Shown here piece by piece: positions 1 to 64,000 of a stretch of 64,000 nucleotides of DNA (its first letter is position 1; each line of letters opens with the position of its first letter). A model generated the notes under the pieces. The model worked only from the letters and a program-made list of their open reading frames with translations, did no database searches and was not told the DNA's origin. This DNA comes from Halioglobus sp. GTDB taxonomy: Bacteria > Pseudomonadota > Gammaproteobacteria > Pseudomonadales > Halieaceae. A program made the position numbers and the translations under genes. Location: positions 1-64,000 of the forward strand of contig JAQWNG010000012.1 in the NCBI GenBank assembly GCA_029246385.1. Direction: 5' to 3'.

Positions 1-70
1 GAAGTGAAACGATGTATCGCCGATGGTAGTGTGGGGTTTCCCCATGTGAGAGTAGGTCATTGCCAGGCTT
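1..70 (+). rRNA. rrf: 5S ribosomal RNA, 3' part
   Basis: The window opens inside a 5S rRNA. The stretch carries the conserved 3' half, with the GAAGTGAAACGATG segment, CGCCGATGGTAGTGTGGGG, the CCCCATGTGAGAGTAGG segment and the closing TGCCAGGC that would pair with the missing 5' end. An rRNA operon therefore lies immediately upstream of the window. The exact 3' end is set by eye to within a few bases. Confidence 0.95.
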
Positions 71-78
71 TAATTATG

Positions 79-112
79 AATCCCGCAGCACTGCGTGCCG
101 CGGGATTTTTTT
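79..112 (+). terminator. Rho-independent terminator of the rRNA operon
   Basis: Perfect 8-bp stem AATCCCGC (79-86) with GCGGGATT (100-107). A second inner stem GCAC/GTGC (88-91 with 95-98) lies inside the loop, and the hairpin runs into a T tract (106-112). Its position just after the 5S rRNA marks it as the rRNA operon terminator. Confidence 0.93.
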
Positions 113-162
113 ATGGGCGATGAAAAGAATGCGCTGGAGGGCGAGGCTTGAAGACGACAAGC

Positions 163-2139
163 CTAGATCACCCTATCGTTACCTCCATCGATCGGTATTT
201 GAGCTCCCGTCGTTGCAGTAAAAACATCGCTTGCCATTGTAGAAAGTAAGCGTCCGACATTGGCGGCTGTGATTGTTTTGCCAAGCAAATTTTTAGTTTT
301 GTATTCCTCAACACTGATGTCATAGCGCGCGGCAGAGCGAGCTAGTGTCTCCTCTGTCCATAGGGCGGTATCGAACACAGCGTCTGGGTGCACGATATTA
401 ACCCTGATGCCATCAGCCGCAAGTTCTAGTGCGGCGACGCGTGCTAGCTGCGTAATACCTGCTTTGCTTACCGAATATGCTGCGGCTCCGGGACCAGGGG
501 CGACATAGTTGCGCGAGCCGACGATAAGAATAGAGGGGGCTATGCCCCACTTTAAATAGGGAATCGTTGCGGTCATAAGCCGCTGCGTGGCGGTGAGGTT
601 GATGTCTAATATTTGGTTCCATGTAAGTTCTGTGTGTTCTTCGATTCGCTCTCCGGCCTTAAAAATACCCGCATTGCAGACAACAATATCGAGACCGCCG
701 TACAGTGAGATAACATGGTCCACAGCGACTGCAATGGCCTTGCTGTTAGTCAAGTCACATTCTAGCCCTAGCGTGCCGTCGCAACCCAGCTGACTCACCA
801 CCTCTGGATTGATGTCGAGCCCAACGACAACCGCCCCTTCGGCAGCAAGCGCTTCACAGGTCGCGTTGCCTATTCCACTACATGCGCCGCTAACAATCGC
901 CACTTTGCCTTGATGCTGCTTTTTACGCGCAGTGCTCTTTCCAAGTTTTGCTTGTTCAAGAACCCAATACTCTAGCGCAAAGATGTCTTCTGCCGGCAGC
1001 GCCTGCCAGCCACCTATAGACTCCCCAATCTGCACAGCGTGTCGTGTGTGCCTGGCGATATCAGAAATGATACTGCACTCTCTGAGGCTGCTGCCGAACG
1101 CTATGGACCCTGCGCTGCGCCAGATCCCCACCCGGGGTGCCGGATCAAGCATCTGCAGTTGCGCAGTCTGATTTTCTTCGAAGTATTGCTTATAGCCAGT
1201 CACATATCGATCTATTTCGGGAACGCCTTTAGCGGGCCTAGTGTCAATGATGACTGGAATTCTCTTGGTGCGGATCACGTGGTCTGGCGTTATTGGCCCC
1301 CTAGACGAAATATCGGCAACAGTCTCTAACATTGAATACCCTTGCGCATCTGGTGATCGATCTAGAACGCCCAGCTGCGCTTCACCGCGGGCGAGTGATA
1401 CTGCATTGCGAATGCGCGCAAGGTCTAGTAGATCAACGTCATGTTCGGCTGTGGCGGCTAATGTGCTCCCATATTCGGTAATGTAGGCCTCAGCTCGGGA
1501 GACCAGTTCAATCATGCTTTCATAGGCGACTTTCGCCTCGTCGCTATAGGTGAACACTCCGTGATGCATCAGGATGATGCCTTTGTAGTCCTTTGGATCA
1601 TCTCTCTTAATCGCGTCACTCACTTGCTTTGAAAGAATGAAACCCGGCATTACATAGGGAAGTATCAGGCAGTCGGGGAACACTTCTTTGAGTATGCGCG
1701 CTGCCTGTGGGTTATTGCTCAGCGTGACAATGGCGTCAGTGTGGGTATGGTCAATGAACTTTGACGGTAAAGTGGCGTGCAATATCGCTTCAACGGAAGG
1801 GGATGGCGCTGATGGGTCGAGCAATAGAGCGCGCAATTGTTGGGTCATATCAGGGTCTGATAGTGTCGCGCATTCTGCGAGCATCTGCGTATCCTGCAGC
1901 TTAAGGGCCGAGAATCCGGCTTTTTCAATGGTCTTCAAGTCCCAGCCGCTGCCTTTTACGTACAGCACCTCAACGGTTCGGCCGAAAAAGTCCTCTGTCG
2001 TTGCCTTGACCGAAGTGTTTCCCCCACCATGCATGACGAGATTTTCATCGAAGCCTAGTAGCTTGGACGAGTATACGCGCATGCCAAGTTCATCATCATT
2101 AAACGCCGCCGCGGCCTCGTCGCTCCAAAGGCTCTTCAT
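163..2139 (-). CDS. Bifunctional class II aldolase / short-chain dehydrogenase
   Basis: A 658-residue fusion. The N-terminal half (about 1-390) is a class II aldolase: GGGNTS at 38-43, the metal-binding HTH at 131-133 and a further HHG at 192-194. The C-terminal half (411-658) is a Rossmann-fold SDR with GACSGIG at 418-424, NAG at 489-491, Ser542, Tyr555 and Lys559. Fused proteins of this family (RhaD-type aldolase/alcohol dehydrogenase) cleave a ketose 1-phosphate such as rhamnulose- or fuculose-1-phosphate and handle the lactaldehyde produced. The sugar here cannot be told from sequence, since no kinase, isomerase or transporter for a deoxysugar is adjacent. The start ATG has a GGAG about 8 bases upstream. 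Cytoplasmic. Confidence 0.88.
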   Translation of the reverse strand: MKSLWSDEAAAAFNDDELGMRVYSSKLLGFDENLVMHGGGNTSVKATTEDFFGRTVEVLYVKGSGWDLKTIEKAGFSALKLQDTQMLAECATLSDPDMTQQLRALLLDPSAPSPSVEAILHATLPSKFIDHTHTDAIVTLSNNPQAARILKEVFPDCLILPYVMPGFILSKQVSDAIKRDDPKDYKGIILMHHGVFTYSDEAKVAYESMIELVSRAEAYITEYGSTLAATAEHDVDLLDLARIRNAVSLARGEAQLGVLDRSPDAQGYSMLETVADISSRGPITPDHVIRTKRIPVIIDTRPAKGVPEIDRYVTGYKQYFEENQTAQLQMLDPAPRVGIWRSAGSIAFGSSLRECSIISDIARHTRHAVQIGESIGGWQALPAEDIFALEYWVLEQAKLGKSTARKKQHQGKVAIVSGACSGIGNATCEALAAEGAVVVGLDINPEVVSQLGCDGTLGLECDLTNSKAIAVAVDHVISLYGGLDIVVCNAGIFKAGERIEEHTELTWNQILDINLTATQRLMTATIPYLKWGIAPSILIVGSRNYVAPGPGAAAYSVSKAGITQLARVAALELAADGIRVNIVHPDAVFDTALWTEETLARSAARYDISVEEYKTKNLLGKTITAANVGRLLSTMASDVFTATTGAQIPIDGGNDRVI

Positions 2140-2347
2140 GTTTTGTACTCCAGATAAAAACTTGAATTATGGCCGACAACCCTGGCAGCTAGGACAGGAC
2201 ATGTTCCTTAGTCAGGACGTCTTCGACAGACATGCAAAAAAATTCAGCCGGGCAAGCGCCGATGAAGACACCCATAAAAACATGGATACGCATACCGCTT
2301 TTCTAAACGCTGCCCTGTTCAGTAAGTGACAAGAAGCGAGATTAGAT

Positions 2348-2800
2348 CTACCCAAGGCTGCTGGCATCATAGAGTAGGTGGGCTGATAAATCGCCGACCA
2401 AATCAACAATCATTTCTCTGCTTGTAAATTGCCATTGATTTTCGATTTTGCGAAAGCGGTCTCTGTACCGTCCGCTGATAATGGGCTGTAATGGAAGTGA
2501 TTCACTTGCCTGCATCACTGTATAATAAGACCGCGCGCTCGCTTCCATACCGCCCTTATCAATTTCAACAATCACGTTGGTCGTCAGATGTTTGGTTTGG
2601 GGCGTGCCGCTGGCCTCATAGAGCCGAGTTGACTTTTGGTACATCTCTAATACCTCATCAAAACCTGTTCGCCGGACCTCATGCGCCGCTGAAAAAATCT
2701 CGGCATCACGGAAAAGGGCGGCCACACCTTCTAGGTCGCCCGTGTCAATTCGTTCAGCATAGCTGTAAATTAAGTTCTCTATTTGGCGGCTATCTTCCAT
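2348..2800 (-). CDS. NTF2/SnoaL-like family protein
   Basis: 150 residues from the chosen start. The MEDSRQIENLIYSYAERID opening, the paired aromatic residues and the xGRYRDRF(R)K...W strand near the C terminus are typical of SnoaL-like/NTF2-like small cone-fold proteins, which include polyketide cyclases, dehydratases and non-catalytic binders. An upstream ATG at 2860 would add 20 basic residues with no family match; 2800 is preferred because the NTF2 fold begins there and a weak GGGTA precedes it. It lies upstream of, and in the same orientation as, the aldolase/SDR fusion across a gap of about 200 bp, so co-transcription is possible but not shown. Substrate unknown. Confidence 0.75.
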   Translation of the reverse strand: MEDSRQIENLIYSYAERIDTGDLEGVAALFRDAEIFSAAHEVRRTGFDEVLEMYQKSTRLYEASGTPQTKHLTTNVIVEIDKGGMEASARSYYTVMQASESLPLQPIISGRYRDRFRKIENQWQFTSREMIVDLVGDLSAHLLYDASSLG

Positions 2801-3446
2801 CGTTGTGTACCCATATTGAATGAGGTGAAGTCGTGCAGCACGGCGGTGAGACTGTGCCATCGTAATATGGCTAAAATCATCAGCAGGCGATAACGAGTAG
2901 CATCCTATCCATCGGTTAGATGCCTTCTAAGTACCCCCTTCCGAGCGGACTCTGACCGCCAAACAGACTCTCAACGCCGTCAGTCGTTGCCGCGATGCCG
3001 CTGCTGAAAAGTCTGGGTGTTTTAAGGAGACCCAGTGTCTAAAAGACGCAGCGATAACAGGTCTTGGCTCTCAGCGCTGGCTGATGAGCCCGGATAGAGG
3101 CTTATCGCTCGGGTCATAACGTGGTCTTCTCCTTCGCAACACACAAATGAAATTAGCATTATTTTTGTCTTTAGTGAAGTCAGAGTACGTCACCACGCGG
3201 GCGAAATCGACGGTAACGCAAGGACTTACTAGCAGCGTTTATTGCCGGTACTTACCTTGTAAGGCCATGTCTCTAGCCAAGGTATTGGATTGCCTGTTCA
3301 ATGCTGCTTTAATCCTGCAAGCTAATGCGGAGTCAGACGCTCACGGTTTTCGGCGGCAGGAGTAGTGCGTTCAAAGTAACTAATAGACTGCCACCGTCAA
3401 TAATTACAGCTTTTCATTTTCGATAGCTTAGGTGAAGACATTGTGC
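2801..3446. other. Intergenic stretch with no supported gene
   Basis: About 650 bp between the divergent NTF2-like and exported-protein genes. Short open frames exist on both strands, the longest 72 codons from 3147, but none has a ribosome-binding site or a recognisable family. I see no RNA gene, clear repeat or terminator. It may be decayed coding sequence. Confidence 0.5.
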
Positions 3447-4418
3447 ATGAACATCGCTCGCACTGCGCTGATTGATACAAGGCTGAGCCTTTTCGTTGCC
3501 TGCACAGCGTGGCTATGCCTGTTGGGGACAATTCACAGCCCTATTGTCATAGCGCAAATACTGGCTGACACTGGTGGCAGCCAGTCCCGCTTTTACCGAA
3601 CGGTACACTATCTGCAAGACGCTTCACCTCAGCTGCGTGGCCAATTTGCTACAATCGCGCTAACTCAGCTAATTGATGGTTACCTCGAGGAGGCGCGATT
3701 GGTCAATGAGGAGTCAAGGACGGCTGGCGCACAGGCCAACGCTAGAAGTTGGTCTTTAGCCGTCAGTCATTATGCCAACCAGATTCCTTTATTGCTTGAC
3801 GATATAGCGTTGGGACTACCCGTGCGTCTAACGGAGGTTGAAGATAAATCGCTAGCAATAACAGTGACTGACAGAACGATCATACTCAACCACCCTCGCT
3901 TTGATCAGCAACATGCTCTTGAGCACGGGATCCTCTTAGAATTCTGTGCTCTTTACCCCTGTGCGCAGTTTATGCGGCGCGATACAGAGCCTGTGGCGAT
4001 AGCGGCTTCACGTGTTCACGTGAGACCTCACTGGACGTTCACGGCACGTGGCGCAGTGTGCGCTTATCAGGGCATAGAGGTGCAGTTTAAAAACGGAAAA
4101 AATCTGGCGGCATCACGTGCCATCTGCAATCAATTTTTGCAGGAGGCCATCAGTTTGGCTAACGAAATTTCTTGGCATCAGGCGCTGGCCGTACCGATAC
4201 AATGGAGTGAGTTTGAAATACAGGCCACTGCCGGTGGGGCAGAGCATCTAGTGCGATTGAATGGGTTGGGGGATGTTGCCGCAGTGACAGTTCCTCTGCT
4301 TTACGCGAACCAGCGCCTGTTTGAGCACATTCTACCTTGGGCAAGGCAGTGGCTGGCGCACCGGCAAGAGGCTAGTATCCAACTGAAAGCCCATCATTAC
4401 GACTGGGGAGAGCCTTAA
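3447..4418 (+). CDS. Exported protein of unknown function
   Basis: 323 residues. A long hydrophobic stretch near the N terminus (LSLFVACTAWLCLLGTI then SPIVIAQ) looks like a signal peptide or membrane anchor, followed by a soluble domain with no family I recognise. The soluble part has four to five cysteines, for example FCALYPCAQF, CAYQ and AICNQF, which could form periplasmic disulphides. A GTG start at 3432 is possible, but AGGTGAAG at 3430-3437 sits about 10 bases before ATG 3447 and fits as its ribosome-binding site. It converges with the CBS-domain gene. Function unknown. Confidence 0.7.
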   Translation: MNIARTALIDTRLSLFVACTAWLCLLGTIHSPIVIAQILADTGGSQSRFYRTVHYLQDASPQLRGQFATIALTQLIDGYLEEARLVNEESRTAGAQANARSWSLAVSHYANQIPLLLDDIALGLPVRLTEVEDKSLAITVTDRTIILNHPRFDQQHALEHGILLEFCALYPCAQFMRRDTEPVAIAASRVHVRPHWTFTARGAVCAYQGIEVQFKNGKNLAASRAICNQFLQEAISLANEISWHQALAVPIQWSEFEIQATAGGAEHLVRLNGLGDVAAVTVPLLYANQRLFEHILPWARQWLAHRQEASIQLKAHHYDWGEP

Positions 4419-4440
4419 GTTGTGTGCTTTAGAATGCTGT

Positions 4441-4842
4441 TTATTGTTTGAATTTGACGACGGCAATGAGCAATTGACGGCAGGTTATCTGCCCAATCAA
4501 CTTGCCATTTTCCACCACGGGTCGGCGTCGCTTGTTTTTTTTGAGCATATCCTGAGCCACGTCTACAATATCTTCATTAGGATGCGCCACTACTAAATTA
4601 TCCTTGGCCATGTAATCACGAACAACGCCGGTGGCGCTATCGTTATAAACGGCGCCTAATATAGCCCGCAAACAATCCATCTCCGATAAAATGCCAACCA
4701 GATTCGCATCGTCATCTACCACGCAGACGCCAGAAATCCTGCCGTCAGTGATAACTTTCATGGCATCCATGATGTTGTCTTCAGAGTGTACCTTGGCAGG
4801 ATTAGGCAACATATAATCGCGGAGATTGACTGACTGCAGCAT
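4441..4842 (-). CDS. CBS-domain pair protein
   Basis: 133 residues made of two CBS motifs: YMLPNPAKVHSEDNIMDAMK...ISGVCVVDDDANLVGILSE, then YMAKDNLVVAHPNEDIVDVAQDM...RRRPVVENGKLIGQIT. Stand-alone CBS pairs bind adenosine nucleotides or SAM and act as energy or ligand sensors. The frame extends to 4929, but ATG 4842 is chosen because GGAGC lies 6-10 bases upstream and the CBS fold begins right there. Partner unknown. Confidence 0.85.
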   Translation of the reverse strand: MLQSVNLRDYMLPNPAKVHSEDNIMDAMKVITDGRISGVCVVDDDANLVGILSEMDCLRAILGAVYNDSATGVVRDYMAKDNLVVAHPNEDIVDVAQDMLKKNKRRRPVVENGKLIGQITCRQLLIAVVKFKQ

Positions 4843-5056
4843 GCGTTGCTCCGTGAGCTTGAATACTTTAATGGTTAAAGTATAGCGCTTACCGATGTTA
4901 ATGGTAGGCTCTGGGCGGTCGTTCTGCAAAAAAATAAGAGCAATCAGGGCAAATTCTGCTTAAATCACCTAAAATATAGGAGGGTTAATGATAGCCTAGA
5001 ACCCGCTTACGGGACATGTCGCCAAGCTTTGAAAGCGCATGCTTTGGAGATTTAAT

Positions 5057-6451
5057 ATGCCACGTCTTTTTGTCGTTATACTCGCAGGGTTGCTGCTCGG
5101 CACCTCAATGACTTACGCCGGTGTGACGCCTGCTGAGCGCCTAAGTGAGTCCATTCAGTTCAGGACAGTGAGTTATCAGGATCGCAGCCATATCGACCTT
5201 AATGAGTTTGAGCGTTTTCACACCTTTTTAAGAGCGGCCTATCCGAAGGTGTTTGCTCAGCTAGAGGTGGAGGTCATCAATAATTATAGTCTGCTCATCC
5301 GTTGGCCGGGAAAGGATGGCGAACTTGCCCCCATTTTGTTTACGGCGCATATGGATGTGGTGCCGATTGAATCGGGTACTGAAGGCGATTGGGAGTTTCC
5401 GCCTTTTGACGGGGTAGTTGCAAATGGGCGAATCTACGGTCGAGGTTCACTGGATAATAAACAGGGGGTGTTAAGTCTCTTGGAAGCCGCTGAGTCATTA
5501 CTGGCGGAAGATTTTTCGCCCTCACGCCAGTTAGTTTTTGCGTTTGGTCATGATGAAGAGATCAGCGGCAAACAGGGCGCCAGAAAAATCGCCGACCGCA
5601 TGCGGGAGCAAGGGTTGCATTTTGCTTGGATGGTCGATGAAGGGGGTATGCTCGTTTCCGATAATCCGATGGTTCCCGATCAACAATTGGCGATTATAAA
5701 TGTTGCGGAAAAAGGTTATCTCACATTGACACTGGTGGCGACAGGCGAAGGAGGGCACTCCTCAATGCCGCCAAGAGTCAGTACTATTGGACGCTTGTCT
5801 GCCGCGTTAGAACGTATAGAAAATAACCCTTTCCCAACACGCCTGGTTGTGCCAGTGAAGGTCATGTTGGAGTCAATGGCACCTCACTTGGAGCAACCGG
5901 AGCGATTGATTCTTGGCAATCTCTGGTTAACAGAGAGGCTTGTAACTAACAGATTGAGTCAGGATCCACTGATGAATTCGTTTGTGCGTACGACTACGGC
6001 GCTAACGATGTTTAATGCGGGGTTGAAAGAAAATGTGGTGCCCCAACGCGCCGAGGCCAAGGTCAATTTCCGTCTTCTTCCCGGAGATACGCCCGAGATG
6101 GTGGTGAACTATATTTCCGACGTTGTAAATGATCCTGAAATCGAGATTAGTTATGATGAATGGGATTATGTGCCGGGCTTATCGGATCACGAGGGCACGG
6201 GTTATGCGGTCATTGCAGGCGCGGTGTCAGCGGTCTATCCCGAGGCTTTGGTGGTGCCATCTTTGATGTTTGCAACGACTGACACACGCCATTATATGGA
6301 GTTGACTGACAATCAGTACCGCTTTCAAGGAATGATAATTGAGACCAGTCAGGCGAAATCCATTCATGGGACCAACGAGTATATCGGGGTAAAAAGTTAC
6401 GAGGATTCTATTGAGATTGCGCGTCAGATGATGAAATTAGGTTCGCGTTAG
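5057..6451 (+). CDS. M20 family zinc carboxypeptidase, exported
   Basis: 464 residues with a signal peptide (MPRLFVVILAGLLLGTSMTYAG). M20 metal-binding signatures are in order: TAHMDVVP (His and Asp ligands), YGRGSLDNKQG (bridging Asp), GHDEEISGKQGA (the Glu-Glu pair) and the distal TDTRHYMEL with the last His. The long linker and the LTLVATGEGGHSSMPP lid region resemble the carboxypeptidase S / Gly-X carboxypeptidase branch rather than DapE or ArgE. It probably removes residues from peptides or acylated amino acids in the periplasm. An earlier ATG at 5039 exists, but GGAG about 8 bases before ATG 5057 decides the start. Confidence 0.88.
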   Translation: MPRLFVVILAGLLLGTSMTYAGVTPAERLSESIQFRTVSYQDRSHIDLNEFERFHTFLRAAYPKVFAQLEVEVINNYSLLIRWPGKDGELAPILFTAHMDVVPIESGTEGDWEFPPFDGVVANGRIYGRGSLDNKQGVLSLLEAAESLLAEDFSPSRQLVFAFGHDEEISGKQGARKIADRMREQGLHFAWMVDEGGMLVSDNPMVPDQQLAIINVAEKGYLTLTLVATGEGGHSSMPPRVSTIGRLSAALERIENNPFPTRLVVPVKVMLESMAPHLEQPERLILGNLWLTERLVTNRLSQDPLMNSFVRTTTALTMFNAGLKENVVPQRAEAKVNFRLLPGDTPEMVVNYISDVVNDPEIEISYDEWDYVPGLSDHEGTGYAVIAGAVSAVYPEALVVPSLMFATTDTRHYMELTDNQYRFQGMIIETSQAKSIHGTNEYIGVKSYEDSIEIARQMMKLGSR

Positions 6452-6540
6452 GATTTAGAGCGCAGGTTGGGCGTGCGCACTTGGTATCACAGTGTTACGC
6501 TTCTTTTTGATGATGTATTGCAGCTTGTCTGGAGAAAATA

Positions 6541-6771
6541 ATGCGAATTGTTTTTGTTTGTGCCGCCCTCAGCATTATTCTGTCTGCATGTGTGAGTACG
6601 CCTGAGCCTGCCAACTTTTGTACTGACCCCCGCCCGTCGGTGTGTACTAGGGTGTATGCCCCGACCTGCGCCGTTCTTAATGGCGGTGGGCGCAAGGAAT
6701 TCTCTTCACCGTGTACGGCCTGTTCGAGCGATGCGGTGTCTGGGTTTGATGCGGGGCCTTGTCCACAATGA
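6541..6771 (+). CDS. Small Kazal-like lipoprotein
   Basis: 76 residues. A lipoprotein signal peptide ends in the lipobox LSAC. The mature part has six further cysteines spaced as in Kazal domains (VCTRVYAPTCAV, a glycine turn, FSSPCTAC, GPC). Kazal domains classically inhibit serine proteases, but in small bacterial lipoproteins the role is not established. A GGAGAA stands before ATG 6541. The stop overlaps the next gene's start as ATGA (6768-6771), so the two are probably translationally coupled. Confidence 0.8.
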   Translation: MRIVFVCAALSIILSACVSTPEPANFCTDPRPSVCTRVYAPTCAVLNGGGRKEFSSPCTACSSDAVSGFDAGPCPQ

Positions 6772-8078
6772 GCCTTACAAACCGTATTTTAATCGCGATG
6801 GCGGCGGGCATCATCGTGGGATGCCTGTTCAACGTCGCATTGCACAGCGCGATGTTGCCGGAGTCTGTGCGCTCAGCATTGGATACTTATATCGTAGCGG
6901 GGTTGTTAGATGCGGTCGGTCGAATTTTTGTGGCTTCGCTGAAACTCTTGGTGGTGCCCCTGGTGTTCGTGTCTTTAATCTGCGGTTCTAGTTCTCTGGC
7001 AAACAGTTCACGTATGGGCCCTATCGCGGGTAAAACGGTCGCTTTTTACCTGATCACTACTGCCGTGGCGGTCACCGTAGCCTTATCATTTGCTGTTTTT
7101 GTGGGCCCTGGCAACGGGGTTGTGATGGAGGGTGTTGCAAATTATCAGCCGTCAGTGCCCCCGCCATTAGTAGATGTGCTAGTGAACATTTTTCCCACTA
7201 ATCCGGTGCGGGCTATGGCGGAGGGGAAAATGCTGCAAATAATCGTATTCGCTCTCTTGTTTGGTTTTGCAATTGCCAATGCGGGTGAGCCTGGACGACG
7301 CATCGCTGGTTTTTTTCGAGATATGGAAGCCGTGGTAATGAACATGGTCGATATACTGATGAGACTTGCCCCCTATGGCGTTTTTGCGCTGCTCGCCAAA
7401 CTGTTTGCAGCGATGGGTGTCGACGTGATTGTGCATCTGGCGGGTTATTTTTTTACGGTGCTTGTCGTCTTACTGTTTCACGCACTAGTCACCTATAGCC
7501 TGTTACTCAAAGGATTGACGGGGCTGTCTCCGCGCATACTGTTGACCAAAATGCGGCCAGTGTGGGCGTTTGCATTTAGCACGGCCTCCTCCGGCGCGAC
7601 CCTGCCTGTTACATTGCGCACGGTGGAGCGGCGGATGGGCGTGCATAACTCTGTTGCAGGTTTCACCATTCCGCTCGGTGCGACCATTAATATGGATGGT
7701 ACCGCTATCATGCAAGGTGTGGCGACTGTCTTCATCGCTCAGGTATATGGTGTCGACTTATCGATGACGGCCTTTCTGACCGTTATCTTAACGGCGACTC
7801 TGGCGTCAATCGGTACCGCTGCCGTGCCCGGAGTTGGTTTGATTACACTGGCAATGGTGCTGGGACAGGTCGGTCTTCCGGTAGAGGGCATTGCGCTGAT
7901 CATCGGTGTCGATAGACTGTTGGATATGGTGCGAACCGCCGTCAATGTTACTGGTGATTCCGTTGCTTCATTGGTAGTGGCTCACAGTGAAAAACAGTTT
8001 GATGAAAGCGTTTTTCTTGATCCTGATGCGGATCAAGGCCGTAGTAACGAGGGTGACCTCTTGCGACCTAGGGGCTGA
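6768..8078 (+). CDS. Dicarboxylate/amino acid:cation symporter (DAACS family)
   Basis: 436 residues, strongly hydrophobic, the usual size for GltP/DctA relatives. The re-entrant-loop signature SSGATLPVTL, the TM7 motif with GATINMDGTA and the TM8 sequence GVDRLLDMVRTAVNVTGDS are all present. These residues bind the substrate carboxylates and the coupling cation. Substrate may be glutamate/aspartate, a C4-dicarboxylate or serine/threonine, which sequence reading alone cannot settle. ATG 6768 forms an ATGA overlap with the preceding lipoprotein gene and is preferred over the in-frame TTG at 6759. Confidence 0.93.
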   Translation: MSLTNRILIAMAAGIIVGCLFNVALHSAMLPESVRSALDTYIVAGLLDAVGRIFVASLKLLVVPLVFVSLICGSSSLANSSRMGPIAGKTVAFYLITTAVAVTVALSFAVFVGPGNGVVMEGVANYQPSVPPPLVDVLVNIFPTNPVRAMAEGKMLQIIVFALLFGFAIANAGEPGRRIAGFFRDMEAVVMNMVDILMRLAPYGVFALLAKLFAAMGVDVIVHLAGYFFTVLVVLLFHALVTYSLLLKGLTGLSPRILLTKMRPVWAFAFSTASSGATLPVTLRTVERRMGVHNSVAGFTIPLGATINMDGTAIMQGVATVFIAQVYGVDLSMTAFLTVILTATLASIGTAAVPGVGLITLAMVLGQVGLPVEGIALIIGVDRLLDMVRTAVNVTGDSVASLVVAHSEKQFDESVFLDPDADQGRSNEGDLLRPRG

Positions 8079-8295
8079 ATAAGTATATCGCTAGTCTAGT
8101 GTCTGAGATGACTTGCGGTGAACGGTTCAACCAAGCCGTTGACGCAGTCCGTTAGTTTTTTTCAGGGTTGCAGCAATATGATTGGCGCTAACTTCGCACT
8201 TATATAGCCGCCTCTGATATGCGGTAGAGGATAGGTCCTCGATGCTACGCTCGATATTCCGAATGCAATTATTACAATGAGACCTAATACTTTTT

Positions 8296-8946
8296 ATGCC
8301 TATTCAATGCACTATCGTCCCAGTAACACCCTACCAACAGAATTGCTCCATTATCAAATGTGAGACTACCGGCAAGGCTGCGATTGTTGATCCTGGGGGT
8401 GATGAGGAACGCATTCTAGTGGCGGTTGAACAGATGGAGGCTAGTGTAGAAAAAATTATCCTGACTCATGCCCATCTGGACCACTGTGCCGCCTCAGATG
8501 TACTGCGAAGGCAGTTGCTGGTGCCAATTGAGGGGCCACATTGTGACGATGAGTTCTGGCTGCAGGGTCTTCCCAAGGCCTGCGAAATGTCGGGCTTCCC
8601 GCCGGCATCTTCCTTTACCCCTGATCGTTGGCTGGTGCAAGGTGACCGAGTCACGGTGGGTGAGCAGACGCTGCAGGTAATTCACTGCCCTGGGCATACG
8701 CCGGGTCATATCGTATTTCTTTATGAACCGCAAAAAGTCGCCTGGGTAGGTGACGTACTGTTTCAGGGTTCTATTGGGCGCACCGATTTTCCCAGAGGCA
8801 ACCAGGAAGACTTGATCGCCAGTATTCGAGAGAAGCTGTTCCCTCTGGGCGATGACATTACGTTCATACCGGGCCACGGTCCGACGTCTACTTTTGGGCA
8901 TGAGCGCGAAACGAATCCTTTCGTTGCGGACTCCCGTTATGGATGA
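8296..8946 (+). CDS. MBL-fold hydrolase, glyoxalase II-like
   Basis: 216 residues. It has the metallo-beta-lactamase HxHxDH motif (THAHLDHC), the second-sphere CPGHTPGH, the bridging Asp in WVGDVLFQGSIGRTDF and the final His in IPGHGP. Length and the GRTDFPRG segment match the YcbL-type short glyoxalase II group, cytoplasmic thioester hydrolases without the C-terminal helical domain of GloB. The coding end overlaps the DUF2288 gene by 8 bp. Confidence 0.9.
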   Translation: MPIQCTIVPVTPYQQNCSIIKCETTGKAAIVDPGGDEERILVAVEQMEASVEKIILTHAHLDHCAASDVLRRQLLVPIEGPHCDDEFWLQGLPKACEMSGFPPASSFTPDRWLVQGDRVTVGEQTLQVIHCPGHTPGHIVFLYEPQKVAWVGDVLFQGSIGRTDFPRGNQEDLIASIREKLFPLGDDITFIPGHGPTSTFGHERETNPFVADSRYG

Positions 8947-9268
8947 AGATGTCACCGAGCGAGAACATTTGCTGCGTCGGGACTATCATCAGCAGACTGC
9001 GCGTATTCACTGGCATGAGCTGCAAACGTATTATGCTGGCGGTAGCGTAATTAGAGTGGTGTCCGGATTGAATCTGGTGGAGGTTGCGGTGCAACTGGGT
9101 CTCGATAATACGGCCTGCTTTCAGCGCTGGATAGAAAACGGTGACGTGGCGGCCGTTAGCGACGAGCAGGCATTGATCTGGTATGAAGGCAACGCAGAAC
9201 TGTGGGCGGTGGTGGCAGCCCCTTGGGTGCTAGTGCAGCAGCCCGGCGACGCTAACCTTACTGAATAA
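8939..9268 (+). CDS. DUF2288 family protein
   Basis: 109 residues beginning MDEDVTEREHLLRRDY. The sequence follows the DUF2288 pattern: TARIHWHELQTYYAGG, an LNLVEVAVQL helix, a WIENGDVAAVSDEQA segment and the conserved WAVVAAPWVLVQ. No molecular function is known for the family. Its ATG lies inside the end of the hydrolase gene (8-bp overlap), so the two are likely co-translated. It converges with the M48 gene, whose end overlaps it by 11 bp. Confidence 0.85.
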   Translation: MDEDVTEREHLLRRDYHQQTARIHWHELQTYYAGGSVIRVVSGLNLVEVAVQLGLDNTACFQRWIENGDVAAVSDEQALIWYEGNAELWAVVAAPWVLVQQPGDANLTE

Positions 9269-10655
9269 CCTTGACCCAATCTCCAATGCGCAGCTCGCCC
9301 CGTGGATAAAGTCCATTAAGCAGTCGAAGCTGAGCATCTGCATTAGGTATGCGCATGCTTGCCGCAAGACTGGATATGGTGGCGCCGCGTGGCACCTGAA
9401 TATAGTGCACATAATAGCCCGATGAACCTTGTTGCTCCGCCATTAGCGTGGGTCGAAAACTCTCGATAATAGACAGCAGAACGCCATCTTCCCGCGCAAA
9501 GCTTTGTGCCTTGCCGTCAAAAAGATAACTGAGATTATTGAAATCGACGACACCAAGTCGACGCGATTTCTCAGCGCTACTGGCAACCGCTGTGTAGCCT
9601 TTCAATCCGAATTGACGCAACGCAATACCGGCACTTAGGGTCCCGGTAGCATTTTTTTCCAGTACTGATCGAGGCGTTAGCCCAGGGTCTCGACGTCTTA
9701 TACTGATAGACAGCTCTGCACTGCCATCCGGTGCACGGGCGACGATGCTCGTTGAGCCCGCTCTGACTGTCCATCCCAATGGTTGTTCAAACGTGAAGCC
9801 GAGTTTTTTGTGGTAATAGCGATTCTCTGCACGTTCGCTCTGCACGCTTTCGCCCCACACCAATCCTTCTATGTGCCGCTGAAATTCGCCGGGCACAGAC
9901 GGGTCATCAATTTGAGTTTCGCCACCGAGTTGCCCTGCGGTCTTAACCACTGTCTTCAGACGTTGATCGTTGCGCGGATGAGTGGCGTATAAGCCATGAT
10001 AAGACGCGATTGGTTTGCCGCCGTCTTTGGATTTTACGCGTTGGAACTGTTCTTGATCCTTAAGTACGCCAATGACCTCCAGCAATGAATCAGTATCATA
10101 GCCGGACTGATGCATGTACTGAGCGCCCAGTCCATCGGCTTCCAGTTCCATATCTCGACCGTAGCCGCTGATTAATTCGCTACCGTACATATTGGAGGCG
10201 CTTGCAAGGTCGCCGCTACCGGTAAGGACATAGGCGGTGGTCGCCACGACTGAATTTGTCAAGGACGCAGCTTGCTGGCGGTTGTGGTGACTGGCGGTAA
10301 TGTGGCCTATTTCATGGGCCAATACTGCGGCTAACTCCGCCTCGTTTTCCAGATAGGCCAGCAGTCCGCGGTTGACATAGATATACCCTCCCGGCGCGGC
10401 AAAGGCGTTAATGTCTGGGCTGTCGATGACCGTAAAGGTGAAGGTACTGTTGGGTTTGCCACTGTTGGCCACCAGACGTTGACCGATGCGATTGACATAG
10501 GCTTGTAGCGCCGGGTCCTTATAGATTGCGCCCTGAGTGAGCATTTTCGCATGCTGATTTTTACCGACAGAGGCGTTGCCCGCGCAGCCAGACAAAGATA
10601 TGAGTGCCGCTGCCACAACGCCGAAGGAAAACGCTCGAGAGAATTGGTTGCTCAC
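9258..10655 (-). CDS. M48 family metalloprotease lipoprotein with LysM-like C terminus
   Basis: 465 residues. A signal peptide with lipobox LSGC (Cys24) predicts a lipoprotein. The M48 zinc site is HEIGH at 114-118, with the third ligand in MELEAD (about 170-174). The last 50 residues (YVHYIQVPRGATISSLA ... LRIGDWVKVI) look like a LysM-type peptidoglycan-binding module. M48 lipoproteins such as BepA and LoiP act in outer-membrane protein quality control. Here the gene closes a 13-gene run encoding a TolQ-like channel and VWA proteins, 9 bp after the preceding gene, so it may process or clear parts of that complex. That role is inference. Confidence 0.9.
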   Translation of the reverse strand: MSNQFSRAFSFGVVAAALISLSGCAGNASVGKNQHAKMLTQGAIYKDPALQAYVNRIGQRLVANSGKPNSTFTFTVIDSPDINAFAAPGGYIYVNRGLLAYLENEAELAAVLAHEIGHITASHHNRQQAASLTNSVVATTAYVLTGSGDLASASNMYGSELISGYGRDMELEADGLGAQYMHQSGYDTDSLLEVIGVLKDQEQFQRVKSKDGGKPIASYHGLYATHPRNDQRLKTVVKTAGQLGGETQIDDPSVPGEFQRHIEGLVWGESVQSERAENRYYHKKLGFTFEQPLGWTVRAGSTSIVARAPDGSAELSISIRRRDPGLTPRSVLEKNATGTLSAGIALRQFGLKGYTAVASSAEKSRRLGVVDFNNLSYLFDGKAQSFAREDGVLLSIIESFRPTLMAEQQGSSGYYVHYIQVPRGATISSLAASMRIPNADAQLRLLNGLYPRGELRIGDWVKVIQ

Positions 10656-10664
10656 GTCTACCTC

Positions 10665-11321
10665 CTAGTACTCACTGGAGAGGAATTCCAGTAACTGATC
10701 ACCTATGCCATCGCAGGCGGCACCCTGCACCGGCGCGATAATGGGTATCGGGATAATTACAGCTGGCATATAGGACTGGCCTGAGGCACTGGTATTAACC
10801 TGACCCACTTCAGCTTGGTCTGTAAAGTCCCATATAGCCGCCTCATAATTGGCATCATGGCCCCAGGTTCCAAAGCCAAAGCAGCCATTGAGAGAGCAGG
10901 CCATGGACCCAGCGCCTTCAGTGCGCACTGTTGAGCCGTCTAGCCAAATGAGATACTCGAGCTTCAGTGCCAGCATTTTTTCCGCCACCGGTTTTTGCTG
11001 CAGTAGTTGCTCAATATTCTTGGGGTACAGGGGCGCAGTGCGCGGCTCAAACCAGGGATAAAGCGCGTTGAGAAATTCTAGTTCGTCAATTATCCTGATC
11101 GACTCGTCGTGCGAGGTAATATGGTCGCCCACGCAGGCAACGAAGTCCGGTTCGGTTTCATAGTCGCTGCTGTGGCGCCGTCCCAAAATTACCACGCTAG
11201 AATCGCCAATGCCTTCGGTCGGCTCGTTAAATGTCATTTCATCTACGGTGGACGTCACACATGCGGTGGTAAGTGATAGACCCGCGCACACAGCGAGTGT
11301 TCGAAAAAACGGCATATTCAT
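10665..11321 (-). CDS. Lipoprotein of unknown function
   Basis: 218 residues. The signal sequence ends in the lipobox LTTAC. The mature part has a motif SVVILGRRHSSDYETEPDF, a central helix-rich section and a GSMACSLNGCFGFGTWG stretch with two cysteines. I recognise no family. ATG 11321 overlaps the stop of the upstream lipoprotein gene by 4 bp, placing it firmly in the TolQ-VWA run. It is probably tethered in the periplasm or at the outer membrane. Confidence 0.75.
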   Translation of the reverse strand: MNMPFFRTLAVCAGLSLTTACVTSTVDEMTFNEPTEGIGDSSVVILGRRHSSDYETEPDFVACVGDHITSHDESIRIIDELEFLNALYPWFEPRTAPLYPKNIEQLLQQKPVAEKMLALKLEYLIWLDGSTVRTEGAGSMACSLNGCFGFGTWGHDANYEAAIWDFTDQAEVGQVNTSASGQSYMPAVIIPIPIIAPVQGAACDGIGDQLLEFLSSEY

Positions 11322-11971
11322 GGGTCGATTGCATCCGTCAGCGCGCCGCTATCAAGCAGCAAACCTCGCACGGTGGGAATTTGGCTGAACCGGCCCACAA
11401 AATTTGCCCCAGCATCCCGCAGCGCCATCACCGCAGCGAGGTTAACGGCCTCCTGATCGCTCTGTAAAAAGGCGGTGGGTGTTTTTCCGTAACTGCTCAT
11501 AGCCCACTCAGCAATCGGCTGTCCGCCTATCGTGACTAACTCAAAGCGATACCGCATCCAGATTTCATACACTTTAATTTGCGTATGTGCGGGTATAGCG
11601 TACTGCAGTTCCTCGACATGGGGAATCAATACGGCGTCTACAATTGGGCTTGATCGTCCCGCTTTAGGTGGACTGTCGAGTACGACGATCTGCTCGAACA
11701 TGCCGGCCAGCAGGTTATTCCACATTTGTACCTGAGCCGCGCCGGTGTTAACTACCCAACTGGATTCGTTGCGACTTTTGGTGCCATCAAAGAACTCGTG
11801 TTGCCTGAAGTCGTCCCCAAACCACACACCTAAAGTGAGCGGCAGCGGCTCGATCAGCGGAGGTGGGAAGTTACCTTGAACTATAACCTTATTTGGCCCG
11901 CAGCCAGCCAATATACACAACAGCAGTGCCGTAAGTAGGATGCGCCAGTGATGATAGTTAACGGAAGTCAT
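11318..11971 (-). CDS. Lipoprotein of unknown function
   Basis: 217 residues from the chosen start, with the lipobox LAGC after a hydrophobic signal (ILLTALLLCILAGC). The mature region has a strand-rich pattern (LPLTLGVWFGDDFR ... KVYEIWMRYRFELVTIGGQPI ... WAMSSYGKT) and no family I can name. An upstream ATG at 12013 adds 14 residues and a larger overlap; 11971 is preferred because it puts the signal peptide near the N terminus. It still overlaps the second VWA gene by 14 bp. Confidence 0.75.
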   Translation of the reverse strand: MTSVNYHHWRILLTALLLCILAGCGPNKVIVQGNFPPPLIEPLPLTLGVWFGDDFRQHEFFDGTKSRNESSWVVNTGAAQVQMWNNLLAGMFEQIVVLDSPPKAGRSSPIVDAVLIPHVEELQYAIPAHTQIKVYEIWMRYRFELVTIGGQPIAEWAMSSYGKTPTAFLQSDQEAVNLAAVMALRDAGANFVGRFSQIPTVRGLLLDSGALTDAIDP

Positions 11972-12965
11972 TGAGTGCGACAAACGTGCCGCCATTCCGA
12001 TCAGTAAGTTCACGCATTAGCGTGGCAAATCGAATGCCCGTCGTCTGTAGATGAGGTGCACGAGTGAATTGCACCGGAAACCCCACAGCGTGAATGCGCA
12101 CCAGCCGATCGCCATTAGCATCGACTCGATTGATTCGGTCTACGGTATCAATGACCTGAGAGATAGAGTTGCCGGTGAATTCATCTCCGAATACGTAGAT
12201 ACTAATTTTTTTATCCGGCGCCGCGAATGCGCGAATAGCAGTTTCAATACCTTCCACCGGGCTGGAGTTACTAAAAACATTCCAGCTGCGCAGATTTTTT
12301 ATGATCACTTCGCGCCTTCCGGGGGTATCGGGTATCCATCTGCCGCGGTAGCTAGGAAACATGTACTTCCCCATGTCGTTCATGACTTGTATGCCTTTGA
12401 CTTTAGGGTAGATGCTTAGCGTCGCTTGTACCTCTTTAAGTACCCGGTCCCAAGCATAGGAATACATAGAGCCAGATGTATCAATTACAAAAATGATGTA
12501 CTCGCTGTCAACCGGGATGCCACCGATCAATTGATTTTTCGAGCGGTACTGTGTGCCCAAAAGGCGCTCCATTTCTTCGGTCAGCGTCTGCTTTGCAACA
12601 GCTAACTGCCCTGAAATGGCTGAATTGCTGCTGGTTTCCACCTGCAAGCTATCGTGGCGGGACTTGACGCTGGCCATCTGACCACGCAGGATTGCGATAC
12701 GCTCTTCGTGTTCAGACAGCTGTTCCTGTTTTGCGTTCAGGTCCCGGTTGAGAATATTTGTTTCGCCTCGGATCTCAAAAACCTGTTGTTGCAGCTCCAC
12801 CAGCGTGCCTTCGAGGTTTACAGTGGAGGCCTCGATGATTTGCGGTTCTGCCGTTTTGGTGATCATGAGTAGCAGAATGATGGCACCGAAGCCGCAACAG
12901 ATGACATCAAGAAACGACAGTGAAAACTCTTCCGGAGCCCTTCCTCTCCCTCTGCGCCGTGCCAT
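11958..12965 (-). CDS. Membrane-anchored VWA protein with TolR-like N terminus (second of pair)
   Basis: 335 residues from ATG 12965, which joins the previous stop as TGATG. Residues 1-13 are basic (MARRRGRGRAPEE). The segment FSLSFLDVICCGFGAIILL forms one membrane helix with Asp20 at its start. A coiled coil of about 90 residues follows, then a VWA domain with the MIDAS signature DTSGS (Asp162, Ser164, Ser166) and a later FGDEF acidic site. The layout (cytoplasmic tail, Asp-bearing helix, periplasmic domain) copies TolR/ExbD, but a metal-binding VWA domain replaces their periplasmic fold. Partner in function is probably the TolQ-like channel three genes upstream. Confidence 0.85.
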   Translation of the reverse strand: MARRRGRGRAPEEFSLSFLDVICCGFGAIILLLMITKTAEPQIIEASTVNLEGTLVELQQQVFEIRGETNILNRDLNAKQEQLSEHEERIAILRGQMASVKSRHDSLQVETSSNSAISGQLAVAKQTLTEEMERLLGTQYRSKNQLIGGIPVDSEYIIFVIDTSGSMYSYAWDRVLKEVQATLSIYPKVKGIQVMNDMGKYMFPSYRGRWIPDTPGRREVIIKNLRSWNVFSNSSPVEGIETAIRAFAAPDKKISIYVFGDEFTGNSISQVIDTVDRINRVDANGDRLVRIHAVGFPVQFTRAPHLQTTGIRFATLMRELTDRNGGTFVALNDFR

Positions 12966-14056
12966 CAGGGCCAGTCCCTTGAGGGACTCAGCAGTGAGCC
13001 TCGGGTGGACTGTGCGAGTTGCCACAGCTCTGATACTGCCATGGGGTCACCCTCCATCGGGAGCAGTATGATGTTGACCGGCACGTTGGCGGGTAGTTGG
13101 CGGATCGCTTGAGCATACAGTTGCTGACGGGCTTGGCCGCTGACTTTACTGCCGCGTGGGCGAGTCGTTCCCTGCGTTGGAAGGCCGTCAGTAATCAGGA
13201 AAATATTATCGGGCAGTGGCGATAGTTTTTGTAGCGCAATAAAGGCATTTTCTAGACTGGTTCCGCCACTGGGCGTTATTTTACGCAGCACGGCTGATAA
13301 TGTTGTCAGCTGTGGCTGATCCGCGACCTTTAGCCACTTATTGTCGGTGTTGGGTAACGCGGATGTTGCTGCGGTGTTAAAGGCAATGACTTGGTAGTGA
13401 CTGGAGACCGGCAGCTGCGCTGTCAGCCAATCTACCGTGTTAAGACTCTGGGTCCACTTGTCGGACTTGCGTTGAATTGACTCGCTCATATTTCGCAGAC
13501 GGATGATTTGCACCACCTTCTCCGCCAGCATACTGGCAGATACGTCGAGCAGTATGGCAATGTGACTTCCTCCAAGGTTCAAGCCTGTTAAATATTGACG
13601 GTCTCCTTGTCCGATGAAGTCGCGGGCATTATTGCCACCACTGTCTTGGCTTGCCCGTCGCAATGCTTCTACCTCCGCTTCGAGCGACAGCAGTTCAGCC
13701 TTTAAGCGCTCAATATCGCTGCTGTCAGTATAGCCATCAAGTTTGCGCGCTTCTATTTGCGCTTCATAGTTTGCCATATCCTGAGCGATGCGAGTCGCCA
13801 GGCCTTGTGCTTCTGCACTTTTCAGGTCTATCTCTGACAATGTATTACGCAATCGTACTAAGCCTTCTTTGCCTTCAGTGATATCCTCATTGAGTAAATT
13901 AACCTCCGACAAGAGGTCTTCGTTGAGCTCTGTTTTCTGTTCTACGATACCGTGATTCATAATGAGGAATACGAGAATGACCGCGCCAAAGCCGCAGGAC
14001 ATGATGTCCAGAAAACTGAGGTTAAAGGTGGTAAATTCTCGTTTCTTTTTGGCCAT
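12965..14056 (-). CDS. Membrane-anchored VWA protein with TolR-like N terminus (first of pair)
   Basis: 363 residues. Basic tail MAKKKRE, then the membrane segment FNLSFLDIMSCGFGAVILV with Asp17 at its cytoplasmic side, a coiled coil (about 36-135), and a VWA domain (about 163-355). A complete MIDAS is visible: DVSAS at 171-175, Thr266 in SGGTS, and Asp290 in LITDG. It shares the LSFLD-xxx-CGFGA-xIL motif with the next gene but differs through the rest, so they are old paralogues or built on the same anchor. It begins 5 bp after the actin-like gene. Likely binds a protein ligand through a divalent cation. Confidence 0.87.
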   Translation of the reverse strand: MAKKKREFTTFNLSFLDIMSCGFGAVILVFLIMNHGIVEQKTELNEDLLSEVNLLNEDITEGKEGLVRLRNTLSEIDLKSAEAQGLATRIAQDMANYEAQIEARKLDGYTDSSDIERLKAELLSLEAEVEALRRASQDSGGNNARDFIGQGDRQYLTGLNLGGSHIAILLDVSASMLAEKVVQIIRLRNMSESIQRKSDKWTQSLNTVDWLTAQLPVSSHYQVIAFNTAATSALPNTDNKWLKVADQPQLTTLSAVLRKITPSGGTSLENAFIALQKLSPLPDNIFLITDGLPTQGTTRPRGSKVSGQARQQLYAQAIRQLPANVPVNIILLPMEGDPMAVSELWQLAQSTRGSLLSPSRDWP

Positions 14057-14061
14057 GACAG

Positions 14062-15357
14062 CTAGGTCACCACTTCAATTAACAGCGCCACATCGCTGCC
14101 ATCCGGACTGATACTAATTGCGTCGCCACAGAACAAAATTTGGTCAGATCGGTACGTGACGCCATTCACTGTTGCCGCCGTGGTGCTGTCACGAAGTTGC
14201 CAGCCTGCGGCACTGCGATATATATTCCAGCCCGATTCTAGTGGCGTTCCTGATGCAATTAAGGGTCGTGCCTTATGCTGATAAAGAACGTGTGTAGGTT
14301 GCGCTGCCGACACGTGTGCTTCAGTGGCGCGGCGCGATGGTGTTGCCTGCGACACTTTATTTGATGAGTCAGATGAAACCCCCTCTACAGAGAGACACGG
14401 CAGGGCCGTTACGAAGCTGAGAGCTTGTTCACGTTGAACTAAACGGTCCTGATGCGATTGCAGCGCACGACGGACGTCGTCTTCTTGCAAAACCTCTATT
14501 TGCTCAAATTGGTTGGTCAGTCCCGGCAGTAATGTCGCCAGTGGGTCGATAATGACATGATCTTCGGGACGTAGAATCCCTATGGTGTTGCGAGCGCTGT
14601 CGAATAGTCGTTTGCCTGCTGCCTGCAGTTCATGCGCGCTGACGCGCGCCTGATAACCGTTGATCTCCAGATTGGTTTCGGAGGCATTCTGCAGCGTATG
14701 CAAAGCGGCGGGCAGAGCATCGTATAACTGCTGCTCGCTGTCCCCCTTCCGGCGGGGATCGAAACGAGTCTGGCGCACGAACGCGGCGGCAATCAGTTCC
14801 ACTAGTTGCTCCTGCAGTTGCAATAAGCCACAACCGGGTAAAGGTGTAGTGCACTGCAGTTCGGTTTGGTGGTCCTGTCTGATGAGCTCTGAAATCACGG
14901 CCTGATGGAGCTGAATCTCCAAATGAAAAAGGCGGTCGCCGTGGCGATGAAGACTGGCCAGTGCCACGCTGCGATTGACTAACCCCACGGCGTCAAACGG
15001 ACACTGCTCTATGATTCCCAGCAGCAGGGCGAGTTGCTCATGCTGCATGCTTCCCGACACGGCCAGTAATACTTCAGTGGGCCCCTTCGCTTCTTTATGC
15101 AGCTGCTGCAAGTGTGCGTGAGCAAGGTCCCCGTTGTGCCGCGCATGGCCTAGCGAGGGCTGCAATAGTTCGGTGCTCAGTTGCCACCAATAGCGGGTGT
15201 TAATATCCCTTGGCTGCAATCTGGCCGCGGCCCGCGCTGGTGAGCCAAACAGGTACTCTTTTTCATGCAACAGCACATAGCCGGGGCTTTGCACTGTTGT
15301 GCCCTCATGCCATAGCTGCAGGTTGCAGTCGTTGAGATCCAGTACACCAATACTCAT
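14062..15357 (-). CDS. Actin/Hsp70-like protein with C-terminal FHA-like domain
   Basis: 431 residues without signal or membrane segment, hence cytoplasmic. The N-terminal part reads like an actin-fold ATPase: an opening VLDLNDCNLQLWHEG strand-turn, YLFGSPARAAARLQPRDI resembling the Hsp70-type region, and the second-domain pattern VLLAVSGSMQHEQLALLLGI ... GLVNRSVALASL. The last 70 residues contain VNGVTYRSDQILFCGDAISI, the typical late strands of an FHA domain, which binds phosphothreonine peptides. Both assignments are pattern-based and need structural checking. ATG 15357 overlaps the stop of the TolQ-like gene as TAATG, so the two are coupled. Confidence 0.65.
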   Translation of the reverse strand: MSIGVLDLNDCNLQLWHEGTTVQSPGYVLLHEKEYLFGSPARAAARLQPRDINTRYWWQLSTELLQPSLGHARHNGDLAHAHLQQLHKEAKGPTEVLLAVSGSMQHEQLALLLGIIEQCPFDAVGLVNRSVALASLHRHGDRLFHLEIQLHQAVISELIRQDHQTELQCTTPLPGCGLLQLQEQLVELIAAAFVRQTRFDPRRKGDSEQQLYDALPAALHTLQNASETNLEINGYQARVSAHELQAAGKRLFDSARNTIGILRPEDHVIIDPLATLLPGLTNQFEQIEVLQEDDVRRALQSHQDRLVQREQALSFVTALPCLSVEGVSSDSSNKVSQATPSRRATEAHVSAAQPTHVLYQHKARPLIASGTPLESGWNIYRSAAGWQLRDSTTAATVNGVTYRSDQILFCGDAISISPDGSDVALLIEVVT

Positions 15358-16154
15358 TAGTGCGCCACCAGAAAGCGCAACAGACGCTTGTCAGCATAAC
15401 GTTGGTTGTCGAGTACCAAGCGCTCCTGCGACAGTTGTAATTGGTGTAGGCAGAACATAATGATAATGCTTAGCACCAACGCAACGAAGGTGCTGTTGAA
15501 TGCGACTCCTAGACTCGCAGTGACGCCCGAAATATCGCCGGCTACTGCCTTATAGGCCTGTCCCAGTGCATCGCCGATGCCGCGCACGGTGCCGATAAAT
15601 CCGATGGAGGGTATGGCCCATGCGATGTAGCGCACCATCGACATTTCAGAATCGAGTCTATCGGATTCGATTTCACAGTTTTCTTTTATTGTGTCAGAGA
15701 CCGCCTGAATGCTGCCGGTGGTGGCAAATCGTTGCAGCGCTGAGAGTAGCGTGCGCGGCAGCAGATATTCTTGGTCAGCAACCGGCAGTGATTCTATGGC
15801 GCGACTGTATTCGCGAGCATCTTCTGGCAGCACCGTGGTGCCCTCTGGAATATCGAGCAGATGGCGGTCAAGCATATTGCGTTCTCGCATTCCTAGGCGA
15901 GCCTTGTAGCCCATAATCGCCAACGCCCAGATTAGCAGGATAAAGCAAGACTCTTGCTCATAATTGCCGATTACCACCGCCAGACTGCGTGTGCTGACCA
16001 CGTCTTGGCCAGCCGCCTGCTGCGCCGCTTCAAGTTCCAGGTGCGCTTTTGCACTGGGACGTATCACCCCAACGTACAGCGCATGTACGACGATAATAGC
16101 GATCAGCAGTGCGAACAACTGATAGATAAATTCGGATGACATTTTCTGCTTCAT
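15357..16154 (-). CDS. MotA/TolQ/ExbB-like proton channel protein
   Basis: 265 residues. Predicted membrane segments lie near 9-31, 67-84, 172-194 and 207-234. The family core is clear: IPSIGFIGTVRGIGDALGQA followed by GDISGVTASLGVAFNSTFVAL, matching the TolQ/ExbB pattern of a GLLGTVxGM helix and a GI(S)xAL-xT helix with a pore-facing Thr/Ser. Relatives form pentamers that use the proton gradient to move a TolR, ExbD or MotB partner. No such partner gene is present nearby except the two VWA proteins downstream. AGGACA stands before ATG 16154. Confidence 0.9.
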   Translation of the reverse strand: MKQKMSSEFIYQLFALLIAIIVVHALYVGVIRPSAKAHLELEAAQQAAGQDVVSTRSLAVVIGNYEQESCFILLIWALAIMGYKARLGMRERNMLDRHLLDIPEGTTVLPEDAREYSRAIESLPVADQEYLLPRTLLSALQRFATTGSIQAVSDTIKENCEIESDRLDSEMSMVRYIAWAIPSIGFIGTVRGIGDALGQAYKAVAGDISGVTASLGVAFNSTFVALVLSIIIMFCLHQLQLSQERLVLDNQRYADKRLLRFLVAH

Positions 16155-16163
16155 TAGGGTGTC

Positions 16164-16442
16164 CTATATATCGACCGGAAAGGAGACGGGTACGTCCTCG
16201 GAAATTTTTTCTGAGGAGCGGTAATCAAAGGGTGAATTATTGTCTGCGGTTGAGGCGGCTTTTTTTTGTGGTGACCTTTCGGATGCGGTTGCTTGTTGTG
16301 CCACATCGCTTTTATTACTGCTGTCAATAGTGGGTTCTTGCGGGGCTTGTGGCGTATCGGTCGGCACAGACTGGGCAGCCACGGGTGCGCCTAACGGAGA
16401 CAGAGCGAGCAACAGGGGAAGTATTAGTCGTGGTTTGATCAT
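16164..16442 (-). CDS. Small exported protein of the TolQ-VWA cluster
   Basis: 92 residues. A clean signal peptide (MIKPRLILPLLLALSPLGAPVAAQ) is followed by a Ser/Thr/Gln/Ala-rich stretch likely to be disordered, ending in the compact tail SPFDYRSSEKISEDVPVSFP. The tail is the only ordered-looking part and may be a docking peptide for another member of the cluster. It lies 3 bp after the PEGA gene and 9 bp before the TolQ-like gene. No family recognised. Confidence 0.7.
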   Translation of the reverse strand: MIKPRLILPLLLALSPLGAPVAAQSVPTDTPQAPQEPTIDSSNKSDVAQQATASERSPQKKAASTADNNSPFDYRSSEKISEDVPVSFPVDI

Positions 16443-16445
16443 CGG

Positions 16446-18515
16446 TTACTCCGCATAGCGTGCCACGCGGAACCCTACGTCATCTCGGCCCGCTTGCCCA
16501 TAATCTCGGTACGATAGGCGTAACTCCCGCAACTTAGACTGGTCCCAGCTGGCACCTCGGATGACATAATTGTCGCCCGTCTGCTTACCTAATGGGTCTC
16601 TTTGCGTTGCACCGTTAGCAGAGGGTATACCGTAGACGTCGTGCACCCACTCCGAGGTGTTGCTGCCCAAATCGTAGAGACCGTGTTGGTTCGGCTTAAA
16701 AGAGGCTACTGGTGCGCTGACGACGTAGCCATCTGTGTAGCCTGTCAGTGACGATCCGGTGACATAGGCCGAACCGGCATCGGCATAGTTTCCCACAACC
16801 TGCGTCGGCGGAAAAGTGTCACCCCATGGAAACTGCAGGAGAGTTTGGCCGCTGGCACGCGCAGCCCAGGCCCATTCGGCTTCCGACGGCAGGCGATACC
16901 CAGTAGAGCGGGCGTTATAACCTGTGACAATACCGTTCTTTTCCTGATAGAACGCTGGCAACCCTTCCTTCGCGCTGAGCCAGTTGCAGAAGCTGGCGGC
17001 TTGTTGCCAGCTCACCTGCACGGCGGGTTGGTGTTGCTGATTGAGGCTATTGCCCTCGATCTGCCCTGACTTATGGCCGGGCTGGAATTGACGGAATTGT
17101 GCGTTCGTGACCTCCGTCGTTTGCAGATAGAACATGCGTCTTAAGGCGACCGGATGCAGCACTTCGTTGGCTCGGCGCCCGGGCTGACGACGGGACGCCC
17201 CCATCGTAAAGTCTGCCATCGCAGATTCGCCGGGTTTGAACAGCAGCAACGTCTGTCCTAATGCCGTGGTTATTTCCGGTTTGATACGGGCCAGTTTTGC
17301 CGCCTGCTGTGTCTGCAGTCGCACGTCTACCAGCTGCATCAGCCCGGGGCGCGGGGTGACGCTGCGTCGGACAGTGGCGTAACCGTCTAAGCTGATCTCT
17401 ACGGCGTGCTCCACCGCTGGGAGCGATACTGTCTGATTGCTGTTGCGAGAGCGCTGGCCATTGATGCGCACCGTCGCGTTGGCCGGACTGATACTGAAGC
17501 GCACCTCACCCAATTCCGCTTGCAGCGTCACAGTCTGTGTGTCGCTGCCCGCGGCCGGTAGTTGCACAGAGCGGTCGTAGCGTTTATAGCCAGGCTTGAA
17601 TACCGCCAGGCGGTGAGCTCGGTCGGGAATCAGTATCAGCGTCAGTGGGGTTTGACCTTGAAACTCGCCATCAAGGGTCACGTTGGCGCTACTCGGGACG
17701 CTGCTCAAGGTCAGCTCTCCCGCGGCCGGCTGCAGTGTCACCTCGCCTAGATCAAGATTCTCACTGGCGTTAATCTGCAGCGTTTTTTGCCAGTCGGCAT
17801 AGCCCTGCAACTGCAACAGCAGCTGATGCTCACCCTGCAGTATTTCTACCGTGGCTGGTGTTTGTCCTGCCACCTCACCGTCCAACAGAATCGTTGCGCC
17901 CGAGGGTAGGCTTTTCATCGTGACATCTGCCCACGCTGGCGCCAGTTGCAGCTGCAATTGTTGGCGCACGTTACGCCCGGTGATCTGAAGTGTTTGCTCT
18001 GCCGGCAGGTGTCGGGACTCCTCGATCCGAAGCTGGTGCTCCCCTTCTGTCAGTGGGAGGTCGTTCAGCGGCGTCTTCCCAGCGACTTCACCGTCGACGA
18101 TGACAGTGGCGCCTGCGGGTTCGCTGGCCACGGATAATAAGCCTGGCAGAGCCTGCAGCTGCAACTCGATAGACTGGCTGTCGCGGTGATCCACCGTGAC
18201 GGTGGTGGCAAGCGGATAATAGCCCTCCGCCGTTACGTGAACAGCATAATCGCCAGGCCGCAGTAAATAGCGTTTACCGAACGGCAACGCCAGCCCGGAA
18301 ACAGAGACTTGCGCCGAGGTCTGCGCCTTTACCTCTATCATCAGTGAGCGGGCACTGAGCAGGAATAGCATGACCAACACGAACACCCCGAGACAAAAAA
18401 TCAGTACCATGCGTCCGGTCTTGCGAGGGACTGGCGCTTTCGGCGTAGCCTGACTCAACGGAATAAAGTCGCTGGGTGAAATAGTGATGGGTTCAGTTGC
18501 CATGGGTTGCGCCAT
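16446..18515 (-). CDS. Membrane protein with five PEGA repeats and a formylglycine-enzyme-like domain
   Basis: 689 residues. A cytoplasmic tail (1-35) and a membrane helix (36-53) lead to five PEGA-type repeats, roughly 60-123, 126-190, 196-262, 266-332 and 336-402, with signatures such as PAGATVIVDGEVAGKTP and PSGATILLDGEVAGQTP. Residues about 420-689 form an FGE-sulfatase/SUMF1-like domain: TTEVTNAQFRQF, YRLPSEAEWAWAAR, LGSNTSEWVHDVYG, RGASWDQSK and DDVGFRVAR. The cysteine pair that FGE enzymes carry after the RGxSW segment is absent, so it is probably a binding rather than an oxidising domain. It begins 1 bp after the TPR gene. Confidence 0.87.
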   Translation of the reverse strand: MAQPMATEPITISPSDFIPLSQATPKAPVPRKTGRMVLIFCLGVFVLVMLFLLSARSLMIEVKAQTSAQVSVSGLALPFGKRYLLRPGDYAVHVTAEGYYPLATTVTVDHRDSQSIELQLQALPGLLSVASEPAGATVIVDGEVAGKTPLNDLPLTEGEHQLRIEESRHLPAEQTLQITGRNVRQQLQLQLAPAWADVTMKSLPSGATILLDGEVAGQTPATVEILQGEHQLLLQLQGYADWQKTLQINASENLDLGEVTLQPAAGELTLSSVPSSANVTLDGEFQGQTPLTLILIPDRAHRLAVFKPGYKRYDRSVQLPAAGSDTQTVTLQAELGEVRFSISPANATVRINGQRSRNSNQTVSLPAVEHAVEISLDGYATVRRSVTPRPGLMQLVDVRLQTQQAAKLARIKPEITTALGQTLLLFKPGESAMADFTMGASRRQPGRRANEVLHPVALRRMFYLQTTEVTNAQFRQFQPGHKSGQIEGNSLNQQHQPAVQVSWQQAASFCNWLSAKEGLPAFYQEKNGIVTGYNARSTGYRLPSEAEWAWAARASGQTLLQFPWGDTFPPTQVVGNYADAGSAYVTGSSLTGYTDGYVVSAPVASFKPNQHGLYDLGSNTSEWVHDVYGIPSANGATQRDPLGKQTGDNYVIRGASWDQSKLRELRLSYRDYGQAGRDDVGFRVARYAE

Positions 18516-18516
18516 T

Positions 18517-20064
18517 TTAGATAGGGTCTGTGCAGATAATAGTCACCGGGGCAGGGGTGTTGTCGTGTGTAATGTTGAAGCTTTGGCGCACATCGCGATA
18601 CCCATTTCGGGTTCCAGTGGCGGTATAGGTGCCTGGCCGCAGTGTTAACTCTCGCTGTGCAAAGCGCCCCAGCCTCGCAACTTTGTAAACCATTACCTCG
18701 GTTTCTTCATCCGAGCGCAGGGTTATGGCAACAGTGGCGTTGGCCTGGTCCAGCAGTGTTTCCAGTTGGTTGATTTGTTGCTCCAGTACTGGCCCTCGCG
18801 GCGTGATCTGTTTGGCCTGCTGTAATAATTCTGTGGCCGTGCCAGCGACTGCAGCATCTGACAGGCGTTGTGATTGGTGAATGGCCTTATCGAATTGCTG
18901 GTCGAGTTGTGCCCGCGCCCGACTGCGTTTCAGTCCCTCGCTGGCAAACACGATGCTGCTGTCCAGCTTCTGCGCCTGCTCATAGGCATTAACGGCTTGT
19001 TGCCATTGTTCTTGTTGCTCATCTTTTTGCCCTTGCTGATTCAAGGTGCTAAGCCGCTGTGCAGTTTGGGCTGTCGCTACTTGCTCTAGTGCACTAGCCG
19101 CCTCTGTGGAGTCCTGCTGTAATGCAGCGGCGGTAAGGAAGGCTTCCTTAGCGGTGTCAAATCGGCCTTCATTGAGGGCTGCATAGCCTTCACTCATGGC
19201 GTGGTTGAAACTCTGACTCTGTGCCTTCGCTGTGATCCGCTGCAGCTCACTGCGGGCGCGCTGATGCAGCGGATCGAGCGCTGTTGCCTGTTCAAGTAGT
19301 TGCTGCGCCAGCGACAGGTCGCCGTCGGTCTCGGCTGCCGCAGACTGTTCCAGTAAAGGCAGCAACTGCGGCAGCAACTCGGCGCGCTGCTGCAGTGCTA
19401 TCGCATCGCTGCTGTTGGGCTCAATGAGGGCCGCTACTGCCAATTCAGTAAGTGCAGCGCCTGCGTCGCCTTGCTCTATTGCCTGCTGTGCAATCTCAAG
19501 CCGCCGCTTTAGCTCGCCCGGCATGTCATCTCGCAGTGCTTGCAGGGCTGTGAGTGCCTGTTGATAGTTTGCAGTGGCCGCTTCGTATTGCCGGGTTTTA
19601 TAAAGCGCATCGCCCTCTATGGCTAGGGCGGTCACGCCGGCAAATGCTGCAGGTGCCCATTGTTCCACTCCGCGCGCCTGCAGTGTGTCCTGCAGATCCA
19701 GTAACTGCGCTAGCATTTCTTGAGCCTCTTTGCGCAATCGGGCCGCTTGCGCATCGGACCAAGGCGAGGCGTCGGCGCCGGCGGGGGCGGATTTTCCTAC
19801 AAAAGTGTCAGCTTGCCCTGCTGTTGCTATGCTTTTTACAGACGTAGCCGGCGCCGCCACGGTGTTGACTGATTCCAGACTTGTGGGAAGCCAGAAAATC
19901 ACCAATGCGGCCAACAATACTAATCCACCCAATGCTGGCAGCACCCAGGCCGGTGTACCCTGCTGAATGGTGGTCTCTGCGCTGCGCTCGGGTGATGTCG
20001 AGGAGGGGGCCGGTTGGCCTATGTCAAACGGGGTAGGTTTTACTGGGTCGTTGTGGGAAGACAT
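18517..20064 (-). CDS. Single-pass membrane TPR-repeat protein
   Basis: 515 residues. A Pro/Ser-rich cytoplasmic tail (1-39), one membrane helix (40-60, WVLPALGGLVLLAALVIFWLP), then a long helical region with TPR-type repeats, for example EGYAALNEGRFDTAKEAFLTA and WQQAVNAYEQAQKLDSS. The last 70 residues (EVMVYKVARLGRF ... LRPGTYTATGTRNGYRDV) resemble a PEGA repeat, linking it to its downstream neighbour. It probably acts as a periplasmic scaffold in the same complex. A gap of 34 bp separates it from the preceding lipoprotein gene, and 1 bp from the next. Confidence 0.8.
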   Translation of the reverse strand: MSSHNDPVKPTPFDIGQPAPSSTSPERSAETTIQQGTPAWVLPALGGLVLLAALVIFWLPTSLESVNTVAAPATSVKSIATAGQADTFVGKSAPAGADASPWSDAQAARLRKEAQEMLAQLLDLQDTLQARGVEQWAPAAFAGVTALAIEGDALYKTRQYEAATANYQQALTALQALRDDMPGELKRRLEIAQQAIEQGDAGAALTELAVAALIEPNSSDAIALQQRAELLPQLLPLLEQSAAAETDGDLSLAQQLLEQATALDPLHQRARSELQRITAKAQSQSFNHAMSEGYAALNEGRFDTAKEAFLTAAALQQDSTEAASALEQVATAQTAQRLSTLNQQGQKDEQQEQWQQAVNAYEQAQKLDSSIVFASEGLKRSRARAQLDQQFDKAIHQSQRLSDAAVAGTATELLQQAKQITPRGPVLEQQINQLETLLDQANATVAITLRSDEETEVMVYKVARLGRFAQRELTLRPGTYTATGTRNGYRDVRQSFNITHDNTPAPVTIICTDPI

Positions 20065-20098
20065 ACTATGGTCGTACCTTGTGCACCAATGAAATAAA

Positions 20099-21307
20099 TC
20101 AGAGTGTATCAGCAGTGCTTGCAGATTCCTCAGGTAATTCTAGTGCGCCAATTTCAGCGCGATAAATATCACCTAGGAATAGTCGCCACTGGGTGTATTG
20201 TGCTTCGACATTGCCCGTCAGCATGACGGTTTGATCGTCTAGTTCAATGATCTGCGGGGTGATTTCCGCCTCCAGTGACATGCCCAGCTCTTCCAGTGCC
20301 TGCACATGAATCTGCGCTTCATTACGCTTGTCTAACCCGCTTTTGACCAAATAGCCCCCACCCAACACGGCGACCTGGCCCGCGGTTCTGGCAGCGCTGC
20401 TATCGCCTGAGCTGGCGGCCGCAATACCGGCTAAAACGGCAATACCACCTACGATCAATCGGCGCGTGCTCTCGGCACGCAACTCTTGCAGCGCTACAGA
20501 TTCTTCAAAGCTCGCTCTGCGCCACTCCTGATAAGGCTCCAGCATCTGAGCGTCAAAATTGCTGTAATAAACCTGCAGCGCATCCACATAAAGGCGGTCC
20601 CTTTCGCGAATGTCGCGCACGCGCTCCAGCATGGGGTCATTTTCTGCAGGTAGCCGTTTGATTTCATATTCACCGTTGCGCGTCTTTCCTAGGTAACCGC
20701 CAAACGCGTCCGGAGAGAAGTCGCGCGCAAATCGCAGTTCAGTGACTATACGCAGATCGCTGCGATCTCTGGGCGCCAGCTTTTCAAGCTGTTCTAGCAA
20801 ATCGTTGGCAATGGTGTTGTAAACAGCTTGAAAAGGGTCATAAGGGTTACGAGTCGCGGGCTGATAGGCATAGCGGCTGGCTTTACCGGTATACGTTTTG
20901 TCTAGCCAGACATCACCTCTAGCATCAGTCGCGGTGATGTCCAGCTGTAATTCCTCGCCGTCAGAATGCAGAATTTCGCCGCGCACAATTAAGTCGGTGA
21001 TCTGAGTGTCATCGGGCACCACCCGCACAGCGCCCCAAGCGCCGCTGTCCTGTATTGACTCGGACAGGACTAGCGGCATGAATCGAGCTTCGGCGTTGCG
21101 TACCTCCGGGTAAACTTGTTTATCTTCGTCATAGTTGTCTAGGCCCGGATCAAACACCACTACTGATACATCAAGTAACAATGCTTCTGGCACGACCGAG
21201 GATGGTGTTTCGATGCTGGGTACGGAAGTGCTCTTGATCGTTTGACTTACGCAGCCGCCTAACAAAAAGCAGACTGCTATTGCCGCCGGCAGGCGCAAGA
21301 TGCTCAT
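20099..21307 (-). CDS. Lipoprotein of unknown function with glycine-rich hydrophobic segment
   Basis: 402 residues with lipobox LGGC. The N-terminal mature half is strand-rich (LLLDVSVVVFDPGLDNYDED ... ILHSDGEELQLDITATDARG). Near residue 285-315 there is a glycine/alanine-rich hydrophobic stretch ([14 protein letters not shown] ... GQVAVLGGGYLVKSGL) like the glycine-zipper segments of outer-membrane lipoproteins. No family recognised. ATG 21307 overlaps the upstream stop by 4 bp (ATGA). Confidence 0.75.
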   Translation of the reverse strand: MSILRLPAAIAVCFLLGGCVSQTIKSTSVPSIETPSSVVPEALLLDVSVVVFDPGLDNYDEDKQVYPEVRNAEARFMPLVLSESIQDSGAWGAVRVVPDDTQITDLIVRGEILHSDGEELQLDITATDARGDVWLDKTYTGKASRYAYQPATRNPYDPFQAVYNTIANDLLEQLEKLAPRDRSDLRIVTELRFARDFSPDAFGGYLGKTRNGEYEIKRLPAENDPMLERVRDIRERDRLYVDALQVYYSNFDAQMLEPYQEWRRASFEESVALQELRAESTRRLIVGGIAVLAGIAAASSGDSSAARTAGQVAVLGGGYLVKSGLDKRNEAQIHVQALEELGMSLEAEITPQIIELDDQTVMLTGNVEAQYTQWRLFLGDIYRAEIGALELPEESASTADTL

Positions 21308-22410
21308 TGTTTGATGCCCGTATAGTTGCGATATTCATCCCACAGCCTTTCCCTGACAGCGGGATCAGGCTCCCGCATCGCGGCCTCGCGCAGTTGCCTC
21401 GCCACGACGTCGTCGTTGTTACCATTGGGAATATCTGCCGGAACAGGGTATTTCGCTGTGTTTTGCGGCACGCTGCCGCCCGTCGGTGCGCCGCCCATGC
21501 CACCGCCGGTGCTGTAGCCGCCCGCGTCTGCGGTGTCGCTTGCATAGGGACTGTCACCTTGTCCAGCGCCACCTGCAGTGGCTATCGTCGTGGGTGGCCG
21601 CTTAGCAGTCTGCGCGCGCGCAGCGGTCCGCTGTCGCGCCTGAGTTTCCATGATTATGGTGTCAAATTCTCCCGCGCCTTGTTCCAATTGCGCGTCGAGT
21701 ATCGCCACCTGCTCGGCGGAGGTCAGCGGTCCGCTGCCGCCTGTGGGCATCCCCGTTGGTGAGCCGTAACCGCCGCTGCTTTCTGGCCTACTCGCGTGGA
21801 CACCATAAAGGCCGCTGCCGTTATAATGGTTAGGGCGCCCGCTGTCCGCTGTCCCACTGTTTGGTTGACCGGTATTTTCAGCGGCACTCGCGACAACTGC
21901 AGCGTCACCGGATTCGCTAGCCTTTCGTGGCGCTGATGGCAGGCTGGGTTCATCGCGCAAGTCCGGCAGGTTGTCATCGCTGGCGACTCCGTCACCAAAA
22001 CCGGGTTCCATGCTGTCTCCGTCACTGCTGTTTGGTTCTGAGCCACTGTGGGCGATCTGATTGTCACTCTTGTCGCTGGACGTTTGAGCATCATCTCCCG
22101 GTGGCTCATTGGTGTCGCCGCTGGCAGCAGTTCTCTGGCTCTGGTTATCACCGGATTGCTTGCTACCCTCGCTCGCGGCTGCGGAAGAAGGTCTCGACGG
22201 TTGGCTGGCGCTGCTGGCGGATGAGCTACTGCTGGTACTTCCGGCAGAACTACTGGAACTGCTGATCGGCGGCGGGCTGGGTGCGGATGTCTGCGGTGGT
22301 GTCTGCGGCTGTGTTGGATTGCTGGCAGTAGGGCAGCCGGATAGAAAAAGGCAGAGACAGACGGCAGCGCCGATGCGGTAAAGTTGCAGGGATGGAGGAT
22401 TATTGAACAT
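21304..22410 (-). CDS. Low-complexity polyserine lipoprotein
   Basis: 368 residues. The lipobox LSGC is followed by a Pro/Thr/Gln stretch, an almost pure serine run (SSSSSSAGSTSSSSSASSAS), then about 200 residues rich in Ser, Gly, Asp and Asn. Only two parts look ordered: LTSAEQVAILDAQLEQGAGE in the middle, and the C-terminal helix DVVARQLREAAMREPDPAVR with ERLWDEYRNYTG. It is probably an extended spacer tethered to a membrane with a C-terminal docking helix. It overlaps the TonB-like gene by 11 bp and the next lipoprotein by 4 bp. Confidence 0.8.
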   Translation of the reverse strand: MFNNPPSLQLYRIGAAVCLCLFLSGCPTASNPTQPQTPPQTSAPSPPPISSSSSSAGSTSSSSSASSASQPSRPSSAAASEGSKQSGDNQSQRTAASGDTNEPPGDDAQTSSDKSDNQIAHSGSEPNSSDGDSMEPGFGDGVASDDNLPDLRDEPSLPSAPRKASESGDAAVVASAAENTGQPNSGTADSGRPNHYNGSGLYGVHASRPESSGGYGSPTGMPTGGSGPLTSAEQVAILDAQLEQGAGEFDTIIMETQARQRTAARAQTAKRPPTTIATAGGAGQGDSPYASDTADAGGYSTGGGMGGAPTGGSVPQNTAKYPVPADIPNGNNDDVVARQLREAAMREPDPAVRERLWDEYRNYTGIKQ

Positions 22411-23596
22411 TGAATGCCTTCACAATTTTTTCTGTCTCTAGTGGTTGCCCGTCGACGAAACGCGGCCGAAAAACGGTCTTACGAATCTGCTTTATCAGCT
22501 GCTTAGCTTGCTTAACAGACTCTTCATTATCACCTAAACGGTCCAAATCTTGAACTCTGCCTTGTTCATCGACAGTGAATTCTACCAAGACGTCGGCCTC
22601 TTTTGGGTCTATCGAGGGCGGCAGCGGTGCAAGGCCGGCAATGTCCGGCAATGCTATCGGTTGACCAAATACCCGCTGCAGCTTAACTTGGGCATCGCCT
22701 TCCCCCGCAAGTTCCGTTTCTGCCCTTTGATAGGCTTGCCATGCGGCGGCTGTTCGACCATTCCATAGATTCCAGTCCCCCAGCATTATCTGAGTCCGAA
22801 CGATATTTGGCTCAATGCGCGCAATGGCTTCAATAATATTATTGCCTTGACGATAACTGTCGGCGCGGTAGGCTTTAAATTGCAGCAGGGGTTTAGGGGG
22901 GCGCTCGTCTTCACTGAATGCTCGGTCGGATTCTTGCCAGACATAGCCCGCAATAAGATATTGTGTTGCTAATAGGCCTCTTAGAGGGGCTAGCAGTTTT
23001 ACGGATGTCTCTTCTTTTTCTCCTGCCGCCACATTACTCAGTGCCTGCCGGTAGAGCTCCGTCATATTGACCAGCCGCAGATATCCGTGTTCACCTAGTC
23101 CCAATTGATACGCATCATATTGCCATTGTGCTTGCTGCATTAAAGCCGCAGTTAACGCATCGCCAGCTTCTAGACTGCGGGTTTGTACACGGTAGAGGTA
23201 GTTTTGCCGCTCGTCTGCCATGGTGTAGTCTTGTATTGCGAGATTGCTGGCGATTTCGCCCTGCAGTAACGGTATCTGCTGCGCGCAGTAAAGCCCTTCG
23301 TTGACACGCGCAAGGTGTATGCCGCGCCTAAATACCGCAATTGCTTGTCTGTGCCGCCCTTGCGATTGCAGTTCCAGCGCAAAACCGAGTAGTAGCTCCG
23401 ATAATTCTGCGGCATAAGCGCCATCCTCAGATTCAGTAGCCGCTATGGCACGGGCATAGGCTTGTTCTTCCTGCGACTTAGCATTCGGTACTGGGTCATT
23501 GGCTGTCGTTTCTTGGGCGCACAAGGGCAGACTGTAAAGCGCGAACACGGCGAATAGGATGGACAGGAGCGGGGTAGCAATCGATGGTTTGTTCAT
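22400..23596 (-). CDS. Secreted TPR-like protein with TonB-type C-terminal domain
   Basis: 398 residues. A signal peptide (cleavage likely after LPLCAQ) is followed by helical repeats of TPR type (about 45-300, for example GRHRQAIAVFRRGIHLA and GRTAAAWQAYQRAETEL). The final 75 residues have the TonB C-terminal pattern: DVLVEFTVDEQGRVQDL, a helix, then VFRPRFVDGQPLETEKIV. True TonB has an N-terminal membrane anchor, which this protein lacks. First gene of the 13-gene run; a 139-bp divergent gap to the thioesterase gene must hold the operon promoter. Confidence 0.83.
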   Translation of the reverse strand: MNKPSIATPLLSILFAVFALYSLPLCAQETTANDPVPNAKSQEEQAYARAIAATESEDGAYAAELSELLLGFALELQSQGRHRQAIAVFRRGIHLARVNEGLYCAQQIPLLQGEIASNLAIQDYTMADERQNYLYRVQTRSLEAGDALTAALMQQAQWQYDAYQLGLGEHGYLRLVNMTELYRQALSNVAAGEKEETSVKLLAPLRGLLATQYLIAGYVWQESDRAFSEDERPPKPLLQFKAYRADSYRQGNNIIEAIARIEPNIVRTQIMLGDWNLWNGRTAAAWQAYQRAETELAGEGDAQVKLQRVFGQPIALPDIAGLAPLPPSIDPKEADVLVEFTVDEQGRVQDLDRLGDNEESVKQAKQLIKQIRKTVFRPRFVDGQPLETEKIVKAFNVQ

Positions 23597-23735
23597 TTCC
23601 CGCCTCTTGTGTGGCGCGTTTAAGCTGCTTTAATGTATGGATCAACTCTTAACAGGACTATACATCACCGCAGGAGACGGACAAAATAGCCGCCCATTAC
23701 GACGCCGGCGGAACGCCACTATTGCAGGACAATTT

Positions 23736-24530
23736 ATGAGTCAGTTTGAGCGGGAAACTGCAGTTCAACAGGTCAAGGACAATCTCTTTAGAGGAGAGTT
23801 GCACGAGGGCTGGCGTATTGGCGCCGTTCCCAACGGTGGTTATGTGCTGGCATTGGCCGGGCGGGCGTTGCGCGCCGTATTGCCGCATAAGGACCCGCTG
23901 ACCGTAAGCGCCTTTTATTTGGCGCCCACTGTGCTGGGGTCGATTGAGTGTCGCGTGGACATTCTTGGCGGCGGGCGCAGTACCAGCTTTGCCGAGGTTA
24001 AGATGTACCAGCAGGGGCAGCTGAAGGTCAAGGTAACGGCCGCCTATACTGATTTGGACAGGCTTAACGGTGAAACCTGGTCAGCGAGCGATAGGCCGCA
24101 TTACCCTGCTTGGGACGAGTGCGAGCCAGCGAAGGACAAAAAGGGTGTTGAATTTAGAGAACGCGTAGAAATCCGCATGGTCTCTGGCCATGAGGTGTTC
24201 AGCGAACGTAAGACCAATGGCAGTGGTGAGTTTTGCGGCTGGGCGAGTCATCGTGATGGCAGTGATCCTGATGTAATCGCTATGCTGATGTTTGCCGATG
24301 CCTTCCCGCCGCCAATATTTACCGTATTTGGCCTCGTGGGCTGGGTGCCTACTATTGAGCTGACAGTGCAGGTCCGCGCGCACCCTGCGCCCGGCCCGTT
24401 GCAGGTTCGCCTGAAGTCACGCTATATGACCCGCGGCATCGTTGAGGAGGACGGCGAGTACTGGGACAGTGCCGGCCAGTTAGTAGCACTCAGTCGTCAA
24501 ACGGCCAAGCTTCGACTGCAACAGCGTTAA
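23736..24530 (+). CDS. Acyl-CoA thioesterase family protein (double hot-dog)
   Basis: 264 residues. The opening FRGELHEGWRIGAVPNGGYVLALAGRAL and the YLAPTVLGSIECRVDILGGGRSTSF segment match the TesB-like / 4HBT_3 thioesterase superfamily, with a second hot-dog half at the C terminus (FGLVGWVPTIELTVQVRAHP). It likely hydrolyses acyl-CoA thioesters. ATG 23637 also opens the frame, but the extension is basic and unlike the family. GCAGGACA about 7 bases before ATG 23736 decides the start. Confidence 0.83.
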   Translation: MSQFERETAVQQVKDNLFRGELHEGWRIGAVPNGGYVLALAGRALRAVLPHKDPLTVSAFYLAPTVLGSIECRVDILGGGRSTSFAEVKMYQQGQLKVKVTAAYTDLDRLNGETWSASDRPHYPAWDECEPAKDKKGVEFRERVEIRMVSGHEVFSERKTNGSGEFCGWASHRDGSDPDVIAMLMFADAFPPPIFTVFGLVGWVPTIELTVQVRAHPAPGPLQVRLKSRYMTRGIVEEDGEYWDSAGQLVALSRQTAKLRLQQR

Positions 24531-24548
24531 AACGCTCAAGCGCCTCCT

Positions 24549-26345
24549 TTAGTAGCTAGCCACCCAGCCGCCTGGACGGCGCGTGTCCGAAGCCCCAAAT
24601 AGCCATCCCTCGTCCAGCATAATGGAATTCGTGCGTCCCGTGGTGCGGTTCGCCATATCTACGTTTTGTCCCATGGCCTGCAGCAGCCTTATCGTGTCTA
24701 ATGAAAAGCCTTCTTCCATCCTGAGTTCGTCAGGCATCCATTGGTGATGTATTCTTGGCTCAGCCGCAGCGGTGGCGATGTTCATGTCAAACACCATTGC
24801 ATTAAGCGTCGTTTGTAACACGGTGCTGATGATGACGCTGCCCCCCGGGCTGCCGGTTGCCAGCCACGGTTCGCCAGCGCGAAAGACAATCGTTGGGCTC
24901 ATGGAGGAAAGCGGTCGTTTGCCGGGCTCAATTTTATTGGCCTCACCCTGAACCAAACCATAGGCGTTCGCGCTGCCCGGACTGCTGGCGAAATCTGCCA
25001 TTTCGTTATTCAGTAGCATGCCGGTGCCGGGTACAACGATGCCGGAGCCAAAGCTGAAATTAAGCGTGTACGTGTTGCTAACGACGTTGCCAAAGCGGTC
25101 GGCGACGCTGTAGTGGGTCGTCTCGGTACTTTCGCTGCCCAATAATTTGCCCGGCGCTATGTCTTCTGACGGGGTCGCTAGGCCGCTATCGATGCGGCTC
25201 CGTTGCTGCTGAGCATAGCCTTTGTCGATGAGTTCAGTGACCGGCACATCAATGAAGTCTGGATCTGCCAGGTACACGCTGCGATCTGCATAGGCGAGTT
25301 TCATGCTTTCTGTTAGATGATGGAGGTAGTCCGCAGAGTTATGGCCCATGGCTTGCAGGTCGTAGCCCTCGAGGATGTTAAGCATCTGGACGATATGCAC
25401 GCCGCCAGAGGAGGGCGGCGGCGTGGAAACAATTTCAAAGTCTTTGTAGGTGCCACGCACGGGCTGTCGCTCCACCACGCGGTAGTCGGCGAGGTCCTGG
25501 GCCGTTATCAGGCCTCCTCCGGATTCCATTTCGGTGGTGATGAGCTGCGCCACCTCGCCACCGTAAAAGCCATTGAGACCCTCTTCGCTGATCTCACTGA
25601 GTGTCCAGGCCAGATCAGGCTGTCGCCAGATTTCGCCAATCGCGTAAGAGGATCCGTCCGGTTGAAAGAATTGACGCTTCGCGGCGCCGTTCTTATGCAA
25701 ATTTCGTGCGCTGGCGCTGATCTCAAAAAATAGGCTGTAAGAGACACGAATGCCATCCCTGGCTAGCGCTATTGCGGGCGCGAGCGCCTGCTCGCGAGTG
25801 AGGGTGCCGTATTTTTCCAACGCGTAAAGCATGCCCGCCACGGTGCCAGGTACTCCCGCCGACTGCAGACTGAAGTATTCCCGTTGCCTGTCGAGGTTGC
25901 CCGCGTCGTCCAAAAACATATCGCGGCTGGCAGCTGCGGGCGCCGTTTCTCGGTAGTCGATTAAGGTTTCTCGATCATCATCGGCAAGGTGGATCAGCAT
26001 AAACCCGCCCCCCGCAAGGTTTCCTGCGCGGGGATACGTTACCGCTAACGCGAAACCGGTAGCCACCGCGGCGTCGATCGCGTTGCCGCCGTTGCGTAAG
26101 ATGTTTGCCCCCACCTCTGCCGCCAGTTGCTCAGGGCCGACCACCATGCCATTGCGCGCGATAACGGGTAAAAAACGCTCTTTATAATCGATAATGGGCA
26201 TAAGCTCGGCAATATCGACAGTGCTTGCCGGCGGCGTTGGGTTGGTGTCGGACATTAATGCGTTTTGTTGTTGTGGGCTGGCACAAGACGTAATGGTTAA
26301 GCTCAGCAGGCCAAGGATCAGTCGGGAGTATGGCGAAAGGTTCAC
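24549..26345 (-). CDS. ggt: Gamma-glutamyltransferase, lipoprotein form
   Basis: 598 residues. GTG start with GGAG about 8 bases upstream. A signal peptide with lipobox TSC (Cys21) suggests membrane anchoring, unlike the soluble periplasmic enzyme of E. coli. The autoprocessing and nucleophile threonine is seen in TETTHYSVAD (Thr410), with NTYTLNFSFGSG downstream, and PPPSSGG and GKRPLSSMSPTIV for substrate binding. The enzyme cleaves glutathione and other gamma-glutamyl compounds and transfers the glutamyl group. It converges with the thioesterase gene. Confidence 0.94.
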   Translation of the reverse strand: MNLSPYSRLILGLLSLTITSCASPQQQNALMSDTNPTPPASTVDIAELMPIIDYKERFLPVIARNGMVVGPEQLAAEVGANILRNGGNAIDAAVATGFALAVTYPRAGNLAGGGFMLIHLADDDRETLIDYRETAPAAASRDMFLDDAGNLDRQREYFSLQSAGVPGTVAGMLYALEKYGTLTREQALAPAIALARDGIRVSYSLFFEISASARNLHKNGAAKRQFFQPDGSSYAIGEIWRQPDLAWTLSEISEEGLNGFYGGEVAQLITTEMESGGGLITAQDLADYRVVERQPVRGTYKDFEIVSTPPPSSGGVHIVQMLNILEGYDLQAMGHNSADYLHHLTESMKLAYADRSVYLADPDFIDVPVTELIDKGYAQQQRSRIDSGLATPSEDIAPGKLLGSESTETTHYSVADRFGNVVSNTYTLNFSFGSGIVVPGTGMLLNNEMADFASSPGSANAYGLVQGEANKIEPGKRPLSSMSPTIVFRAGEPWLATGSPGGSVIISTVLQTTLNAMVFDMNIATAAAEPRIHHQWMPDELRMEEGFSLDTIRLLQAMGQNVDMANRTTGRTNSIMLDEGWLFGASDTRRPGGWVASY

Positions 26346-26468
26346 AGGAAGGGCTCCAAGTTTTAATCAAGCGAAGACTTTAACTGTTTTGCATTGCCAC
26401 GCATACTCAAAGCCTGCTGGGTCGCTGTGCCGACCCAAGTCATACTGTCGGAGTGGGAGAGTCAAGCG

Positions 26469-26768
26469 GTGAACGCATTGCAAGCCGAAATCGAACAACG
26501 CTGGGCCACCATGTTCGCTGCATTAGCGGCCGGGGACGATGTGCCGCCGTCTCAGCGCTTACGCGCCGAGGGAATGATGGAAGCTGCCGTCGTGCTGGGC
26601 ATTGCCACGCCTGACGAGCTGGTTGAGGCTATGGAGTATTGTTATCGCGCTATTGTTGGCTGCGGACTCGATGAGGCGTGTGGCGACGACTGGCAGGCGT
26701 TTTTCCCGTTCCCACAGATTCCTGCAATGTCGAAGCGGGCGCCCGTCTATCCCAGCACCCGCGACTAG
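26469..26768 (+). CDS. Small protein of unknown function
   Basis: 99 residues from GTG 26469, which has GGGAGAG about 7 bases upstream. Longer frames start at ATG 26394 without a ribosome-binding site. The sequence is helical (ALQAEIEQRWATMFAALAAG ... DELVEAMEYCYRAIVGCGL), acidic, and ends in a Pro-rich FFPFPQIPAMSKRAP tail. No family recognised. It lies upstream of pdxH in the same direction. Confidence 0.7.
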   Translation: MNALQAEIEQRWATMFAALAAGDDVPPSQRLRAEGMMEAAVVLGIATPDELVEAMEYCYRAIVGCGLDEACGDDWQAFFPFPQIPAMSKRAPVYPSTRD

Positions 26769-26900
26769 CGCAACGCGCCCTAAAATCGACACCATTGCGC
26801 GCATTGTCGTGAATATTTGACGCGCTTTGCGTTGCCCGAGCTTTGCCTCTGATGGCCCCTGCAGCTACTATGAGTGGTGTTTGATAGACAGGATCTGAGT

Positions 26901-27539
26901 GTGAAATACGACACCTTTCGACGCGAATATACTGCCGGCGGGCTGACGCGAGCAATGCTTGACGCCTGTCCCATTCGGCAGGTTGAAATCTGGCTAGAGC
27001 AGGCGATACACGCTGATTTGATCGATCCCACAGGCATGGTGCTGGCGACGGTGGATGCGGGGGGTGAACCGCGGCAGCGCATCGTATTGTTGAAAGGGTT
27101 GTCCGAAGCCGGTTTTGCCTTCTACACCAATCACGGGAGTGACAAGGCCCATGCTATTAATCACGAGCCAAGGGTGTCGTTGTTGTTTCCTTGGAACGCA
27201 CTGGAAAGACAGATCATTGTAGGCGGCACGGCGGAGAAAATGAGTGATGCTGAGTCTACCAAGTATTTCATGACACGCCCTCGGCAAAGCCAGATAGCGG
27301 CGTGGGCCTCACACCAGAGCCGGCCCATTGCTGACCGTGCGACTCTGGAGCAGCAAGCGGAAGATATTCGTCTTAAATTTGGTGACGGAGAAATTCCTAT
27401 GCCGACGTTCTGGGGCGGCTATCGGGTTGTGCCGCAGCGTATAGAATTCTGGCAGGGTGGCGAACACCGCTTACACGACCGTTTTGTGTATCGAAAATGT
27501 GCCGAGGGCAGGTGGCAGATCGAGCAATTACAGCCCTAG
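26901..27539 (+). CDS. pdxH: Pyridoxamine 5'-phosphate oxidase
   Basis: 212 residues. FMN enzyme that oxidises pyridoxamine or pyridoxine 5'-phosphate to pyridoxal 5'-phosphate. Family landmarks are present: FRREYTAGGL, the PRQRIVLLKG flavin-binding segment, FYTNHGSDKA, LERQIIVGGTAEKM, QSQIAAWASHQSRPI and the C-terminal PQRIEFWQGGEHRLHDR. GTG 26901 has AGGA 7 bases upstream; GTG 26874 would add nine residues. The stop shares a CTAG palindrome with the stop of cinA on the other strand. Confidence 0.96.
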   Translation: MKYDTFRREYTAGGLTRAMLDACPIRQVEIWLEQAIHADLIDPTGMVLATVDAGGEPRQRIVLLKGLSEAGFAFYTNHGSDKAHAINHEPRVSLLFPWNALERQIIVGGTAEKMSDAESTKYFMTRPRQSQIAAWASHQSRPIADRATLEQQAEDIRLKFGDGEIPMPTFWGGYRVVPQRIEFWQGGEHRLHDRFVYRKCAEGRWQIEQLQP

Positions 27540-28840
27540 GTCGTTGGTTTAATCTCGCGGGCTTGGCGCTGGGCAAAATAGCGTGGCTCCGCGTCTATTT
27601 CCAGCAAGCAGCGGCGCATCATGTCTAGGCCTGCGGCGGCCAGCATAGTCTGGAACAAAATGCGGTCTACCGGCCAGACCAGACAGCGAGTACGAAGGTT
27701 GTGTCGATCCCCCCAGGCTAGCCAAACCGTGCCTACGGGTTTATCTTTTGTGCCGCCATCGGGCCCTGCAATCCCAGACACCGCGATAGCATAATCGGCA
27801 CCAGAGCGCTGCAGGGCACCAAAGGCCATCTCTCGCACGACGTCCTCACTGACAGCACCATTACCGGCTAAAGTTTGGGCGTTCACGCCCAATATCGATT
27901 GCTTGATCGCATTGGAGTAGGTCACGAAGCCAGCCTGAAAACTCTGCGAGGAGCCCGGTATGCGGGTGAGCATGGAGGCGATAAGTCCGCCGGTGCAAGA
28001 CTCCGCAGTTGTGAGTCTGGCCCCGCGTTCACGCAGAAGCTCTAACACTCGTTCTGCCAGTACAGTATCGCCTTCGCCAATGATGTGGTCGCCAAACAGA
28101 CGCTCCAGTGTTTCTCGGCAGCGACGCTGTGCATCGCTGTCTGCTGCGCTGGCGATGCTAAGTTTGATCTCCATTTGCGGTGCGCCGGCGCGAAATCCCA
28201 GTTCTACCTCGGACGGCCAGTCGGGCACCGCGTCGCTGATCATTTGCTGTGCGGTAGATTCGCCCAGACCGAATGTCTGTAGGCGCACAATGTTCCGACC
28301 AAGGCCTTGTGCCATATGCTCACCAAGTTCAGCCACGATGGGGTCCAGCATGACTGCCAGTTCAGTGGGTACGCCGGGGGTGCAAATAACGCGGCAGCGA
28401 CCCAATGTCATCTCGAAACCCACGGCGCTGCCAATCGGGTTATCAACAATTTTGGCTCCTTGCGGCAGCATAGACTGCTTTAGGTTGGCGGCATCGAGCT
28501 GCAGATTACGTCTAGCACACCACTGCTCCAGATGCGCGACTGCCTGCGGGTGCTGTTGCAGCGTCACGCCGGCAACTGCCGCTAAAGTTTCAGCAGTAAG
28601 ATCATCAATTGTAGGGCCTAATCCGCCGTTGACGATAATGAGATCGGCCCTGCTTGCCATATCGGCGAGCTCTGTGCGCAGCAGCGCGACATCGTCTCCG
28701 ACAGTGACTTTGCGATAGATGCCAAGCCCCGCTTCGCCAAAACGCTGCGCGATAAGTGCGGAATTAGAGTCGACCGTGTCGCCGCTCATGATTTCGTTAC
28801 CGGTAAGTAGGAGTTGTATGTTCAACGGGGCGTCTTTCAT
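27536..28840 (-). CDS. cinA: CinA family protein (molybdopterin-binding domain plus NMN amidohydrolase)
   Basis: About 434 residues from ATG 28840. The N-terminal MocoBD-like domain has LLTGNEIMSGDTVDSNS and NGGLGPTIDDLTAE. The C-terminal domain has AESCTGGLIASMLTRIPGSS and FVTYSNAIKQSILGV, the nicotinamide mononucleotide deamidase signature. CinA proteins recycle pyridine nucleotides. A TTG five codons upstream could also start it. It converges with pdxH, sharing 4 bp at the stops. Confidence 0.92.
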   Translation of the reverse strand: MKDAPLNIQLLLTGNEIMSGDTVDSNSALIAQRFGEAGLGIYRKVTVGDDVALLRTELADMASRADLIIVNGGLGPTIDDLTAETLAAVAGVTLQQHPQAVAHLEQWCARRNLQLDAANLKQSMLPQGAKIVDNPIGSAVGFEMTLGRCRVICTPGVPTELAVMLDPIVAELGEHMAQGLGRNIVRLQTFGLGESTAQQMISDAVPDWPSEVELGFRAGAPQMEIKLSIASAADSDAQRRCRETLERLFGDHIIGEGDTVLAERVLELLRERGARLTTAESCTGGLIASMLTRIPGSSQSFQAGFVTYSNAIKQSILGVNAQTLAGNGAVSEDVVREMAFGALQRSGADYAIAVSGIAGPDGGTKDKPVGTVWLAWGDRHNLRTRCLVWPVDRILFQTMLAAAGLDMMRRCLLEIDAEPRYFAQRQAREIKPTT

Positions 28841-28931
28841 AGAAATGTTATCCAAGGGTCAGTGTGGTAAGCATAGCGCCAATGCTTTCGCGAAGCCAAA
28901 GTGCTATCGTCTCTGCAAGAGGAGTGTGACA

Positions 28932-29537
28932 TTGCCTGATATGAATTTCTGTCCCGAGTGCGGCGGCCCCCTGCTGCGACATACAGTAGGAGAGGAGTCG
29001 CGTAATCATTGGTATTGCTATCGATGCCTGACACCGCAATATCTCTGTCCACGTATTATTGTGACCGCTTTTGTCGCTAGTGGTGATCGCCTGTTGTGGG
29101 CGCAGCGGGGACTGGAGCCACAGCGTGGCAAATGGGGCATACCGGGCGGGTTTCTAGAGTTAGGTGAGACGCTGGCCGAAGGTGCTGCGAGAGAGCTTTA
29201 TGAGGAGACCGGTATTGCTGTGCCACCAGATCAATTGCAGTTGTATATGACGGGGAGTATCACCTTTATCAACCAGGTCTACATGGGCTTTCGGGCAACG
29301 GTTGATGCAGATGTTTGCGCCCCAGGCGTTGAATCGATGGACTGTGGGTTTTTCACCCGCGCTGAGTGTCCCTGGGATGAGGTCGCCTATCCGCAGGTCA
29401 ATGACTCTATTAGACAGGCCTATGATGACCTTGACAGCGGAAGCTTTGATGTGTGGCAGGCTGAGATGACCGAAAATTACTACGTGTTGCGTTCGGTGGC
29501 CCGTTCTAAGGTTGACCCATCGGGCCGTGGGCCATAG
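28932..29537 (+). CDS. NUDIX hydrolase with N-terminal zinc ribbon
   Basis: About 201 residues. A zinc ribbon (CPECGG ... CYRC, about residues 6-36) precedes a NUDIX domain with the box GGFLELGETLAEGAARELYEETGI. This layout is shared with NADH pyrophosphatase-like and ADP-ribose hydrolases; the substrate is not determined. TTG 28932 has AGGAG about 8 bases upstream. ATG 28941, three codons on, is the alternative. It is divergent from cinA with about 90 bp between. Confidence 0.9.
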   Translation: MPDMNFCPECGGPLLRHTVGEESRNHWYCYRCLTPQYLCPRIIVTAFVASGDRLLWAQRGLEPQRGKWGIPGGFLELGETLAEGAARELYEETGIAVPPDQLQLYMTGSITFINQVYMGFRATVDADVCAPGVESMDCGFFTRAECPWDEVAYPQVNDSIRQAYDDLDSGSFDVWQAEMTENYYVLRSVARSKVDPSGRGP

Positions 29538-29627
29538 AAGTGTCCATAATTAAGCCTACCCAAGACCCTATCGGGTTATTCAATATGGTAAGGTGCGCCC
29601 CTCTCTTTAAAACAGCGGAAACGTATT

Positions 29628-30266
29628 ATGGCATTGATGCCTGAAGTGCAATTAGACAGTGATGAACAAAAAGCCAGCTATGGTTTTGGGCTACAATTTG
29701 GCGAGCAACTGCGCCGCAATGGTTTTGATGGATTAAAGCTGGAGGCCGTTTTAGCGGGTGTGCAGCACTGGTATCACCATCAGCAAGCAGCGTTGTCCGA
29801 TGCCGAAATTAATCCAAGCTACCAAATAATCCACGAGCGCCAAGAAGCCAAAGCTGCTGAGCTATCGAAAAAGCGCGAGGCGTTAGCTGAACAATTTCTG
29901 TTGGCCAATGGCGCGCGGGCGGACGTGTCAACCACCGCAAGCGGGCTGCAGTATGAGGTGCTGGAGTCTGGCGACGCTGCCGGCAAAAGCCCTAATGCGC
30001 AATCTTTGGTTGTCGTCCACTACCATGGAACACTCGTGGACGGGACGATCTTTGATAGTTCTGTCGACCGAGGCGAGCCCGCCGAGTTTGGTGTGCACCA
30101 AGTCATCCCTGCTTGGACCGAAGCGCTGCAGATGATGTCGACAGGGGATAAGTGGCGTATCGTGTGTCCACCAAAGCTGGCTTATGGTGAGCAAGGTGCC
30201 GGCGATGCCATTCCCCCCAATACTCCCCTGGTATTTGAAGTTCACCTGATCGCCATTAAAGACTGA
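29628..30266 (+). CDS. FKBP-type peptidyl-prolyl isomerase
   Basis: 212 residues. An N-terminal helical dimerisation domain (QKASYGFGLQFGEQLRRNGF, then a charged helix to about 90) is followed by the FKBP domain: VVVHYHGTLVDGTIFDSS, FGVHQVIPAWTEALQMM, KLAYGEQGAGDAIPPNTPL and VFEVHLI. There is no signal peptide, so it resembles cytoplasmic FklB (FKBP22) rather than periplasmic FkpA or Mip. It lies 6 bp before the iron alcohol dehydrogenase gene. Confidence 0.93.
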   Translation: MALMPEVQLDSDEQKASYGFGLQFGEQLRRNGFDGLKLEAVLAGVQHWYHHQQAALSDAEINPSYQIIHERQEAKAAELSKKREALAEQFLLANGARADVSTTASGLQYEVLESGDAAGKSPNAQSLVVVHYHGTLVDGTIFDSSVDRGEPAEFGVHQVIPAWTEALQMMSTGDKWRIVCPPKLAYGEQGAGDAIPPNTPLVFEVHLIAIKD

Positions 30267-30272
30267 CGTCCG

Positions 30273-31427
30273 ATGATTGCGAATATTAATCTGCCGCGTA
30301 TTCTTCGAGTTGGTGCTGGCGTCAGCGGGCAACTGGTTACCAGTTTGAATGAGTTAGGTCTTGCGCGGCCTTTGCTGGTGACTGATTCTTTTATGCTGGA
30401 GTGTGGTTACTGCGAGCGACTCGAGACGCCGTTGCGTGCGGCGGGCATACCGTATGGCTTGTTCAGTGCCTGCGTGCCTGATCCGACGACAGACAGCGTT
30501 TATGCTGCCCTAGCCCAGCTGCGCGAAGGCGATTACGACTGTGTGGTTGCCCTCGGTGGTGGTAGTTCGCTGGATACCGCTAAGGCGGTAGCGGTGTTGG
30601 CCAAGCATGGTGGCGTTATGCGGGACTACAAGGCACCTCGCCAGATCGATTCAGGCCTGCCTATTATAGCGATCCCTACCACGGCGGGAACAGGCTCTGA
30701 AGCCACTCGAGTTGCGGTGATTACGGACACCCAAACGCAGGAAAAAATGCTGTGTATGGGCCTAGGCCTGATGCCGTTGGCGGCGCTGGTTGATTTTGAG
30801 TTGACGCTGACAATGCCTTACCGCCTCACAGCAGATACGGGTATTGATAGCCTGTGTCATGCGCTTGAGGCTTATGTCAGTCGCAAGGCTAACGCCTTCA
30901 CTGACAGTATTGCCCTTACCGCCATGAGTACGATTTATCAAAATATCCGCACAGCCTGCGCCGAGCCGGACAATCGTTTTGCCAAAGAGGCGATGATGTT
31001 GGCTGCAACCCAAGGGGGTATCGCTTTTGCCAATGCCTCGGTCACACTGATTCATGGGATGAGCAGACCAATAGGGGCGAAGTTTCACGTGCCACACGGG
31101 CTTAGCAACGCAATGTTATTGGCAGCGGTGACCGCCTGGTCCGTTGACCATGCGCCAGAGCGGTATGCGCATTGCGCGCGTTATATGGGTATAGCGAACG
31201 CGGCGGATAATGATCAACTGGCATGTGCCGCGCTAGTAGAGGCGCTGCGGCAATTAACAGTAGATTTACAGGTTCCTGGACCGAAAGCATTTGGTATCAG
31301 TCGGGGAGATTGGTTTAATGCCATTGCGTTAATGGCAGATCAGGCCTTGGCATCAGGCTCGCCGGCCAACAATCCGCGCGTGCCGCAGGCGCAAGATATT
31401 ATTCGAATTTATGAACAGATTTGGTAG
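30273..31427 (+). CDS. Iron-containing alcohol dehydrogenase
   Basis: 384 residues, the usual size. NAD-binding GGGSSLDTAKAVAV, the GTGSEATRVAVIT segment, and the metal ligands in DTGIDSLCHALEAY (Asp, His), SVTLIHGMSRPIGA (His) and VPHGLSNAML (His) are visible. Family III alcohol dehydrogenases reduce or oxidise short-chain alcohols and aldehydes, sometimes 1,3-propanediol or lactaldehyde. Substrate not assignable. Starts 6 bp after the FKBP gene, so probably co-transcribed. Confidence 0.94.
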   Translation: MIANINLPRILRVGAGVSGQLVTSLNELGLARPLLVTDSFMLECGYCERLETPLRAAGIPYGLFSACVPDPTTDSVYAALAQLREGDYDCVVALGGGSSLDTAKAVAVLAKHGGVMRDYKAPRQIDSGLPIIAIPTTAGTGSEATRVAVITDTQTQEKMLCMGLGLMPLAALVDFELTLTMPYRLTADTGIDSLCHALEAYVSRKANAFTDSIALTAMSTIYQNIRTACAEPDNRFAKEAMMLAATQGGIAFANASVTLIHGMSRPIGAKFHVPHGLSNAMLLAAVTAWSVDHAPERYAHCARYMGIANAADNDQLACAALVEALRQLTVDLQVPGPKAFGISRGDWFNAIALMADQALASGSPANNPRVPQAQDIIRIYEQIW

Positions 31428-31556
31428 CGGCGCGCCAATCTAGTCGCTTTCAGAGAGGGGGTGAAAGTTATCGCAGCAGCCAGTAGTGGTTACATTGGGT
31501 GATTTTATTGTTTACAGTTGTTTTACGTTTTTGCTTCAATGGTGGATTATTAGCGT

Positions 31557-32357
31557 ATGAAACGCGTCATTTTTAACCAAAAAGGTGGTGTCGGAAAGAC
31601 CAGTATTGCCTGTAACTTAGCCGCGATCAGTGCGGCCATGGGGTATCGCACCCTAGTCGTTGACCTCGACGTTCAGGGCAACACCACGCACTATCTGGTG
31701 GGTGCAATCGATGGTGACGCTTTTCCGGCAGAGGCGCAGGGTGTCGCCGGCCTTTATCGACAGACGGTAGGCCCGCGTAAGATGGGTCGTAATCCGGATG
31801 CCTTTGTCTGGGAAACCCCCTATGAAAATTTATTCCTGCTGCCCTCTAGTCCAATACTCACGTCGATGGAAAAAGAGCTGGAGTCGCGCTATAAAATCTA
31901 CAAGCTGCGCGACGCCCTAGAGAAGCTCAATAGCGAATATGATCGGGTGTATATCGATACGCCACCGAGCTTCAACTTCTACTCCAGATCGGCACTGATA
32001 GCCGCAGATTATGTTTTGATACCTTTCGATTGCGACAGCTTTGCTCGCGAGAGCCTTTATGCCTTGCTGGATAATATTGGCGAATTGCAAGAGGATCACA
32101 ACCCAGACCTCGCGGTAGAAGGCATTATTGTCAACCAGTTCAATGCCCAGGCGCGACTACCGGGCGAGCTGGTGGCCGAATTGGAAGAGGAGGGACTTCC
32201 TGTCTTCAGCGCCTTTCTCAGTAGTTCCGTGAAAATGAAAGAATCCCATCGGGCGCATCGGCCTCTAATAGACTTGGCGCCAAGCCACAAGCTCACCGGT
32301 CAGTTTCTGGAGTTGCATGCAGAACTGGAGAAGACAGCGGCAACTGCAACACGCTGA
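31557..32357 (+). CDS. ParA-family ATPase, orphan
   Basis: 266 residues. Deviant Walker A KGGVGKT at 9-15, with DLDVQGN and VYIDTPPSF. This is the ParA/Soj partition ATPase type. There is no ParB gene next to it and no obvious parS, so it is unlikely to be the chromosomal par locus. Orphan ParA proteins position cargo such as chemoreceptor arrays, carboxysomes or pili. The cargo here is unknown. A GTTTACAGTTGTTTTACG region upstream may hold its promoter. Confidence 0.92.
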   Translation: MKRVIFNQKGGVGKTSIACNLAAISAAMGYRTLVVDLDVQGNTTHYLVGAIDGDAFPAEAQGVAGLYRQTVGPRKMGRNPDAFVWETPYENLFLLPSSPILTSMEKELESRYKIYKLRDALEKLNSEYDRVYIDTPPSFNFYSRSALIAADYVLIPFDCDSFARESLYALLDNIGELQEDHNPDLAVEGIIVNQFNAQARLPGELVAELEEEGLPVFSAFLSSSVKMKESHRAHRPLIDLAPSHKLTGQFLELHAELEKTAATATR

Positions 32358-32496
32358 TTGTTTCGCGGTCGTCACACAAAAGTCGTTATCAGTGACATCT
32401 GGGAATATCGATAGACTCTGTGGTTATTGGCAACTTCGTTTTCGATTCTGTAAAGTGCGCCGTTTTAATGCTCATACGTGTTTTGGTAGATGCTCT

Positions 32497-33123
32497 GTGG
32501 AATTGGATCTCGATACTGTTAATGATACGCTGCGCAGCGCCAGTGCGGCCGAGGTCGTGCGGTGGGCACTCGCTCAGGGGCGCAGGGCGATCGCAACTAC
32601 CAGTATGGGGCGCAATGCAGCGGTAATGTTGCACCTTGTCAGACAGGTCGATGCAAACGTACCCACTATCTGGGTTGATACCGGATATAACCTACGCGAT
32701 ACTTATGTAGTGGCGGAGCGCTTGATTCGCGATTTAAAGGTCAATATACAGGTCTACTCGCCCCAAATGACCTCCGAGCGTCGCAACGCCATCATGGGAG
32801 GCATACCTGCCGTGGATGAGGAAGAGCGGCATCAGGCGTTTACGCAGGACGTTAAGTTAGAGCCTTTTGCCCGCGCGCTGGACGAACTCCAACCTGAAAT
32901 TTGGCTAACCGGTATTCGCCAAGAGGAAACAGACCACCGTAAAACGTTGGATATTGTGTCCTTAGATGGTCGCGGCATTATTAAGGTTGCGCCCATTTTT
33001 TACTGGTCAGACGACGATGTAGAAAATTACATGGAGCGACTGGCACTGCCTACCTGTAAACATTATTTTGATCCCACCAAGGCGCATGACGGACGCGAAT
33101 GCGGATTGCACACGCAAGCCTAG
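32497..33123 (+). CDS. Phosphoadenylyl-sulfate reductase-like protein
   Basis: About 208 residues from GTG 32497. The PAPS-reductase pattern is seen: ATTSMGRNAAVMLHLVRQ in the place of the PP-loop, VDTGYNLRDTY, WLTGIRQEETDHRK, IKVAPIFYWSDDDVENYM and the C-terminal catalytic ECGLH. The paired CC and CxxC cysteines of iron-sulfur APS reductases are missing, so it is the thioredoxin-dependent PAPS type. It is shorter than E. coli CysH (244). No sulfate-assimilation neighbours are present. The frame is open from 32317, inside the end of parA, but the family match starts near 32497. Confidence 0.85.
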   Translation: MELDLDTVNDTLRSASAAEVVRWALAQGRRAIATTSMGRNAAVMLHLVRQVDANVPTIWVDTGYNLRDTYVVAERLIRDLKVNIQVYSPQMTSERRNAIMGGIPAVDEEERHQAFTQDVKLEPFARALDELQPEIWLTGIRQEETDHRKTLDIVSLDGRGIIKVAPIFYWSDDDVENYMERLALPTCKHYFDPTKAHDGRECGLHTQA

Positions 33124-33141
33124 ACCAAGCGCACTGCACAA

Positions 33142-33525
33142 CTAGGGGTCGATACGAATGTAGACGCGGCGCTTCATTTTTCCGGTAAGGTTGGAAAAAA
33201 AATCCGCCACCAGCATCTGCCAGCCATACTTCCGCCTCAGAGCTGCAAGGGCGATGATCTCTTCTTCCGGTTTATCGAGCACATAGGTACAGGCATCGTG
33301 AAGCTCGCCGGTTAGTGTCCCCGTCACGGTGCAGGCAGCGATACGTGAATCACTGTAATTGCGTAACCGCTTTACTTTGCCTGCATCTCCTGCCGAGAAT
33401 ACATAGTAGCTTCCTGTATCAGGTGCGAACCAGACAGGCGTAGCCACCCAATCACCGGATCGCTTGCGGGTGGCTAAACTGATGTAGTTGCCGGCTTCAA
33501 TAAAATCTGTTTCATTAGTGTCCAT
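33142..33525 (-). CDS. Pyridoxamine-5'-phosphate-oxidase-like, F420-type PPOX protein
   Basis: 127 residues. The split-barrel pattern of PPOX-class proteins is clear: YISLATRKRSGDWVATPVWFAP, SYYVFSAGDAGKVKRLRN and RIAACTVTGTLTGE. Members bind FMN, F420 or heme. The cofactor cannot be told here, and F420 is not expected in most gammaproteobacteria. It converges with the PAPS reductase-like gene. Confidence 0.87.
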   Translation of the reverse strand: MDTNETDFIEAGNYISLATRKRSGDWVATPVWFAPDTGSYYVFSAGDAGKVKRLRNYSDSRIAACTVTGTLTGELHDACTYVLDKPEEEIIALAALRRKYGWQMLVADFFSNLTGKMKRRVYIRIDP

Positions 33526-33625
33526 ACGATACCCTGTAGCGCGAAGTCAGTAGCCTGTAACCGTTGATGCTATTAGAGCTGCAATCGGTGGGCGCTTCAA
33601 TACAATTAATAGGAGAATATTTGAA

Positions 33626-34576
33626 ATGAATCGTTTTGACGCAGGGTCAACGACCGACCAGGTTATTGCGGGTATCTCGCTACAGGGAAAATGCGTTGTA
33701 GTGACAGGGGCTTCTTCTGGACTCGGGCAGGAGACCTGCCGGGTACTGGCTGCCGCGGGCGCGACTGTTCTTATGGTGGCACGTAATAAGGAGTCACTGG
33801 AGGGCGCTGCACTTGAAATTCGGCAGCAGCAACCGGAAGCGCAGTTGCTGACTCAAATCATGGACCTGGCAGACTTGGATAGCGTGCGCAGTGCGGCGGC
33901 GGCGATACTGCAGCAGGCGGATAAAATCCAGCTGCTGATTAATAATGCAGGTGTGATGGCCTGTCCGTTGATGCGAACTGCGCAGGGTTTTGAGATGCAA
34001 TTTGGCACTAATCATCTGGGTCACTTTCTGTTGACTGCGCTGCTGTCCCCCGCGCTGATTAGAGGCGCTCCGTGCAGGGTGATAAACCTTAGTTCTGCAG
34101 GCCATAAGTTTGGCCCCTTCAATTTCGACGACCCGGATTATCGCCAGCGCGAGTATGACAAGTGGCAGGCCTATGGAGAATCCAAGACGGCCAATATTTT
34201 GTTCTCTGTCGAATTGGATCGGCGCATGCGTGAGCGCGGCGTTCGTGCCTTCGCCGTCCATCCCGGTATGATTATGACCAATCTGGCCCGTCATTTGGAG
34301 CCAGCGGATATCACCGCGCTGATGGATCGATCTCCGTCAAGCGAGCCGCCAGCGTTTAAAACAGTAGAACAGGGCGCAGCGACGTCAGTGTGGGCGGCCG
34401 CAGCGGCCGGGCTTGCTGCCGAAGGTGGCCTCTATCTAGAGGACTGCCAAATTGCAACAGCAGCTGCGGGCGATGGTGTTAGAGGTTTCGAGCATTACGC
34501 TATCGATTCCGCTGCAGCTGAGCAGTTGTGGCTGTTGTCCGAGAATTTAGTGGGGCAGCCTTTCGCATCCACCTGA
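33626..34576 (+). CDS. Short-chain dehydrogenase, retinol-dehydrogenase-like
   Basis: 316 residues. GASSGLGQE at the cofactor loop, [15 protein letters not shown], a serine in INLSSAGH and YGESKTAN (the Tyr-x-x-x-Lys pair). The NHLGHF and LSSAGH pattern is typical of the retinol dehydrogenase/WW-oxidoreductase-like branch of SDRs. Substrate unknown. AGGAGA stands about 9 bases before ATG 33626. Confidence 0.9.
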
Positions 34577-34718
34577 ATTGAGGGCTGTCTCTTGGCTGTT
34601 GCTGCGAAGGCCTCTGGCGTTGGCACAGCGTAAAGGCCCAATGAAACGACTGGTAGCAGATAACCGCTTTAGGTACTCTACGTCATGCTCTTCATTCTTT
34701 AGGACAACACGCGGTACT

Positions 34719-36116
<1,398 letters not shown>

Positions 36117-36445
36117 TGCGAATGGGTTCGAGCTCGGCTAGAGCATCGCAGTGCGCGGCCTCTAGTGCTTGGCCGCAGAGCACACACAACACACGACGGC
36201 CGCGCACAACCGCGCGCGAGTCCCTCTCTGCGTGACCCGGCGAGTGTAAATAAGAGGTTTGGTAAAGTGAAGGACAACGACCTCAGCCTAAGGGAAGTGA
36301 CAATGCCCCAAAACCGTTTTTTGTCCTATGAGATTAATTCGCAGTCAGTAGCTACCGTTGCGTTCCGGTACTGCGGTCATGTTACGGTTGTGCTGCGCCA
36401 GGCTATAGTAATAGGTCGTGATTTCGGCAAGTACAGCACGATTAT
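36117..36445. other. Intergenic region with GC-rich stem-loop
   Basis: Between asnS and the convergent RNase II gene. A perfect 6-bp stem GCGGCC (36155-36160) / GGCCGC (36171-36176) with a 10-nt loop is flanked by GTGC/GCAC that can extend it. No T tract follows, so it is at best a weak intrinsic terminator. A CA-rich stretch lies just after it. No supported gene. Confidence 0.5.
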
Positions 36446-38419
36446 TTAGCTGTTTTCGATCGGTGTCTTCAATCCGCAACCGGTGATCGGTTTGAACAGG
36501 GTCTGGTAAATAATGTCTTCACTGACACCCGCAAAGTGGAGATCTACTGTTTGATCTAACTGAAATCGCCGGGTTGTGCTGGTGAGGCTGGCCGTCCATT
36601 TATCATAGCTAAACTTTTCCGGATCCTTGCGCAAATCGACAAAGCCGGTGAGTCCATTACTACTTAGTCGCACATTAAAGCCACTACTGGTCACATGGGT
36701 GACTGTTGCCTTGAAATTATCGCCATTATTCTTAGCTATTCTGCTCACGTAGTTGCTTGCCAGCCAGCGCTCCGCTTCTTGGGTGGCAGAGCGACTCATG
36801 GCAAGCCGTTGCGTTAATTCTGCCAATGTTTTGACATCGACGACTTGAGCCTTGTCACCGTTGAGGGCGGACTTAATTTGCAAATGCACTAAAAAGTCCG
36901 AGTACTTGCGCAAAGGGGAAGTGCAATTAGTGTAGCTAGGCAGCGCCATACCCATATGCGGGGACGGCTTGGTGGTCAGCACGGCACGCGTTAATAAGCG
37001 GTTGACCATAGTGCGCAGTGGCAGTGTCGACGCCGGTGCAGCAAGACCTCGCATGATGTCGCGATAGCCCGTCACGGTGTCGGTATCCAGCGCCGCCAAT
37101 TCAGGCGCATGCATCGTGAGGAATTTCTTGACCTCATCCCTGCGGTCGTCACGAAAGCCAGGATGTGAGACAAAGGGTCCGCTAGCATTGTGCTCCGTTA
37201 GGAAGCGCGCTGCACACTGATTAGCGGCCACCATGCATTCTTCTACGAGCTTTTGCGACAGGAGTTTTTCCGTAGGCTCGATGGTTTCAATTTGCTTGTC
37301 TTCGTTCAAAATCCAGCGGAAATCCTGCCGATCCTCTATGACTAGGCCGTGTTCTTCTCGCCGTGACCGCAGTGCTCGGTATACCTGATACAGCGTCTCC
37401 AGTGGCGTCGAATGGCTCATTAGCTCGTCGTACCGGCCACTGATGTAGCGATCGACTGCATAATAAGACAGCTTGCCTCGAGAGCGGACTGTGGCTTCTA
37501 TAAACTCGAAATCTCCCACTTCGCCGCTGTCAGTAACCGCAATTTTGCAAACTAGCGCGGCACGGTTTGCCCCCTCCGATAATGCGCAGGTATGCTGAGC
37601 AAGCTCTTCAGGCAGCATTGGCAGTACATTGCCGTGGAAATAGATGGATGTGCCACGGTCCGCCACATCACGGCGCAACTTGGAGTCGGCGTCAATGTAG
37701 GCGGTAGGGTCTGCGATAGCCACAAATAGCGTCCAGCCGTCATCGCTGATTTCAGCATACAGCGCATCATCTATATCTTGGGTTTTTGCTGAGTCTATAG
37801 AGACAAACTCGAGGTCGGTGAGATCCCTGCGCCTTTCTGTTTCCATCGGCTTGCAGTCGGATAATGTGTTTTTCAGTTCTTCTTTGCTTGCGCTGCTCCA
37901 CTGTGGAGCCAACCGATATTTGGCAATTGTATAGAGATTTTCAATGCCGGCCGTCGTGTCGTTGCCAATGACCGATAGCACTTTGGCTTGAGGCTTGCCG
38001 TCACGAATGGGATGGCGGTGAATGGCGCAGCGCAAGTAGTCGCCCTCATTTGCGCCATTAATGGCCGGCGGCGGGATAAAAAGCCAGCGGCTTAGATGGG
38101 ATAGATCGGGCTCCACAAATATAGCTTTACCCTTACGAACGCAGCGTCCGGTAAAGTCTGCCAGTGGGCTGCTCACCAGCTTTTCAATGTCGGCGATCGT
38201 TTTGTTGTCTTTGGTGGGCCGAATGCAGATCCTAACTCGGTCGCCAGGGAACACCTTGAGCATTTCCTGTGGCGGGATAAAAACTTCTCGGCCATCATCT
38301 AGAACGGCGAAGCCATATCGCGCTTGGGTACCTTTAACGATGGCTTCTGCGTACTCTTTTTCGGCCTCCATTTTAGACTTAAGGCCTTGCAGCTGTGAGA
38401 GAGTATCCTGATTGAGCAT
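36446..38419 (-). CDS. rnb: Exoribonuclease II (RNB family)
   Basis: 657 residues, close to E. coli RNase II (644). Cold-shock domains occupy about 20-180. The RNB domain has the catalytic aspartates in SIDSAKTQDIDDALY and FVAIADPTAYIDADS, then RGTSIYFHG and LPMLPEELAQHTCAL, with an S1 domain at the C terminus (KATVTHVTSSGFNVRLSSNG). The size and absence of a long lysine-rich tail favour RNase II over RNase R. Degrades RNA 3' to 5' in the cytoplasm. Confidence 0.9.
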   Translation of the reverse strand: MLNQDTLSQLQGLKSKMEAEKEYAEAIVKGTQARYGFAVLDDGREVFIPPQEMLKVFPGDRVRICIRPTKDNKTIADIEKLVSSPLADFTGRCVRKGKAIFVEPDLSHLSRWLFIPPPAINGANEGDYLRCAIHRHPIRDGKPQAKVLSVIGNDTTAGIENLYTIAKYRLAPQWSSASKEELKNTLSDCKPMETERRRDLTDLEFVSIDSAKTQDIDDALYAEISDDGWTLFVAIADPTAYIDADSKLRRDVADRGTSIYFHGNVLPMLPEELAQHTCALSEGANRAALVCKIAVTDSGEVGDFEFIEATVRSRGKLSYYAVDRYISGRYDELMSHSTPLETLYQVYRALRSRREEHGLVIEDRQDFRWILNEDKQIETIEPTEKLLSQKLVEECMVAANQCAARFLTEHNASGPFVSHPGFRDDRRDEVKKFLTMHAPELAALDTDTVTGYRDIMRGLAAPASTLPLRTMVNRLLTRAVLTTKPSPHMGMALPSYTNCTSPLRKYSDFLVHLQIKSALNGDKAQVVDVKTLAELTQRLAMSRSATQEAERWLASNYVSRIAKNNGDNFKATVTHVTSSGFNVRLSSNGLTGFVDLRKDPEKFSYDKWTASLTSTTRRFQLDQTVDLHFAGVSEDIIYQTLFKPITGCGLKTPIENS

Positions 38420-38829
38420 TTACGGGGCTACTTATACAACGTCTAGATTTGTATCCTAGCCGAAATCACAACTCCTGTCAGTGAGTTATAGTTGAATCTG
38501 CCAATCTGTGTCCAATTTTCCGCAACCCCATTGACAGTCGTGTGCGTCGCGCTTAATACTCAATACAACGCTAGTGCAATTGACCGAGGCGTGACTTTGA
38601 TGATATCCCGAAGGCTAGGTAATCTGACTGTTGCAGATTATCGAGCGTGTCGTGACAGGTACCAAAACGCCGCCAGTAATTCTTTGCAGCTGGGGTTTGT
38701 TACGCCCCCTAACGCCGCCCCACTATTATCGTTACTCTCCTTTCACTGTAGTACCCGACCGGACGCATCGGGCATACGGCAACACTTAGTCCGCCCAACC
38801 TTTTATACCATTATTATGAGGATTCTTTT
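38420..38829. other. 410-bp intergenic region upstream of phoH-like gene
   Basis: Divergent gap between rnb and the PIN-PhoH gene. It holds a good promoter candidate at 38531-38560 (separate entry). The remaining roughly 260 bp up to the PhoH start would be a long leader. A 113-codon frame from 38492 has no ribosome-binding site or family match and I do not call it. Confidence 0.5.
38531..38560 (+). promoter_or_regulatory. Sigma-70-like promoter candidate
   Basis: TTGACA at 38531-38536 is a perfect -35 box. AATACT at 38555-38560 (18-nt spacer) or TAATAC at 38554-38559 (17-nt spacer) can serve as a moderate -10. It points towards the PIN-PhoH gene, about 260 bases downstream. Confidence 0.45.
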
Positions 38830-40272
38830 ATGAGCTCAGGTTCTTCGCTGCGTTTAGAGAGCGCCACATCCCTTAAACCCGCTATTAGGAGAACGTATGT
38901 ACTGGATACGAATGTCTTACTTCATGACCCCATGGCTGTCACGGCCTTTAAGCAACATCACTTAGTCATTCCCATGACCGTATTGGAGGAGCTCGATCAC
39001 ATCAAAGACCGGCATGAAAAAACGGTAAGTCGTGAGGCGCGTATCGCCATAAAGATGATTGATAAAGTTGTGGAGTCCGCTTCGCCACAGGAAATCCAGT
39101 CCGGGGTGACGATCCCTGGGTCTGCTCTGGAGGGATACCCTGCGGGCACATTAGCCATTTATCCGGATCAGCGGTTAAGTCCGAGTAACGATGTGCCCTA
39201 TCTCGACGGGACGCAGGATCAAGCTAATGATAACCGGATAATTAACGTCGCGTTAAAGCTACAGGCGGAAAATCCTAGGGAATTTGTCTGTCTCGTAACC
39301 AAAGATATTAATATGCGTATCAAGGCAAAGGGCTCCGGGCTTATGGAGGTAGAGGACTACCGGCGTGATCGCGTACTGGATGATATAGACTTGTTGGCAA
39401 GCGGTTATGAGCGCATAAAGGGCGACTTTTGGTCAACTATTAGTGAGGTGGACACATTGCGTGAGGGTGACTGCACGCTCCATCGTATTCCCTTGAAATC
39501 TTTGCCTCAGGCCTACCCTAATATGTTTCTCTATGATGATCGGGAATTCATGGCGTTTGTGAAACGGGTAGATACGAACTATATTTACCTGCGGTGTGAT
39601 AGCCGCGATAATTTAATGAATAGGCGTTTTTGGGGACTGGCGCCGCGCAACCTAGAGCAGGCCATGGCGATGTCTCTGTTGCATGACGATGGTGTCGATA
39701 TGACGGTGATGACGGGCCCTGCAGGTTCTGGCAAGACTCTCCTAGCGCTTGCGTATGGTCTGCATGCAATCCTAGAGCAAGGCAAATTCAGTAAATTGAT
39801 CGTGGCCCGATCGACGCCACCTATTGCGGAAGAAATCGGTTTTTTGCCTGGTACGGAAGAAGAGAAGATGGCCCCTTGGTTGGCCGCCTTCGACGATAAT
39901 CTCGAGATATTGCACGGGTCAGACGAGTCTTGCCATGGCAGCATCAACTACGTGAAAGAGCGTGCGCATATTCAGTTTAAATCGCTAAACTTTATGCGCG
40001 GACGTTCTTTTAATAACGCCTATATTATTATCGATGAAGCTCAAGGTTTGACCCAATTTCAGCTCAAGTCCGTGATCAGCCGAGTGGGTGCAGATTCAAA
40101 AATAGTGGTACTGGGCAACTTGGCCCAAATTGACAACAAGTATATTTCGCCGCTCACATCTGGCCTGACATATCTTGTTGAGAAGAGCAAAGCCTTCCCC
40201 CATGCAGGCATAATGCACGTCAACGGTATTGTCCGCTCTCGATTGGCGGCGTTTGCGGAGGAAAATTTGTAG
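38830..40272 (+). CDS. PIN domain-PhoH ATPase fusion (PhoH2-like)
   Basis: 480 residues. The N-terminal PIN nuclease domain has YVLDTNVLLHDP and the acidic EELDHIKD, with VTKDINMRIKA later. The C-terminal PhoH ATPase has Walker A GPAGSGKT (about 296-303) and Walker B AYIIIDEAQ. PIN-PhoH proteins are RNA helicase/nucleases (PhoH2 type). No partner antitoxin gene is visible upstream. GAGGA is about 7 bases before ATG 38830. Confidence 0.93.
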   Translation: MSSGSSLRLESATSLKPAIRRTYVLDTNVLLHDPMAVTAFKQHHLVIPMTVLEELDHIKDRHEKTVSREARIAIKMIDKVVESASPQEIQSGVTIPGSALEGYPAGTLAIYPDQRLSPSNDVPYLDGTQDQANDNRIINVALKLQAENPREFVCLVTKDINMRIKAKGSGLMEVEDYRRDRVLDDIDLLASGYERIKGDFWSTISEVDTLREGDCTLHRIPLKSLPQAYPNMFLYDDREFMAFVKRVDTNYIYLRCDSRDNLMNRRFWGLAPRNLEQAMAMSLLHDDGVDMTVMTGPAGSGKTLLALAYGLHAILEQGKFSKLIVARSTPPIAEEIGFLPGTEEEKMAPWLAAFDDNLEILHGSDESCHGSINYVKERAHIQFKSLNFMRGRSFNNAYIIIDEAQGLTQFQLKSVISRVGADSKIVVLGNLAQIDNKYISPLTSGLTYLVEKSKAFPHAGIMHVNGIVRSRLAAFAEENL

Positions 40273-40315
40273 GATAGAGCGGGCGGTTCCAATGTAACAG
40301 GGCCGCCAATCAAGC

Positions 40316-40321
40316 TATACT
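40316..40321 (+). promoter_or_regulatory. -10-like box immediately before psd
   Basis: TATACT ends 5 bases before the psd ATG at 40327. Transcription from it would begin at or beside the start codon, giving a leaderless mRNA. No -35 box of quality is seen (TGTAAC region upstream), so the call is tentative. Confidence 0.3.
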
Positions 40322-40326
40322 AGCAT

Positions 40327-41175
40327 ATGGATAAATTTTTCATTTTGTTTCAAAACATCGTGCCGCAGCACCTGTTGTCACGGTGCACGGGTATTCTCGC
40401 TGAGCTGCGTTATCCTGTATGGTTAAAGAATTGGTTGATTAGGCAATTCGTTCAGGTCTTTGCCGTCGATATGTCAGAGGCGGCGGAGCCCGACTACACC
40501 CGCTATGTCTGTTTCAATGAATTTTTCACTAGGCCTCTAATCAACGGAGCGCGCCCACTTGCAAAAGCAGATATTCTCTGTCCCGCTGACGGCGCGATCA
40601 GTCAATTGGGTAAGATCTCTAATGATATGTTGTTTCAGGCGAAGGGCCGCTACTTTTCGACCGAGGACTTATTGGGCGGCGATGAAATCCGAGCGGCGCA
40701 ATTTAACGGCGGTCAGTTTGCCACGCTGTATCTTTCACCGAAGGATTATCATCGTGTGCACATGCCAGTGGCAGGCCGGTTGACTGCGACTCGCTACATT
40801 CCAGGCCAATTATTTTCTGTTAATGGCGTCACGGCTGAAAACGTGGACCGACTCTTTGCTCGCAATGAACGTCTGGTTTGTCACTTCGATACCGAGTTCG
40901 GCCCCATGGCGATGGTATTGGTGGGCGCAATGGTGGTTGCTGGTATTGAGACGGTATGGTCAAAACGTGTGGCGCCGCCGTCAAAGCGCCCTGTGTCAGT
41001 GGATTATGTTGATTTGCCTGCGTCGGTGGAGCTAGCGCAGGGCGATGAGATGGGTCGATTCATGTTGGGGTCTACCGTCATTTTGTTGTTTCCTAGCGAT
41101 GTTGTAACCTTTGGCGAGCACTATGAAGCTGGAACGTTGACTCGTATGGGAGAATCATTGGGTTCACTCCAGTAG
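40327..41175 (+). CDS. psd: Phosphatidylserine decarboxylase proenzyme
   Basis: 282 residues. The self-cleavage site LGST lies in GRFMLGSTVILLFP, with Ser249 becoming the pyruvoyl group. Family features FNEFFTRPL, CPADGAISQLG, SPKDYHRVHMP and NERLVCHFDTEFG are present. Makes phosphatidylethanolamine at the inner membrane. The start fits E. coli Psd residue for residue, yet no ribosome-binding site precedes it. Confidence 0.96.
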   Translation: MDKFFILFQNIVPQHLLSRCTGILAELRYPVWLKNWLIRQFVQVFAVDMSEAAEPDYTRYVCFNEFFTRPLINGARPLAKADILCPADGAISQLGKISNDMLFQAKGRYFSTEDLLGGDEIRAAQFNGGQFATLYLSPKDYHRVHMPVAGRLTATRYIPGQLFSVNGVTAENVDRLFARNERLVCHFDTEFGPMAMVLVGAMVVAGIETVWSKRVAPPSKRPVSVDYVDLPASVELAQGDEMGRFMLGSTVILLFPSDVVTFGEHYEAGTLTRMGESLGSLQ

Positions 41176-41267
41176 CGCTGGCGCTAGCGTATTTGAGTGC
41201 TATAACAGTCGCGAATGCGTACCTTACAAGCATCAGACCCGTTGCGAGTTCATTTTTACAGTGCTCT

Positions 41268-42281
41268 TTAAGCCTCCTCTAAACTGGTCACAATACTGCG
41301 GTAACTAGTTAGGCGTCGTGCGCTTATTGCGCCTGACTCTGCGGCTTTAAGTATCGCGCATCCGGGTTCATGGTCATGCTGACAATCGCGAAACTTACAG
41401 TTGCCCAGCAGCGGAAGAAATTCTCGAAAACCTTGTTCTACCTGCTCCTTACTCATATGCCACAAACCAAACTCACGAATGCCTGGTGAATCGATGAGCG
41501 TGCCACCGCAGGTTAAGTGTAGTAATTGCGCAGTGGTCGTGGTGTGAGTGCCCTTTTGTGTGGCTTCCGACAGTGCACCCACCCGGATATCGGCGTCTGG
41601 CAGCAAGACATTGACCAGCGAGGACTTTCCAACCCCCGATTGACCCACAAATACGCTAGTGCGTTCGCGCAGGGCGCTGTGTAATTCCGTCAGCTCACTG
41701 TCCTCGATTGACGTGCGCAGTACCCGATACCCAAGGGAGGGGTAAATCGCTAGCAGTTCAGCTAGTGATTGCTTCAGGTCCGGATCTGAATCCAGTAAAT
41801 CCATCTTGTTCAGCAGAATGACGGGTTCGATCCCTACAGCCTCGGCCGCCACGAGATAGCGATCGATGAGATTGGCATAGGGCTGTGGAGCGGGGGCAAC
41901 CACCAGCACAATTTGATCGATATTGGCTGCGACAGGTTTCAGTCTGCCATAGGGGTCGGGTCGCGAGAGCACACTGTGGCGTTCATGCTGCGCCACCACG
42001 ACGCCCATCGGATCGCCATTGCACCACACAACCCTGTCTCCGGTGACCAGACCTTGCAGATTTGCGCGGAGATGGCAGCGCTGACTTTCGCCCGGTGCGG
42101 ACTCGACCGCAACCTGAGTGCCGTAGTGAGCAACAACCAGCCCTTCCTGTTCTGGACCCAATTCACCACCGGTGAGCGCTTCGCGCGCGTCAGTATCCCG
42201 ACGGGCGGAACGTTTTGCACGCTCGTCCTGAATCTTTTCGATGCGCCATGCCTGTTGCCGACTGAGTTTGCGTTTACTCAT
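41268..42281 (-). CDS. rsgA: Ribosome small-subunit biogenesis GTPase RsgA
   Basis: 337 residues from ATG 42281 ([18 protein letters not shown]). An OB domain is followed by a circularly permuted GTPase: G4 LLNKMDLL comes first, then G1 [13 protein letters not shown]2 [10 protein letters not shown] and G3 [11 protein letters not shown] zinc-binding Cys/His region follows ([14 protein letters not shown]). Acts late in 30S assembly. The frame runs on to 42389, but that extension lies in the divergent promoter region and overlaps orn. Confidence 0.96.
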
Positions 42282-42366
42282 GGCGCCATTATTGGGTGAC
42301 AGGCTTGGTCTGTCGAGACAATTTGTTACACTATGTATCTTAGGAACGGGTTCGGACAAACAGGCC

Positions 42367-42912
42367 ATGCGCAGCGCCAGCAATCTCATCTGGGTAGATT
42401 TGGAAATGACCGGTCTAAAACCGCAACAGGATGTGGTGATTGAGATCGCAACGATCGTGACTGATTCCGAGCTTAATACGTTAGCCGAGGGGCCGGTGAT
42501 CGCAATTTATCAGAGTGATGCCATTCTCAATGGTATGGACGACTGGAACACGATGCACCACAATCGCTCGGGTCTGGTGGATAGGGTGAAGGCTAGTAAA
42601 TACGATGCAGAGCGAACCGAACAAGAAACCATTGAGTTTCTCAACTTATGGGTTCCCTCGGGAGCGTCTCCCATGTGCGGCAATACGATCTGCCAGGATC
42701 GGCGGTTTATGGCGCGTCTACTGCCGCAGTTGGAAGCCTATTTTCACTACCGTAATCTGGATGTAAGTACCCTCAAAATACTCATGCAACGCTGGCGGCC
42801 GGAGCTAGCATCGGGTTTCGTCAAGACTGGCACGCATCAGGCGCTGGAAGATATTCGCGAGTCCATCAATGAGTTGCGCTATTACAGAGAGCATTTTCTT
42901 AGACTGGAATAA
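42367..42912 (+). CDS. orn: Oligoribonuclease
   Basis: 181 residues, the same as E. coli Orn. DEDDh exonuclease motifs: [21 protein letters not shown] and the C-terminal [15 protein letters not shown]. Degrades 2-5-nt RNA and pGpG from cyclic-di-GMP turnover. ATG 42367 begins the family match. It is divergent from rsgA (85 bp) and its end overlaps queG by 14 bp. Confidence 0.97.
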
Positions 42913-43999
42913 CGCCCTGCTGCTGCAGTGCCCAGACGACATGCTCTCGTACCAGAGGGGATGAATGGCTGCGTCGTAGCAGCAGGGCATCGATCACCGC
43001 GGCCGACTTTGGTGCATTCCCCAGTGCGACTGCTAGATTGCGCAGCCAGCGTTCATGGCCGATTCGACGGATTGCCGACCCTTCGGTTTTTGCCAGAAAT
43101 GTCGCCTCATCCCACAACATTAGTTCTATTAGATCGGCATCCGCTAACCCATGTCTGGGCTGGAAGTCGCGCTCGTCTGTCGCCTGCGCGAACTTGTTCC
43201 ATGGGCAGCACAACTGACAGTCGTCGCAGCCGAAGATACGATTACCCATCAAGGGTCGCAATGCAGTATCGATGCTACCGCGATGCTCGATAGTCAAATA
43301 GGAAATACATTTACGAGCATCCAGTTGAAATGCTCCTGTGAAGGCGTCCGTTGGACAAATGTCCAGACATGTTGTGCAGGTGCCGCAATGTTTGCTGCCC
43401 TGCGGTGTATCGACTGGTAGTGGCAGGTTGGTGTAGATTTCCCCTAAAAAAAACCATGACCCCGCTTCGGCATTAATTAGCATCGCATTTTTGGCGATCC
43501 AGCCCAATCCTGCCTGCTCGGCAATTGCGCGCTCCAGCACTGGAGCACTGTCGACGAAGGCACGATAATCACCCCCTCCGACCTCTTTTTCAATACGACT
43601 TGCAAGCTGTGACAGGCGTTTGCGAATCAATTTGTGGTAATCACGCCCCAATGCGTAGCGGGAGATATAGCCTTTTTGCGGTGAGGCTAGCACCTCAACT
43701 GCCTGGGTGTCTGTTTCAAGGTAGTCCATGCGCAGCGCAATAACACGCAGTGTTCCCGGTACCAGGTCCTGTGGCCGGGAGCGCTTGCTGCCGTGGCGCG
43801 CCATATAATCCATGCTGCCGTGATAGCCTGCTTCTAGCCATTTTTCCAAGTAGGCTTCATGTTCGCCTAGGTCAATGCCAGTAACGCCGAGTTGCTGAAA
43901 TCCGAGTTCGGTGGCCCATTGCCGAATTTTTTGCGACAGCGCCTCCAGTTCCTGCGATGTAAGTTGTTGGGGCAATTTACTACGACCATTGATTAGCAT
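42899..43999 (-). CDS. queG: Epoxyqueuosine reductase
   Basis: 366 residues. Two 4Fe-4S motifs, [12 protein letters not shown] and [10 protein letters not shown], plus the cobalamin-domain features [14 protein letters not shown] and [20 protein letters not shown]. Converts epoxyqueuosine to queuosine in tRNA wobble position 34. Divergent from the nnr gene, as in many gammaproteobacteria. Confidence 0.96.
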
Positions 44000-44127
44000 C
44001 TAGGTATAATTCTGCCAGAACTGGGTGTCGTATGTGCTTCTTTTTATTGCTTTGTTACAGCGGCGAGCGGTAGGAAGAAAACGCACGGCAAGTACGATCA
44101 AAAAGTTGGGTGATTTGGGCGATAAAG

Positions 44128-45609
44128 ATGTTAGGCACTGAAAATCTGTACACCGCAGCACAGACCCTCGCACTGGATCAGTGCGCCATTTATGAGCATA
44201 GTATTCCGGGCACCGTATTGATGGCACGGGCTGCTGCTGTTGCACTTGCGTATTTACTTGAAGCCTGGCCAGAGCCGGAGCGGTTGCAGGTGATCTGCGG
44301 CACCGGCAATAATGGCGGTGATGGCTTTTTGATCGCTGATTTAGCACATAAACGGGGCATCAAGGTCACGGTCTTCCAGTTGGGTGACCGCAGAAAAATT
44401 TCTGGGGATGCCGCATTGGCGATGCACCAAGCCCAGGCCAACGGCGTAGAAATAGTCTCTTTTGAAGTCGGTTTACTGCTGCCCGAGGGGGTTATCGTCG
44501 ATGCCATGCTGGGTACGGGTCTGGGAGGCGAGGTGCGGGGCGTTTATGTCGATGCTATCGCGGCGATTAACGCCTGCGCTGCGCCTGTGTTGGCGGTGGA
44601 TATGCCGTCGGGGCTCTGCGCCGATACCGGAACCGTTCTGGGGTCTGCGGTGGTGGCTGATCTTACGGTTAGCTTTATCGGGTTGAAGCGTGGTCTATTT
44701 ACGCTCCAGGGGCCTGAGTGCAGCGGTGCTGTGCAATTCTCCGATCTGGCAATCCCCCCTGAGGTCTACGCTGCGGTGCCTGCTCCTTGTGTCCGGCTTG
44801 CACTGGGACGGCTGCTGGAATGCTTGTCACCGAGGCCTGTCAGCGCCCACAAAGGATTGTTCGGTAACGTGCTGGTCATTGGGGGCGACTACGGCTTTGC
44901 TGGCGCTGCGGCTATGGCGGCCGAGTCTGCCCTGCGCTGTGGAGCCGGCCTAGTGCAAGTTGCGACGCGCCCAGAGCATGTGGCGGCGGTGTTAACCCGG
45001 ACGCCGGAGGTCATGCCCAGAGGTGTCGCCGCTGGCGACGAATTTGTGGCGATGGTGGAGGCTGCCGATGTGCTGGTAGCAGGCCCCGGCTTGGGCCAGT
45101 CCTCTTGGTCACTGGATCTATTGCGTCTGTCTGTAGGCAGCGGCAAGCCCTTGGTGCTAGATGCTGACGCACTTAATCTATTGGCCGCGGGAGTTCTGGA
45201 TACAATGGGTCTGGCCGGCAATTGGGTGCTAACGCCACATCCGGGTGAAGCTGCCCGCCTGCTGGGTTGCAGCACTGGGCAGGTGCAGGCAGACCGGTTT
45301 GCGGCCGTCAACGCTGTGCAGCAGCGTTACGGTGGTGTTGTGATTCTCAAGGGCAATGGGACCTTGGTCACCGACGGACAAGATATGTTACTCAGTGACT
45401 ATGGCAATCCTGGCATGGCAAGCGGTGGTATGGGGGATGTGCTTAGTGGTGTGATCGGCGCGTTACTGGCGCAGCATCTCCCGCCTTTGAAAGCAGCAGC
45501 TTTGGGCGTCTGCCTACATGGTGCGGCTGCGGATATAGCGGCTCAAGAGGGTCAACGTGGTTTAGTGGCCACCGATTTAATCCCCGAGATGCGGTCAATG
45601 CTCGGATGA
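44128..45609 (+). CDS. nnr: Bifunctional NAD(P)H-hydrate repair enzyme (epimerase plus dehydratase)
   Basis: 493 residues. The N-terminal YjeF/NAXE epimerase domain has GTGNNGGDGFLIA and MLGTGLGGEVRG. The C-terminal NAXD dehydratase has AHKGLFGNVLVIGG, VLTPHPGEAARLLG, LKGNGTLVTDG and NPGMASGGMGDVLSG. Repairs damaged NADHX/NADPHX. ATG 44128 is preferred to GTG 44110. It is linked to tsaE by an ATGA overlap. Confidence 0.95.
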   Translation: MLGTENLYTAAQTLALDQCAIYEHSIPGTVLMARAAAVALAYLLEAWPEPERLQVICGTGNNGGDGFLIADLAHKRGIKVTVFQLGDRRKISGDAALAMHQAQANGVEIVSFEVGLLLPEGVIVDAMLGTGLGGEVRGVYVDAIAAINACAAPVLAVDMPSGLCADTGTVLGSAVVADLTVSFIGLKRGLFTLQGPECSGAVQFSDLAIPPEVYAAVPAPCVRLALGRLLECLSPRPVSAHKGLFGNVLVIGGDYGFAGAAAMAAESALRCGAGLVQVATRPEHVAAVLTRTPEVMPRGVAAGDEFVAMVEAADVLVAGPGLGQSSWSLDLLRLSVGSGKPLVLDADALNLLAAGVLDTMGLAGNWVLTPHPGEAARLLGCSTGQVQADRFAAVNAVQQRYGGVVILKGNGTLVTDGQDMLLSDYGNPGMASGGMGDVLSGVIGALLAQHLPPLKAAALGVCLHGAAADIAAQEGQRGLVATDLIPEMRSMLG

Positions 45610-46085
45610 CGGGGGAGCTATTCACCGTAACAGCACCTGATGAGGACGCAATGGTAGCCTTGGGCGCAAGGCTGGCTGCAGTGTGCGAGCCAGGTCTGGT
45701 GGTATTTTTGGACGGCGATTTGGGCATGGGGAAAACCACATTCAGTCGTGGTTTTATTCGTTCGTTGGGTCACAATGGTGCCGTAAAAAGCCCCACCTAT
45801 ACGCTAGTCGAGCCTTATCAGCTGGAGGCGCTACAGGTGTTTCATTTCGACCTGTATCGTTTGGTGGACCCCGAAGAGTTGGAATTTATGGGAATCCGCG
45901 ATTATTTTGGTGATATGTCGGTTTGTCTAGTGGAATGGCCTAAGCGGGGCTTGGGCGCTTTGCCCTTGGGAGACTTAGTGATTACCATAGGTATCGGAAC
46001 TGTGGGGCGTCGTTTGGAGTTTGAAGCTACGACTGGCCGCGGTAAGCGGGTGCTGAGGAGGATGTTGGCAACTCCCGCAGTATAG
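45606..46085 (+). CDS. tsaE: tRNA t6A biosynthesis ATPase TsaE
   Basis: 159 residues. Walker A GDLGMGKTTFSRG and the family motifs KSPTYTLVEPY, FHFDLYRLVDPEEL and VEWPKRG. TsaE works with TsaB and TsaD to place threonylcarbamoyl on A37 of ANN-decoding tRNAs. The start overlaps the nnr stop as ATGA, so translation is coupled. Confidence 0.96.
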   Translation: MTGELFTVTAPDEDAMVALGARLAAVCEPGLVVFLDGDLGMGKTTFSRGFIRSLGHNGAVKSPTYTLVEPYQLEALQVFHFDLYRLVDPEELEFMGIRDYFGDMSVCLVEWPKRGLGALPLGDLVITIGIGTVGRRLEFEATTGRGKRVLRRMLATPAV

Positions 46086-46143
46086 ATACAAGCCCTGTGG
46101 CACCAGATAAAGAGTGTTTGCGGTATTAGTGAGCGAGAGTGGT

Positions 46144-47451
46144 ATGAGCAGGGCGTGTTGGATCTTGGGGGTCTTGTCTTTTCTCGGTTCATCCTCGGTA
46201 TGGGCTGCGGACGTGCACGATGTGCGTCTTTGGCGCGCGCCAGACCACACACGCATCGTGTTTGATCTCACCGGACCTGCGGAACATTCGCTATTCGTAC
46301 TGTCCAACCCCCGCCGCATTGTTCTGGATATACGGGACACTAATCTAAGCACTCCTTTGACTGATCTGACGTTGACGAATACGCCGCTGTCAATGCTGCG
46401 CTCTGGTGTGCGTGACGGCGATGATCTGCGCATTGTTATGGAGGTCAGCGCTGAGGTTGATCCCCGAAGTTTTCCACTGCAAGCGAACGAACAAGCGGGA
46501 TTTAGACTGGTCGTTGATCTATACGATAATGCGAAACAGCAGTCAGCGCCCGCCATCAAGAAGAGCGTCAATGAATCGACTAAACGGGACGTTGTTATCG
46601 CTATTGATGCGGGGCATGGTGGAGAAGATCCTGGCGCTATTGGCCCAAACCGTTTACGAGAAAAAGATGTGGTGCTGGCGATCGCCAAGCAGTTAAAAGC
46701 GCTGTTTAACGCTGATGTGGGGTTTCAGCCCGTGATGGTTCGCTCGGGGGATTACTATGTCAGTTTAAAGGGGCGTCGCGATTTGGCCCGTAAGCACAAG
46801 GCAGATTTGCTCGTCTCCATTCATGCTGACGCCTTCAAGCGTAAGCAGGCACACGGCGCTTCGGTGTATGCACTCTCTTATGGGGGCGCAACCAGTACGT
46901 CAGCGGCTTTTTTGGCGCAGCGAGAAAATGGCTCAGATCTGCTGGGTGGCGCTAGTTTGGCAGACAGGGATGATGTGCTAGCGGGGGTGTTGACGGATAT
47001 GTCCATGAATTCAATGATGGACACCAGTCTGCGGCTAGGTAATCAGGTACTTCGGAATGTGGATGACGTCGCTCGTTTGCATAAAAAGCAAGTTGAACAA
47101 GCTGGGTTTGCCGTATTGAAATCTCCGGATATTCCTTCAATTCTGGTGGAGACAGGGTTTATCTCAAACCCTAAGGAATCCAGCTTGCTTGGCACCAGCG
47201 CCTACCAAAAGAAAATGGCCAGAGCCATCCATCGCGGCATCAAGGGGTGGTTTTCGACCCACCCGCCGGCGGGCACTTTGTTGGCGTGGCAAAAACGACA
47301 GGGCGGTCAGCAATATGTTGTCGCTCGAGGTGATACACTATCCCAAATTGCCGATCGATTTAGTGTGTCCCTTGCCGACCTCAAAAGCTATAACAGTATG
47401 AGTAGCTCAAAAATATTGGCAGGGCAGAAGTTAAACATTCCCAAGAGCTGA
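46144..47451 (+). CDS. amiB: N-acetylmuramoyl-L-alanine amidase (AMIN, Amidase_3, LysM)
   Basis: 435 residues from ATG 46144. Signal peptide (MSRACWILGVLSFLGSSSVWA), AMIN targeting domain (about 22-130), Amidase_3 with zinc ligands in IDAGHGGEDPGAIG, LREKDVVLAI, SIHADAF and the catalytic Glu in LVETGFISNP, then a C-terminal LysM (YVVARGDTLSQIADRFSVSL). Splits septal peptidoglycan during daughter-cell separation, normally activated by EnvC- or NlpD-type proteins. Position before mutL is the usual one for amiB. Confidence 0.95.
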   Translation: MSRACWILGVLSFLGSSSVWAADVHDVRLWRAPDHTRIVFDLTGPAEHSLFVLSNPRRIVLDIRDTNLSTPLTDLTLTNTPLSMLRSGVRDGDDLRIVMEVSAEVDPRSFPLQANEQAGFRLVVDLYDNAKQQSAPAIKKSVNESTKRDVVIAIDAGHGGEDPGAIGPNRLREKDVVLAIAKQLKALFNADVGFQPVMVRSGDYYVSLKGRRDLARKHKADLLVSIHADAFKRKQAHGASVYALSYGGATSTSAAFLAQRENGSDLLGGASLADRDDVLAGVLTDMSMNSMMDTSLRLGNQVLRNVDDVARLHKKQVEQAGFAVLKSPDIPSILVETGFISNPKESSLLGTSAYQKKMARAIHRGIKGWFSTHPPAGTLLAWQKRQGGQQYVVARGDTLSQIADRFSVSLADLKSYNSMSSSKILAGQKLNIPKS

Positions 47452-47463
47452 TAGTACTTTCTC

Positions 47464-49305
47464 ATGTCCCGAATTTTTTTGCTAAGTTCTAGGCTGGCTA
47501 ATCAGATAGCAGCTGGTGAGGTTGTTGAGCGTCCAGCGTCTGTCGCGAAGGAAGTGCTGGAAAACAGTCTCGATGCAGGTGCGGGTCGGATTGATATAGA
47601 GGTTGAATCGGGCGGCACCAAGCTAATTCGTATTCGCGACGACGGCAGCGGTATCCCGTCAGAGGATATGTCTTTAGCGCTGGCCCGCCATGCCACCAGT
47701 AAAATTGCGTCACTGGAAGATCTTGAGCAGGTCAGCAGTCTCGGCTTTCGCGGAGAGGCGTTGGCGAGTATCGGTTCAGTATCCCGTCTGACACTCACCA
47801 GTAATGCCGACGAACAGGGCAGCGAGGGCACCAGTGCGGCTTGCGAAGGGCGCGAGATGGACGTGCAGCTTAGGCCGGCTCCTCATCCACAGGGCACAAC
47901 GGTGGAAGTGCGCGATCTATTTTTTAATACACCTGCCCGTCGAAAATTTCTGCGTAAAGAGAAGACCGAGTTCAATCACTTAGAGGAGGTCGTGAAGCGG
48001 CTGGCACTGTCGCGTTTCGATGTTACATTCTCGCTGCGCCATAACGGCAAGGTCGTGCACAACTTGAAGGCTGCCCCGCAACAGTCTGAGCGCCAGCGTC
48101 GCGTTGCCGCGATCTGCGGCCCGGCCTTTATGGAGCAGGCTATTTCTGTTGAGTCGGAGGCTCCGCCTTATCGTCTGTCAGGCTGGGTCGGGCTGCCGAC
48201 TTTTTCACGCAGTCAGACTGATCTACAGTACTTTTTTGTTAACGGGCGGGTCATCCGTGATCGGCTGATCGCCCATGCCGTAAAGCAGGCTTACCGAGAC
48301 GTACTGTATCACGGGCGCCATCCCGCGTTTGTGCTTTACCTTGAGCTGGATGCAGCGCAGGTCGATGTTAATGTTCACCCTACTAAGCATGAGGTGCGTT
48401 TTCGAGACAGCCGTGCAGTCCATAACTTCATCTTCTCCAGTTTGCACCGAGCCCTCGCAGACGTGCGTCCGGCACAGGGTCAACATCGAGATCCGCTTAC
48501 TGATCGCATGCTCTCCACCGGTGATGGCGTGGCAATTAATACGGCCACGGGAGAAATCACTGATCAGAGCGCACTGGCCTGGGGCGCGCCTCGTGCGGAT
48601 CCCCTGAGAGGCGCAGGTGGTTCTGCTGGGCACTACTCGCCCACGGCGGGGCAGGTGGGGGAACAAATGAGTGGCTATGCGCGCTTGCATGGCCTGCCTG
48701 TGTCGGGTTCTGACGAGGAGGCCCCGCCACTGGGCTATGCTTTGGCGCAACTAAAGGGTGTCTATATTCTGTCCGAAAATACACACGGTCTGGTGTTGGT
48801 CGATATGCACGCTGCGCATGAACGCATCACCTATGAGCGTCTAAAGTCGGCCCGCGATGAGGCGGGGATTCGCAGCCAGCCGCTGTTGGTCCCCCAATCT
48901 GTCGCGGTCAGCCAGCGCGAGGTGCAGATGGCGCAACAGCATAGCGAATTATTTCAGCGTTTGGGTTTGTCGGTTGAAGCTGGCGGAGAGGAGGTGCTGA
49001 TGATTCGGCAAATTCCGGTGGCATTGAGAGACTCCAATGTGGAGCAGTTATTGCGCGATGTGCTGGCAGACCTCATTGAATTTGGTGGTTCAGAGCGTAT
49101 CGAGGCACATATGGATGAAATTCTCTCTACGATGGCTTGTCACGGTTCGGTGCGCGCAAACCGTCGCCTGACTATTCTAGAGATGAATGCGTTGCTGCGG
49201 GATATGGAAGACACCGAGCGATCCGGTCAATGTAATCACGGTCGACCTACTTGGATTCAAATGGGCCTAGAGGAATTGGATAAACTGTTTTTACGTGGTC
49301 GCTGA
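47464..49305 (+). CDS. mutL: DNA mismatch repair protein MutL
   Basis: 613 residues. The GHKL ATPase motifs are present: [27 protein letters not shown] and [10 protein letters not shown]. The C-terminal domain contains [12 protein letters not shown], matching the DxHA-x2-E-x4-E metal-binding motif of nicking MutL proteins. It therefore probably makes its own strand nicks, as in Pseudomonas and unlike E. coli, which relies on MutH. Overlaps or abuts miaA. Confidence 0.96.
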
Positions 49306-49312
49306 GGCAGCG

Positions 49313-50317
49313 GTGGCTTCAGAACTCCCCCTACTGATTTGTCTGATGGGCCCTACCGCTTCGGGCAAGACCGATTTGGCCATCGAACTGGCCCAGCGGT
49401 TGGACTGCGAATTGGTTAGCGTCGATTCCGCGCTGGTCTATCGCGGTCTGGATATCGGCAGCGCAAAACCCGATTACCCTCATCATCTGGTAAATATTCG
49501 TGATCCAGCCCAGATTTACTCTGCAGCAGACTTTGTGGCGGATGCCGAGCGATTGGCGGCAGATATAATCGCTAGGGGTAAAACACCTCTCCTTGTGGGC
49601 GGCACCATGCTCTATTTTAAGGCTTTTTTGGAGGGGCTGGATGACATGCCGGGTACAGAGCCGTCCATTCGCACTGAGATAGCCGCGCAAGCCGCGTTGC
49701 ATGGGTGGGCCAAAATCCATGAAGAGCTGGCACAAGTGGATCCGGTGTCTGCGACACGAATTCATCCCAACCACTCCCAGCGTCTCAGTCGAGCACTAGA
49801 GGTCTATCGCGTCAGCGGAATGACTATGACGCAGTGGCAGCGTAAAAGTCGCACGGGTTTGGGGCTTGTCAAAGGCAAAACGGCCGTTTTTGACCGCTAC
49901 CGCGTTGTGCAATTGGCGATTTGTCCGGCTGAACGAAACATTCTGCATCAGCGGATAGCCCTGCGGTTTGAGTTGATGATGGCGGCAGGTTTGCTGGATG
50001 AGGTTCGCGGTCTCTGGCAGCGCCAAGATTTGAACGATAAGCTGCCGGCCATGCGTGCGGTGGGGTATCGTCAGCTCTGGCAGCACCTAGAGGGGGAGTG
50101 CACGCTAGATCAGGGGGTAAACAATGCGCTAGCTGCGACCCGTCAGCTGGCCAAGCGACAACTTACTTGGTTGCGAAAGTGGGTGGATCTTAACTGGATC
50201 TATACCGATTATGCGGGCAAATTCGCCCAAAATAGCCTATCTGAGGGATTACAAGTATCGCCTAAAAAGAAACCGTTGGAGGTGGCCTTGAACTATCTTG
50301 CTCAGGCCCCACTATAA
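49313..50317 (+). CDS. miaA: tRNA dimethylallyltransferase
   Basis: 334 residues from GTG 49313, which has GAGG about 6 bases upstream and begins 8 bp after the mutL stop. GTG 49295 is an in-frame alternative. GPTASGKTDLA is the P-loop, DSALVYRGLDIGSAKP and LVGGTMLYFKAFLEGLDDMP follow the family. Adds the isopentenyl group to A37 of tRNAs reading codons that start with U. The usual DSMQ is DSAL here. Precedes hfq as in E. coli. Confidence 0.95.
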   Translation: MASELPLLICLMGPTASGKTDLAIELAQRLDCELVSVDSALVYRGLDIGSAKPDYPHHLVNIRDPAQIYSAADFVADAERLAADIIARGKTPLLVGGTMLYFKAFLEGLDDMPGTEPSIRTEIAAQAALHGWAKIHEELAQVDPVSATRIHPNHSQRLSRALEVYRVSGMTMTQWQRKSRTGLGLVKGKTAVFDRYRVVQLAICPAERNILHQRIALRFELMMAAGLLDEVRGLWQRQDLNDKLPAMRAVGYRQLWQHLEGECTLDQGVNNALAATRQLAKRQLTWLRKWVDLNWIYTDYAGKFAQNSLSEGLQVSPKKKPLEVALNYLAQAPL

Positions 50318-50318
50318 T
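50288..50318 (+). promoter_or_regulatory. Promoter candidate for hfq within the end of miaA
   Basis: A perfect -10 TATAAT at 50313-50318 is built around the miaA stop codon (TAA 50315-50317). The best -35 is TTGAAC at 50288-50293 with a long 19-nt spacer. A second TATACT lies at 50335-50340. In E. coli hfq likewise has its own promoters in and near miaA. Confidence 0.5.
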
Positions 50319-50434
50319 TATGATGGTAATACATTATACTGTCTGCGGTTAAACCTAAGACCCGTTATCCGCCACCAAAGCCGGTAGGCTCAGGTTTTTC
50401 AAGGCGGGAAGAGGTTGTTTTTTTATAACATTTT

Positions 50435-50449
50435 GGCTCTATTTGAGCC
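50435..50449 (+). promoter_or_regulatory. Stem-loop in the hfq leader
   Basis: GGCTC (50435-50439), loop TATTT, GAGCC (50445-50449). It sits next to a T-rich tract (50416-50425) and ends 5 bases before the AGGAG ribosome-binding site of hfq. Hairpin plus U-rich RNA is the kind of site Hfq binds, so autoregulation is possible. Confidence 0.45.
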
Positions 50450-50465
50450 TTATCAGGAGTAAGTT

Positions 50466-50717
50466 ATGTCGAAAGGGCATACGCTACAAGACCCTTATCT
50501 AAATATTTTACGTAAGGAACGCGTCCCAGTTTCAATTTATTTGGTCAACGGCATCAAGTTGCAGGGGCAAATTGAGTCTTTCGATCAGTTTGTGGTGCTG
50601 CTTAAGAACACCGTTAGCCAGATGGTCTACAAGCATGCGATTTCGACTGTTGTGCCCTCTCGTGTGGTGCGCATACCATTGCAGCATCCCGAGGAAGAAG
50701 GCGAAGAAGCCAGTTAA
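50466..50717 (+). CDS. hfq: RNA chaperone Hfq
   Basis: 83 residues. The Sm1 region [20 protein letters not shown] with [19 protein letters not shown] and the Sm2 motif YKHAIST are canonical. The C-terminal tail is short and acidic ([10 protein letters not shown]), unlike the 102-residue E. coli protein. Forms a hexamer that pairs small RNAs with mRNAs. AGGAG stands before ATG 50466. Confidence 0.98.
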
Positions 50718-50782
50718 ATGCTTTTTCGTCCGCCGTTTAAAGCGCTCTCGCCGCCGGCTTATTGTGGTTTGACGAGGTAGCC

Positions 50783-52054
50783 TTGTTTTTTGAGCGTCCT
50801 GACTCCGGAGAGAGTGCTGTCCTGGTTCATTTGAAGCTTGGTAGCGAATCTCAGTGCGAGGATCCTCGTGAATTTGAGGAGTTAGTCCTGTCTGCAGGCG
50901 GCGACCCCGTTGCCTACGTCATGGGTAGTCGGGACGTGCCTCATGCCCGCACGTTTGTGGGCAGCGGAAAGCTTTTGGAAATTAAGGCGCAGGTGCATGA
51001 GCAGTGTGCTGAGGTGGTAATGTTCAATCATGCGCTCAGCCCCAGCCAAGAGCGGAATTTAGAACAAGAGTTGGAGTGCCGTGTATTGGATCGTACGGGC
51101 TTGATTCTGGATATTTTTGCTCAGCGCGCGCGAACCCATGAAGGCAAGTTGCAGGTTGAACTGGCGTTGTTGCAGCACATATCAACACGGCTGGTGCGAG
51201 GTTGGACGCACCTAGAGCGTCAAAAAGGTGGCATCGGTCTGCGTGGGCCGGGTGAAACCCAGTTGGAGACAGATCGTCGCCTGTTGCGCGCACGCATCAA
51301 ATCAATTACCGCGCGGCTGGAAAAAGTGCGCAAACAACGCGATCAGGGTCGTCGGTCTCGTAAAAGAGCAGAGATACCGACCGTCTCGCTCGTGGGATAT
51401 ACCAATGCGGGCAAGTCCACGTTATTTAATTATATGACTAAATCCACGGTATACGTGGCCGATCAACTGTTTGCGACGCTAGACCCCACACTGCGGCGTC
51501 TTGAGGTCGAAAACGTCGGCCCTGTGGTGCTTGCGGACACGGTAGGTTTTATCGCGCACTTGCCGCACAAGTTGGTCGACGCGTTCAAGGCAACACTCGA
51601 AGAAACGCTGAGTGCCGACCTACTGCTCCATGTGGTCGATGGTGCCAGCGATGAGCGGGACGCGAATATATCTGAGGTACAGGATGTGCTGACCGAGATT
51701 GGCGCAGAGGAAATTCCTCAGTTGCAGGTTTTTAATAAGCTGGACTTGCTAGAGCAGTCGCCGCGCTTAGAGCGCAATGCCGAAGGGCGCCCCGCGCGGG
51801 TCTGGATGAGTGCAGCGACAGGCGCTGGCATTGATCTGTTACTGCAGGCCATTGCTGAGCTGGTCGGCCAAGATATGGTGGACGAAGAGTTATACCTTGA
51901 TCCGAATCAGGGGGGATTGCGTGCGGCGTTTTACAGTCTTGGTGCGGTAGAACGCGAAGACTATGATGCCGCCGGTGTGGCATGCCTGCGCGTGCATCTG
52001 CCGCGTGCGGACTGGAATCGCTTAATGAAGAAAGGGCCTGAGCCGCTGTTTTAG
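50783..52054 (+). CDS. hflX: Ribosome-rescue GTPase HflX
   Basis: 423 residues. TTG 50783 is chosen: GAGG lies upstream, and the resulting MFFERPDSGESAVLVHL aligns with the start of E. coli HflX. The HflX domain (MFNHALSPSQERNLE, GPGETQLETDRR) precedes the G domain with GYTNAGKSTLFN, DTVGFI and NKLDLL. Splits stalled or heat-damaged ribosomes. Lies between hfq and hflK as in E. coli. Confidence 0.96.
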   Translation: MFFERPDSGESAVLVHLKLGSESQCEDPREFEELVLSAGGDPVAYVMGSRDVPHARTFVGSGKLLEIKAQVHEQCAEVVMFNHALSPSQERNLEQELECRVLDRTGLILDIFAQRARTHEGKLQVELALLQHISTRLVRGWTHLERQKGGIGLRGPGETQLETDRRLLRARIKSITARLEKVRKQRDQGRRSRKRAEIPTVSLVGYTNAGKSTLFNYMTKSTVYVADQLFATLDPTLRRLEVENVGPVVLADTVGFIAHLPHKLVDAFKATLEETLSADLLLHVVDGASDERDANISEVQDVLTEIGAEEIPQLQVFNKLDLLEQSPRLERNAEGRPARVWMSAATGAGIDLLLQAIAELVGQDMVDEELYLDPNQGGLRAAFYSLGAVEREDYDAAGVACLRVHLPRADWNRLMKKGPEPLF

Positions 52055-52135
52055 TTGTCGGCAAAGTGACGCGACTGCGTACCCTGAGCAAAAAATTTGG
52101 TAGACTGTTTTTATTGTTTAAATTAGGAGTGAATT

Positions 52136-53305
52136 ATGGCCTGGAATGAACCAACGGGCGGTGGCAACAAGCCCAATGATCCTTGGGGAGGCAATAATAG
52201 TAATCAAGGACCGCCTGATCTAGATGAAGCATTAAAAAAGCTGCAAGCCAAGCTGCAAGGACTGTTTGGCGGTGGCAGTGGGGGTGGCTCATCGCGCGGT
52301 GCGAGTAGCCCTGCTTTCTCAGGCGTGGTGATTGTGATTTTGGTGGTCGTGGCGTTGTTAGTGTGGGCGGTGATGGGTGTCTATCAGGTCGATCAGCAAG
52401 AACGTGGTGTAGTACTGCGCTTTGGACGTTATTACGATACCGTGCAGCCAGGATTGCACTGGAACCCACCTATCATCGATAGCGTAACCTTGTTGAATGT
52501 TACCAAGGTTCGCTCCATAAGCCTGCGCGAAATCATGCTTACCCAAGATGAAAATATTGTTGAAGTAGAGCTGTCTGTTCAGTATGTCATCGACAACCCG
52601 GTTGATTTTGTATTGAAGGTGCGGGACCCTGAACGCTCTCTGCAACAGGCCGCACAAAGCGCGCTGCGCCATGTAGTGGGCGGGATCAGTATGAACATGG
52701 TACTGACAGAAGGGCGTGTGCAGATCGCAGTCGATGTCCAGCGGCGGCTTCAGGATTACATCAATCTTTACAACACGGGCATACTCGTTAGTAAGGTGAC
52801 CGTTGACGAGTCTAAACCCCCGACACAGGTCCAAGCCGCATTTGATGACGTGATTAAAGCCCGTGAAGACGAGGAGCGTGTGCAGAACGAAGCGCAAGCC
52901 TATGCGAATGGCATAGTGCCTGAGGCTCGCGGCAGCGCGCAGCGCCAGATTGAGGAAGCTAACGCCTACAAGCAGCAGGTGACTGCGAATGCAGAGGGTG
53001 AAGCAGAGCGTTTCATCAAGCTTCTAACCGAGTACCAGAAATCACCTGCGGTAACGCGTGAGCGTCTGTACTTAGACGCGGTGCAGAAGGTGTATTCGGA
53101 GACTAGCAAGGTGATGGTCGATGTCGATGGCGGTAGCAACATGATGTATCTGCCACTGGACAAACTGGCCGAGCGCACCCAGCGCAGCACCTCTGGCGGT
53201 GGGGTTGAATTGAACAGCTCCAATATCCGAGAATTGACTAACGCTGTCACCGAGCAACTGCGCAATGATGCCGCAGTATCCGATGGCCGCAGGGGAGGGC
53301 GTTGA
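52136..53305 (+). CDS. hflK: FtsH protease modulator HflK
   Basis: 389 residues. A Gly/Asn/Pro-rich cytoplasmic N terminus (GGGNKPNDPWGGNNSN), one membrane helix (about 62-82), and an SPFH/band-7 domain (YQVDQQERGVVLRFGRY, PGLHWNPPI). Forms with HflC the large membrane cage around the AAA protease FtsH. AGGAG lies before ATG 52136. The stop is 2 bp from the hflC start. Confidence 0.96.
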   Translation: MAWNEPTGGGNKPNDPWGGNNSNQGPPDLDEALKKLQAKLQGLFGGGSGGGSSRGASSPAFSGVVIVILVVVALLVWAVMGVYQVDQQERGVVLRFGRYYDTVQPGLHWNPPIIDSVTLLNVTKVRSISLREIMLTQDENIVEVELSVQYVIDNPVDFVLKVRDPERSLQQAAQSALRHVVGGISMNMVLTEGRVQIAVDVQRRLQDYINLYNTGILVSKVTVDESKPPTQVQAAFDDVIKAREDEERVQNEAQAYANGIVPEARGSAQRQIEEANAYKQQVTANAEGEAERFIKLLTEYQKSPAVTRERLYLDAVQKVYSETSKVMVDVDGGSNMMYLPLDKLAERTQRSTSGGGVELNSSNIRELTNAVTEQLRNDAAVSDGRRGGR

Positions 53306-53307
53306 AC

Positions 53308-54183
53308 ATGTCTGGACGTAATGTAGTATTTATTTTTATTGCGCTGTCTGTGTTGCTAGTTGCCAGCAAGTCGCTGTATGTAATCAAAGAAACAGAGCGC
53401 GGTGTCCTGCTGCGGTTTGGCGAGGTGGTTAATCCTAGTATCGAGCCCGGTCTGCATGTAAAGGTTCCTTTCGTCAATAACGTGCGAAAATTTGATGGCC
53501 GAGTTTTGACGGTAGATTCGACGCCTGAGCGCTTTTTTACGCAGGAGAAGAAAGCGTTGATCGTGGATTCCTATGCAAAGTTTAAGGTATCTGACACGGA
53601 GAAATTTTACACTGCCACCAACGGGGAGGAATCCAGAGCAATGGCGCTGTTGGCGCAGCGAATTAACAACGGATTACGTAATCAGGTCGCCATCCGCACG
53701 ATTCAGGAGGTGGTGTCCGGCGAGCGCGATGAGTTAATGCAAACGCTTACCGCTGAAATGACGATTGTGGCTCAGCAAGAGCTGGGTGTAGAAGTTGTTG
53801 ACGTGCGGGTTAAAAAAATCGATCTCCCGCCTGATGTCTCAGAATCTGTTTATAGGCGCATGAATGCCGAGCGCGAGAAAGAGGCGCGCGAACATCGATC
53901 TCAGGGTCGAGAGCTAGGGGAGGGTATCCGCGCCGCTGCTGACCGTGAGGTTACCGTACTAAAGGCCAATGCATATCGAGATTCGGAACTGATACGTGGT
54001 GAGGGCGATGCCACCGCCACGGCTACTTATGCGGCCGCATTTACTCAAGATCCGGAGTTTTACGCCTTTACCCGCAGTTTGAGAGCTTACCAGGATGCCT
54101 TTCAGGGCAACGGCGACATAATGTTGCTGCAGCCCGACAGTGAATTTTTCCGGTATTTGAAAGACCCTAAAGGCGGCAAGTAG
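53308..54183 (+). CDS. hflC: FtsH protease modulator HflC
   Basis: 291 residues from ATG 53308 (GGAGGG about 9 bases upstream; TTG 53302 is the alternative). N-terminal membrane helix, SPFH domain (KETERGVLLRFGEV, EPGLHVKVPF) and a helical C-terminal half (MNAEREKEAREHRSQGRE). Shorter than E. coli HflC (334). Partner of HflK. Confidence 0.95.
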   Translation: MSGRNVVFIFIALSVLLVASKSLYVIKETERGVLLRFGEVVNPSIEPGLHVKVPFVNNVRKFDGRVLTVDSTPERFFTQEKKALIVDSYAKFKVSDTEKFYTATNGEESRAMALLAQRINNGLRNQVAIRTIQEVVSGERDELMQTLTAEMTIVAQQELGVEVVDVRVKKIDLPPDVSESVYRRMNAEREKEAREHRSQGRELGEGIRAAADREVTVLKANAYRDSELIRGEGDATATATYAAAFTQDPEFYAFTRSLRAYQDAFQGNGDIMLLQPDSEFFRYLKDPKGGK

Positions 54184-54204
54184 CTAGTTTGGCTAGGAGT
54201 GACT

Positions 54205-54396
54205 GTGGACTTCTGGAAGGTACTTCCGGTCGCGATTGCTTTGGTATTTATTATCGAGGGGTTGTGCCCGTTTGTTAGTCCAAGCCGCTGGCGCACCATG
54301 CTTGTAATCGTGGAGCGTACGGATGACCGAGTGATCCGCAATGTTGGTCTAGTCAGTATGCTTTTGGGTGTTCTCATATTGTATTTGGTACATTAG
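54205..54396 (+). CDS. DUF2065 (YjeT-type) small membrane protein
   Basis: 63 residues from GTG 54205, with AGGAG ending 5 bases upstream. Two hydrophobic helices (VLPVAIALVFIIEGLCPFV and LVSMLLGVLILYLVH) flank SPSRWRTML. This is the DUF2065/YjeT family found next to hflC and purA in many gammaproteobacteria. Function unknown. Confidence 0.88.
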   Translation: MDFWKVLPVAIALVFIIEGLCPFVSPSRWRTMLVIVERTDDRVIRNVGLVSMLLGVLILYLVH

Positions 54397-54411
54397 GGTT
54401 TGTTACATAAA

Positions 54412-56933
<2,522 letters not shown>

Positions 56934-57194
56934 GACGCCCTACACAGCATTAAAAGTCCAGCGAATAGATGTCAGCCTTGCGCAAGCGTCGGGCGCTGCT
57001 AGCATACAGTTTCCTTTTTTAAATCGCCTGCTGATAACGAAAACCTAATTCTTTAATCAAAGTTTCGGCCTATGGGTAGGCAAGTTAGTACCGAAATAGT
57101 AAAAACACCGCTAATTTGGTACAAGAAAGCTTCCCCGCTCACAGCAATTTCACTACTATCGAGAACCGGACTTAATCAAAGTAACAAACATATC

Positions 57195-58136
57195 ATGCAT
57201 TCTAAAAAGCGAATACTCGTTACAGGCGGCGCCGGTTTTTTGGGTTCGCATTTATGCGGTCGACTGGTGGCTCAAGGGCATGACGTCATTTGTGTCGATA
57301 ACTTTTTCACCGGCAGTAAGGAGAATATTGCCGGCCTATCGGATAAAAATAATTTTGAATTGATGCGGCATGATGTCACTTTTCCGCTATATGTTGAAGT
57401 GGACGAAATTTACAACCTCGCCTGCCCCGCGTCGCCAATACACTATCAACACGACCCGGTACAAACGACAAAAACGAGCGTGCATGGTGCGATCAATATG
57501 CTTGGTCTAGCGAAGCGTACAGGTGCCAAAATATTTCAAGCCTCCACCAGTGAAGTGTATGGTGACCCGCAAGTGCATCCCCAGACTGAAGACTATTGGG
57601 GGCACGTAAACCCCATAGGCCAGCGCTCCTGCTATGACGAGGGTAAGCGTTGCGCTGAAACACTATTCTTTGATTATCACAGGCAGCATCAGCTACGTAT
57701 AAAAGTGGCCCGTATTTTTAATACCTATGGCCCCAACATGCACCCCAATGATGGCAGGGTGGTGTCAAACTTTATTATGCAGGCACTGCGCAATGAGCCG
57801 ATTACGATATTTGGCGATGGTTCGCAGACGCGGTCTTTTTGCTACGTTGATGATCTCATTGACGGTATCGTGATGCTGATGGATACGGATGATGAGGTGA
57901 CCGGACCGATAAATCTGGGTAACCCACACGAGTTTACAATCAGAGAACTTGCCGAGAAAGTGATTGAACTTACTCAATCGAGTTCCAGTCTGGTACTGCA
58001 CCCACTGCCCAGTGACGACCCCGTGCAGCGTCAGCCCAATATCGGTTACGCAAAATCCAAATTGCATTGGGAGCCAAAAATTCAGCTCGAAGAGGGCTTG
58101 TATAAAGCCATTCAATACTTTAAAAAAATGCTCTAG
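57195..58136 (+). CDS. UDP-glucuronate decarboxylase (UDP-xylose synthase)
   Basis: 313 residues from ATG 57195. Extended SDR with [10 protein letters not shown] at the NAD loop, [21 protein letters not shown] and the catalytic RSCYDEGKR, a signature of UXS enzymes that convert UDP-glucuronate to UDP-xylose. The frame is open to 57072 but the extension lacks family similarity. Its substrate is supplied by the Ugd enzyme encoded next door on the opposite strand. Confidence 0.92.
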
Positions 58137-58260
58137 GGGTCGCGCTTTGGTAGATCTGAGTGAGGTCTTGCAACATGCTATGTGAGGCCTAGTCGCGATA
58201 TGACCATTTCTTGAGTTAGTCGATCAGTGTACCGCACGGCGTTAACATCTTGCAGGTAGC

Positions 58261-59565
58261 TCAGCGGCCTACGCAGCTATATTTGAATCCGCAGGCTGAC
58301 ATCTGCTGTGCCTCATAAACATTTCGAAGGTCAACGAAAACATCGCCCCTCATCAGGGTCTTTAATTTTTTCAGGTCCAACCCTCGGTATTCATTCCACT
58401 CTGTCATCAAAACAATGGCATCGGCAGATTTTACGACGTCTTCGATCGTCTCTTTGTAGTCTACGGCCTCTGGAAGTTCCTTGCGGGCTTCATCCATTCC
58501 TTCGGGATCATGAGCCGCGATGCGCGCGCCGTGTTCAAGCAGCGCAGGCAGGATAGTGAGAGAGGGGGCATCGCGCATATCGTCAGTTTCGGGTTTAAAG
58601 GTAAGTCCCAGAACCGCGATAGTTTTATTTTTGAGACTGCCGCCCAAAGCCTCCTCAATTTTTTTCACCATGCGCAATTTCTGCGCAGCATTTACTGCGA
58701 CCACCGCCTCCACAATACTGCTAGAAGCGCCTGCTTCTTCTGACATTCGGATCATCGCCAGTGTGTCTTTGGGGAAGCATGATCCGCCATAGCCAGGGCC
58801 AGCATGCAAAAACTTTTTACCAATGCGCCCGTCTAGCCCTATACCCTTCGCCACGGCATGTACGTCGGCACCCGTTTTTTCGCACAATTCCGCAACTTCA
58901 TTGATAAAACTTATTTTCGTGGCAAGGAAGGCGTTTGCCGCGTATTTAGTGATTTCTGCACTTTCAAGGTCGGTGACAAGGATGGGAGCCTCGATCAGAT
59001 TTAGTGGACGGTACAGTTCGCGTAATAGGTTTGCTGCACGTTCATTCTCGACGCCTAACACCACCCTGTCAGGACGCATGAAGTCGTTGATGGCTGATCC
59101 TTCCCGTAAAAATTCGGGGTTGGACGCGACGTCAAAGTCTGCGGTCGGATTGGCTTTGTGAAGTACACGTTTAACTTCTCGGGCGGTGCCGACCGGCACC
59201 GTAGACTTATCCACGATGACGGTATATCCCTGCAGATGCGTGGCGACTTCTGCGGCGGCCGCGTAAACATATTTCAAGTCAGCGTGGCCGTCTCCTCTGC
59301 GTGATGGTGTGCCGACTGCGATAAACACCAGGTCGGCATCGCCAATCGAATCTCGAAAGTGGGTAGAAAACTGTAGTCGCTCCGCCTTGACGTTGCGCAG
59401 CACGAGGTCATCTAGGCCGGGCTCATAGATCGGTATTTTGCCGTCTTTTAACGCCTCGATCCTTCCTTCATCGACATCAAGGCAGGTGACATTTGCGCCG
59501 AACTCAGCGAAACAGGCTCCGGAGACCAAGCCTACGTAGCCTGCACCAATCATTACTACGTTCAT
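58261..59565 (-). CDS. ugd: UDP-glucose 6-dehydrogenase
   Basis: 434 residues. N-terminal NAD loop [25 protein letters not shown], the catalytic cysteine in [15 protein letters not shown] and the C-terminal domain [13 protein letters not shown]. Oxidises UDP-glucose to UDP-glucuronate. Its ATG overlaps the end of the upstream epimerase by 4 bp, so the two are a coupled pair. Confidence 0.96.
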
Positions 59566-60578
59566 GACTTTTCCTTATGCATATGCTCTAAATACCAGGC
59601 AATGAAATTGTCGATGCCACTCTGCACTGGTGTCTGCGGGTGGTAGTCCACGGATTCAATCAGCGCCTCAATATTCGCATAGGTCGCTGCCACGTCGCCA
59701 GGCTGCATAGGCAAAAACTCTTTCTCTGCCGTTTTACCAAGGGCCTTTTCAATGGCGCCAATGAAGTCCATCAGCGATACTGGATTATTGTTGCCAATAT
59801 TGTAGAGTCTGTAAGGGGCGCTGCTGGTGCCAGGATCGGGTGATGCCGCATCCCAGTTTGGGTTAGGAGTGGCTGGCTTATCGGTGACCCGCATGATGCC
59901 TTCGACGATGTCGTCGATATAGGTGAAATCTCGCTGCATCTTGCCGTTGTTAAACACTTTGATTGGCTCCCCAGTGAGTATGGCTTTGGTAAATAGAAAC
60001 AGTGCCATATCGGGTCGCCCCCAGGGGCCGTAGACGGTAAAAAATCGCAGACCCGTGGTGGGGAGTTTATAGAGGTGTGAGTATGTGTGGGCCATCAACT
60101 CATTAGCCTTTTTGGTCGCGGCGTAAAGTGAAATTGGGTGGTCTACGTTGTCATGCACGGAGAACGGCATTGAAGCGTTCATGCCATACACAGAGCTACT
60201 GCTTGCGTAAACGAGGTGGCCTATTTTGTGGTGACGGCAACATTCCAAAATATTGGTAAATCCCACAACGTTACTCTCGATATAGGCGTGAGGATTTTCC
60301 AACGAATAGCGCACCCCCGCTTGTGCAGCGAGATTGATAACGGCATCAAAATTATTCTCAGTAAATAGAGCCTCCAAAGCTGGCCTATCCTGAAGGTCAG
60401 CGCGAATGAAAGTGAAGCCGGACTGAGTCTTCAGCCGGTCCAAGCGCGCTTCCTTAAGGCTGACGTCGTAATAATCGTTGAGATTGTCTAAGCCTGTAAT
60501 GGCGTCACCTCGCGCCAGTAACTTTTCGCTGAGGTGATAGCCGATAAAGCCGGCGGCGCCGGTCACGAGGATATGCAT
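59562..60578 (-). CDS. UDP-glucuronate 4-epimerase-like protein
   Basis: 338 residues. Extended [53 protein letters not shown] and [15 protein letters not shown]. The [10 protein letters not shown] and GPWGRPDMA segments characterise CapI/LpsL-type UDP-glucuronate 4-epimerases making UDP-galacturonate. Pairing with ugd supports this. Divergent from galE. Confidence 0.9.
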
Positions 60579-60747
60579 TGCAATGTTCTACCGTATGACT
60601 ATTGTCAGCGCATCATAGAGGGTTTTGTGGCGTATTTCATGTAATCATTGGGCATTTGCGAGCTCTTCTATGCGCGCGGGTTTCGCTAAGCCCGCAAACA
60701 ATGATACTTTTGTTGCTCGATTTAGATCAAGCTTTAGGATCAACGCT

Positions 60748-61764
60748 ATGACTCGCACGGTATTGGTGACAGGTGGCGCAGGCTATATTGGAAGCCACGC
60801 CTGTGTCGCGCTGACAGAGGCGGGTTATGACGTCGTGGTATTGGATAATCTTTGTAATAGTGATGCGCTCGCAATGGAGCGATTGCTAGAGATCTGTGCC
60901 AAGAAACCGACCTTTATACACGGAGATATTAGGGACGGTGATGATCTGGACCGCCTCTTTCAGGCGCATAATATTGTTGCCGTGCTGCACTTCGCTGGTC
61001 TCAAAGCGGTCGCTGAGTCGGTTGACCAGCCGCTGGAGTATTACGATAACAATGTAGCGGGCTCACTCATTTTACTGGCGGCGATGCAACGCGCAGGGGT
61101 TGAGAATATAGTTTTTTCCTCCTCTGCAACGGTGTATGGAGACCCTGCTTCAGTGCCTATTCGGGAGAGCTTCCCGCTAGCGCCGACTAATCCCTATGGC
61201 CGGACTAAGCTTATGGTCGAGCATATTCTGGCGGACTGGCAGGCCGCAAACCCTCGGCGCAGTATTGGCCGTTTGCGTTATTTTAATCCGGTAGGGGCGC
61301 ATCCAAGCGGTCTTATCGGCGAGAACCCTCTAGGTTTCCCCAACAACTTGATGCCTTTCATCGCGCAGGTCGCAGTGGGGCAGCGTGACAAATTACATAT
61401 TTTTGGCGGCGACTATGCGACCCCAGACGGCACTGGTGTTCGAGACTATATTCATGTGATGGACTTGGTGGAAGGGCATGTGTCAGCCTTGGATTATGTT
61501 TGTGAAAGACCCGGTTTGCATACCATCAACCTTGGAACGGGTAATGGGGTGTCGGTGCTGGAGATGGTTGGCGCTTTTGAGCGTGCGAGTGGACGGGCTA
61601 TACCCTATGAAATCGTGGACCGGCGACCGGGTGATATCGCCGCGTATTGGGCAGACCCCGAGTTAGCACAGGTATTGTTGCACTGGAAGGCGTATCGTGA
61701 TCTGGCGCAAATGTGTGAGGATGCCTGGCGCTGGCAGCAAAAAAACCCTCGTGGATACTTCTGA
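60748..61764 (+). CDS. galE: UDP-glucose 4-epimerase
   Basis: 338 residues, as in E. coli. TGGAGYIGSHACVAL, LHFAGLKAVAESV, FSSSATVYGDP, NPYGRTK and RYFNPVGAHPSGLIGE are canonical. Interconverts UDP-glucose and UDP-galactose. ATG 60748 is chosen over upstream in-frame starts because the family match begins there. Confidence 0.96.
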   Translation: MTRTVLVTGGAGYIGSHACVALTEAGYDVVVLDNLCNSDALAMERLLEICAKKPTFIHGDIRDGDDLDRLFQAHNIVAVLHFAGLKAVAESVDQPLEYYDNNVAGSLILLAAMQRAGVENIVFSSSATVYGDPASVPIRESFPLAPTNPYGRTKLMVEHILADWQAANPRRSIGRLRYFNPVGAHPSGLIGENPLGFPNNLMPFIAQVAVGQRDKLHIFGGDYATPDGTGVRDYIHVMDLVEGHVSALDYVCERPGLHTINLGTGNGVSVLEMVGAFERASGRAIPYEIVDRRPGDIAAYWADPELAQVLLHWKAYRDLAQMCEDAWRWQQKNPRGYF

Positions 61765-61863
61765 TTTTAAACAGGGTATTTGCAGCCGGGCTATTCGTCC
61801 CGGCGTATTTTGCCTCGGCAAAGCCCGCGGCTAAGATGAGAAAGCGTAATCTCCGCAGCAGCC

Positions 61864-62265
61864 CTACAGGGTGTATCGTATCTTGTATTCGCTGTAGCTG
61901 AGCCCGGTCCAGCGGCGGAAGGCACGGTAAAAGCTGTTGACTTCAAGGTAGCCCAGTTCCTTCGCTAGACACTTACCGGGCCGCCACATAACCCGCAGAA
62001 CCTGCTCGCAGCGATATTGTCGAGCGTGATCGAGTAGAAATTGATAGCAGGTATGATCGGCTCGCAGGCGGCGGCGCAGGGTGGTGCTGCTCATCCCCAG
62101 TGATTCCGCTACAGAATCTGCCCTTAATCGGGTCAGGTCTCCACTGAGTAAAATGTGTAACACTTTGTCCGTCGTGCGAGAGAGCGCGAGGTAACCGACC
62201 TTTTCTGGTGGTGGGACGATCTCATCTCGGCGCGCGTGTGATAAAGAGGTTTGTTCCATGTCCAT
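61864..62265 (-). CDS. AraC-type DNA-binding protein lacking a ligand domain
   Basis: 133 residues. About 30 N-terminal residues precede a complete AraC/XylS DNA-binding domain: RADSVAESLGMSSTTLRRRLR (first helix-turn-helix) and LAKELGYLEVNSFYRAFRRW with TGLSYSEYK (second). Full-length relatives of about 330 residues carry an N-terminal sensing domain, which is absent. Nothing upstream encodes one. Either a natural short regulator or a truncated gene. Confidence 0.85.
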   Translation of the reverse strand: MDMEQTSLSHARRDEIVPPPEKVGYLALSRTTDKVLHILLSGDLTRLRADSVAESLGMSSTTLRRRLRADHTCYQFLLDHARQYRCEQVLRVMWRPGKCLAKELGYLEVNSFYRAFRRWTGLSYSEYKIRYTL

Positions 62266-62615
62266 AACATCCGTGTTTTGGTTTTTAGGAGAATGCGTCA
62301 GATCGAATTCTTATTCAGCGTATCTTTTACGCTGAACTAGCGATCACTATAAATTTAGCACAACCTCACCAATGCGAACGGTTTATCCCCAGCGTGGCTG
62401 TATTTGGTGAATTTTTTCCAACGGCAGGGCGACTAAGACACTCGGCTAGCGTGGCATGTTGCGGCTGAAAGCATCGTAGCAGCGGTTCACCCACTATCGC
62501 CTCAACCGGACCCATCTCAGGCGCACTTCCGTTCTATCCTTGGGTGACGGCGACTCTTGTCGTAAACTAGTAAGAGACGATGTGCGTATCTATAAGGAGA
62601 ATTAAGGATCAGCCT
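62266..62615. other. Divergent intergenic region of the AraC-like gene
   Basis: About 350 bp with no gene. It holds a perfect 9-bp inverted repeat at 62314-62336 (separate entry) and a TATAAA at 62348-62353. An ATG at 62580 could extend the next gene by 12 codons. Confidence 0.5.
62314..62336. repeat. Perfect inverted repeat upstream of the AraC-like gene
   Basis: TTCAGCGTA (62314-62322), spacer TCTTT, TACGCTGAA (62328-62336). It ends about 50 bp from the regulator's start codon. It could be an operator for the regulator or a hairpin; no T tract follows. Confidence 0.7.
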
Positions 62616-63350
62616 ATGCCAGAGTTAAATACGCCAGTTCATCTCCTAGTCTACGGCGGCAACGGTTTTGTCGGCACTAAGGTGCTGGAGCTTGCCGCGA
62701 TTCGCGGCGCAACCTGCACCAGTGTGTCGCGTAGTGGTGAGATTCCGTCGCACTTAAAACGTCTTCGGCCGGCATGGTCGCGGCAAGTCACTTGGGTTGC
62801 TGGCAATGCATTGCATCCCGATCCGTCGTTGGTGGCGTCGGCAGATGGCATTGTATGTCTGGTTGGGTCTCCTCCGCTGCCCACCTTTAACCAGCGTGGC
62901 TTCGAGCAACAGGTGATGACTAACGGTCGCGCTAATAGTGCCGTCATTGCTGAAGCGCAGCGCCAACGGGTTAAGCGGTTGGTGTTGCTCAGCGCGCATA
63001 TTCCAGCCGTGATGCGCTCCAGTCGTTTTGGGTACTACGTAGGTAAACAGCAGGCTAGCGAGGCGGCAGCGGTTTATGCAAAGGCATCAGAACATAATGC
63101 AGCAACGGTAATATATCCCTCGGCGATTTACGGCAAACGCTATACAGGCGGGGGGACTGCCATTCCACTGGGATTGCTTATGTCACCCGTTGCGTGGATG
63201 ATGCGCTGCTTGCCAGAGTTGGTATCCCAGTTTCTTCCTGAAAGCCCGGTTGCAGTGCAGGAAGTGGCGGCTTTCGCAGTGGATGCGGCAATGGCCACAG
63301 AACGTCGTGGGCTGATGGTTGTCGAGAATCAGGATATGCTAGCGAGATAG
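62616..63350 (+). CDS. NAD(P)-binding (atypical SDR) protein
   Basis: 244 residues from ATG 62616, with AAGGA upstream. VYGGNGFVGTKVLELA is the cofactor loop, then VSRSGEIPSHL, LVLLSAHIP and YVGKQQASEAAA in place of YxxxK, with VIYPSAIYGKRYTGGG. This is the NmrA/NDUFA9-like group of atypical SDRs. Several members act in quinone or membrane complexes, but no function can be given here. Confidence 0.82.
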   Translation: MPELNTPVHLLVYGGNGFVGTKVLELAAIRGATCTSVSRSGEIPSHLKRLRPAWSRQVTWVAGNALHPDPSLVASADGIVCLVGSPPLPTFNQRGFEQQVMTNGRANSAVIAEAQRQRVKRLVLLSAHIPAVMRSSRFGYYVGKQQASEAAAVYAKASEHNAATVIYPSAIYGKRYTGGGTAIPLGLLMSPVAWMMRCLPELVSQFLPESPVAVQEVAAFAVDAAMATERRGLMVVENQDMLAR

Positions 63351-63541
63351 GGCTAGCATGGGGGTCCATGAAAATACTTCGCATCAGTGAAGCGTCGGTC
63401 ATTCTTGTATTGTGGGGTGAGGGCCCCTTTTTTTGGGTGCGCGAGTAATCAAGTGCTACCCTAGAAAGCCACTGGTTGATACAGTGAGTCCCGTGCTCTC
63501 TACGCATTTGCTTAGAGATTTATAGCCTTAAGGAGAATGAA

Positions 63542-63925
63542 ATGGCAGCAGTGACCATCGTAATTGCATTAGCTTTGATTGAATACTCGATCTTCGGCAT
63601 GTTGGTTGGAAAAGCGCGGGGAACCTATGATGTTGCCGCGCCTGCAGTGTCAGGCGATCCGATCTTTGAAAGGTATTATCGGGTTCAGCAAAATACGCTT
63701 GAGATGTTAGTTTTATTTATCCCAGGAATATTTATGTTCGGTCACTATGTCAGCGCCGATGTGGCTGCAGGTCTGGGCTTGATTTTCGTGGTTGGGCGCT
63801 TTCTTTACTTTAGAGGTTATGTAGCTGATCCAAAATCTCGAACCCTGGGATTTATCTTAAGTTTTCTTCCGGCCCAAATTTTAGTTATTGGCGGGCTCGT
63901 TGGTGCGGCATTAGCACTCGTTTAG
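63542..63925 (+). CDS. MAPEG family membrane protein
   Basis: 127 residues with four hydrophobic segments. The family features ERYYRVQQNTLEMLVLFIPG and VVGRFLYFRGYVADPKSRTLGF match MAPEG proteins, membrane enzymes of glutathione and eicosanoid metabolism such as microsomal glutathione transferase. AAGGAGAATGAA stands before ATG 63542. Bacterial role unclear. Confidence 0.9.
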   Translation: MAAVTIVIALALIEYSIFGMLVGKARGTYDVAAPAVSGDPIFERYYRVQQNTLEMLVLFIPGIFMFGHYVSADVAAGLGLIFVVGRFLYFRGYVADPKSRTLGFILSFLPAQILVIGGLVGAALALV

Positions 63926-64000
63926 CCGCAAACGAACCCAGCCGAAATATGTCGAGCGCGACTCCAGTATGGAGCGGCTCATCACAATAAAATCAGGAGC

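Follow-up and report, generated by a model that had tools for sequence, protein, structure and literature searches.

The question raised by this locus, from a probably marine bacterium, is what a TolQ/ExbB-like channel does in an operon that holds no gene for TolR or ExbD, and which protein could serve as its Asp-bearing partner. An ORF check of the window, the whole stretch of 64,000 nucleotides that was analysed, placed 13 ORFs within 9258–23596, all on the minus strand, as are all features given below. Computed with the ATG of the second VWA gene at 12965, the junctions from g1 to g13 were −11, −4, +34, +1, +3, +9, −1, +5, −1, −14, −4 and +9 bp, bearing out the thirteen same-strand genes with tight junctions (−14 to +9 bp, with a single 34-bp gap) of a preliminary description. 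That description had taken the thirteen genes for one proton-driven envelope machine and a candidate undescribed system.

Gene order of the whole unit was kept on one strand in the 80 closest named loci, ranging from Halieaceae to Microbulbifer, Thalassomonas and Colwellia, with Parahaliea mediterranea and several Microbulbifer among the named isolates that carry the operon. Since several genera keep the genes in this order and on a single strand, the operon is more than a chance arrangement. Both VWA genes were adjacent in 112 of 113 loci, and a TolQ match, present in 106 of the 113, lay at most 2.5 kb from a VWA gene in all 106; the expected synteny of the channel gene with both VWA genes was thus confirmed. 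Counting against the motor reading proposed below, TolQ and the VWA pair were on different contigs in genome G236, and TolQ was placed after VWA2 in genomes G119 and G329. VWA1 and the g7-type TolQ subfamily were found in an identical set of 32 of 370 genomes of the class, the single extra TolQ match (genome G289) scoring 92.7 bits versus at least 221 bits for all others. The lipoprotein gene g3 was present in 28 of these 32 genomes versus 1 of the remaining 338. The conserved core is seven genes, not thirteen: two lipoproteins (g2 and g3), the TPR protein, the PEGA/FGE protein, the TolQ-like protein, VWA1 and VWA2. This core was also found in another class of the phylum (7/7 loci read), while g1, g11, g12 and g13 were lineage-specific and g6 and g8 often, not always, present. 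Synteny, co-occurrence and conserved motor residues support the idea of a single proton-driven envelope machine.

The channel protein g7 (15357..16154), a core member, belongs to the TolQ/ExbB/MotA family by its match to Pfam MotA_ExbB (PF01618; 1e-13, 51.6 bits versus a cut-off of 22.9). Its Thr189 and Thr222 align with both Thr of the genome's own TolQ, and both pore Thr were kept in the TolQ orthologues (97/97 each); as a point against the motor reading, a PDB search with the TolQ profile gave no chain at E 0.1. The genome holds five MotA_ExbB genes and four ExbD genes, and g7 alone has no ExbD neighbour. In a scan of the 113 loci with a profile built from the genome's own ExbDs, an ExbD-like ORF appeared in five, never within 6 kb of the two VWA genes.

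VWA1 (g9, 12965..14056) and its paralogue VWA2 (g10, 11958..12965), both core, each combine an Asp-bearing membrane helix (Asp17 in VWA1), a coiled-coil-like stalk and a VWA head with MIDAS residues. The helix regions (VWA1 residues 10–35, 13952..14029; VWA2 residues 13–38 counted from the ATG at 12965, 12852..12929) are the most conserved parts, with mean consensus values of 0.86 and 0.88 versus 0.51–0.79 for coils and heads. An Asp at the start of the only membrane helix, which is N-terminal, was invariant in both proteins (104/104 and 103/103), and the MIDAS motif DxSxS was kept in 102/102 to 104/104 sequences with one exception at one residue, in alignments that contain at least one contig twice (L023 and L126). 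Pfam matches to VWA were marginal and each below cut-off (VWA1, VWA_3 1.7e-5 and VWA_2 3.8e-5; VWA2, VWA_2 0.02), but the MIDAS residues of the heads are conserved. In genome G021 the helices are 81 and 92% identical to those of the window, and the heads down to 37 and 31%. The same Asp helix is met again next to sister TolQs, there joined to other heads, and it appears to be a module able to bear various heads. The alternate-head protein of genome G018 had no match in 202 genomes of the class, a result without weight because the set includes no genome known to hold the protein.

Judged from these residues, the missing Asp-bearing partner is probably the VWA1 and VWA2 pair; the preliminary description was right that TolR and ExbD are absent as families, and overlooked this likely substitute. 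Homology of the VWA helices to ExbD was tested for and not detected: neither VWA protein had a Pfam match to TolR/ExbD (PF02472), and hhalign scores against the genome's own ExbD/TolR (VWA1 12.6, VWA2 10.3) did not rise above 100 column shuffles, which reached 15.9 and 18.1, a weak test with only four ExbD rows. Since homology was undetected, the case for an axle depends on where the Asp lies, on topology, on linkage and on the models of others, in which AF3 supports helix insertion (PMC12204202). The failure to detect homology, the four ExbD genes elsewhere in the genome and the TolA/TonB-like VWA family also described in that paper would each suit another arrangement, in which VWA1 and VWA2 ride outside the g7 ring as TolA and TonB do and an ExbD/TolR encoded elsewhere fills the pore. 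We regard this as improbable, because all four ExbD genes adjoin ExbB/TolQ genes of their own, the VWA helices bear the invariant Asp, and the TolA/TonB-like proteins are presented there as a second family, without the SHLS motor-binding motif.

MIDAS-bearing VWA heads usually bind ligands. This, together with VWA, TPR and M48 protease genes that would fit an assembly or quality-control module, could mean that VWA1 and VWA2 use their MIDAS for adhesion or to chaperone or assemble envelope proteins, much as Bat or MoxR-VWA modules do, the TolQ-like protein then being a scaffold and no proton motor. Such a role is unlikely in our judgement: few features are as constrained as the helices and the two pore Thr, and VWA1 shares its 32 genomes with g7-type TolQ. 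Furthermore, no family outside the labelled ones lay beside the core in at least three of 19 distant loci (families unannotated), so that no linked ATPase came to light.

With VWA1 and VWA2 taken as the axle, the remaining proteins are candidate partners. Pfam, which covered 13/13 proteins (NCBIfam 10/13), upheld the earlier assignments of the channel, a PEGA/FGE-like protein, a membrane TPR protein and an M48 protease. The core protein g5 (16446..18515) has a single membrane helix, at the N-terminus, followed by five PEGA stretches (2e-57) and a C-terminal FGE-like domain (FGE-sulfatase, 3.7e-39; residues 435–686, 16458..17213). The best PDB matches of this domain were 9myj/9p6h ('Lipoprotein, putative'; 2.4e-17) and PorK (9mzu/9ots; 3.4e-17), and FGE enzymes followed at 4.2e-12. 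The catalytic Cys pair of formylglycine-generating enzyme was absent in 34/34 g5 orthologues, with one Cys after residue 400 in 31 of them and none in three. The core TPR protein g4 (18517..20064; TPR_2, 2.3e-9) also has one N-terminal membrane helix. Lipobox-like motifs were seen in g2, g3, g11, g12 and g13, the Cys being invariant among aligned orthologues of g3, g11 and g12. Of the two core lipoproteins, g2 (21304..22410) is of low complexity with a conserved C-terminus and also occurs in distant loci, and g3 (20099..21307), a family without Pfam match, has a hydrophobic Gly/Ala-rich segment at residues 284–302. At E 1 neither g3 nor the accessory lipoprotein g12 (10665..11321) had a PDB match, and those of the accessory lipoprotein g11 (11318..11971) look like chance (best E 0.22). 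That g3, g11 and g12 are three copies of one fold was rejected, as hhalign aligned signal-peptide regions only, plus a short flank for g3 and g11. The M48 metalloprotease lipoprotein g13 (9258..10655; Peptidase_M48, 9.6e-38) is accessory, and g6 (16164..16442) is a small exported protein, common but not found in the loci that are most distant.

The exported accessory protein g1 (22400..23596), formerly a TonB-like-tailed TPR protein, has a weak TonB_C-like tail (13.7 bits versus a cut-off of 24.6) and no TPR match in Pfam. For g8 (14062..15357), in which no signal or strong membrane helix was seen, the C-terminal FHA-like part has weak support (EssC FHA, E 0.0013), while the actin-like label found none: no Pfam match at E 0.01 was obtained among 33 members, and PDB matches were confined to the FHA region. 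Several lineages lack g8, and control through FHA therefore cannot apply throughout.

We consider it fairly probable, on the strength of sequence comparison, that the operon encodes a motor of 5:2 type, driven by protons, which has a VWA heterodimer as its axle and acts on an outer-membrane lipoprotein assembly. In such a trans-envelope machine g7 would form the channel ring, and one VWA1 and one VWA2 helix, whose conserved residues are visible in the alignments, may assemble as the axle inside it, with each Asp turned towards the ring of Thr. Proton passage would turn or tilt the pair, and the coiled-coil-like stalks could carry this motion through the periplasm to the two MIDAS-bearing heads, which might grip and release partners. 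These partners, assigned by synteny, would be g5 as an FGE-like hub on its PEGA stalk, the TPR-bearing g4 and lipoproteins g2 and g3, putatively in contact with the heads and at the outer membrane. Where present, g8 may gate the motor from the cytoplasm via its FHA-like part; FHA and PP2C genes lie alongside sister TolQs. The likely output, by analogy with the PorLM motor on the PorKN ring, would be mechanical work on the outer-membrane lipoprotein assembly, and might serve surface movement, export or envelope maintenance. To our knowledge, the axle of established 5:2 motors (Mot, Exb, Tol, Gld, Zor) is described as two identical subunits. If two different proteins had to pair to make the axle, the motor would be asymmetric by nature and could show in what way 5:2 motors turn.

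The core is not undescribed, since a TolQ-VWA core was predicted in 2025: heterologous vWA pairs adjoining tolQ, without tolR/exbD, are modelled as the dimeric partner (PMC12204202, section 8). A literature search by titles and abstract starts, with preprints and most subscription papers outside its scope, found no other paper on TolQ with paired VWA and none that describes the whole machine built around the core. New here are the co-occurrence of VWA1 and TolQ in the same 32/370 genomes, the g5 FGE-like domain without Cys pair and with the type 9 ring protein PorK among its best solved relatives, and the modular Asp helix beside sister TolQs with other heads. The operon would thereby offer concrete partners, the PEGA/FGE hub and the g3 lipoprotein, to a motor so far with a predicted core only. 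The published TolQ-vWA systems (PMC12204202 Fig. 4c–d) share with the present locus the paired heterologous VWA genes by tolQ, the absence of tolR/exbD, the Asp-bearing helix, the Thr ring and an occurrence in Proteobacteria. They differ in that the paper's text contains no PEGA or FGE and its section 8 no lipoprotein or FHA neighbours for the paired-vWA family; the likeness to its Idiomarina family is by description only.

By gene content the locus is distinct from Tol-Pal, ExbBD-TonB and Zorya, as first proposed. With Tol-Pal and ExbBD-TonB it shares the channel family PF01618 and the pore Thr, whereas TolR/ExbD, TolB and Pal were unmatched in the 13 proteins and TonB_C was sub-threshold in g1; the genome encodes, apart from g7, a TolQ of its own that adjoins an ExbD-family gene. 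A MotA/ExbB-type motor with a non-flagellar partner is common to Zorya, and g7 matched ZorA marginally (E 0.0023); the defence scan also gave weak matches of PDC-S14 to g8 (0.0093) and LmuB to VWA1 (0.00065). However, an anti-phage defence motor of this kind is very improbable and was rejected on the lack of ZorB, ZorC and ZorD matches in the 10/13 proteins scanned and on the absence of VWA2 from plasmid and phage collections (0 matches in 72,556 and 50,697 records); synteny across genera and the lipoprotein-rich content also speak against it. Among the operon proteins, GldL/GldM, PorN and Sov had no match (Pfam 13/13, NCBIfam 10/13) and a GldK match reached 98.9 bits, far below the cut-off of 350. 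In the type 9 and gliding systems (PorLM-PorKN, GldLM-GldKJN), PorK and GldK are outer-membrane lipoproteins, whereas here the FGE domain follows a membrane helix at the N-terminus and a PEGA stalk, and the axle heads are VWA domains. An inner-membrane proton motor, predicted for this locus, and an FGE-like protein that lacks the catalytic Cys pair are nevertheless common to both, and we tentatively suggest, as a rather doubtful extension, that the locus may encode an equivalent, in Proteobacteria, of the gliding/type 9 motor, of 5:2 type, with an obligate heterodimeric axle, a modular Asp helix bearing different heads, and FHA (phosphothreonine) control, moving an outer-membrane lipoprotein/FGE assembly.

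The thirteen genes g1 to g13 lie on the reverse strand at 9258–23596, with successive junctions from g1 to g13 of −11, −4, +34, +1, +3, +9, −1, +5, −1, −14, −4 and +9 bp, taking the ATG at 12965 as the start of VWA2 (g10); coordinates and junction values thereby confirmed the tight, single-strand layout of the preliminary description. Its family labels were upheld for TolQ/ExbB (g7), PEGA and FGE (g5), M48 (g13) and TPR in g4, a membrane protein. The VWA labels of g9 (VWA1) and g10 had marginal Pfam matches, but MIDAS residues were kept. For g8, the FHA label corresponded to a weak match at the C-terminus and the actin-like label was unsupported; g1 had no TPR match and its TonB tail fell below cut-off. 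No credible Pfam match was found for the lipoproteins g2 and g3.

A VWA1 profile search of 84,980 species genomes identified at least 576 relatives. The 80 best-matching loci were retained; these are the closest loci and therefore overstate uniformity. Among these best 80 of at least 576, VWA1 was present in all 80, VWA2 and g8 in 79 each, g11 in 77, TolQ in 74, g12 in 71, g5 in 69, g6 in 68, g4 in 66, g13 in 64, g3 in 62, g2 in 57 and g1 in 56, and the order 1 to 13 was unbroken throughout, except for a stray reversed g11 match in locus L128, additional to the 77. Some shortfalls came from contig or flank ends, and the 25% VWA2 match at the contig end of L096 is probably VWA1 itself; others are real, for example L120 lacks g1–g5, L126 and L130 lack g12 and g13, and L137 lacks g8. 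The operon was found in L125, L126 and L127, records titled Klebsiella pneumoniae, titles that look mislabelled.

Of 370 genomes drawn from across the class, 32 had VWA1, and the identical 32 carried this TolQ subfamily with scores of at least 221 bits; outside the 32, G289 alone had a TolQ relative, at 92.7 bits. The g3 gene was found in 28 of the 32 (not in G116, G236, G329 or G332) and in one of the remaining 338, G211. At the latter locus (L203:7873–10674) only broken g3 and g4 pieces remain near repeated ORFs, transposase-like by eye, which suggests that the operon is being lost. A g3 paralogue also lies outside the operon on contig 39 of the window's own genome (L204:9055–10179), where the 19.9 kb read contained no other operon genes. 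Phylum-wide, VWA2 was detected in 13 of 397 genomes, ten of them from one family of another class, and all seven loci read from these ten carried g2-g3-g4-g5-TolQ-VWA1-VWA2, which therefore defines a seven-gene core. This core was complete in 87 of the 113 loci compared, some of which are cut; g1, g11, g12 and g13 are additions to it, and the presence of g6 and g8 varies. TolQ was positioned after VWA2 in G119 and G329 and on a separate contig in G236. The conserved synteny that the preliminary description had proposed to look for was thus found, as kept gene order in the best 80 of at least 576 loci and as core order in another class. Pairwise distances of the other families correlated with those of VWA1 (r 0.51–0.92), which shows shared descent only. 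The operon encodes a real, conserved and probably proton-driven trans-envelope machine.

The window's own genome contains five MotA_ExbB and four ExbD genes, and g7 alone lacks an ExbD neighbour. PDB matches identify the MotA_ExbB gene of contig 7 as a true TolQ, and both of its pore threonines align with Thr189 and Thr222 of g7. VWA1 and VWA2 are paralogous over their full length (hhalign probability 99.6). Both open with a short basic tail and a single helix that carries an invariant Asp, with Cys, Gly and Leu at +4, +7 and +11 from it; this spacing places a conserved stripe along one helix face. In counts that cover at least one contig twice (L023 = L126), each g7 threonine was conserved in 97/97 sequences, VWA1 Asp17, Cys21, Gly24 and Leu28 in 104/104 each, and the VWA2 Asp, Cys and Gly in 103/103 and Leu in 102/103. 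The helices were the best conserved segments (0.86 for VWA1, 34 rows; 0.88 for VWA2, 21 rows); the coils were the least conserved (0.51 and 0.63) yet nearly constant in length (gap fractions 0.011 and 0.000). At the G021 locus (L024:2439–4605), strongly diverged VWA heads sit beside conserved membrane helices and TolQ: TolQ is 73% identical to that of the window and the helices 81 and 92%, versus 37 and 31% for the heads. Helix conservation here tracks the channel and head conservation does not. Direct hhalign comparison of the VWA helices with an ExbD set of only four rows failed to match, which counts against ExbD homology, not against ExbD-like working. An ExbD-like ORF was present in five of the 113 loci, never within 6 kb of the VWA pair.

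At L025:7702–9450, genome G018 encodes a second, diverged TolQ followed by a 283-residue protein without a VWA match. Over its first 38 residues this protein matches the N-termini of VWA1 and VWA2 with scores of 44.2 and 36.4 (maxima over 200 shuffles, 17.9 and 18.1); this partner appears to be an alternate axle head. Searching 166 genomes with the second TolQ gave matches in 12, of which, besides G018 itself, only G066 and G069 were of the sister kind (46–47% identity; others below 90 bits). The G069 cluster (L220:6078–13999) comprises FHA, TolQ-like and PP2C genes, two trypsin-like/FHA proteins, an Asp-helix VWA protein and, farther along, the start of an ORF labelled kinase-like by eye; it looks like a phospho-regulated TolQ-VWA system. 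The helix of its Asp-helix protein scored 40.6 and 32.5 (200 shuffles, 16.7 and 15.2), with a VWA domain barely under cut-off (26.7 of 27 bits). The G018 and G069 proteins thus point to a modular Asp helix that travels with this TolQ clade and bears different heads in the two loci seen. The sister TolQ of G066 likewise adjoins FHA and PP2C genes; its contig spans 3.9 kb, not enough to show the partner. The weak TolQ relative of G289 (L205:1433–3214) is flanked on both sides by FHA-type genes, the contig end cutting the locus. Since FHA proteins recur beside this clade, it is plausible that g8 has a regulatory role through its FHA-like part.

The g5 protein combines a single membrane helix at the N-terminus with five PEGA stretches and, at its other end, an FGE-like domain, whose best PDB matches were 9myj/9p6h ('Lipoprotein, putative'; 2.4e-17) and PorK (9mzu/9ots; 3.4e-17), ahead of FGE enzymes (4.2e-12); the top NCBIfam match was GldK, far below its cut-off. 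After residue 400, 31 of 34 orthologues have one Cys and three have none, so the catalytic Cys pair is absent.

Apart from PMC12204202, the literature searched contained no paper recognisable as about this operon, and none, PMC12204202 included, showing a function for the machine; the passages available from PMC12505986 do not mention VWA. In the available parts of PMC12204202, AlphaFold 3 modelling predicts a TolQ-like pentamer filled by a pair of vWA proteins that bear an Asp helix; such systems occur mainly in Proteobacteria and Verrucomicrobia. The operon is very probably a member of this family, so the TolQ-VWA core, judged from those parts, is already known as a prediction and is not the undescribed system first proposed. 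The text available names neither PEGA nor FGE, and Fig. 4c or the supplements may draw the neighbours. Two further papers, in their accessible portions, describe the FGE fold of type 9 PorK, which is Cys-less, as a hub for docking (PMC12421860) and PorKN/GldJKN as a track driven by a motor (PMC12635249); the g5 domain is likewise without the catalytic pair. To the predicted core, the present analysis adds operon-wide synteny, a PorK-like hub and a modular axle helix.
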